A DNA stretch of 37,471 nt, taken from Clostridiales bacterium. GTDB taxonomy: Bacteria > Bacillota > Clostridia > Lachnospirales > WRAX01. Under the pieces are notes generated by a model, which had not been told where the DNA came from, did not search any database, and saw nothing but the letters and a program-made list of their open reading frames with translations. Shown one piece after another: positions 1-37,471 of the stretch. Made by a program: the position numbers and the translations under genes. Numbering within the stretch: position 1 is the first letter of the stretch; every line of letters begins with the position of its first letter. The stretch is from assembly GCA_031265685.1 (NCBI GenBank), contig JAISCI010000058.1, positions 1 to 37,471 of the forward strand, written 5' to 3'.

Positions 1-28
1 AGTCGATACAGGACGAGATGACGGCGGT

Positions 29-54
29 GAATTTTGCCTGAATCCGCAAAATTC
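29..54. repeat. GAATTTTGC-N8-GCAAAATTC palindromic repeat unit
   Basis: Perfect 9-bp inverted repeat gaattttgc (29-37) / gcaaaattc (46-54). Same words recur at 13150, 24233 and 26666. Confidence 0.7.
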
Positions 55-107
55 ATTAGCCCAAGTATCGCGTGGCGGGGCGCCATCGGACGAAGTACAC
101 GGACGAA

Positions 108-322
108 TGTATTTCTTACCCGAATAATCACCATAGCAATGTGATTGAAATCTACCGCCATGAATTTTCGCGTGACAGAAGTTCGCATCACATTATCGCT
201 TGGCCAAACTTTGCGTGATTCACGCAAAGTTCTGTCACGCGAAAATTACCTTGCATTTTCAAAGTTCGCTTAGATTCGCGCTTTGCCATGCGGGGGGGGA
301 TCTTTCGCTTGACATTTACAAC
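108..322. repeat. Partial copy of the repeat element also seen at 36748-36895
   Basis: Shares tgtatttcttac (108-119 vs 36748-36759) and tttcgcttgacatttacaac (303-322 vs 36876-36895). Interior has perfect inverted repeat aattttcgcgtgacagaa / ttctgtcacgcgaaaatt and the palindrome aactttgcgtga-t-tcacgcaaagtt. Confidence 0.6.
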
Positions 323-440
323 TCAGTCATAACCGGCGCGATGATTGATCATCTGGCGCACAAAGCGCATGTTCTAGACATTTCTGGGGAGCAAGGAGGG
401 TGGCGGATTCACTTTGGTACATCCAATATTAGCCCTTCTT

Positions 441-469
441 GACAACTCTCTGAAAATAATATATACTAA
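441..469 (+). promoter_or_regulatory. Sigma-A-type promoter for the lipid kinase gene
   Basis: TTGACA (441-446), 17-bp spacer, TATACT (464-469), about 90 bp upstream of the ATG at 558. Confidence 0.7.
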
Positions 470-557
470 TCTAAGAACGCATTTTAAGACGATCCGAAAG
501 CGATAACATACTGTCTGAACAAGAAAAGTTGCATAAGTCACAGAGCGCGAGGCGGAT

Positions 558-1517
558 ATGAAACATGTGTTCATAGTCAACCCCACGGCAGGGAAAGGCA
601 AGCTGCAAGGGAAATTTTGCCGGTCTGTCCGGGAATATTTCAAGAGCAACTCGATCAAACACGAGATTTACATAAGCCAGTCGCCGGGCGACGCGACGCG
701 GTTTGCGCGCGAGACAGCCCGGCGCGGAGGTCGCTTACGCTTCTACGCGTGCGGCGGCGACGGTACACTCTACGAAGTGATCAACGGCGCGTATGATTGC
801 GAGAACGTCGAGTTCGCGGTGGTTCCGCTCGGCAGCGGCAACGACTTCGCGCGGACGTTCGGCGTAAATGGCATGTCGCCTTTCTTCGACGTCGCGCGTC
901 AGGTGGGCGGCGTAGCCCGCCCTATCGACGTGATTCGCTCGGGCAGCCGTGTAGCGGTTAACATCTGCTCGCTGGGCTTCGACGCGGAGGTTGCGGCCAA
1001 TATCCCTCGCTTCAAGCGATTGCCTCTCGTGTCCGGGTCACTGGCGTATTTTATGTCTATCATTTATTGTCTCTTCGGCAAGGTTCGCAACGGACTTGAG
1101 ATCACGATTGACGGAGGTGAGACGATCCGCGGCGATTTCGTGTTTGCCGTCGCGGCGAACGGCCGCTGGTACGGCGGCGGTTTCAAGGCCGCGCCGCTCG
1201 CGCTCTGCGACGACGGTCTCCTCGATATCATCTTAGTGGAAGCCGTATCCAGACTGCGTATGCTTGGCCTGATCAAGACATTCCGCCAGGGCGAGATCCT
1301 GACTGAGGACGTCTGCCGATTCTTCCGGTGCAAGCGCGTCGAAATACGCTCGAAGCGCCCGGCGTCCATCAACACTGACGGCGAGTGCGAACCGGGCATG
1401 AGCGCGACATTCGAGGTAATCCCAGGATCTCTGCGATTCTCAATTCCCGAGGGGGTAGACGTGCCCCTGCCTGCGCCCATGTCGCTCGGTGCCGAGCGTT
1501 TTGCCGAAAGTGTATAA
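558..1517 (+). CDS. Diacylglycerol kinase / YegS-BmrU family lipid kinase
   Basis: 319 aa; VNPTAGKGK, CGGDGTLYEVINGAY and PLGSGNDFARTFG motifs of the DAGK catalytic domain. Confidence 0.92.
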   Translation: MKHVFIVNPTAGKGKLQGKFCRSVREYFKSNSIKHEIYISQSPGDATRFARETARRGGRLRFYACGGDGTLYEVINGAYDCENVEFAVVPLGSGNDFARTFGVNGMSPFFDVARQVGGVARPIDVIRSGSRVAVNICSLGFDAEVAANIPRFKRLPLVSGSLAYFMSIIYCLFGKVRNGLEITIDGGETIRGDFVFAVAANGRWYGGGFKAAPLALCDDGLLDIILVEAVSRLRMLGLIKTFRQGEILTEDVCRFFRCKRVEIRSKRPASINTDGECEPGMSATFEVIPGSLRFSIPEGVDVPLPAPMSLGAERFAESV

Positions 1518-1556
1518 AAAAGTTCCCGAACCCGCTGGATTCGGGAACTTTGCTTT
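1518..1556. terminator. Bidirectional intrinsic terminator between convergent genes
   Basis: Perfect hairpin aaagttcccgaa-N9-ttcgggaacttt with flanking A-run and T-rich tract, between convergent stop codons. Confidence 0.8.
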
Positions 1557-2337
1557 AGTTCGGCTGTTTTCCGATATATGCCAGTATGCCGCCGTCCACA
1601 TAGAGTATGTGTCCGTTGACGAAATCGCTAGCGGGGGACGCCAGAAACACCGCCGGGCCGGCCAGGTCCGCGGTTCGCCCCCAGCGCGCCGCTGGTGTCT
1701 TCGAGATTATGAACTTGTTGAACGGGTGCTCCGGCGCGCGCAACGGGGCTGTTTGCGGCGTCTCGATGTACCCTGGTCCAATGCCGTTGCACTGGATATT
1801 GAACTCGCCGTATTCCGACGCGATATTCCGCGTCAGCATCTTGAGACCGCCTTTCGCGGCCGCGTACGCCGACACTGTCTCGCGTCCCAATTCCGACATC
1901 ATTGAGCAGATGTTTATTATCTTGCCGCCGCCTTTTTTTATCATCGACGGGATCACGGCCTTCGCGACGATGAACGGCGCGGTCAAATCGACGTCGATAA
2001 CTTGACGGAATTCCGCCGCGCTCATCTCCGTCATCGGAATCCTCTTGATAATACCGGCGTTGTTGACAAGGATGTCAATGACGCCGACCTCCGACTCGAT
2101 TCGATCCGCGAGCGCCCCGACCGCCGCTTCGTCCGTCACGTCGCACACGTAGCCGCTCGCGTCGATCCCGGTTTTGGCGTACTCCGCCAGTCCCTTATCG
2201 ACCAGTTCCCGGTTAATATCGTTGAACGCGATCCGCGCCCCCGCGTTGGCGAGCGCCGACGCGATCGTAAAACCAATCCCATAGCTCGCGCCCGTTACGA
2301 GGGCGACCTTGCCCGAAAGCGAAAACATACCGCTCAT
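1555..2337 (-). CDS. SDR family oxidoreductase, gluconate 5-dehydrogenase / KduD-like
   Basis: 260 aa; TGASYGIG cofactor motif, NNAG, YAAAK catalytic motif, C-terminal VDGG. Adjacent to kduI and kdgK. Confidence 0.88.
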   Translation of the reverse strand: MSGMFSLSGKVALVTGASYGIGFTIASALANAGARIAFNDINRELVDKGLAEYAKTGIDASGYVCDVTDEAAVGALADRIESEVGVIDILVNNAGIIKRIPMTEMSAAEFRQVIDVDLTAPFIVAKAVIPSMIKKGGGKIINICSMMSELGRETVSAYAAAKGGLKMLTRNIASEYGEFNIQCNGIGPGYIETPQTAPLRAPEHPFNKFIISKTPAARWGRTADLAGPAVFLASPASDFVNGHILYVDGGILAYIGKQPN

Positions 2338-3125
2338 TTGTCTGCCTCCGTTCCATAAAACTCCAGCTGGGTGAGCGCCGGGTATTGCGACGGATTGGAC
2401 TCGTCTTTCTCGTGGTCACGGAACCGCGCCCAGCCGCACTCGCGCGGCGCAATCGAGAAAAGCTGCCGGTCGCCGCGTTTCTCAAACGCGAATTTTTCGC
2501 GGCTACCGTCAGAAAACTCGATGACGGCGCTTTTCCACCAGTTATCGTGCGGGAAATCCGAGCGGAGGCACACACCGACAGTATCGACGACGACGTTCCG
2601 CCCGAAGTCAACGGTCATCATCGCGGAAGGATCGCGGTTGATCCCCCAGCTTTCGTATGGGTAATCGCCATGGCTGCCTGCGGTCGCGTTGCCGTTGATG
2701 GCGTTGCTCGCCGCGAAAGCCGCCTCGCCCCGCGTTTCCACGTTCGCGAAAGCATGCGGGAAGAAGCCGGTATTGCCGTGACAGTCCAGCGGGTTGAGCG
2801 CAAGATTGCGCCGCGCGGCGACCTCATCCGTCGAGGCGTCCCGCGCCCAGAGCAGGTGGACGCCGCCCGTGAAGCTTTTCGGCGAATAGCGCGCGCGTTT
2901 CTCTCCGAACGGCACCGCGAACCGAAACCCGCCCGCGAGCAATCCAAACGCCGCGTCTATGGAGTCCTCAAGACGCGCCACGGAGTATCCCTCGCCGTCG
3001 GACGACAGCTCGATAACGTCGCCGTCGGCATATTCCGCCCTGTATACGAGACGGACCTCGCCGTCCCCGGATCTTTCGGCCTTAACCGCGCCGTCCGCCC
3101 CGGCGATTCTGATTGCATATCGCAT
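2334..3125 (-). CDS. Discoidin/F5-8-type-C-like domain protein of unknown function
   Basis: 263 aa, no signal peptide visible; NAINGN...ESWGINRDPSAMMTVDFGRNVVVDTVGVCLRSDFPHDNWWKSAVIEFSDGS resembles a discoidin-like beta-sandwich. Overlaps the SDR start by 4 bp (ATGA-type). Confidence 0.65.
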   Translation of the reverse strand: MRYAIRIAGADGAVKAERSGDGEVRLVYRAEYADGDVIELSSDGEGYSVARLEDSIDAAFGLLAGGFRFAVPFGEKRARYSPKSFTGGVHLLWARDASTDEVAARRNLALNPLDCHGNTGFFPHAFANVETRGEAAFAASNAINGNATAGSHGDYPYESWGINRDPSAMMTVDFGRNVVVDTVGVCLRSDFPHDNWWKSAVIEFSDGSREKFAFEKRGDRQLFSIAPRECGWARFRDHEKDESNPSQYPALTQLEFYGTEADK

Positions 3126-3140
3126 ATTACAGCCTCCCTG

Positions 3141-3983
3141 TTACCGGAGATCGGTCGGAGCAAGCGCGTCCATGTCGTCAAACGCCTGATTTTCGCCGCC
3201 CATCGCCCATATAAAGGAATACGCGCCGGTGCCCGCGCCCGCGTGGATGCTCCACGACGGCGAAATAACCGCGTCGCCGTTACGCATGACGATGTGGCGC
3301 GTCTCGTCCGGCTGTCCCATTAAATGGAATACTATGCCATCCTCGGGCATGTCGAAATAGGTATATATCTCCATACGCCGCTCGTGCGTATGCGCGGGCA
3401 TGGTGTTCCAGACGCTTCCAGGCGCCAGGATCGTCAGCCCCATCGAGAGCTGACACGTCGGCAAGACATCCGGATGAATAAACTGATTGATCACCCGCTT
3501 ATTGGAAGTTTCCGCTAAGCCCAGCGGCTTCTTGGCGGAGTCAGCCAATGTCAGCAATTTTGTAGCGTAGGCGCGGTGCGCCGGCGCGGACACGCCGTAA
3601 AACTTGGCGGGAGCCTCGGGTGAGACGGAACGGAACATGACTTCCCGCGCGCCTTTGGTGATATACAAACAGTCTTTGTTGCCAAGAGCGTATTCCGAGC
3701 CGTCAACGACGATGAACCCGTCGCCGCCTATATTAAAGAAACCGGCCTCGCGGCGCTCCATGAAGAACGATGTTCCGAAACTATGCCATATGTCAATGCC
3801 CTTATCAATACTCACCGTCTCGCGGACGGGCATTATCCCGAGCGTCACCATTCGATCCACATGCGAATAGACCGCGGCGACATGATCCGGCGCGTAAAGT
3901 CCCGTAATCAGGAACTCCGCGCGAAGTTCGCCGGTCGTGTAACGCTTAATGTCATTCGGGCCGGCCGAATACCTGATATCCAT
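3141..3983 (-). CDS. kduI: 5-keto-4-deoxyuronate isomerase (4-deoxy-L-threo-5-hexulose uronate ketol-isomerase)
   Basis: 280 aa; RYSAGPNDIKRYTTGELR...F, FNIGGDGFIVVDG, NTMPAHTHERRMEIYTYFDMPEDGIVFHLMGQPDETRHIVMRNGDAVISPSWSIHAGAGTGAYSFIWAMGGEN are KduI family hallmarks. Confidence 0.95.
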   Translation of the reverse strand: MDIRYSAGPNDIKRYTTGELRAEFLITGLYAPDHVAAVYSHVDRMVTLGIMPVRETVSIDKGIDIWHSFGTSFFMERREAGFFNIGGDGFIVVDGSEYALGNKDCLYITKGAREVMFRSVSPEAPAKFYGVSAPAHRAYATKLLTLADSAKKPLGLAETSNKRVINQFIHPDVLPTCQLSMGLTILAPGSVWNTMPAHTHERRMEIYTYFDMPEDGIVFHLMGQPDETRHIVMRNGDAVISPSWSIHAGAGTGAYSFIWAMGGENQAFDDMDALAPTDLR

Positions 3984-3993
3984 GGAAATCCCC

Positions 3994-5088
3994 CTATCTC
4001 GCTACCCGCGCGACGCCGCCCGCGACTACTCCCCGCACCTCTCTGAGGCTCGCCATCGAGGTGTCGCCGGGTGTGGTCATGGCGAGAGCGCCGTGCGCCA
4101 CGCCGTAATTCAGCGCCGTTTGCGTGTCTAATCCCGAGAGCAGACCGTAGATCAGCCCGCTCGCGAAACTGTCCCCGCCGCCGACGCGGTCGAGTATTTC
4201 CAGCGCGTCGAAATCAAGCCCGCGGTACACCTCGCCGCCCTCATACGCGATGGCGCTCCAGCCGTTCACCGTGGCGGTTCGCACAGTGCGCAGCGTGGAC
4301 GCGATCAGCCGGAAGTTCGGATAGGCCGCCGAAACCGCCGCGACCATGCGTTTATAGCCGTCGATGTTCAGTTCCTTCAGCGACTCGTCGTTGCCTTCCA
4401 CCTCGAAGCCAAGACACGCGGTAAAATCTTCCTCATTGCCGAGCATGACGTCGATATAGGGCGCTATCTCGCGGTTCACCTCGCGGGCGCGCTCAATGCC
4501 GCCGACCTCCTTCCAAAGCGAGGGTCGGTAGTTGAGGTCGTAGCTCGTGACAGTGCCGTATTTCTTCGCGGCTTTGACCGCCGCGATAACCGTCGCGGAC
4601 GCCGATTCGCTGAGCGCCGCGAATATCCCCCCGGTGTGGAACCATCGGGCGCCAAGCTGACCGAAAATGTAATCCCAGTCAAAATCTTCCGGAGTTATCT
4701 GGCTGGCCGCCGTGTACGCGCGATCCGAGACGCCGAGCGCCCCGCGTATCCCGAAGCCACGTTCGGTGAAGTTCAGTCCATTGCGTACTTTGCGCCCGAT
4801 GCCGTCATAGGGAGCCTTCTTAATGAAGCGCGTATCCACGCCGCCCTGGAGGATCATGTCCTCGAGCAGCGAACCGACTTCATTGTCCGCGAAGGCGGTG
4901 ACGATGGCGGTCCGGAGTCCGAAGCACTTGCGCAGCCCCCGCGCGACGTTGTACTCCCCGCCGCCTTCGCGCGCGGCGAACGTCCGCGCGTTTTTGACGC
5001 GCCCCTCGCCCGGATCCAGCCGGAGCATCACCTCGCCCAGGCTGATTTCGTCAAAGACGGTGTCCGCCGCGTTCCGTGTCTCAAACAT
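3994..5088 (-). CDS. kdgK: 2-dehydro-3-deoxygluconokinase (PfkB-family sugar kinase)
   Basis: 364 aa; PfkB signature DRVGGGDSFASGLIYGLLSG, N-terminal GEVMLRLDP. Context with eda and kduI. Confidence 0.88.
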   Translation of the reverse strand: MFETRNAADTVFDEISLGEVMLRLDPGEGRVKNARTFAAREGGGEYNVARGLRKCFGLRTAIVTAFADNEVGSLLEDMILQGGVDTRFIKKAPYDGIGRKVRNGLNFTERGFGIRGALGVSDRAYTAASQITPEDFDWDYIFGQLGARWFHTGGIFAALSESASATVIAAVKAAKKYGTVTSYDLNYRPSLWKEVGGIERAREVNREIAPYIDVMLGNEEDFTACLGFEVEGNDESLKELNIDGYKRMVAAVSAAYPNFRLIASTLRTVRTATVNGWSAIAYEGGEVYRGLDFDALEILDRVGGGDSFASGLIYGLLSGLDTQTALNYGVAHGALAMTTPGDTSMASLREVRGVVAGGVARVAR

Positions 5089-5728
5089 TCGTACCGCCCC
5101 TTATCGCGTCAAACAAATCTACCGCGTCGGCGGTGATCCGGGTGATAGTGTCGAAATCGCGCGCGGTGATCAGCGACTCGGGCGCGATCCAGCTGCCGCC
5201 AACGGCCAGCACTTTGGGGAAACGCCAGTACTCGGCGGCGTTCGTCTCGTTTACGCCGCCCGTCGGGATGAACTGCGCCGCGCCGAACGGCGCCGACAGC
5301 GCCTTGACGGTCTTGATCCCGCCGAAACTCTCCGCTGGAAAAAATTTGAACACACTGAGTCCAAGCTTGAACCCGGCCATCAACTCGCTGGGCGTGACGA
5401 CGCCCGGTACGGCGACGATACCATCTGCCTGAGCCGATTTGACGAGCTGCGGATCCAACCCCGGCGAAACGATGAAGCGCGCGCCCGCCTCCGTGGCCGC
5501 GGCCAGCTGCTGCGCCGATATGACCGTGCCCGCGCCGGGCGTCATCTCGGGCACATACGCGGCGATGTTGGCGATGGCCTGCCGCGCGGCGGCGGTGCGG
5601 AACGTTATTTCGATAATGTCCACGCCGCCGGCCAGCAGAGCGCGGGCGAGAGGCACGGCGTTTGCGGCATCGTCAATCTTTATTACCGGTACTATTCCAG
5701 CTCGTCTGAATTTCTCGATTATTTCCAC
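5081..5728 (-). CDS. eda: KDPG/KHG aldolase (2-dehydro-3-deoxyphosphogluconate aldolase)
   Basis: 215 aa; GIVPVIKIDD, ITFRT, GAGTV, FIVSPG, FKFFPAE, FIPTGG motifs. Overlaps kdgK start. Confidence 0.93.
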   Translation of the reverse strand: MEIIEKFRRAGIVPVIKIDDAANAVPLARALLAGGVDIIEITFRTAAARQAIANIAAYVPEMTPGAGTVISAQQLAAATEAGARFIVSPGLDPQLVKSAQADGIVAVPGVVTPSELMAGFKLGLSVFKFFPAESFGGIKTVKALSAPFGAAQFIPTGGVNETNAAEYWRFPKVLAVGGSWIAPESLITARDFDTITRITADAVDLFDAIRGGTNV

Positions 5729-5738
5729 TGCAATCCTC

Positions 5739-7727
5739 CTACCAGTTCAGCACCGTCCCGATACTCGTCTCTCCCGCCAGCCTGTCGAACACAACCGTCT
5801 GGCCGAAACCGACGCAGCCGTCCGTCTTGAACGTATCAGTCGGCGAAGCGTATTCCTTGTGCGCGAAAACGAGCGTGTAGTGACGCTCGCCGAAAACGAC
5901 GGAGAACGCCTCTACCGACGCGTCCGCGAAACGAATGCCCTTGAAAGTTGAGTGGACGGGCAGTTTCTCGACATTCAGCGCCTTGCGCTTCCCCGCCGGG
6001 GACAGCGCGAAAAAGGCGTAGGCCGATCCGAAACCTCCAGCTTTGACGGTCGTCTCGACGGCTTTGTTCGGGACGGAAAGATTATAATGCGGGGAGACGC
6101 GCGAGTCAATAACTTTCGCGGAAAGCTCCGACGCGTGGAATCGTACGTCCGCGCGGACGCTCCTGCCGTCGAACACGAACGCGCTATCTTCTCCGGCCAG
6201 CTCGCCCGTCGCGCCAAAATGGAAATATTGGTTATATTTATGGCCGCCGGAGGCGTAGAATCCGTCGCAGATCACGACGATATCCGGCTTGATAAAAACG
6301 ACGCGGCGGCGAAGGTATATGCCGCGATCGAAATATCCGGCGTGGCCGCCGTCGCCGTACCCGTAGCGCGCGTCGGAGAAGAACCGCGTCGGGGTGCCGT
6401 GCGCCAGGTTGTCGCACTCCCATGAGTCCTTGAGCGTGTATAATTCCTTGCCGTCCGCGACCACGGTGTTGTGCGCTTTCATTTCCTTGAAAGAAACCCG
6501 GTCCTTGCCGAATACGTATGTCATGCGTCCGGCGTCGGTGAGAATATCCTCGCCGAAGGCAGAGATGTCCACGTGCAGCTTGTCGGCGTGGCCGTGGCCG
6601 GCTCCGAGCGTGGCGTTGGCGAAATGCACGAAAGCCGCGTCGCCACTCCAATCCGAACGGAAATACAGGTTGCCGCCATCCGGAAACCATTTGTCGGCGC
6701 GCGCCGGCGGAACGGACGGGAGAGCCTCATACGCGGCCATCCCTTCCTCACCCAGATCCCACGCCGCCTCAAAGTCGGGACGGGCAAGCCCGCCGAAGCG
6801 AAGCGTCTGATCGGCGAATACATACGCGCCGCGTGTCAGCAGCCCGCGGACGTCCACCTCGTCCGAATCGCCCATAAGAATGTTGCGGTGGTCGGGCTTC
6901 GCCGAAAACAGCGCGGCTCGCAGCATGTCTCGCGTCTTGCGCCGGATGGTCTCGGGCACGGAGACTTTGTTGCGGTCGGCCAGCGTGATGACGTCCAGGA
7001 AGAGCGACGCGACCTCGTTGTGATATGTCGGACTCTGTTCCCACTGCTGGCCGTCGCGGTACACCTGAATCTCGATGTTTTTCGCGAGCCTTGACAGCGC
7101 CTCGTCGGCGTAAACGCTGTTAGACAGGAAGAGTCCCGCCATAAAAAGTCCGTGATTCGCCAGGACGCCCCAGTTGGACATAAGATGGAAATCGTTCCAA
7201 GCATTTTCCATGAGGAAATCCGCCTGCTCGCCCACGCTGTCCTCGAACAGCGCGCACGCCTCGGGCGTAACGGCTTCGCTGCTTTTGACGCACTCGAACG
7301 CGCGGATCCAATAACCTAGCCGCAGACCGACATCAAGCGTGCGCCAGGCGGGAGCGGCGGCGGGATCCGCCCGACGAACGCCCGCGATCCAGCCCGACAT
7401 CTGGCGGACGATGGCTTCCGGAAATTTCTCGTCGCGCGTGAGCGCGTAGGCCTGCCCCATCGTCGCCCAGAATCGGCAGCGGTTGAAAGCGTACACCCAC
7501 TCCGGGTCGTCTCCGGGCTGACGCAACCAGTCTATTTCGCCGTCGAACGCGACGTATTCGGCGGTGCGCTCCAAATCCCACGGCATGTCGAATTTGAAGC
7601 GATCCTCCGCCGAATCCTCCGCCGACGCTATGATCAGCGCGCAAAGCTCCGGATCCGCCTTGCGGGCATATTCCGCGACTGCGAACGGGTCGTCAAAGAA
7701 AAATCTCATTTCTTTCCGTGCTGGCAT
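5739..7727 (-). CDS. Heparinase II/III family protein (cytoplasmic oligosaccharide lyase)
   Basis: 662 aa; GHGHADKLHVDISAFGEDILTDAGRMTYV...KAHNTVVADG matches heparinase II/III fold. No signal peptide. GGAGGG SD upstream of ATG 7727. Confidence 0.85.
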   Translation of the reverse strand: MPARKEMRFFFDDPFAVAEYARKADPELCALIIASAEDSAEDRFKFDMPWDLERTAEYVAFDGEIDWLRQPGDDPEWVYAFNRCRFWATMGQAYALTRDEKFPEAIVRQMSGWIAGVRRADPAAAPAWRTLDVGLRLGYWIRAFECVKSSEAVTPEACALFEDSVGEQADFLMENAWNDFHLMSNWGVLANHGLFMAGLFLSNSVYADEALSRLAKNIEIQVYRDGQQWEQSPTYHNEVASLFLDVITLADRNKVSVPETIRRKTRDMLRAALFSAKPDHRNILMGDSDEVDVRGLLTRGAYVFADQTLRFGGLARPDFEAAWDLGEEGMAAYEALPSVPPARADKWFPDGGNLYFRSDWSGDAAFVHFANATLGAGHGHADKLHVDISAFGEDILTDAGRMTYVFGKDRVSFKEMKAHNTVVADGKELYTLKDSWECDNLAHGTPTRFFSDARYGYGDGGHAGYFDRGIYLRRRVVFIKPDIVVICDGFYASGGHKYNQYFHFGATGELAGEDSAFVFDGRSVRADVRFHASELSAKVIDSRVSPHYNLSVPNKAVETTVKAGGFGSAYAFFALSPAGKRKALNVEKLPVHSTFKGIRFADASVEAFSVVFGERHYTLVFAHKEYASPTDTFKTDGCVGFGQTVVFDRLAGETSIGTVLNW

Positions 7728-7740
7728 AATGTCCCTCCGA

Positions 7741-8907
7741 TTACCAGAATGCTTCCAGCCCCGCCATCCGCGAGAGCGCCTCGAAGTAGAAATAATCGCC
7801 CCACGTCAGGCACTCGTCCACACCCTCGGGCGCGCAGGTGTTGAAAGGCGACCGCTTGGAATATGTGCCGTGCAGCAACAGCCCGCCTCCGTCCGTTGAC
7901 GGGGCGGCGCAACGATCCGCGAGACTTTTCAGAATCTTCCGCGCGATACTGGCGCACTCGGGCGCGAAACTGGACGCCTCGAGCAAGCCGCACGCGGCAA
8001 TCGCGTCGGCGGATGAATCGCGCGGCTCGTCGCCGTCCGTGAACACCATGTCCCAATACGGGACGAGATCTTCCGGCAGCTTGGACACGAAAAACTCCGC
8101 GGCCGCTCGGAAACGCTCCAGATACTTGGGCTTTTTGAGGGCGCGATACGCCAGCGCGAACCCGTACACCGCCCACGACTGCCCCCGCGCCCAGAACGAA
8201 TCGTCGGCATAACCCTGGCATGTGCGCCCGCGAACAAACCCGCCCGTCTCGGGATCCATGAAAACGGTGTGGTAGGTCGAGCCGTCCGCTCGGAAAGAAT
8301 TGTCCGCGCAGGTTTCCGTGTGAATCGCGGCGCGTTCGGCGTACCTTGGGTCGCCCGTCTCCGCGCTCGCCCAGTACAGCAGCGGCAGGTTGAGCAGGCA
8401 GTCGATGATGTAGCGGTAGTCGTCCGCCGCGCCCATCGCGCCCCACGCCTGAAAGAAACCGCCGACAGGCTGAAACCGTTCCATCAGACGATCCGCCGCC
8501 AAGATGGCCGCGCGGCGCGCCCGTTTAGAACCGGTCAGCTTATACGCCGCGACGCATGATGGCGTGTATAAAAATCCCAGATCATGGTTATCCATGCCCT
8601 GTCCGCTCTCGACGCGTTGCAGAAAATGCTCGGCGTGGATCAGACCGGCGTATTTAAGCGTCTCGTTTCCGGAGCGCTGATAAGCGAGCCATACCTGCCC
8701 CGGGAAAAACCCGTGCGCCCAGTCGTTGTCAGTGTAGTCGCCGAGCGCGCGCGACGGATACCGACCGCCGGCACTGTAGTAATTTTGGGCGCGGAACGTA
8801 AATTCGGGCAGGTTACGGATAACCTGCCCACAGGCGGCGGCGAGCCGCGTTTCGGCTTCCGCCGCCGTTATCTCCGGTTTGCCCACGAAGACTTCCGGAA
8901 TTTTCAA
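7741..8907 (-). CDS. Glycoside hydrolase family 88 / unsaturated glucuronyl hydrolase
   Basis: Trimmed from ORF 7741-9387; TTG start at 8907 with AAAGGGG upstream. WAHGFFPGQVWLAYQ, MDNHDLGFLYTPSC, YADDSFWARGQSWAVYGFALAYR motifs. The N-terminal part of the longer ORF is antisense-frame read through the permease gene. Confidence 0.85.
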   Translation of the reverse strand: MKIPEVFVGKPEITAAEAETRLAAACGQVIRNLPEFTFRAQNYYSAGGRYPSRALGDYTDNDWAHGFFPGQVWLAYQRSGNETLKYAGLIHAEHFLQRVESGQGMDNHDLGFLYTPSCVAAYKLTGSKRARRAAILAADRLMERFQPVGGFFQAWGAMGAADDYRYIIDCLLNLPLLYWASAETGDPRYAERAAIHTETCADNSFRADGSTYHTVFMDPETGGFVRGRTCQGYADDSFWARGQSWAVYGFALAYRALKKPKYLERFRAAAEFFVSKLPEDLVPYWDMVFTDGDEPRDSSADAIAACGLLEASSFAPECASIARKILKSLADRCAAPSTDGGGLLLHGTYSKRSPFNTCAPEGVDECLTWGDYFYFEALSRMAGLEAFW

Positions 8908-8912
8908 ATTTA

Positions 8913-9776
8913 TTACCCCTTTATGCCGCTCGTCGCTATACCTTGGACGAAATACCGCTGGAGCGCCAGGAACAGCGCCAAAACCGGGATGAGCGCGACC
9001 ACGCTCGCGGCCATGATCAGGCCGTATTCCGCCGAATATTGGCTGATGAACATACGAAGGCCGATCTGGACGGTCTTTAGATTCTTGTCCGTCAGATAGA
9101 TCATCGGGCCGAGGAAGTCGTTCCACGTCGTAACGAACGTGAAGATGACAAGCGTCACCATCGCGGGCTTGGACAGCGGCACCATGATCCGCGCCCAGAT
9201 GCCGTACTCGCTCAGGCCGTCGATACGGGCGGCTTCGCACAGCTCGTCGGGGACGGAGCGGAAAAACTGCCGCATCATGAACACGCCGAACGCCGTGAAA
9301 GCCTGCAGGCAGATAATGGCAAGGTGCGTGTTGTTCAGCCCCATCGAACGCATCATCGCGAACTGCGGAACCATGTAGCTCTGCCACGGCACGGCGATTG
9401 TCGCCACATAAGCTAAAAACAGGAAGTCTCGCCCCTTGAACCGGAGTTTCGCGAAAGCGTATGCCGCGAAACTACTCGTCAGCACTTGCAGGAACGTGAC
9501 GACGACGGACAGGAACAATGTGTTCCAGATGAAACGAAGGAGCGGGATCTGCTGCCAAATCTTTATATAATTACTCCACTGCGGGTTTGACGGTATCCAC
9601 TCCATCGGGAACGAAAAGACGTCTTTATTCAGTTTTAGCGAGCTGGAAAGCATCCAGGCGAACGGCACTATCATGACAACCGCCATTACGATCAGCATAA
9701 CGTAGATGAGTACCGTGCTGACCCTGAACCGCTTTTTTGGCGCCCCGACGGGGGCGTACTCCGGGCTGCCGGCCAT
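8913..9776 (-). CDS. Carbohydrate ABC transporter permease (MalG/UgpE type)
   Basis: 287 aa; hydrophobic segments; EAARIDGLSEYGIWARIMVPLSKPA is the EAA loop. Confidence 0.92.
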   Translation of the reverse strand: MAGSPEYAPVGAPKKRFRVSTVLIYVMLIVMAVVMIVPFAWMLSSSLKLNKDVFSFPMEWIPSNPQWSNYIKIWQQIPLLRFIWNTLFLSVVVTFLQVLTSSFAAYAFAKLRFKGRDFLFLAYVATIAVPWQSYMVPQFAMMRSMGLNNTHLAIICLQAFTAFGVFMMRQFFRSVPDELCEAARIDGLSEYGIWARIMVPLSKPAMVTLVIFTFVTTWNDFLGPMIYLTDKNLKTVQIGLRMFISQYSAEYGLIMAASVVALIPVLALFLALQRYFVQGIATSGIKG

Positions 9777-9791
9777 TTGAATACCCCCTTA

Positions 9792-10751
9792 TTATGCCGT
9801 AAATTTCTTTTCGCCTTGGAACTGGATGAGCGTTATCCCAAGGACAATGACGAAAAGCACCATCGCCATAGCGGACGAATAACCGAACTTGAGGTCGCGG
9901 AAGGCCGTATTGTAGATCTGATAGACCAAGACGCGCGAGTTGTCCGTAAGCTGGTTGTCGGCCCCGGCGAAGATATTGATGAATATGTCGTATACCTTGA
10001 ACGAGTTGATTACGAGTATCATCAGTACGAAGAACGTGGTCGGGGAGAGCTGGGGCAGTGTGATCTTCCAGAACTTCTGCCACTTGCTGGCACCGTCTAT
10101 GTCCGCCGCCTCATAGAGATCCTGGCTGATGCCCTGAAGCCCGGCAAGGTAGATAACCATATAATACCCCATATTCTTCCATACCGAGAAGAACACGACC
10201 GTGAACATCACGACATAAGGATTAGGATCGGCGGCCCACCTGGGCAACGACATCCCGCCGCCCGCCGGCGGTTTGAACGGAAGCCCCGTGATCGAGTGCA
10301 GCAAGTTGTTGATCGGGCCGACTGTCGGGCTGAACAAATAATTCCAGACGGCGGCGACCGCGACAAGTGACGCGACATACGGAAAAAACGCCACCGACCG
10401 GAAAAAGTTGCGCCCGCGCACCTTCTGGTTCAGCAATATGGCCAAGCCAAGCGCCGCCGCCATCGTCAGCGGAACCGTGCCGAGGGTATAGAGCACGGTG
10501 TTCCAGAGGGCGCGCCAGAATTTAGCGTCTCCCATCAGCTTGACGAAGTTGTCGAAAGCGATGAATTGCATTTCCTGGTTGGGCGAGCCGTTCCACGAAT
10601 AGAACGCGAGGATGAACGCGAACGCGAGCGGAATCAGCGTAAACACGCCGAAACCGATGAAATTGGGCGCGGTGAAGCTGTAAGCCACGATATGATCCTT
10701 GATTTTACGCCGATTAGCGCCCGCTTTCAGGATCTTGCTGGGGTCTGGCAT
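9792..10751 (-). CDS. Sugar ABC transporter permease (MalF/UgpA type)
   Basis: 319 aa; YEAADIDGASKWQKFWKITLPQLSP EAA loop; GGAAGGTG SD. Confidence 0.92.
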   Translation of the reverse strand: MPDPSKILKAGANRRKIKDHIVAYSFTAPNFIGFGVFTLIPLAFAFILAFYSWNGSPNQEMQFIAFDNFVKLMGDAKFWRALWNTVLYTLGTVPLTMAAALGLAILLNQKVRGRNFFRSVAFFPYVASLVAVAAVWNYLFSPTVGPINNLLHSITGLPFKPPAGGGMSLPRWAADPNPYVVMFTVVFFSVWKNMGYYMVIYLAGLQGISQDLYEAADIDGASKWQKFWKITLPQLSPTTFFVLMILVINSFKVYDIFINIFAGADNQLTDNSRVLVYQIYNTAFRDLKFGYSSAMAMVLFVIVLGITLIQFQGEKKFTA

Positions 10752-10847
10752 AAAGTCACCTTCCGATGAAAAAGGGAGACGGGCATGAGCCCATCCCCCC
10801 TTCTCGTCAAATGCGTTGCTTAAATTTTACGCTCACACAGACCGAAC

Positions 10848-12215
10848 TTATTGTGCGAGTATCTCCTGAACGCCCGTATTCATCTGCTCAATACCTTCGT
10901 CAACTGTGATGCTGCCGGTCATGATGGCGTCGTCAGCCTCGTTGAGGACGGTCTCGATAGCGGCGCTGTTCTTGTCAAGCGGCATCTCGAGGTAGACTTT
11001 CGTCGTCTTGAGAGCTTCTTTGCTGTTGTCGTCGGTCGGGAAACCGTCGATAGAAGCGATCGTGTCCGCGACTTCGTCGGTCTTGACGGCCGGGAACTGG
11101 CCGAGTCCGGCGAGCACGAGAGCGCCTTCCGCGCCGGAGATGAACTTGACGAAGTCAAGCGCGGCTTCTCTCTTGGAGGAGGCGGGATTCACACCGGCGC
11201 TGGTGATCGTGCCAAGCGTAGTGCCGGCGGCGACGCCTTCCGGATGCGGATATTTGACGATGCCCCACTCGGTGGCCAGAGACTCGCCGGTGGCGACTTT
11301 ATCGATCTGCGTCGGGATAAACCAAGAACCCATGTTGAGCATGGCGGCCTGCTGGTTGTAGAACGCCGCGCTGTAATGCAGACCGGTCGTCTTGACGGTC
11401 GCGTAGTCCATGGCGACGCCGTCGTCCATGAGCTTGAGAATGCGCTCATAGGTTGGTTTCATGAACTCATACGCGCCCTGAACGATCGTGTTCTGACCGT
11501 CGAGAACAGCCCAAAGCTGACGCGTCGAACGCCAAGTGTGGAAATGCTCGCCGTAGACTTTGCTCTCGCCGTCGCCGCTGGTGACCTGCGCGGCAAGCTC
11601 GTCGTACTGGGCGATAGTCATGTCGTTGGTCGGATAAGGCACGCCCGCCGCGTCGAACAGGGCCTTGTTATAGAAGATGACCCAGTGATCCGAACGGAAC
11701 GGAATGGCGTACACTTCGCCGTCAACAGTGATTTGCTCAAGGGTTCCGCCGTAAGCGGCCGGGTCGATGCCCGCGCTGCTTATGTAGCCGGCGAGAGGCT
11801 CAAGGAAGCCTTGGTTGACGAGGTTGGCGTATCCGGGGATGTCCTTAACGGTGATAACGTCAAGGTCGGCGCCGCCGGAAAGCTGTGTGGTGAGCATGTT
11901 CTGGTAGTCCTGAGAACCGAGGTCAACAGGATTGAAGGTTACTTCAGGGTGGATCGCCGAATAAGCGTCCGTCAGGGCCTTGTAGTAGGGGGTGGTGTCA
12001 TAGTCCCAGACCGCCCAGCTGAGCTGTACGGGTTCCGGCGCGTCGGGCGTGGGTTCCACAGTCGCCGCCGGCGGTTCCGTCGCGTTTGACGCGGGTTCCG
12101 TCGTAGCCGCCGCGGGCGGCGTGGCAGTCGGCGCGGCGGAGTCGCCGCAGGCCGTGAAAGCGCCTACGCACATAAGCGCGCCCAAGGCCAGAGAAATAAG
12201 CTTCTTGGCTTTCAT
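10848..12215 (-). CDS. Extracellular sugar-binding lipoprotein of ABC transporter
   Basis: MKAKKLISLALGALMCVGAFTAC lipobox and Thr/Ala/Pro-rich linker. SBP1-type features (IPFRSDHWVIFYNKALFDAAGV). Start chosen at the ATG with GGGAGG SD. Confidence 0.9.
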   Translation of the reverse strand: MKAKKLISLALGALMCVGAFTACGDSAAPTATPPAAATTEPASNATEPPAATVEPTPDAPEPVQLSWAVWDYDTTPYYKALTDAYSAIHPEVTFNPVDLGSQDYQNMLTTQLSGGADLDVITVKDIPGYANLVNQGFLEPLAGYISSAGIDPAAYGGTLEQITVDGEVYAIPFRSDHWVIFYNKALFDAAGVPYPTNDMTIAQYDELAAQVTSGDGESKVYGEHFHTWRSTRQLWAVLDGQNTIVQGAYEFMKPTYERILKLMDDGVAMDYATVKTTGLHYSAAFYNQQAAMLNMGSWFIPTQIDKVATGESLATEWGIVKYPHPEGVAAGTTLGTITSAGVNPASSKREAALDFVKFISGAEGALVLAGLGQFPAVKTDEVADTIASIDGFPTDDNSKEALKTTKVYLEMPLDKNSAAIETVLNEADDAIMTGSITVDEGIEQMNTGVQEILAQ

Positions 12216-12280
12216 CATAAAACCTCCCAAATTTTCTGGTGCTATCGAACATCCGCGCCCGCGAACCCGTCAAACCTCCG

Positions 12281-12309
12281 CGTTCACGAACGCTCTGTAC
12301 TTATTGTAC
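12281..12309. promoter_or_regulatory. Tandem short palindromes upstream of the uronate operon, candidate regulator site
   Basis: cgttc-ac-gaacg (12281-12292) followed by gtac-ttatt-gtac (12297-12309) in the divergent intergenic region. Confidence 0.25.
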
Positions 12310-12440
12310 CCTAACGGGCGCGAAATAGTAATGTATTAATGAATGAATTTCATATAAAATTTTTATGGGGGATCGGGACGGGGCCGAATCATGTCTATCA
12401 TGCCCGCTCGGGGCATATCCTGTTACTGGAGGCGACCGGA

Positions 12441-13019
12441 TTGCTCAACTATCTTTGGACGGGAATGATCGTAATAGGCATAGTCGTCGCGGCGCTCAAC
12501 GGCAGGATACCGGCGGTTACGGCGGCGGCGCTGGATTCCGCGAAAGAGGCCGTGCAGCTCTGCGTAACTATGCTCGGCGTCATGAGCATGTGGACGGGTC
12601 TGATGAAGATAGCGGAGGAATCGGGGATCATCAGCGGAATGCAGCGCCGTATGCGGCCGCTGATACGGTTCCTGTTCCCGAGGCTGGACGCGGACGGCGC
12701 GGCGGCGAAGCACATTTCGACGAACGTTATCGCGAATATACTGGGCCTGGGATGGGCCGCGACGCCCGCGGGCCTGCTCGCCATGGAGGAGCTTCAAAAG
12801 CTGAACAAGCGGAAAGACCGCGCCAGCCGCGAGATGTGCATGTTCATGATATTCAATATGTCGAGCCTGCAGATTATTTCCGTCAACCTGATAGCCTACC
12901 GCAGCCAATACAACTCCGCCAATCCCTCGGAGATAATCGGCCCGGGGCTGGCGGCGACTCTTGCCACCACAATAGCCGGAGTAGCGGCGGCGAAACTGTT
13001 CGAGCGCTTCGACCCGTAG
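12441..13019 (+). CDS. spmA: Spore maturation protein A (nucleoside recognition domain)
   Basis: TTG start at 12441 preceded by ctGGAGGcgaccgga; LLNYLWTGMIVIGIVVAALNG, ANILGLGWAATPAGLLAMEELQ motifs. Confidence 0.88.
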   Translation: MLNYLWTGMIVIGIVVAALNGRIPAVTAAALDSAKEAVQLCVTMLGVMSMWTGLMKIAEESGIISGMQRRMRPLIRFLFPRLDADGAAAKHISTNVIANILGLGWAATPAGLLAMEELQKLNKRKDRASREMCMFMIFNMSSLQIISVNLIAYRSQYNSANPSEIIGPGLAATLATTIAGVAAAKLFERFDP

Positions 13020-13023
13020 GAAT

Positions 13024-13332
13024 TAAGAATCTGTATTCATTAGTGGAATCGGCGGATTTTCGCGATGATTTTCCGCCGGGCGAGGAAGCGGAAAACGCCG
13101 CGTACTCAGAGAGTACGCAAATTCTTGGCTGACGACGACGAAGATGGCTTGATGAATTTTGCGTGATGGAATTTTGCGTGGTTCGAAGCATTATCGTGTG
13201 GTTCAAACGATAATGCGATGCGAAATTCATTCAAGCAAAATTCAGATGTTGTCTAAGACAACATCAAACGTCGATCAACGACGGGAAATCAGCCGAAAAG
13301 ACGTCGATTCCATCTATGAATACAGGTTCTAA
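13024..13332. mobile_element. MITE-like element, family 2 copy B1, between spmA and spmB
   Basis: Terminal inverted repeats taagaatctgtattcattagtggaatcg / cgattccatctatgaatacaggttcta. About 309 bp, no ORF. Contains the GAATTTTGCGTGA module and a perfect gatgttgtc-taa-gacaacatc hairpin. Confidence 0.75.
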
Positions 13333-13346
13333 GATAAGGCCTTGCG

Positions 13347-13387
13347 GCTCCGCCCCAAACCCCGCCGGGGATATAATCCCCGGACCC
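13347..13387. repeat. GC-rich palindrome ccggggatataatccccgg
   Basis: ccccgccggggatataatccccggacccc just upstream of spmB. Confidence 0.45.
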
Positions 13388-13420
13388 CGTTGGTATGATA
13401 CCTATATAGAGGCTGGTTTT

Positions 13421-13954
13421 ATGTCCTTCCTTCTCTATCTGTCCGATTTTATGGTGCCGCTCATAGTTTTCGGCATCGTGGCATATGGCGTGTCAAAAAA
13501 AACGCCCGTCTTCGACAGTTTCGTCTCCGGGGCGAAAGACGGCTTCGGCACCGTCGTCGGCATACTCCCGACGCTCGTCGGGCTGATGGTCGCCGTCGGG
13601 ATACTCCGCGCGTCAGGCGCGCTCGATCTGCTCTCGTCGGCGGTCGCCCCTGTAACCGACGCGGTCGGTTTCCCAAAGGAAGCCCTTCCTATCACGTTCA
13701 TGCGCCTGGTTTCGTCGTCGGCTTCCACGGGGCTGCTGCTTGACATCTTCAAAAACTACGGCGCGGATTCGTTTGTAGGCCGCTTTGTCTCGGTCATGAT
13801 GAGCTGCACCGAGACTGTATTCTATACTATGAGCGTCTACTTCATGGCCGTCAAAGTGACGAAGACTCGCTATACATTGGCCGGCGCCCTGATCGCCAAC
13901 TTCGTCGGCGTGGCCGTGTCGATTGTCATAACCAAGCTGGCGTTCGGCTACTAG
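13421..13954 (+). CDS. spmB: Spore maturation protein B (nucleoside recognition domain)
   Basis: Start MSFLLYLSDFMVPLIVFGIVAYGVSKKTPVFDSFVSGAKDGF; internal ATG of ORF 13316-13954. Confidence 0.88.
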   Translation: MSFLLYLSDFMVPLIVFGIVAYGVSKKTPVFDSFVSGAKDGFGTVVGILPTLVGLMVAVGILRASGALDLLSSAVAPVTDAVGFPKEALPITFMRLVSSSASTGLLLDIFKNYGADSFVGRFVSVMMSCTETVFYTMSVYFMAVKVTKTRYTLAGALIANFVGVAVSIVITKLAFGY

Positions 13955-14000
13955 GGAGCGCTTATGCTACTCGTATATCCATCCATCGAGAATAATATAA

Positions 14001-14026
14001 GGGCGCCGCTCAAACGCCCGGCGCCC
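14001..14026 (-). terminator. Putative intrinsic terminator overlapping the clpA stop codon
   Basis: gggcgccg (14001-14008) / cggcgccc (14019-14026), followed on the minus strand by ttatattatt. clpA stop lies in the loop. Confidence 0.5.
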
Positions 14027-16271
14027 CGTCAATTGCCAATTTCCCCGCCTTCACCGCGACGACGATCCCGCCCTCCCGCGGACCGCCGCCCAGCAGGTGA
14101 TCCACTATCAGCTTCTTCAAGTCCTTCTCTACGACGCGGATTATCTCCCTGGCGCCGTATTCCTCGGAGAGGCCGAGCCGCGCGATATAATCAAGCGCTT
14201 CCTCCGTCGGGGATACGGACGCCCCGCGAGCCGCGAGCCGCGCGTTCAGCTTCGCTACGGCCTTTTCGGTTACGCGCCGCGCCATGCCCTCGTCCACGCG
14301 GCCGAACGTCACGATCTCATCCAGGCGGTTGCGGAACTCGGGCGAGAACACCCTGCCGACCGCCTTGCCGACGGCGTCCGCGCCCGCGCGCCGACCGTCG
14401 AAGCCGATAACGCCCTTGTTCATCTCCGAAGCGCCCGCGTTGGACGTCATTATGATTATCGCGCTGCGGAAATCCGCCGAGCGCCCCGCGTTGTCCGTCA
14501 GCTTGCCGTAGTCCAGCGCCTGCAGCAATACGTTCATTATATCCGGATGCGCCTTCTCAATCTCGTCGAGCAGCAGCACGCAGTGCGGATTTTTGCGGAT
14601 CGCGTCGGTCAGCAGGCCGCCCTCGTCGTAGCCGACGTATCCGGGCGGGGCGCCGATGAGCCTGGCCACCGCGTGCGCCTCCTGATATTCGGACATATCG
14701 AAGCGCGTGAGCCGGATATTCAGTATCTCCGCAAGGGATTTCGCCACCTCGGTCTTGCCGACGCCCGTCGGGCCGACGAACAGGAAGCTGGCCACAGGCT
14801 TCTCGCCGTCGGACAGGCCGAGCCGAGCCGCCTGTATGGCGTCGGCGACGCACTCGACCGCGCGTTCCTGTCCGAAGACGCGTTTTTTCAGTTCCGCTTC
14901 CAGATCGGCGGCTTCCTCCGCCTCGTCCCGCGTTACGCTCGAGACCGGCACCTTTGCCATGAACGATATGACGCTCTCCACATCCGCGCGGGTTATCTCC
15001 GCTTTGTCCGGACCGTCGCCGCGGGCAATGCGGCTGGCCGCGCCGCACTCGTCCATAACGTCGATGGCTTTGTCCGGCAGATTGCGGTCGGGCAGGTATT
15101 TTACGGACAGCTCGCAGATGAGCCGGATTATGCCGTCGGGGAATACCGCGTTGTGGAACGACTCGTAGCGCTCGCGCACGCCGCGCAGAATCTCGACCGA
15201 GTCGTCCACGGACGGCTCGTCAACGTCGATCTTGGCGAAGCGCCGCGTCAGCGCCGAGTCTTTCTCAAAATATTTTTTATATTCGTCAAACGTCGTCGAG
15301 CCTATGAAGCGGATCGTGCCTTTCGTAAGGTAAGGCTTGAGTATGCCGGCCGCGTCCAGCGAGCCGCCCGAAACGGCGCCCGCGCCGACGATGTTGTGAA
15401 TCTCGTCGAAATAGAGTATTGCGTTCTTCTCTTTCTCAGCGTCGCCGAGTATGGCCAGCAGGCGCTCCTCAAAATCGCCGCGGTATTTTGTCCCCGCGAC
15501 TACCACGCCCATGTCGAGATAATATATCCGCGAACCCTTCAGCGGCTCCGGTACGCTGCCCTCGGCGACGCGGCGCGCCAGACCCTCGACTATAGCCGTC
15601 TTGCCGACGCCGGCCTCTCCCACGTGTATCGGGTTATTCTTGCGGCGGCGGCACAGCACGCGCAGCGTCCGCTCCAGCGTGTCCTCGCGCCCGACGATCG
15701 GATCCAGCTTACCCTCCGCCGCGCGTTTCGTCAGGTCTACGGCGTATTTCGCCAGCGCGCCGCTGGCCGATTCCCGCGCGTCGCCGTCCTCGTCCGCCGG
15801 ATCCGGCGCGTCCGCGTCGTCCGGCCCGCCCTCGGTTTCGGAGGCTGATACGCCGCTGGCCGCGAACTTGAGCACGCTGAGCCGCGACACGCCGTTCTTC
15901 GAGAGAATGTACACCGCGTGCGACTCGGGCAGGTTGAACATCGTCACGATAAGATCAATGAGCGAAATCTCGGGCTTGCCGCTGTTGAGTCCGCGCGCGT
16001 ATGCTATCTCGAACATCTTCATGAGCATGAATGAGTCCGACGGCGGCGCGGCTCCGGGCGACTTGAGGAACGTTTTGTCCATGAACGCCGAAAGCTCGTC
16101 GAAAATACGGCTGAGATTGCCGCCCGACTCGCGCACCAGACGCTTGCCCTCGTCGAAGAGCAGCGACGCGTACAGGAAATGTTCCGGCGTAACGAACTCG
16201 TGCGATTTGAGCTTCGCCTCGTTGCGCGCCACGAAATATATTTGGTTGGCGATGGTGTCCAGCTTCATCAT
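14010..16271 (-). CDS. clpA: ATP-dependent Clp protease ATP-binding subunit ClpA
   Basis: Two AAA modules (Walker A GEAGVGKT and GPTGVGKT), FDMSEYQEAHAVARLIGAPPGYVGYDEGG. N-terminal Clp_N repeats. SD AGGTG before ATG 16271. clpS neighbour. Confidence 0.93.
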   Translation of the reverse strand: MMKLDTIANQIYFVARNEAKLKSHEFVTPEHFLYASLLFDEGKRLVRESGGNLSRIFDELSAFMDKTFLKSPGAAPPSDSFMLMKMFEIAYARGLNSGKPEISLIDLIVTMFNLPESHAVYILSKNGVSRLSVLKFAASGVSASETEGGPDDADAPDPADEDGDARESASGALAKYAVDLTKRAAEGKLDPIVGREDTLERTLRVLCRRRKNNPIHVGEAGVGKTAIVEGLARRVAEGSVPEPLKGSRIYYLDMGVVVAGTKYRGDFEERLLAILGDAEKEKNAILYFDEIHNIVGAGAVSGGSLDAAGILKPYLTKGTIRFIGSTTFDEYKKYFEKDSALTRRFAKIDVDEPSVDDSVEILRGVRERYESFHNAVFPDGIIRLICELSVKYLPDRNLPDKAIDVMDECGAASRIARGDGPDKAEITRADVESVISFMAKVPVSSVTRDEAEEAADLEAELKKRVFGQERAVECVADAIQAARLGLSDGEKPVASFLFVGPTGVGKTEVAKSLAEILNIRLTRFDMSEYQEAHAVARLIGAPPGYVGYDEGGLLTDAIRKNPHCVLLLDEIEKAHPDIMNVLLQALDYGKLTDNAGRSADFRSAIIIMTSNAGASEMNKGVIGFDGRRAGADAVGKAVGRVFSPEFRNRLDEIVTFGRVDEGMARRVTEKAVAKLNARLAARGASVSPTEEALDYIARLGLSEEYGAREIIRVVEKDLKKLIVDHLLGGGPREGGIVVAVKAGKLAIDGAPGV

Positions 16272-16286
16272 ATTCACCTGTTAACG

Positions 16287-16486
16287 CTAATTCCATTTAG
16301 ATTTTCGCCGAATATTTTTCGAGCTTGCGCGCCGGAAATTTTCGTGAACCAGGCAAACTTCCGCCGCGAGGTTTAAGAACCTGTATTAATAGATGGAATC
16401 GAGGTTTTCTCGGCTGATTTCACTAATGAATACAGGTTCTAAGCCGCGAACCGAAAAATATCCGGCTTCCTTTGAAATGGAATTAG
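16287..16486. mobile_element. MITE-like element, family 1 copy A, between clpS and clpA
   Basis: Ends ctaattccattt...gaatatttttc / gaaaaatatccgg...aaatggaattag, with TA at both outer ends. Ends match those of the 35799-36076 element in inverted orientation. Confidence 0.75.
16374..16442. mobile_element. Short MITE-like element, family 2 copy B2, nested inside copy A
   Basis: taagaacctgtattaatagatggaatcg...tcactaatgaatacaggttcta. Same ends and ttttcggctgattt-like interior as B1, about 69 bp. Confidence 0.72.
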
Positions 16487-16487
16487 T

Positions 16488-16793
16488 CTAGGATATTTCT
16501 ACCGAAAGGCGGAGGGGGAAAGCGTTCTCCTCGGCGAAGCGCTCGGCCTGCAACCGCTTGGATACGGCCAGATCATACGTATATATGCCCGCCACTCCGG
16601 AACCCTGCCTGTGAACCTGCATGGTCAGCGCCCTCGCCTGCTGAGACGACTTGTTGAATACCTTCACGAGCAGATCAATCACGAAGTCCATCGTCATGAA
16701 GTCGTCGTTGTGCATAACGACGGCGTACATGTTGGGCCGGGCGACCGCCTGCGCTTTCTCCGGCTCCGCCCCGCCGCGCGTCCAAATAGACAT
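16488..16793 (-). CDS. clpS: ATP-dependent Clp protease adaptor ClpS
   Basis: 101 aa; MYAVVMHNDDFMTMDFVIDLLVKVFNKSSQQARALTMQVHRQGSGVAGIYTYDLA. Confidence 0.93.
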   Translation of the reverse strand: MSIWTRGGAEPEKAQAVARPNMYAVVMHNDDFMTMDFVIDLLVKVFNKSSQQARALTMQVHRQGSGVAGIYTYDLAVSKRLQAERFAEENAFPLRLSVEIS

Positions 16794-17138
16794 AATTCCA
16801 CCCCCCGCGTTTTCTCCGGTCCGCAGGGATCCGTCCCCGCGCCCCCTGTTTCTGTACGTTTCTATTTTTAACCACTTTTAAGGCGTTTCAAACATATCCC
16901 GCGTAATTTTCGCCTGCGTACAGACGGCGGCGCGCGTCTCAAAATCTTGTATATTATCTTTCATGTTTAGTTTATTAGGCGCGCGCTTTGTCTTATAACT
17001 ATCCGGCGCGTTCTAAATTATTATCGGATTGTACCGGGCGTTTGATTATGTCGAATTCCGTCGCTTCGGGTCGAACGGCTCCTGAATGATAGTTAAATTT
17101 TTACAAAAAATTCTCAATATACGCGCTGTTTTTTTGCA

Positions 17139-17167
17139 TTGATATTTTATCGGGTATATATTATAAT
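17139..17167 (+). promoter_or_regulatory. Sigma-A-type promoter for the DUF4364-type gene
   Basis: TTGATA (17139-17144), 17-bp spacer, TATAAT (17162-17167). Confidence 0.75.
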
Positions 17168-17209
17168 GGGATATGTCGCTAATTGTCGAACCGAGATGGA
17201 GGAACCGTG

Positions 17210-17782
17210 ATGTCGCAGCTGAACATATATCCGCAGGCCGCCAGCGAGGCGGCTCAGATTGAATCTAAAATAATCATACTTTATCTGGTCAATAAGATGG
17301 ACATACCTATGTCTAACAGTAATATAACGCAATTTGCCATCGAGGGCGACTATATGAATTACGTCAGCGTCCAGCAGTACCTGCAGGAGATGGTTGACGC
17401 GGGTTATTTGGATAAGTCTCACGATTACAACACCACCAGATATACGATTACCGAGGAAGGGATCCAGACGCTGGAATTCTTTTCGCGCAACATACCGCAG
17501 GCCATAAAGAACAGGATAAATAAGTATGTAGCGGAGAACCGCAAGGTAGTTAAGCAGGATTTCCAGATTATCGCCAATCATTTCTTTGACCACCGGAACA
17601 ACGAGTATATTGTAAAATGCGGCGTGTACGACGAGGATATGATGCTGATGGAGCTTAACATCTCGGTCGTCAGCAAGGATCAGGCCATTGATATTTGCAA
17701 TAATTGGAAAAATAATATCGACGTGCTTTACGGGGATATATTGGATACGCTGCTGGCTAAGGGGAAAGGCGCCGCCCAGTAG
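17210..17782 (+). CDS. DUF4364-family protein
   Basis: Start ATG 17210 after gatGGAGGaaccgtg. KIIILYLVNKMDIPMSNSNITQFAIEGDYMNYVSVQQYLQEMVDAGYL winged-helix-like N-terminus typical of this Clostridia family. Confidence 0.75.
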   Translation: MSQLNIYPQAASEAAQIESKIIILYLVNKMDIPMSNSNITQFAIEGDYMNYVSVQQYLQEMVDAGYLDKSHDYNTTRYTITEEGIQTLEFFSRNIPQAIKNRINKYVAENRKVVKQDFQIIANHFFDHRNNEYIVKCGVYDEDMMLMELNISVVSKDQAIDICNNWKNNIDVLYGDILDTLLAKGKGAAQ

Positions 17783-17823
17783 AACGGCTGAAAATTTCTC
17801 TTCTCTCCTATTTAATATTAATA

Positions 17824-17852
17824 TTGCTATTCCCCCCGCGATCTGCTATAGT
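17824..17852 (+). promoter_or_regulatory. Sigma-A-type promoter for secA
   Basis: TTGCTA (17824-17829), 17-bp spacer, TATAGT (17847-17852). Confidence 0.65.
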
Positions 17853-17880
17853 GTTAAGAATCGTGAAAAATACTCGGTCA

Positions 17881-17932
17881 TACTGTTTCAGGTAAGATGG
17901 CGGCATTTGTCAGCCTTAATCCTGAAACAGTA
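17881..17932. repeat. ACTGTTTCAGG...CCTGAAACAGT inverted repeat in secA leader
   Basis: Perfect 11-bp arms 17882-17892 / 17921-17931, flanked by TA. Same words at 24400-24439. Confidence 0.65.
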
Positions 17933-17963
17933 CTAGCGAAATAATATAAGAGGTGTGTTCGTA

Positions 17964-20657
17964 ATGGGATTGCTTGACAAAATATTCGGCTCGTACAGCG
18001 ACAAGGAGCTTAAACGGATCCGGCCCGTAGTAGATAAAATCAACGCGCTGGAAGCGGACATGGAGTCGCTTTCGGACGAGGATCTGCGTGAAAAGACCGA
18101 CGAGTTCAAAGCGCGCCTCGCCGACGGCGAGACGCTCGACCAGCTGCTGCCCGAGACTTTCGCCGTTGTGCGCGAGGCCGGCAAGCGCGCGCTGGGGATG
18201 CGGCACTTCGACGTGCAGCTGATAGGCGGTATCGTGCTGCATCAGGGGCGCATCGCCGAAATGAAGACTGGAGAGGGCAAGACCCTGGTCGCGACGCTGC
18301 CGGCGTACCTCAACGCGCTGACGGGACATGGCGTCCATATCGTCACCGTAAACGATTACCTCGCGAAGCGCGACGCGGAATGGATGGGTAAGATCCACCG
18401 CTTCCTCGGTCTCACCGTCGGCGTCATCCTGCACGACCTGACGCCGGACGAGCGACGCGACGCCTACTCCTGCGACATAACATACGCCACCAACAACGAG
18501 CTGGGTTTCGACTACCTCCGCGACAACATGGTGGTTTACGAGCGCGACGCCGTTCAGCGCGACCTCAATTACGGCATAATCGACGAGGTGGACTCGATCC
18601 TCATCGACGAGGCTCGTACGCCGCTCATCATTTCGGGTTCCAGCGGCAAATCCACGAATTTATATAAAGTCGCGGACCAGTTTGTCCGCCAGCTGAGGAA
18701 AGGGCGTCTGCTCAACGAGGACGAGGCCCTCAACCCGCTCATGCACGTGGAGCTGGAGGAGGAGGGCGATTTCGTTGTGGACGAGAAGCAGAAGACGACC
18801 TCGCTGACGCAGGACGGCGTCAGGAAGGCCGAGCGTTTCTTCGCCGTCGATAATCTCTCCGATCCCGAGAACCTCGAGATTCAGCATCATATCAACAACG
18901 CGCTGAAGGCCAATTACAACATGCATCTGGATCAGGACTACGTCGTCCAGGACGGCGATAAGGGCGAGCAGGAAGTCGTCATAGTGGACGAGTTCACCGG
19001 GCGGCTCATGCCCGGGCGGCGCTATTCCGACGGCCTGCATCAGGCCATCGAGGCGAAAGAAGGCGTCTACGTCAACCGCGAGTCCAAGACGCTGGCGACG
19101 ATAACTTTCCAGAATTTCTTCAATAGATACGCTAAGAAGGCGGGCATGACGGGAACCGCCCTGACCGAGGAAGGCGAGTTCCGCGAGATATATAAAATGG
19201 ACGTTATGGTGATCCCGACCAACCGCCAGATGATCCGCGCCGATATGCAGGATCAGGTGTACACGACCGAGCAGGGGAAGTTCCGCGCCGTCGTGCGCGA
19301 CATTGTCCGGTGCCACGAAGCCGGGCAGCCCGTCCTTGTCGGCACCGTGACGATTGATAAGTCCGAAACGCTGCACCGTATGCTCGCGCGCGAGGGTATC
19401 CGCCACAGCGTGCTGAACGCGAAGTTCCATAAGCAGGAAGCGGAAATAATCGCCGAGGCCGGAAAGATCGGTGCCGTCACTATCGCGACGAATATGGCCG
19501 GGCGCGGTACGGACATAATGTTAGGCGGCAGCCGTAAGGACGACGAGACCGAGCGCGAGGCCGAGAAGCGCCGCGAGGACTACATCAAAGTCAAGGAATT
19601 GGGCGGCCTGCGCATAATCGGCACCGAACGTCACGAGTCGCGGCGTATCGATAATCAGCTGCGCGGGCGCGCGGGGCGGCAGGGCGACCCGGGTTCGTCC
19701 CAGTTCTACCTGTCCTTGGAAGACGATCTGCTGCGACTGTTCGGATCCGACCGCATGAAGTCTCTGGTAGAGCGGCTCGGCGCGGGCGAGGACGACCCGA
19801 TCGAGGCGGGTATGCTGACCAAGGGTATCGAGAACGCCCAGAAAAAAGTCGAGGGCAACAACTTCGGTATCCGCAAGCACCTGCTCGACTACGACCGCGT
19901 TATGAACGAGCACCGCGAGATAATCTACGGCGAGCGCAAGCGCGTACTGCGCGGAGAGAACCTGCGCGACAGCATAATGAATATGATCCGCGACGTCGTC
20001 GCGAAGAACGTGGACACGTATTGCCCGAAGGACGAGGAAAATCCGGAAGAATGGGATTTCGCCGGGCTGTACGAGAAACTGAACCCGATACTGCACTGCC
20101 GATTCTTCAACGTGTCCGACCTTGATCCGTCAGCCGACGACCCGCGCGAAGCGTTTGTCGGGATTATCCTCGCCGAGGCGTCCGAACTGTACGAGAAACG
20201 CGAGTCCGAGATTGGCTACCGCCGCGACGACGACGCGGATCCGATCCGGATCCGGCAGCCCGAGTTGCTCATGCGCGAGCTTGAGCGCATTATCATGCTG
20301 CGCGTGGTGGATACGCACTGGATGAACCATATCGACGACATGGATCAGATGCGCCAGGGCATAACGCTGCGGGCCTACGCCCAGCGCGATCCGCTCGTCG
20401 AGTATATCAACGTGGCCTACGATATGTTTGAGGAGCTTTCGGACAACATCAAGCAGGAGGTTGTTCGCGGGATGTTCAACATCCGGCTGACCACGCCGCC
20501 CGAGAGGCGCGAGCAGGTGGCCAGGCCCGTCAACACCTCGAACGAGACCGGATCGGTTAAAGGCCCGGCGAAGCGCTCCGAGAAGAAGGTTCTGCCGAAC
20601 GACCCGTGTCCGTGCGGCAGCGGCAAAAAATATAAATACTGCCACGGCATAAAATAA
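17964..20657 (+). CDS. secA: Preprotein translocase subunit SecA
   Basis: [59 protein letters not shown]-terminal [21 protein letters not shown] zinc motif. Confidence 0.98.
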
Positions 20658-20681
20658 TCGCTGAAAAGGGATGATGACGAG

Positions 20682-21795
20682 TTGCTGGAACTGGACGAAC
20701 TGAGACTGAGACTGGCGCCTTTCCGCTCGAAAGTAGACGAGATGGGGCGGTCGCTTTGACGTCGCCGGGGCGCTGAAGCGGGCCGGGGAACTGGAGGAGC
20801 GTTCGCTGGCGCCGGATTTCTGGAACGACCAGAACGCGGCGCGCGAGGTGATGGGCGAAATCAAGCGGCTTAAAGACAAAGCCGCCGCTTTTGCGCGTCT
20901 CGAGCGCGCCTACGACGACGCCGTGACGATGACGCAGATGGCGATTGAGGATGGCGGCGAAGAACTGTACCCCGAGGCCAGGGAACTGGCGGATAGGTTT
21001 ATGGCCGACTTCGAGGACACGCGGATCCGCAAGCTGCTGTCCGGCGAGCACGACCGGTCCAACGCGATCATTACGCTGCACTCGGGCGCGGGCGGCACCG
21101 AGGCCTGCGACTGGGTTTCGATGCTCATGCGGATGTACCTGAAATGGGCGGAGAAACGCGGCTTCAAAACGGAGATAATGGACTTTCTCGAGGGCGAGGA
21201 GGCGGGCGTCAAATCCGTCGCGTTCAGCCTGACCGGGGAGTACGCCTACGGCTATATGCGCGGCGAAAAGGGCGTCCACCGCCTTGTGCGCATGTCGCCG
21301 TTCGACGGCTCTGGCCGCCGGCACACGTCTTTCGCGAGCTGCGACGTGCTGCCCGAGATGGACGATTCTATCAAGATAGAGATAAGCCCGGACGAGATTA
21401 AGATGGACGTGTACCGTTCGTCCGGCGCGGGCGGGCAGAAGGTGAACAAAACCTCGAGCGCCGTCCGTCTGACGCACATCCCGACAGGAATCGTGGTTTC
21501 GTGCCAGACCGAGCGCAGCCAGTACCAGAACCGTGACTACGCGATGAAGATGCTGACCGCGAAACTCTACGCGCTGAAGGAGCGCGAAATGAGCGAGAAG
21601 GTGGCCGGCGTGCGCGGCGTCGTGACGGACATCGGCTGGTCGAACCAGATCCGCTCGTATGTGTTCCAGCCGTACTCCCTCGTGAAGGATCTTCGCACGG
21701 GGCACGAGACCGGAAACGTACAAGCCGTCATGGACGGCGAACTGGATCCGTTCATGAACGAGTACCTGTTGTGGAAGCTGGGCGGCGGGCAGTGA
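20682..21795 (+). CDS. prfB: Peptide chain release factor 2 with programmed +1 frameshift (join 20682..20756, 20758..21795)
   Basis: TTG start LLELDELRLRLAPFRSKVDEMGRSL-stop, then +1 frame DVAGALKRAGELEERSLAPDFWNDQ. Shift site ctt-tga-c at 20754-20760. GSGRRHTSFASCDVLPE, RSSGAGGQKVNKTSSAVRLTHIPTG motifs. Confidence 0.93.
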
Positions 21796-22667
21796 CGCGC
21801 GTAGTCATATCGCCGGAAGAGTCCGGGCGGCGGCTCCGCAAATTTCTGGCGCGGTATTACAACGCGCCCGATTCATACGTTTACCGCGTTCTCCGCCGGA
21901 AACTGGCTCGCTTGAACGGCGCGCGCGCGGACGGCTCGGAGATTCTCGCGGCGGGGGACGTTATCGCGCTATATACGCCGGACGCCGCCGTCCGCGCGCG
22001 CGATACGGTTCCCGGCGGGGCGCTCGGCATTATTTTCGAGGACGGCAATATTCTGGCGGTCGATAAGCCCGCCGGTTTGCTGTCCCAGGCGGACGCCCCC
22101 GGCGCGGACGCTCTCGACAGGCGGATACGCGCGTATCTGCCCGCTTCCCGCGCGTTCGCGCCGGGTATAGCGAACCGTCTCGACCGCAACACGTCCGGGA
22201 TAGTTCTCGCGGGGAAGAATCCGGCCGCCGCGGCGTGGCTGGCGGGGATCGTCGCCGGGCGCGGACTGGACAAATACTATCTGGCGGCGGTTTCCGGGAT
22301 AATCGACAGTCCCGCCGCGCTGACGGAGCCGATCGGCGGCCGCGCGGCGGAGACGGAGATCGCGCCGATTGGATACAGCCGCGGATGCACGCTGCTGCGA
22401 GTCCGTCTCGTCACGGGCAGGACTCACCAGATACGCGCGCATTTGCGGTCGGCGGGGTATCCGATCCTCGGCGACCCGAGGTACGGGGATCCCGACGTTA
22501 ACGCGCGGCTCCGGCGGATCGGCCTGGAATTTCAGTGCCTTCGCGCGAACGCCGTCGTTTTTCGCCGCGCGGACGGTTTTTTGGGAAATATGGCGGGGAT
22601 GGCGATAACGGCGGCGGCGCCGGAATGGCTGCGAATATTGGGATTCGATGAGGAGAAGAACAGATGA
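21792..22667 (+). CDS. RluA-family pseudouridine synthase
   Basis: GTG start overlapping prfB stop; NRLDRNTSGIVLAGKN and TGRTHQIRAHLRSAGYPILGDPRYG motifs. Confidence 0.92.
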   Translation: MTRVVISPEESGRRLRKFLARYYNAPDSYVYRVLRRKLARLNGARADGSEILAAGDVIALYTPDAAVRARDTVPGGALGIIFEDGNILAVDKPAGLLSQADAPGADALDRRIRAYLPASRAFAPGIANRLDRNTSGIVLAGKNPAAAAWLAGIVAGRGLDKYYLAAVSGIIDSPAALTEPIGGRAAETEIAPIGYSRGCTLLRVRLVTGRTHQIRAHLRSAGYPILGDPRYGDPDVNARLRRIGLEFQCLRANAVVFRRADGFLGNMAGMAITAAAPEWLRILGFDEEKNR

Positions 22668-23419
22668 AAGCGATTCTGCTGTGCGCGGGATACGCCACTC
22701 GGCTCTACCCGCTGACGAAAGACAAGCCGAAAGCGTTGCTGCCTGTGCGCGGCAAGCCGATTCTCACGAGCATATTGGAGCAGGTCGAGCGCGTACCCGC
22801 CGTGGACGGCGTTTATTGCGTATCCAACCATAAATTCGTGGATCGATTCAGGGAATGGGCAGATGGAATTTCGCGGAATCAAGCAAAATCCAACAGAACG
22901 CCCGTCGTGGTGCTGGACGACGGCACGACGGAGGCGGGGCGGCGGCTCGGGGCGATCGGCGACATAAATTTCTGTATAGAAAAGGAAAGCATCGACGACG
23001 AGCTGTTGATCGTCGCGGGTGATAATTTTTTCACTTTCGATTTGCTGGAATATTATGATTTCTACCGACGTAAGGGCGGCGATTGTGTATGCGCGAAGGA
23101 ACTGCCGGACGTCAGCCTTCTGCGGCAGATGGGCGTGGCGGTGACGGACGGCGGCGACAGGATAATCCGGCTGGTCGAGAAGCCCGACGAACCCGAATCG
23201 AACCTGGCCGTATACGCGACATATTTCTACACGCGCGGCACGGCGCGGCTTATAGGCCGGTACCTGGCCGAAGGCAACAAGCCCGACGCGCCCGGATACT
23301 TCATCCAATGGCTGTACCGGGAAAAGCCCGTCTACGTCTGGCGCATGAATGGCGAGTGCTTGGACGTCGGCACTGTAGCGAGCTACGAGAACGCGCTTCG
23401 CAGATTCGGCGATGGCTGA
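22664..23419 (+). CDS. Sugar-phosphate nucleotidyltransferase (NTP_transferase family)
   Basis: MKAILLCAGYATRLYPLTKDKPKALLPVRGKPIL. Overlaps the upstream stop by 4 bp. Confidence 0.9.
   Translation: MKAILLCAGYATRLYPLTKDKPKALLPVRGKPILTSILEQVERVPAVDGVYCVSNHKFVDRFREWADGISRNQAKSNRTPVVVLDDGTTEAGRRLGAIGDINFCIEKESIDDELLIVAGDNFFTFDLLEYYDFYRRKGGDCVCAKELPDVSLLRQMGVAVTDGGDRIIRLVEKPDEPESNLAVYATYFYTRGTARLIGRYLAEGNKPDAPGYFIQWLYREKPVYVWRMNGECLDVGTVASYENALRRFGDG
22865..22891 (+). repeat. Palindromic-module-like sequence inside the nucleotidyltransferase CDS
   Basis: ggaatttcgcggaatcaagcaaaatcc resembles ggaattttgcgtgatccaagcaaaattc at 24279-24304; encodes GISRNQAKSN. Confidence 0.5.
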
Positions 23420-24245
23420 ATACGCCATCGGCGTGAGCGGGGCGCGGCGGCTCGATTATCTCGAGGGGTACGATTTTTCGGCGCCGTTCGTGAAGCCTGA
23501 TCCGGAGCCGAAGATCAATCCGTCTGTTGTCCTTTCTGGCGCGCGCAGCGTTATCGCCGTCGCGGTTCCGTATGCCCGCGCGCGCGGGATCAATCCCGAC
23601 GGCAAGAATCGGCTCTATATCAGCTCGATCGCGCTTATCCCAGACTACCACCGGGCGGTACGGCGGATACTGGAGGAAATCGACTCGGCTCTCCCGCCGC
23701 ACAGATCGAAGGCGCTCATAGACAGCGGCAAGCTGAACGAACGCGCCTTCGCCGTCCGGTGCGGCGTGGCGTTCCGGGCACGGAACCGCTCGGTTGTGAG
23801 CGCGGGCGTCGGGGGATTCACCGCGCTCGGGCTTCTGGTTACGGACTTGCCGCCCGAGGATACCGGCATAGCGCCGCTCCCGCCCGGAGACGCGTCGCTC
23901 GCCGCGTGCGGGGACTGCCGCGCCTGTGTCGCCGCCTGCCCCGGCGGCGCGTTGCGGGAGGACGGATACGACTATACACGCTGCGCTTCCTATATCACTC
24001 AAAAGCCCGGAGATCTGACGGAGACCGAAGCTCGGCTGACGGGCGGCTGGCTCTACGGCTGCGACGCCTGCCGCGACGTATGCCCGTTTAACGCGGGCGT
24101 CCCCGCGCTCGAATATGTCATGCCGCTGCCCGCCGAGATCGCTGGTATGACCGACGGGGAATGGGACGCCCGGTTCGGCGGCACGGCCGCGAGGTGGCGC
24201 GGGGCGGATATAATGAGACGAAACGCTTTACTGAATTTTGCGTGA
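23412..24245 (+). CDS. queG: Epoxyqueuosine reductase QueG-like (double 4Fe-4S)
   Basis: 277 aa; CGDCRACVAACPGGAL and CDACRDVCPFN ferredoxin motifs, KPDPEP/IAVAVPYA N-terminal region. Confidence 0.82.
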   Translation: MAEYAIGVSGARRLDYLEGYDFSAPFVKPDPEPKINPSVVLSGARSVIAVAVPYARARGINPDGKNRLYISSIALIPDYHRAVRRILEEIDSALPPHRSKALIDSGKLNERAFAVRCGVAFRARNRSVVSAGVGGFTALGLLVTDLPPEDTGIAPLPPGDASLAACGDCRACVAACPGGALREDGYDYTRCASYITQKPGDLTETEARLTGGWLYGCDACRDVCPFNAGVPALEYVMPLPAEIAGMTDGEWDARFGGTAARWRGADIMRRNALLNFA

Positions 24246-24390
24246 CGGAATTTTGCGTGACGGAAATTTGCGCGACGGAATTTTGCGTGATCCAAGCAAA
24301 ATTCATTCAAGCAAAATTCATTCAAGCAAAATTCATCCAAGCAAAATTCATCCAAGCAAATTCATTCAAGCAAAATTCATAGCAAAATTT
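24231..24390. repeat. 15-nt tandem inverted array: (GAATTTTGCGTGACG)x4 then (CAAGCAAAATTCATT)x6-7
   Basis: Four left units and at least six right units with the complementary core GAATTTTGC/GCAAAATTC. queG stop TGA lies inside the first unit. Confidence 0.9.
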
Positions 24391-24399
24391 TTAACGGAG

Positions 24400-24439
24400 A
24401 CTGTTTCAGAATCAATATCACTGTATAAGCTGAAACAGT
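24400..24439. repeat. ACTGTTTCAG...CTGAAACAGT inverted repeat in speD leader
   Basis: Perfect 10-bp arms 24400-24409 / 24430-24439, about 25 bp upstream of the speD start. Confidence 0.65.
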
Positions 24440-24463
24440 TGAGACGCATGGAGGAATGGCCCG

Positions 24464-25228
24464 ATGGAGAAGAAACTGAGGCTGTACGCCTTCAATAACC
24501 TTACAAAGTCTCTCAGTTTTAACATCTATGACGTTTGCTACGCCAAGACGGAGCGCGAGCAGCGCGATTATATCGCCTACATCGACAAGCAGTATAACTC
24601 CGAGCGTCTCACGAAGATCCTTTACCATGTTACGGAAATGATCGGCGCCCACGTTATCAACGTGTCCAAGCAGGACTACGACCCGCAGGGCGCGTCCGTC
24701 ACTTTTCTTATCGCGGAGTCGTCCATGGTGCCGCAGGGCGGCGACGAAACCGTCATGCATCTCGACAAGAGCCACGTCGCGGTGCATACGTACCCGGAGT
24801 ACCACCCCGACACGGCCATAGCGACGTTCCGCGTGGATATCGACGTTACGACGTGCGGCGAGATTACGCCGCTTTCGACGCTCGACTATCTGATCGGATC
24901 GTTCGATTCGGACATCATCACGATGGACTACCGCGTGCGCGGCTTCACGCGCGAGGTGACCGGCAAGAAGCTCTACATCGACCACGACATAACGAGCATA
25001 CAGGACTATATCGACGACGCGGTCATCGCGCGGTACGACTGTGTGGATATTAACGTTTACCAGTCGAATATGTTCCACACCAAGATGCTGATCAAGGAAG
25101 TAGACTTGCAGAATTACCTGTTCAACGCCGACGTGTATGAGCTGGCGCCGAAGATACGGCTCTCGATAACCCAGAGCCTGCGCCAGGAAATGATTGAGAT
25201 ATTCAGCGGAGTGAACATATATGCTTAA
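24464..25228 (+). CDS. speD: S-adenosylmethionine decarboxylase proenzyme (long form)
   Basis: 254 aa; LNK...AESSMVPQGGDETVMHLDKSHVAVHTYPEYHPDTAIATFRVDIDVTTCGEITPLSTL contains the processing-site and catalytic motifs. Confidence 0.93.
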   Translation: MEKKLRLYAFNNLTKSLSFNIYDVCYAKTEREQRDYIAYIDKQYNSERLTKILYHVTEMIGAHVINVSKQDYDPQGASVTFLIAESSMVPQGGDETVMHLDKSHVAVHTYPEYHPDTAIATFRVDIDVTTCGEITPLSTLDYLIGSFDSDIITMDYRVRGFTREVTGKKLYIDHDITSIQDYIDDAVIARYDCVDINVYQSNMFHTKMLIKEVDLQNYLFNADVYELAPKIRLSITQSLRQEMIEIFSGVNIYA

Positions 25229-26663
25229 TCAGGCGGACGCGCCTGTCCACGCGGCGCTCGAGACGCTCAAGCGAGCGCGGATCGTGCCGTTCGACGTGCC
25301 GGGGCATAAGCGCGGGCGCGGCAGCCGGGAACTCCGGGATTTCCTTGGAGAGAGCTGCCTGACTGTGGACGTCAACTCCATGAAGCCGCTCGACAACCTG
25401 TGCCACCCGACGGGCGTGATCCGGGACGCGGCGGCGCTTGCCGCCGAAGCTTTCGGCGCCGCCGAAGCTTTCTTTATGGTGGGCGGCACGACGAGCAGCG
25501 TCCAGGCGATGATACTCGCGTCCGTCGGCGAGGGCGACAAAATCATCCTGCCGCGCAACGTTCATCGGAGCGTCATTAACGCGCTGGTGCTCTGCGGGGC
25601 CGAGCCGGTTTACGTCAACCCCGGCGTCAGCCCGCGCCTGGGGATCGCGCTGGGTATGGATTACCGCGACGTCGAGAAAGCCGCGGACGCGAATCCGGAC
25701 GCGAAGGCCATCCTTGTCAACAACCCGACGTATTACGGCGTATGCCCCGATCTGCGCCGCGTAACGGCGCTGGCGCGCTCGCGCGGGATGGCGGCGCTTG
25801 TGGACGAAGCCCACGGCGCGCATTTCTATTTCGGCGGCGGCTTTCCCGTATCCGCGATGGCGGCGGGCGCGGATATGGCGAGCGTAAGTATGCATAAGTC
25901 GGGCGGATCGCTCACGCAAAGCTCGCTGCTTCTGGCCGGGCCGAACGTGGACGCGGACTATCTGCGCCAGATAATCAACCTCACCCAGACGACAAGCGGG
26001 TCGTACCTGCTGCTCGTGAGTCTCGATCTGTCGCGGCGCAATCTGGTTATGAGTGGCAGGGATATGTTCGGGCGGGTTCTCGAGATGGCCGAATACGCGC
26101 GCGGCGAGATCAACCAAATCGGCGGCTACTACGCCTTCGGGCGCGAGACGGCGGACGGCGGCGCGGCGTTTGACTTCGACCGCTCGAAGCTCTCCGTCAA
26201 CACGCTGGACGTCGGCCTGGCCGGGATCGAGGTTTACGATATACTGCGCGACGAGTACGATATACAGATAGAATTCGGCGATCTGGGGAATATCCTGGCG
26301 TATGTGTCCGCCGGAGACAACTACAAGAACATCGAGCGGCTGATCGGCGCTTTGGGCGAGATTCGGCGGTTCCGGATGCGCGGGCGCGCCGGTATGCTCG
26401 CGCGGGAATACGTCCCGCCCGTTGTGGATTTGCTCCCCAAGGCGGCCTTCTTCGCCCCGAAAGAGAGCGTGCCGCTGGCGTCCGCGCTCGGGCGCGTCGG
26501 CGCGGAATTCGCGATGTGCTATCCGCCCGGCATACCGATACTGGCGCCGGGTGAGCGCGTCACCGCCGACGTGATCGACTATATCCGCTACGCCAAAGAC
26601 CGCGGCTGCTACATGACGGGCACGGCGGACATGTCCCTGTCGAATCTTAACGTGGTTAAATAA
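25221..26663 (+). CDS. speA: Orn/Lys/Arg decarboxylase (arginine decarboxylase, PLP fold type I)
   Basis: 480 aa; FDVPGHKRGRGS, GGTTSSVQAMI, LVDEAHGAHFYFG, SVSMHKSGGSLTQSSLLL PLP-lysine motif. Confidence 0.88.
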   Translation: MLNQADAPVHAALETLKRARIVPFDVPGHKRGRGSRELRDFLGESCLTVDVNSMKPLDNLCHPTGVIRDAAALAAEAFGAAEAFFMVGGTTSSVQAMILASVGEGDKIILPRNVHRSVINALVLCGAEPVYVNPGVSPRLGIALGMDYRDVEKAADANPDAKAILVNNPTYYGVCPDLRRVTALARSRGMAALVDEAHGAHFYFGGGFPVSAMAAGADMASVSMHKSGGSLTQSSLLLAGPNVDADYLRQIINLTQTTSGSYLLLVSLDLSRRNLVMSGRDMFGRVLEMAEYARGEINQIGGYYAFGRETADGGAAFDFDRSKLSVNTLDVGLAGIEVYDILRDEYDIQIEFGDLGNILAYVSAGDNYKNIERLIGALGEIRRFRMRGRAGMLAREYVPPVVDLLPKAAFFAPKESVPLASALGRVGAEFAMCYPPGIPILAPGERVTADVIDYIRYAKDRGCYMTGTADMSLSNLNVVK

Positions 26664-26665
26664 TG

Positions 26666-26721
26666 AATTTTGCCTGGTGCCGCAAAATTCCTTATAAATT
26701 TTGCCTGATGCCGCAAAATTC
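26666..26721. repeat. Two adjacent palindromic modules between speA and speE
   Basis: gaattttgcctggtgccgcaaaattc (26666-26691) and aaattttgcctgatgccgcaaaattc (26696-26721 region). Confidence 0.75.
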
Positions 26722-26736
26722 CTATGAGGTATCTGT

Positions 26737-27597
26737 ATGGATCTATGGTACAACGAATTGCATACACCGAACGTGCGCTTCTCCATCAAGGTTGAGAGGC
26801 AACTCTATTCCGCCGAGAGCCGATACCAGCGCATCGACGTGTTCGAGTCGCCGGAATTCGGGCGGTTCCTGACGCTGGACGGGTTTATAATGCTCACGGA
26901 GAAAGACGAGTTCATATATCACGAGATGATAACGCACGTGCCGATGGCCGTCAAGCCGGACGCGCGCCGCGTCCTTGTCGTCGGAGCGGGCGACGGCGGC
27001 GTGGCCCGCGAACTGGCGCGGTATCCCGCGATCGAATCCATCGAGGTGGCCGAGATCGACCGGCAGGTGGTGGACGTCTGCCGGGAGTATCTGCCGCGCA
27101 CCGCCGTCGGCTTCGACGACCCGCGCGTGACGGTGCATTATCAGGACGGTATGCGGTTTATCCGGAAGTTCGAGGACGCGTTCGACCTGATTATCGTCGA
27201 TTCCACCGACCCGACCGGTCCGGGCGAGAGCCTGTTCACGAAGGAATTCTACGGCAGCTGTCACAAGGCGCTGAAAGCGGACGGCATTATGGTGAACCAG
27301 CACGAAAGCCCGTTCTATCCCGACGACGCCGCCGCGATGGCGCGCGCCCACAAGCGCATACGCTCGACATTCGCGGTGTCCCGTGTGTATCAGGCGCATA
27401 TCCCGACATATCCATCGGGGCACTGGCTGTTCGGCTTCGCGTCGAAGGGAGCGGATCCCGTCCGTGATCTGGACGCGGAGAGATGGAACGCGCTGGGTAT
27501 AACCACCAGATATTACAGCGTCAGTCTTCACGCGGGCGCGTTTTGTCTGCCAAGATACGTTGAGGAGATGCTGGACAATGCCGTTAACGCCGTTTGA
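26737..27597 (+). CDS. speE: Spermidine synthase
   Basis: 286 aa; VLVVGAGDGGVARELARYPAIESIEVAEID, LIIVDSTDPTGPGESLFTKEFY. Confidence 0.95.
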   Translation: MDLWYNELHTPNVRFSIKVERQLYSAESRYQRIDVFESPEFGRFLTLDGFIMLTEKDEFIYHEMITHVPMAVKPDARRVLVVGAGDGGVARELARYPAIESIEVAEIDRQVVDVCREYLPRTAVGFDDPRVTVHYQDGMRFIRKFEDAFDLIIVDSTDPTGPGESLFTKEFYGSCHKALKADGIMVNQHESPFYPDDAAAMARAHKRIRSTFAVSRVYQAHIPTYPSGHWLFGFASKGADPVRDLDAERWNALGITTRYYSVSLHAGAFCLPRYVEEMLDNAVNAV

Positions 27598-28468
27598 GCG
27601 GCAGCCGGAATATTTCATCGGATGTGACAAGACATATGCCGGCGCCGACATCATCCTGTTCGGGGCGCCGTTCGACGGAACGGCGTCGTTCCGGCCCGGG
27701 GCGAGGTTCGCCCCCGCCGTTTTGCGGCGCGAGTCGTGGGGGCTGGAGACATTCTCGCCGTATCAGGATCGCGGCATGTCCCAGGCGCGCGCGCACGACG
27801 CGGGCGACCTAGACCTGCCGTTCGGCAGCCCAGCCCGCGCCGTCGGGATGGTCCGCGACGCCGTGAGCCGTATCGCGGCGGACGGCAAGCGTCCGTTCAT
27901 GATCGGCGGGGAGCACCTCCTGACGCTCGGCGCGGTTCAGGCTCTGGCGGACATATACCCCGATCTGCGCTTGCTGCATTTCGACGCGCACGCCGACCTG
28001 CGCGACGAATACCTTGGCGAGAAGCTGTCCCACGCGACCGTCATGCGGCGCATCTGGGAGATACTCGGCGATGGACGGATATTCCAGTTCGGGATACGGA
28101 GCGGCAAGCGCTCCGAATTTGAGTTCGCCGACGCCCACACGGATCTGCGCAAGTTTGATCTCATCGGGGTAAACGAGGTGTGCGCGTCTCTCGCGCCTTA
28201 CCCCGTTTACGTGACTATAGACCTCGACGTCCTCGATCCGTCCGTGTTCCCCGGTACGGGTACGCCCGAGCCGGGCGGCGTCTCCGTCGACAACCTGATA
28301 TTCTCCCGCTTCGGACTCCGCAAGCTGGGCAAGGGAGCGCCCCGCGCTGGCGTAGTCGGGATAGACGCGATGGAATTGTCCCCGCCATATGACTTTTCGG
28401 GGATTTCGGCGGCCGCCGCGGGAAAGGTGGTCAGGGAAATGGTGATCGCGCTTAGCGGCAGGGGATAG
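27578..28468 (+). CDS. speB: Agmatinase (ureohydrolase family)
   Basis: Start ATG 27578 overlapping speE; GGEHLLTLG, LLHFDAHADLRDEYLGEKLSHATVMRRI, VTIDLDVLDPSVFPGTGTPEPGG metal-binding motifs. Confidence 0.93.
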   Translation: MPLTPFERQPEYFIGCDKTYAGADIILFGAPFDGTASFRPGARFAPAVLRRESWGLETFSPYQDRGMSQARAHDAGDLDLPFGSPARAVGMVRDAVSRIAADGKRPFMIGGEHLLTLGAVQALADIYPDLRLLHFDAHADLRDEYLGEKLSHATVMRRIWEILGDGRIFQFGIRSGKRSEFEFADAHTDLRKFDLIGVNEVCASLAPYPVYVTIDLDVLDPSVFPGTGTPEPGGVSVDNLIFSRFGLRKLGKGAPRAGVVGIDAMELSPPYDFSGISAAAAGKVVREMVIALSGRG

Positions 28469-28507
28469 GACCCGCGGAAGTATCCGTCAAATATGCCATG
28501 CCGATTT

Positions 28508-28572
28508 GTGTTCCCCGGTACGGGTACGCCCGGGCCGGGCGGCGTCTCCGCCGGCAACCGGATATTTTCCCG
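28508..28572 (+). pseudogene. Partial duplication of the speB active-site segment
   Basis: 65 bp matching 28244-28308 with 5 mismatches by eye; reads FVFPGTGTPGPGGVSAGNRIFSR before a stop. Confidence 0.8.
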
Positions 28573-28630
28573 TAATACGCGCTAGTTGCACATACGCCGC
28601 GTGATCCGCAAATGTAATTTTTGCAGAACT

Positions 28631-28661
28631 AAGCCCCGCCGAGTTTCCGGCGGGGCTTTTT
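28631..28661. terminator. Intrinsic terminator between convergent speB and GH2 genes
   Basis: aagccccgccg-agtttc-cggcggggctttttt. Confidence 0.85.
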
Positions 28662-28705
28662 ACCGACAATCCGCAGCCATTGCGCCGCTTCTTTCGCCGA
28701 GGTTA

Positions 28706-31700
28706 TCAGCCTATCTTGTTCAAGGTAAAGTCGTCCCACTGCCCCCACGCCTGGCTGTTCGCCGCGTTTGCGCGAATACCGAACGTTACGGATGCGCTAC
28801 CGGCGGGCACGGTAAACTCCATCTCCTGATATGTCCAGTGATCGTTCTTGTTTGAACCGTTTCCGGTTCCAAAGGCTATGATGTCCGCGTCAGTCGTGAC
28901 GGAACCGACGGTCGCGTAGGCTTGGAACTCGCTGCCCGTGAACGCCCCGCTGCGCGTCTTGAAGCCGAACACGTAAACGCCCGCGTCAAGCGTCATAGTC
29001 AAATGAGCGTTGCAGGTGTTGTTGCCGCCGACGACCCAGTATTTTATCGCTCCTCCGGAACCGCCCGTCTCATTCGCGGATGTGGCGCGGGAGAAGGAAC
29101 CGGCGCTGAAAGTCCAGTTGCTTCCAGTGGCGTTAAGGGTTGAGTTGTTGCTCGAAAGCAGATTATCCCCCTTGACGGTGACGGTCGCGACCGCGGGTAT
29201 GGACGTGCCGTCCACGACGCCGTTTACGGTGAACTTGCCGCCCTGGTTGAAAGCGGGGACGGTTCCCCAGGCTGCCGAAGCCGTGTCCGCGCCGCGCGGG
29301 CCGTTGTTATAGCGCACGCCGACGGTCGGCGGCAGGGCGACGGTTCCGCCCTGGTCGATCGAATATTTAAGCTCGTCAACGCTCTTGATACTGAGGGATT
29401 CTTCCGCCGTTATCGGCATGTACGTCGCGCCGTCCCACAGATACGCCTTGTAGGTCTTCGCCGCGTCGTAATCCGGGAGCGTCAGCGTTTCCCAGTCTGC
29501 CAACGAGAGCGCCGAATCGCCTTCCGCCTTGGAGAGGCGCGTCAGGCGCTCGCCGTCGTATTCCGCGAGCCAGCATGCCCAAACGCCCGAAACCGCGCCG
29601 TTGTTGCGCGCTGCGTAGTCTCCGACGACGTCCGTGCCGTTCTTCGAGATATAAAGCAACCCGGTATATCCCGAAACCGCTTTCGGCGGATCCAGCGCGA
29701 CGAGTTTAAGGCTCAGCTCGTCAATCAGGACATAGCTGTCCGCCGAATCCGCGTTCGCGAACACGCCAACGGCGGCTCTGCCGTTCGTGACGCGGATGTT
29801 CGGGATGGTAATCTTCGTCCAGGCGTAGTTGACGCTGGTGGCCGCCGCCGTGGCCTGGGCGTACGTCTGCCCCGCCGCGGACACGTCCGCCAGCAGATCA
29901 GCCGTTTCGGTCTCAGCGCCGTAGTTCTCGACAAAAGCGTAAAGTTCCAGCGGGTTGGTTCCGGATGGACCCCGCTTGAACCAGCCGCTGAACTCGTAGA
30001 TGCCCTCGGGCAGACCCTCTACCGCCTGATACAGCGAAGCGGAGTATCCGCCGCCCGTGTTGCGGAAGAACGCGTAGCGGTCCTCGTTGCCCGGCGGGTT
30101 CGCGTCCGAGCGCGTAGCGCCGTAAACCGCCGCCGTATCGGTAGAATCCAGCTTAGTCCAGCCCGGAATGTCGTTGGTGTCGGACGTGCCCGCGAGACTC
30201 GCGAAGCTGGGGTTTGTCAGCACATTATCGCCGACGTAGGGGCTGAGCGGCGTTATCCGCTGACCGTATATCTCCAGGCTGGCGACGCCATCGCCGGTGT
30301 TATCGACTACGCGTATATATCGCGTATCGGCCATAAGCGCGCTGACGACACTGCTCGGTCCGCTGTCCGCGCCTTCGTAATACGTATACCACGCGGCGCC
30401 GTCCGCGGAGCCTTGCAGGGCGCAGGCGTGGGAACCGCCGCCCGGCCACGCGACCGTCACGCCGTGGACGTAATAGGTATCGCCGACGTCCACCGTCAGC
30501 GACTGCCCCGCCTCCGACGGCTGCCAGTATGTCGAGCCGTCGTTATCCGTCGCCCATACGGGCTGACGGCCAGGCATGTTAGAGCCGGACTGCGCCGGTT
30601 CTTTCGCGAACGCGAGATCCGCCGCGGGGGAACCCGTCACCGCCAGCATACTGAACGACATCGGCTGCGAGTCCGGAGCGCTCGTTACGCGGACGAACCG
30701 GACGCTTTGAATCGCCGGTGAGAACGCGTCGCTCGAGAGTTTGGCCGATTCGGTGTTCCTGTTTTTGTACAGAACGGTCCGCCACGTCTCGCCGTCGCGC
30801 GAAACCTCCAGCTTGTACTTGTGCGCGGCGGTCTCTTCCCACGTTATGCCGACGCTCGATATGTCGTAGAATCCTTCCATATCGACCCACCATTTGTTGC
30901 CGGCGCCCGCGTCCGCCATCGTCATAAAGTCTCCGGGCGAGCCGTTGTTGCCGAAACGCGCCTCGCTGCCCGCCGCCAGGCCGACCGCCCAGGACGGCTT
31001 GCCCTCGGCATAGTCCACGGAAGCCGCTCCGGAGGACGCTTGCCCGTTCACATGAACTTCCGCTATCGCGAATGCCGAGACGCTCGCCTCAATGAAGCTG
31101 ATCCTGATGAACCGTGCGGATTTGCGGGCGCTCCCTATATACGCGAACTCCGCCCGCTCCTCGCTCGCAGCGTTCCCGGTCATATCCTCCAGCGGCAGCC
31201 AGCTGACGCCGTCGGCCGAGTATCGCATCCAGTATTTATAGGCGGAAGGTTCCGCCCAGAGTATCTCGATATCGGATATGTCGTACAGATCCCGCAGATC
31301 CACCTGCCAATACTGCCCAGCATTGCCGTTATCCGCCGTCCATACCGTAGCGTCAACGCCGTCGTTGGCGGCGGAGGCTGTTCCGCTGGAGGCGGAAGCG
31401 ACGCCCTCGGTCTTGGCCAGGCAGTGGTCGTCCGCGCCGGGATCAAACGTGGGTTCCGGGGGCGGCGACGGCGACGGGATTGGCGCGCCGTCCGTCCAAA
31501 GCTCGGTCGAATAGTATATATCGTTCTCGAGACGCGTCTTATCCTCGACGGATATCGTCAGCGTATCCGAGGACAGCCCGGACGACGACGCGCTTACGGT
31601 TATCGCGCCAGCCTGCGTGCCGCCTACAATCCAGACCGAAACCTGTCCGCCGCGCGGCGTTATCGTCGCGGACTTCACGCCGGGGCTGTTCGCCGTCTCG

Positions 31701-34219
31701 CCGCCGAGTATCCAGGCGTCGCCGCCCGATACCGTGACAGTGACGAGGTTGGCGCCCGTCGTCGGCGCGGACATGGTTATCGAATCCGCCGTGGTTCCGG
31801 AATTCGTGATGATATTGCCGTTCGCGTCGGTTATGTCGATATAGACAAGACGTTTGTCGCCGCCGTCGTTGGCCATGGGCCGGACGGTGGAGGGGGACGC
31901 GGGCGTCCCGCCCGAGCGCCAGTCGGACTGCCACGTAAGCCGCACGTTACTGGCCGACGTCGCGCGGGGATCCGTCACGGTGTACTCGGCGATCTGCTTG
32001 CCGCCCGCGTCGTAGCCGCGCGCGATAAGCTGTACATACGTGTGCGATATGCCCGTGAACGTCCACGGTTTGTAGTCCGTCCCGGCGTAAGCCGTGGTCA
32101 TGGCATAGCTCGTGCCGTTGTTATGGGCGGAGTGCTGCGTGTCGGCGGCGGTTTTGCCTGTGCCGAGCCGCGTCAGGGCGCCGCCTACGGTCGTCGCGCC
32201 GTAAAGCTCTACGCTGGCGCAGTTGGTGTATACCGGCACGTCGGTCGCCGCGCCGGAGGACGTGTCGAACCAGCGCGTGGCGATATAGATCATCGGGCCG
32301 GAGCGCACACCCTCGAGCGCCGACAGGTCGAGCGCCGGGTCGCGCTGGCTCTGCGCGTAGTAATACGCGTAATTGGCGATACGGTACATATCCACCAAGC
32401 CGCAGGGCGTCGGGTAGTTCTCGTATGACTTGCTGCCGCTGCCCGTGGTGGCGCTGGCGGGGTTGCCCTCGCCGAAGCCCGTGTAGTCCTGCCATACCCA
32501 ATAGTAACCCAAATTTCTGGTGCTACTCTGATCCCAGTCGAGCGACGCCTGGTAGTTAGCTACCTTCTGGCGGAGATACGCCTCGTTCGACACCCAGCGC
32601 AGGTGCCGCGACGACGACGCGTATCCGCCGTAGGCCCAGTCGCCGTCCTCGTAATAGAGATTGGGTTTTCCGGTGGTGAACCCGTTCTCCGACTTTGAAT
32701 GCACGTATCTTACGTCGACGGAGCCGGTATTGCCCGTCGTAACCATCTGTTTTGTCGGGAACTCCAGCTTCGCGTTCGCGACCAGCGTCGCCGCGTTGCC
32801 GGTGGAACCCTCGTTGTTGTCCAATTCCCAGAGAGCTATGGCTGGATGGTTGCGGTCACGCCGCATCATGTCCTTCGCCTCTGTGACGGTGAAATCGTTG
32901 GAGCTGGCCTGCCAGCCCGTTATCGGCTCCTGTACGAGAAGACCGTACTCGTCGCAGGCGGAGAGGAACGCTTCCGAATACGGGTAGTGCGCCAGGCGCA
33001 CCGCGTCGAAGCCGGCGTCCTTGATCAGGCGCACCTCGTCGCGCGCGGCGTCCGCCGGAACGGCGAAACCGACCATGCCGATCTCCTGGTGGGTGTTGGT
33101 GGCGCGCCCCTGCCACGCCTCTCCGTTTATCGTTATCGTGCCCTTCACCGAGCTTGTCGCGTTGCCCCACACAATGCTGCGGAAGCCCGTCGTGGTGAAA
33201 TAATGATCTACAGCCGCTCCGTCGATCAGCACCGTCGTCCTGACCTCGTAGAGGTTCGGGCTGTTCGGGTGCCACAGTCTGGCGCCGGTAATCGAGCCGG
33301 TCTGGGCGAACTGGTAGCTCGCCCCGGCGGCTATGGCCGACGCCGCGGTGGTGTTAGTGTAAACGGCGGAGGAACCGCCTTTCTCGAATATCTCGGTACG
33401 GACGCTTACGCTTTGGCTGGACGCTCCGTCGTTTTTGACGTGCGTGCCCACCCAGAACGCGACGTTTCCGGTAAAGCCCGTAAGGGCCGTCCCCGAGACG
33501 CCAGTTATCCCGAAGTTCGCGGCGCCGCCGCTGTAGCTCGTCGCCGTGTCAGAATGGATGAACACGCCGCCGGAGCCCGCCGCGTTCGCGAATATCGGGT
33601 CGGTGATATGTACCTTCTCGGTTACGGTCAGCGTTACGTCGCGGTAGATCCCGCCGTGGAACTTAAAGTCGGCAGGATCCTTTGTCACCTGCGGGCCGCT
33701 GGCGCGCGTCGTGTCGATCCTTACCGCGATAACGTTGGGTCCGTCCGCGCTGTAGAGCAGCTTGTTAGCGCCCGTGACGGCGGTCAGGTCGAACGTGAAA
33801 CGCATGAAGCCGCCCATGTGCGTGCCGATGGACGTTCCGTTGAGGTATACCTCGCAGTACTGCATGGCCGCGCCGATGTTGATGAAGATCTGCTTGCCGT
33901 CGAGATTCTCGGGCAGCGTGAACGATTTGCGGTACCACGCCACGCCGTTGTAGTTGCCGATGTCGCCGTAGGTGACGTAGTCCGTCGAGTGCGGCATGGC
34001 CACTGACGCCCAGCCCGAATCGTCGTAAGACACGGCCTCGGCCCCGGAGTTCGCTCCGGCCCTGTATTTCCATCCGGCGTTGAAATCAATCTCCTGCCGG
34101 AGGGGTTGCTCACCGACAGCCAGCGCCGAGAGGGTCACTCCGCCCTCGGGCATGACCAGACCGGCGAAAACGATGGCGAGCGCCAGAACCGCCGCCAGCG
34201 CCTTCCTTCTTTTCGTCAT
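28706..34219 (-). CDS. Secreted GH2-family glycoside hydrolase with multiple discoidin (F5/8 type C)-like domains
   Basis: 1837 aa; N-terminal signal peptide MTKRRKALAAVLALAIVFAGLVMPEGG; sugar-binding domain WASVAMPHSTDYV...VAWYRKSFTLPENLDGKQIFINIGAAMQYCEVYLNGTSIGTHMGG; RRDRNHPAIALWELDNNEG. Downstream NDGVDATVWTADNGNAGQYWQVDLRDLYDISDIEI and NDGSTYWQPSEAGQSLTVDVGDTYYVHGVTV discoidin-like repeats. Confidence 0.88.
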   Translation of the reverse strand: MTKRRKALAAVLALAIVFAGLVMPEGGVTLSALAVGEQPLRQEIDFNAGWKYRAGANSGAEAVSYDDSGWASVAMPHSTDYVTYGDIGNYNGVAWYRKSFTLPENLDGKQIFINIGAAMQYCEVYLNGTSIGTHMGGFMRFTFDLTAVTGANKLLYSADGPNVIAVRIDTTRASGPQVTKDPADFKFHGGIYRDVTLTVTEKVHITDPIFANAAGSGGVFIHSDTATSYSGGAANFGITGVSGTALTGFTGNVAFWVGTHVKNDGASSQSVSVRTEIFEKGGSSAVYTNTTAASAIAAGASYQFAQTGSITGARLWHPNSPNLYEVRTTVLIDGAAVDHYFTTTGFRSIVWGNATSSVKGTITINGEAWQGRATNTHQEIGMVGFAVPADAARDEVRLIKDAGFDAVRLAHYPYSEAFLSACDEYGLLVQEPITGWQASSNDFTVTEAKDMMRRDRNHPAIALWELDNNEGSTGNAATLVANAKLEFPTKQMVTTGNTGSVDVRYVHSKSENGFTTGKPNLYYEDGDWAYGGYASSSRHLRWVSNEAYLRQKVANYQASLDWDQSSTRNLGYYWVWQDYTGFGEGNPASATTGSGSKSYENYPTPCGLVDMYRIANYAYYYAQSQRDPALDLSALEGVRSGPMIYIATRWFDTSSGAATDVPVYTNCASVELYGATTVGGALTRLGTGKTAADTQHSAHNNGTSYAMTTAYAGTDYKPWTFTGISHTYVQLIARGYDAGGKQIAEYTVTDPRATSASNVRLTWQSDWRSGGTPASPSTVRPMANDGGDKRLVYIDITDANGNIITNSGTTADSITMSAPTTGANLVTVTVSGGDAWILGGETANSPGVKSATITPRGGQVSVWIVGGTQAGAITVSASSSGLSSDTLTISVEDKTRLENDIYYSTELWTDGAPIPSPSPPPEPTFDPGADDHCLAKTEGVASASSGTASAANDGVDATVWTADNGNAGQYWQVDLRDLYDISDIEILWAEPSAYKYWMRYSADGVSWLPLEDMTGNAASEERAEFAYIGSARKSARFIRISFIEASVSAFAIAEVHVNGQASSGAASVDYAEGKPSWAVGLAAGSEARFGNNGSPGDFMTMADAGAGNKWWVDMEGFYDISSVGITWEETAAHKYKLEVSRDGETWRTVLYKNRNTESAKLSSDAFSPAIQSVRFVRVTSAPDSQPMSFSMLAVTGSPAADLAFAKEPAQSGSNMPGRQPVWATDNDGSTYWQPSEAGQSLTVDVGDTYYVHGVTVAWPGGGSHACALQGSADGAAWYTYYEGADSGPSSVVSALMADTRYIRVVDNTGDGVASLEIYGQRITPLSPYVGDNVLTNPSFASLAGTSDTNDIPGWTKLDSTDTAAVYGATRSDANPPGNEDRYAFFRNTGGGYSASLYQAVEGLPEGIYEFSGWFKRGPSGTNPLELYAFVENYGAETETADLLADVSAAGQTYAQATAAATSVNYAWTKITIPNIRVTNGRAAVGVFANADSADSYVLIDELSLKLVALDPPKAVSGYTGLLYISKNGTDVVGDYAARNNGAVSGVWACWLAEYDGERLTRLSKAEGDSALSLADWETLTLPDYDAAKTYKAYLWDGATYMPITAEESLSIKSVDELKYSIDQGGTVALPPTVGVRYNNGPRGADTASAAWGTVPAFNQGGKFTVNGVVDGTSIPAVATVTVKGDNLLSSNNSTLNATGSNWTFSAGSFSRATSANETGGSGGAIKYWVVGGNNTCNAHLTMTLDAGVYVFGFKTRSGAFTGSEFQAYATVGSVTTDADIIAFGTGNGSNKNDHWTYQEMEFTVPAGSASVTFGIRANAANSQAWGQWDDFTLNKIG

Positions 34220-34371
34220 TTTGATGAATCCCGCCTCTCCTAACGATGTTTCTATTAATCCTTAACAACGCCAACCGCCGCCAGCTTCCGAACCGCTCCC
34301 CCCTCTTGAGCGCAACCGGTTTCGCAACGCCTCAAGAAAGCGATCCTCCACTTTAGCCGTTAGTTTATATT

Positions 34372-34400
34372 ATTATAACTCCGATTCGCGACAATAACAA
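34372..34400 (-). promoter_or_regulatory. Sigma-A-type promoter for the GH2 gene
   Basis: Minus strand TTGTTA (34400-34395), 17-bp spacer, TATAAT (34377-34372). Confidence 0.65.
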
Positions 34401-34659
34401 GCCGAAATACACAAACTAACGTGTTCGCTCCATAAACGCCATAAGAGGAAAGAGGGCAAGTTTTCTCAGGGAGAAGGGGTCTGCTCAGAGAGAGGATACA
34501 TTATAACATATACTGTCCGCTGAAGCCATGGATATTTCAATGATTTCATGTACTGAAGGGGCGAAAAGATGTAATTTACGGTAACTTCGTCATCCATCCG
34601 CTCGCCCGGAGCCGTAGCGGGGCGATGAACGTAAAACGAACATACACAAAACTAACGGC

Positions 34660-34697
34660 AAAAAATAAGAGCCGTCAGTAATAATATCCAACGGCTC
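34660..34697 (-). terminator. Intrinsic terminator of the amidase/holin transcript
   Basis: Minus strand GAGCCGT-N15-ACGGCTC followed by TTATTTTTT. Confidence 0.7.
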
Positions 34698-34706
34698 CCC
34701 GTAACG

Positions 34707-35381
34707 CTATTCCACGATTATCACGCCGTTATCGAAAGCGACATCGTGCCCCATCGCTTCAAAAATGGCGCGGATACCTATGTTTTCTGACCCGCAGAGC
34801 TTCGCCGCCTCGGATACGGTCGTCACCCACCGGCCGTTTTCGTTGCTGGCGCGCATGAAACCGGTTACGCCGTGATAACGCACACGCACGCCGCCGCTCC
34901 GGGCTTCGGATATATCCGCGCGGAGCAGCTCCCAGGCGGCCGGGTTCTCCACATAATACAGGGGACACAGCTTGCCGGTCACATCGTAGTGCCGGAGGAC
35001 GGCGGTCGCTCCGTGCCGGCGGAGTATGTCGGCGGCCAGCTCCACCAGCGCGCCGCGCGTCGCGTCGGTGAATTTGCCGGATTTATCCGGATGGCAGCAC
35101 TCGATGCCGATGTGCCCGGCGTTGGCGGCGCCTGCGTGGTAAGCCGTTTCGTCCTCGGGCACGTAGCGGATTATCTCGCCCGAAAGCCCCACCACGTAGT
35201 GCGCGGAAGCGTACACCGACCCGCGGTCCTTCAGGCTTTGGAAGTAATCGCGGTTCGCCCGGGCCGAGCTGCCCGGGTTCGCGACATAATGTATCACGAC
35301 GCCCTCTATCTTCCCGATCTTCGTTCCAGGGCGGGAGTAAGGGTTTTTCGTCAGCAGGAGGTCCGTTATCTCAGGAAGCAT
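34707..35381 (-). CDS. N-acetylmuramoyl-L-alanine amidase (endolysin-like)
   Basis: 224 aa; KIEGVVIHYVANPGSSARANRDYFQSLKDRGSVYASAHYVVGLSGEIIRYVPEDETAYHAG, CCHPDKSGKFTDAT, AVLRHYDVTGKLCP. Confidence 0.9.
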   Translation of the reverse strand: MLPEITDLLLTKNPYSRPGTKIGKIEGVVIHYVANPGSSARANRDYFQSLKDRGSVYASAHYVVGLSGEIIRYVPEDETAYHAGAANAGHIGIECCHPDKSGKFTDATRGALVELAADILRRHGATAVLRHYDVTGKLCPLYYVENPAAWELLRADISEARSGGVRVRYHGVTGFMRASNENGRWVTTVSEAAKLCGSENIGIRAIFEAMGHDVAFDNGVIIVE

Positions 35382-35778
35382 TGCCGCCGCCTTTCCCGCC
35401 GCGCAGCTGGGCGAGCGCGCCCGTCAGCGCCTCCGGCAATGGCACCCCCGTTGCCGCGGCGTTCTCCAGTACGCTGAGCGCCTCGTTGACAATGTAGTAG
35501 CAGATTGTGACCGAGCGCAGAGCGATCTCGATTTGCAGGGCGTTGTCAATGATGTTCGCCGCCATGACCGCGAAGAACACGCCAAGCTTCTTCAGTCCGC
35601 CCGTAAACATCACTTCGCTGGACAATTCCCGCAGACAGACCGCCTTCGCCACGCCGGAAACATAATCCAGCGCTACGGCGGCGACCAGCGACCAGAACAG
35701 CGCGCTAAGATCCCCGAAGAGGAACGCGATTGCCGCCATGGGCAGCGACAGCGCGGCTTTCTTTATCGTCAGCTCCAC
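35371..35778 (-). CDS. Phage holin family protein
   Basis: 135 aa; hydrophobic; ALDYVSGVAKAVCLRELSSEVMFTGGLKKLGVFFAVMAANIID resembles the holin_4_1 family. GTG start; overlaps amidase start. Confidence 0.85.
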   Translation of the reverse strand: MELTIKKAALSLPMAAIAFLFGDLSALFWSLVAAVALDYVSGVAKAVCLRELSSEVMFTGGLKKLGVFFAVMAANIIDNALQIEIALRSVTICYYIVNEALSVLENAAATGVPLPEALTGALAQLRGGKGGGNAS

Positions 35779-35798
35779 CTTTCACCTTCTTTCTATGC

Positions 35799-36076
35799 CA
35801 ATTCCATTCCAAAGGAGCGATAAAAATTTTTCAGTCCGAGCCAGAGAATTTCGCGCCGCGTTATCGCGTGGATGAATTTCGCGTGATTTGAAGCATTATC
35901 GCTTGGACGAAGTTTGCATCGCATTTTCGCTTGGTTTGAAGCATTATTGCTTGGTTCACGCGATAATGCGATGCGAAATTCTGTCAGGCGATACACTTCA
36001 AACCAGGCAAACTTCCGAGCCGCGCGGACTCGCTGAAGCTTGAAAAATTTTTATCCACAAATCTAAATGGAGTTAG
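35799..36076. mobile_element. MITE-like element, family 1 copy C
   Basis: Left end caattccattccaaaggagcgataaaaatttttcag; right end gaaaaatttttatccacaaatctaaatggagttag. Interior full of GAATTTCGCGTGA / GCATTATCGCTTGG palindromic words, no ORF. Confidence 0.75.
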
Positions 36077-36078
36077 TA

Positions 36079-36261
36079 TTACGCCGTAAAATGCATATTC
36101 TCCACACAAAACTCGCAGAAAACGTCTTCCCCTATTCTGAACGCCCCCTCGCCTTCGAGTACGTTTTCACCGCATTCCGCGCACGTGAACACGGCTTCGC
36201 GCGGGCGGGCGTTGGGGCAGCCCGCGGGACAGACCGTCAGCCCGCACGTTTCGCAGTTCAT
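36079..36261 (-). CDS. Small Cys-rich zinc-ribbon/LIM-like protein
   Basis: MNCETCGLTVCPAGCPNARPREAVFTCAECGENVLEGEGAFRIGEDVFCEFCVENMHFTA; several CxxC pairs; start at 36261 with a GGGA-type SD. Confidence 0.6.
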   Translation of the reverse strand: MNCETCGLTVCPAGCPNARPREAVFTCAECGENVLEGEGAFRIGEDVFCEFCVENMHFTA

Positions 36262-36435
36262 TTGATCACTCCCAGTTCCAGCCGCGCCGCCTCGGCTATT
36301 GATTCGCGTTGTATGGTTTGTATTATACACTATAAAGCTTAAATTGTCAAGATAAATTTAACTATTCGGATAATTGTAACTATTCAAATTTTAGTCCGCC
36401 TAAGTAAAATTGGGTCCTGTTTGAAAAGCGTAATA

Positions 36436-36895
36436 TTGTATTTGTCAACTGAAAAATCCGCCCCCATTATAGTTGAAAAATCGGCCAGCCCAGCAAAGCG
36501 GCTTGGTCATAAACGCCGCATCGGGCGGACTGTGATCAGCGAGCGGCGGATCTTGATTATAATGGTGGTGGAAATTTCAATTAGCAAAAACAACGGTTAC
36601 GTGACAGCGGCTAGGATCGCCCAGTCCTGTGCGGAGTGGCCTGGCGCCTACATGTACGCCTAGATCCACGCTTTGGCTGGGAATGAATTTCGCGTGACAG
36701 AATTTCGCGTGAATCGAAGCACTATCGCTTGGACAGAAGTTTGCGTGTGTATTTCTTACTCAAAAAATCATCCAGGCAATATAATCTGAATCCGCTACTA
36801 GCAAAATGAAGAGCCCTAAATATAGCTCTTTATTTTGCTAGTGGCGGATTTTTCAATTATATTGGGTGGAGGATTTTTCGCTTGACATTTACAAC
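36436..36895. mobile_element. Internally deleted insertion-sequence-like element D with about 50-bp TIRs
   Basis: Left ttgtatttgtcaactgaaaaatccgcccccattatagttgaaaaatcggcc matches the reverse complement of the right end, ttgtaaatgtcaagcgaaaaatcctccacccaatataattgaaaaatccgcc. No intact transposase. Confidence 0.7.
36777..36864. repeat. Long imperfect palindrome inside element D
   Basis: atccgctactagcaaaatgaagagc (36790-36814) / gctctttattttgctagtggcggat (36825-36849), extended by caatataat...attatattg outer arms. Confidence 0.85.
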
Positions 36896-37057
36896 CGATG
36901 GCGTAACCGCCCCCGGTAACTATGATCTGTCTGCCCGCAACGGCTTTTTTGGCACGTCCTTTGACGGTTTTGCGCCGGCTCCCCGATTTTCAGCCGTTTG
37001 GTTAGATTCTTAAGTCCCGCCGGAGGCAATCTTGTCCTTCTGGCATGGCGAAAATTT

Positions 37058-37101
37058 CCTGCAAATATCCGTCAAGTTCTTATTGACTTTTTATTTGCAG
37101 G
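37058..37101. repeat. Hairpin cctgcaaata...tatttgcagg
   Basis: 10-bp perfect outer arms with inner gtcaa/ttgac pairing. Confidence 0.6.
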
Positions 37102-37471
37102 CTTTCGTTAGCAAACAAAGAACCGACGCAAAACCTGAACCCACACGTATTCACCGGCGCCACGTCCACGACGGCCTAAAGTGACAACAACCAAGCAAAA
37201 TTCCCCGCCCCAAAAAAGAGGAAAGCAGCCGATCGGTCGTTCAAAAGGCGGCAGCAATACGAAAATACGAATGGTCGCCGCGAACGAGCGAATTGCCGTA
37301 TATTTTACAATTTATGGAGGCGACGCCCGCGACGCGCCGGAGGGCAGACTGTATTAATGAATAGATCCTACGAGGATAATTATAAAAGGTACATAGCCTA
37401 GCAGCTTTATTTTACTCCGATTGTGCCTCCCAAGAAAAATTTCAGGAAATTTCGGGGATATAACCATAAAT

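Follow-up and report, generated by a model that had tools for sequence, protein, structure and literature searches.

The gene queG ends inside an array of inverted 15-nt tandem units, and speD follows on the same strand. A sequence-only reading of this locus proposed a variable-length mRNA hairpin that sets queG/speD expression. We asked whether the array belongs to these two genes or to the genome at large. The DNA analysed, called the window throughout, is the whole 37,471-nt stretch of contig JAISCI010000058.1 from the draft assembly GCA_031265685.1 (130 contigs, 2.2 Mb, 91% complete).

Structure of the array at the queG 3' end

Tandem Repeats Finder gave the array an exact span of 24233-24380, compared with 24231-24390 in the sequence-only reading. 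The features of the locus, in window coordinates, are as follows.

23412-24245, + strand: queG, epoxyqueuosine reductase (Pfam QueG_DUF1730 1.5e-9, Fer4_16 9e-17); C-terminus compared with relatives
24233-24290, + strand: left block, 15-nt unit GAATTTTGCGTGACG, 3.9 copies, 90% matches (Tandem Repeats Finder)
24278-24304, no strand: innermost hairpin of the array, GAATTTTGC - loop GTGATCCAA - GCAAAATTC
24293-24380, + strand: right block, unit CAAGCAAAATTCATT, 5.9 copies, 94% matches (Tandem Repeats Finder)
24400-24439, no strand: inverted repeat ACTGTTTCAG...CTGAAACAGT, between the array and speD
24464-25228, + strand: speD, S-adenosylmethionine decarboxylase (Pfam AdoMet_dc 2.4e-14)

The inverted array, with its 3.9 left and 5.9 right units, is real and lies far beyond chance. 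The window contains 17 copies of the 9-mer GAATTTTGC, where 0.64 would be expected, and 0 of 100 shuffles reached 17. The predicted fold of the array strand is a rod of four rungs (DNA z = -5.7, RNA z = -5.1), and equal stability was found in 0 of 200 shuffles. Left-block units read GAATTTTGC-GTGACG, with unit 3 altered to GAAATTTGC-GCGACG; the altered arm GAAATTTGC has no corresponding change on the right side. Right units outnumber left units (~6 vs ~4), and the last right-block units have no left partner. The right block can also be parsed as a 44-nt, three-unit block present twice, and the rungs of the array are nearly all of one type. The 15-nt period keeps the EFCVT and QAKFI frames open, as described before.

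The queG stop codon does lie in the first unit, where the frame ends ...RRNALLNFA-stop (TGA, 24243-24245). QueG homologues from three members of the taxonomic family end in WRGLRILKRNAGYALRNLSENQ, WRGLGVLKRNAAAALENWKSYNH and WRGLENLKRNAAIALENYNVEGES, following the pattern WRG..LKRNA..AL.N plus 3-6 residues. The window QueG ends in WRGADIMRRNALLNFA, ~8 residues short, which upholds the earlier suggestion that the native 3' end had been altered. Judged by this comparison, the array evidently cost QueG ~8 C-terminal residues, either lost or replaced.

A high-copy hairpin family in one genome

The 9-mer GAATTTTGC was found 684 times in the whole 2.2-Mb genome (338 and 346 by strand), compared with 11 (5 and 6) for the reversed control. 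The strict hairpin, GAATTTTGC-N4..20-GCAAAATTC, was found 165 times, and nearly all copies were 26-27 nt long. None was present in 15 other genomes of the taxonomic family, and 279 further genomes of the order gave one lone match, with another loop. In a class-wide sample of 391 genomes, its own included, the strict hairpin occurred in its own genome alone (0 of 390 others). Extra GAATTTTGC copies in one relative (G003) look coding, since a common protein context surrounds several of those read, and none of them forms a paired hairpin. The queG array belongs to a set of several hundred related elements in this genome and is no private feature of queG and speD.

Spacing, nesting and gene-context statistics were taken from ~702 kb of stretches picked around matches, and densities there are not genome averages. 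The 332 cores in these stretches included 80 cases of forward-then-reverse order at 17 or 18 nt and 37 same-strand cases at 15 nt. Nine of the 332 cores had no nearby inverted partner, by a loose test with a 29% pass rate at random places. The one-mismatch spectrum was sharp, with 332 copies of GAATTTTGC against 9.6 expected and most neighbours near background. Single hairpins often stood in unique sequence, phage genes included, with no larger repeat around them. Further members in the window are listed below.

29-54, no strand: single family hairpin, loop CTGAATCC
26665-26721, no strand: family hairpin with loop CTGGTGCC, then a second, imperfect hairpin; between two genes
35846-36015, no strand: nested array with mixed arms GAATTTCGC, GCATTATCG, GAAGTTTGC and GCATTTTCG, around the hairpin 35942-35968

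Conserved loops, covarying stems and nesting

The family unit is a 26-27-nt hairpin in which a 9-bp stem, varied but complementary, encloses the conserved loop NTGAACCAN or CTGAACCC on either strand. What stays constant from hairpin to hairpin is the loop (GTGAACCAA, GTGGTTCAA, CTGAACCC and their complements). The stem arms covary, and their types include GAATTTTGC, GAAGTTTGC, GAATTTCGC, GCATTATCG, CATTATCGT, CATTTTCGC and GAATTTGCC. Mismatch of the first and last loop bases was imposed by the rule of one search and is also seen in the commonest loops of a rule-free search.

Hairpins are nested in the loops of other hairpins, with 121 cases at depth 1, 39 at depth 2, 27 at depth 3, 9 at depth 4, 4 at depth 5 and 1 at depth 7. 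When the second rung was read at fixed 15-nt offsets, with no match demanded, its two arms were of the same type in 20 of 28 cases, compared with 6.2 expected under independence. Successive rungs often differ in type and in connectors. The deepest nest (L044:1094-1304) packs seven rungs into 211 nt, uses several arm types and overlaps the start of a very long open frame.

Filled and empty copies of larger repeats

Several larger repeats carry family hairpins, namely Fam1, Fam2 and the TACTGTTTCAG element. Fam1 is the dispersed repeat GAAGATGGCTTGATGTTGTC...GACAACATCAAACGTC, of which the window holds one copy.

~13020-13331, no strand: Fam1-type dispersed repeat of ~300 bp; its terminal inverted repeats, GAATCTGTATTCATTAGTGGAATCGGCG ... 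GATTCCATCTATGAATACAGGTTCT, are imperfect
13154-13243, no strand: three-level nested family hairpin inside the ~300-bp repeat; filled counterpart of L035:5139-5165

Fam1 copies were observed in three states: no hairpin (L018:2195, L041:5802, L045:858), one hairpin (L035:5125, L012:9635, L009:3253) and a three-rung nest (window 13154-13243, L018:18827, L009:5368). The L035 and window copies have a 248-nt stretch in common, ~97% identical outside gaps. The main gap of 63 nt falls exactly between the loop halves GTGA|TTCAA, in an alignment that can be read as gain or loss. At the same place, Fam2 (TACTAATTCCACT...AGTGGAATTAGTAT) holds 1-3 left and 1-2 right units depending on the copy. The variable unit number proposed for the array was thereby borne out in part, among Fam2 copies within one genome.

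A second kind of filled site came from the stretch L049 (MAG Oscillospiraceae Nm470_bin129), where two hairpins break up a phage gene for PAPS reductase. Joins that dropped 25-33 nt were tried against phage homologues; the best removed 30 or 33 nt at the first site and 31 nt at the second, each with near-ties in the same frame.

The inverted repeat between the array and speD is an element of another dispersed repeat. Matching termini recur at window 17883-17930, L031:10916, L040:9052 and other places. The copy at window 17883-17930, (T)ACTGTTTCAG...CTGAAACAGT(A), stands just before secA, and elsewhere this repeat carries hairpins inside. Many contig ends of the same genome (C4, C7, C15, C46, C48, C56, C88, C91, C99 and others) consist of TGTAAATGTCAA...-type repeats with internal inverted repeats. 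These resemble the ends of multi-copy insertion sequences, IS21-like by eye.

Probable growth by loop insertion and slippage

The array is probably one copy of a lineage-specific, high-copy, very small palindromic family that grows by loop insertion and unit slippage and spreads as mobile or selfish DNA, mostly between genes. Each unit would add ~30 bp, and the loop of an existing hairpin would be the preferred landing site. Successive loop insertions would build nested rods with a 15-nt step per side, and tandem 15-nt units could then expand or shrink by slippage on either arm. At queG, the insertion would have clipped ~8 codons. Dispersal, hairpin grammar, nesting, filled and empty copies and the shortening of QueG are direct observations; from them we infer that copies differ through insertional gain, that insertion is aimed at the loop and that the family spreads selfishly.

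For the queG array, 15-nt slippage per side after an initial insertion fits better than repeated insertion alone and best explains its form, because the rungs are nearly all of one type, the altered left arm is unmatched, right units exceed left units and two three-unit blocks are present. Slippage alone does not make nests, because neighbouring rungs often differ in type. Several points weigh against loop insertion as the mode of growth. No transposase could be tied to the family and a constant target-site duplication was not seen. Differences in depth could be losses instead of gains, and template switching during replication could make nests. Array unit counts may be collapsed in a draft of 130 contigs, and stem conservation also fits selection for a bound protein.

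Growth without transposition is an alternative that we find rather unlikely. Hairpins extruded during replication would undergo template switching or slippage, their arms would be corrected to perfect palindromes, and larger repeats would disperse them. The covariation of the arms is as in palindrome correction, the window array has near-identical units in an unbalanced 4 vs 6 arrangement, and Fam1, Fam2 and the TACTGTTTCAG element do carry hairpins. Against it stand the many single hairpins in unique sequence, phage genes included, without a surrounding larger repeat, and the successive rungs of different types with different connectors.

Gene context and tests of RNA function

Core clusters were intergenic in 135 of 154 cases, where ~24% of the sequence is intergenic; this count is an upper estimate, as foreign or decayed genes escape the simple codon-usage script used for gene calling. 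In gaps between co-directional genes, loop sense was split 40 to 46 (p = 0.59), and it had no link with GC skew or with the majority gene strand. Convergent, divergent and tandem gaps were used roughly as they occur, with no convergent bias. T-tracts lay beside the outer stem in 7 of 401 flanks (1.7%), compared with 5.0% in random intergenic DNA (p = 0.0006). A function at the RNA level would be expected to leave a preferred strand or place. The family has neither a strand bias nor a convergent-gene bias, and its T-tracts are fewer than chance gives, so as a class it does not resemble terminators or mRNA elements. On the tests of T-tracts, gene orientation and loop sense, an intrinsic terminator or mRNA element was rejected as the class function. 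Rfam returned no family at gathering score and only sub-threshold microRNA models.

These results bear on the proposal that the array is an mRNA hairpin dedicated to queG/speD expression. The rod would attenuate or stabilise the queG-speD transcript or block speD translation, and its unit number would tune the effect. The RNA fold of the array is strong, and the array separates two co-directional genes, with speD 83 nt downstream. The same element is found at more than 100 unrelated places, where the balanced loop senses, the missing convergent-gene bias and the scarcity of T-tracts all speak against such a role, as does the lack of a match to an Rfam family. No site resembling a promoter or a terminator was seen at the array itself. 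That the array acts as a regulatory or processing hairpin is accordingly improbable, and the earlier proposal was not sustained. A local side effect of the array on queG/speD expression could still occur.

A few hairpins are translated as part of an open frame. The phage-like protein L033:18050-18367 carries EFCVNQAKF, from a hairpin copy translated in frame. Translational bypass or splicing of in-gene hairpins (L011, L033) was considered and set aside, as the sequence there is decayed or the frame runs through the hairpins. The regions L033:17700-19195 (phage-like) and L046:18000-19740 are decayed gene regions at contig ends, with many single un-nested hairpins in former genes. At L031:12682-14271, a His_biosynth (HisA/HisF) domain and HisIE-type PRA-CH/PRA-PH are joined in one open frame, and the linker is a hairpin array, ILPEPAKFRPEPAKFWPESAKF.

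Unlikely readings: recognition site and assembly artefact

A selected recognition sequence, such as a DNA-uptake, nucleoid-binding or packaging site, would account for the sharp one-mismatch spectrum and the equal strand counts. Uptake sequences also occur singly and within genes, as single copies over genes and intergenic DNA, whereas this family is nearly all paired (9 of 332 cores unpaired) and enriched between genes. The loop is kept while the stem varies, and the same loop is commonly found with other stems. We regard this explanation as very improbable. An assembly or library artefact is extremely unlikely: the assembly is a draft from a metagenome with repeats near some contig ends, but the hundreds of copies have unique flanks on different contigs, and same-loop members are found in two other MAGs, L049 and L089.

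Candidate enzymes

A search of the 91%-complete genome for the RAYT/Y1 transposase domain (PF01797) gave no match, whereas its controls matched, and a RAYT/IS200-605 origin was rejected on this ground. A reverse transcriptase is encoded by one gene on contig 53; it was set aside as the origin, with no family arms within the ~2.9 kb taken around the gene. IS110 had two matches, one without arms nearby and the other on a stretch with several family hairpins, and was likewise not retained. We tentatively suggest, as a possibility well short of an even chance, a so far undescribed mobility system that inserts ~30-bp foldback units into apical DNA-hairpin loops, prefers its own folded kind and is active in this lineage and its phages, with an enzyme unrelated to RAYT/IS200.

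Relation to known palindromic repeats

REP elements of the GTAG and CGTC super-families are high-copy bacterial palindromes of 20-40 bp (PMC3733652). The present family is likewise made of high-copy 20-40-bp palindromes, with most clusters intergenic. It differs from GTAG REPs in that the flanks of 90 single hairpins have no conserved tetranucleotide tag and the genome has no RAYT gene. CGTC REPs have 8-9-bp stems and no known transposase, and are described with a CGTC (TGTC/CCTC) tag, a stem beginning with AT pairs, a 4-5-nt loop and a CCA tail (PMC3733652). The 9-bp stem here fits, but it mostly starts with GA or CA, the loop is 8-9 nt, and tag and tail are not conserved. REPs are arranged as side-by-side dimers, whereas the present hairpins are nested in loops. 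REPINs resemble the family as paired inverted short repeats between genes with compensatory hairpin changes and occasional tandem arrays, but they are longer, with 71 bp between the starts of the two GI 16-mers, and are associated with RAYT transposases (PMC3116915), which this genome lacks.

Short palindromic repeats in the organelle DNA of Volvox carteri are conserved-loop foldbacks, mostly intergenic and thought to be selfish, with an unknown mechanism (PMC2670323). They often insert into each other and so build up bigger elements (PMC2670323). A palindrome inserted in a palindrome with the loop conserved is common to both, seen here as depths 1-7 and the 63-nt insert between loop halves. 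The Volvox repeats differ in belonging to eukaryotic organelles and in their 3-5-nt TAAA/TTTA loops and stems of up to 37 nt; no 15-nt step is described for them (PMC2670323), and we saw no sequence relation to the present family. IS1397, ISKpn1, IS621 and others insert specifically within palindromic repeats (PMC1525189). In those cases a complete IS, transposase included, is inserted (PMC1525189), whereas here the insert is a ~30-bp hairpin of the target's own kind. MITEs have terminal inverted repeats, a target-site duplication and a transposase parent. Here the 30- and 31-nt joins would match a 27-nt unit plus 3-4 nt, but no constant duplication was seen and no parent transposase was found.

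Rickettsia palindromic elements occur in protein-coding genes as well as between genes, as does the present family. They are longer elements. The R. conorii elements RPE-4 and RPE-6 have been equated with CGTC repeats (PMC3733652). No published report of the present family was found in a partial coverage of the literature. With no REP tag, RAYT gene or Rfam family that fits, it is best read as a new family of small palindromic repeats.

Among abundant bacterial palindromes, those best explained depend on a link to RAYT transposases. This family follows another grammar, with the loop kept and the stem covarying, and probably grows as one hairpin within the next, in a genome without RAYT. Its natural filled and empty sites, on chromosome and phage contigs, offer a way to ask how minimal DNA spreads. 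Genome-wide copies should be counted before a gene-adjacent hairpin is called a regulator.

Carriers in other genomes

Two further carriers have members with the exact loop: L049, and L089 from a MAG labelled Treponema Gx481_bin52. Each carries phage genes, Sipho_Gp157 in L049 and Phage_portal in L089. L089 also holds a nested copy and Fam1-like pieces, and for this reason it may be misbinned or represent a shared phage. From record names, both MAGs appear to come from termite gut. Nearly all other matches in the GTDB contig scan were unrelated hairpins, and the one IMG/VR match was unrelated. The Treponema MAG Po218_bin16 has a complex repeat of its own (stretches L052, L059, L063, L065, L067, L070, L084, L085, L094 and L106), in which the same 9-bp stem GAATTTTGC/GCAAAATTC encloses the loop GATTTATC between other flanks.
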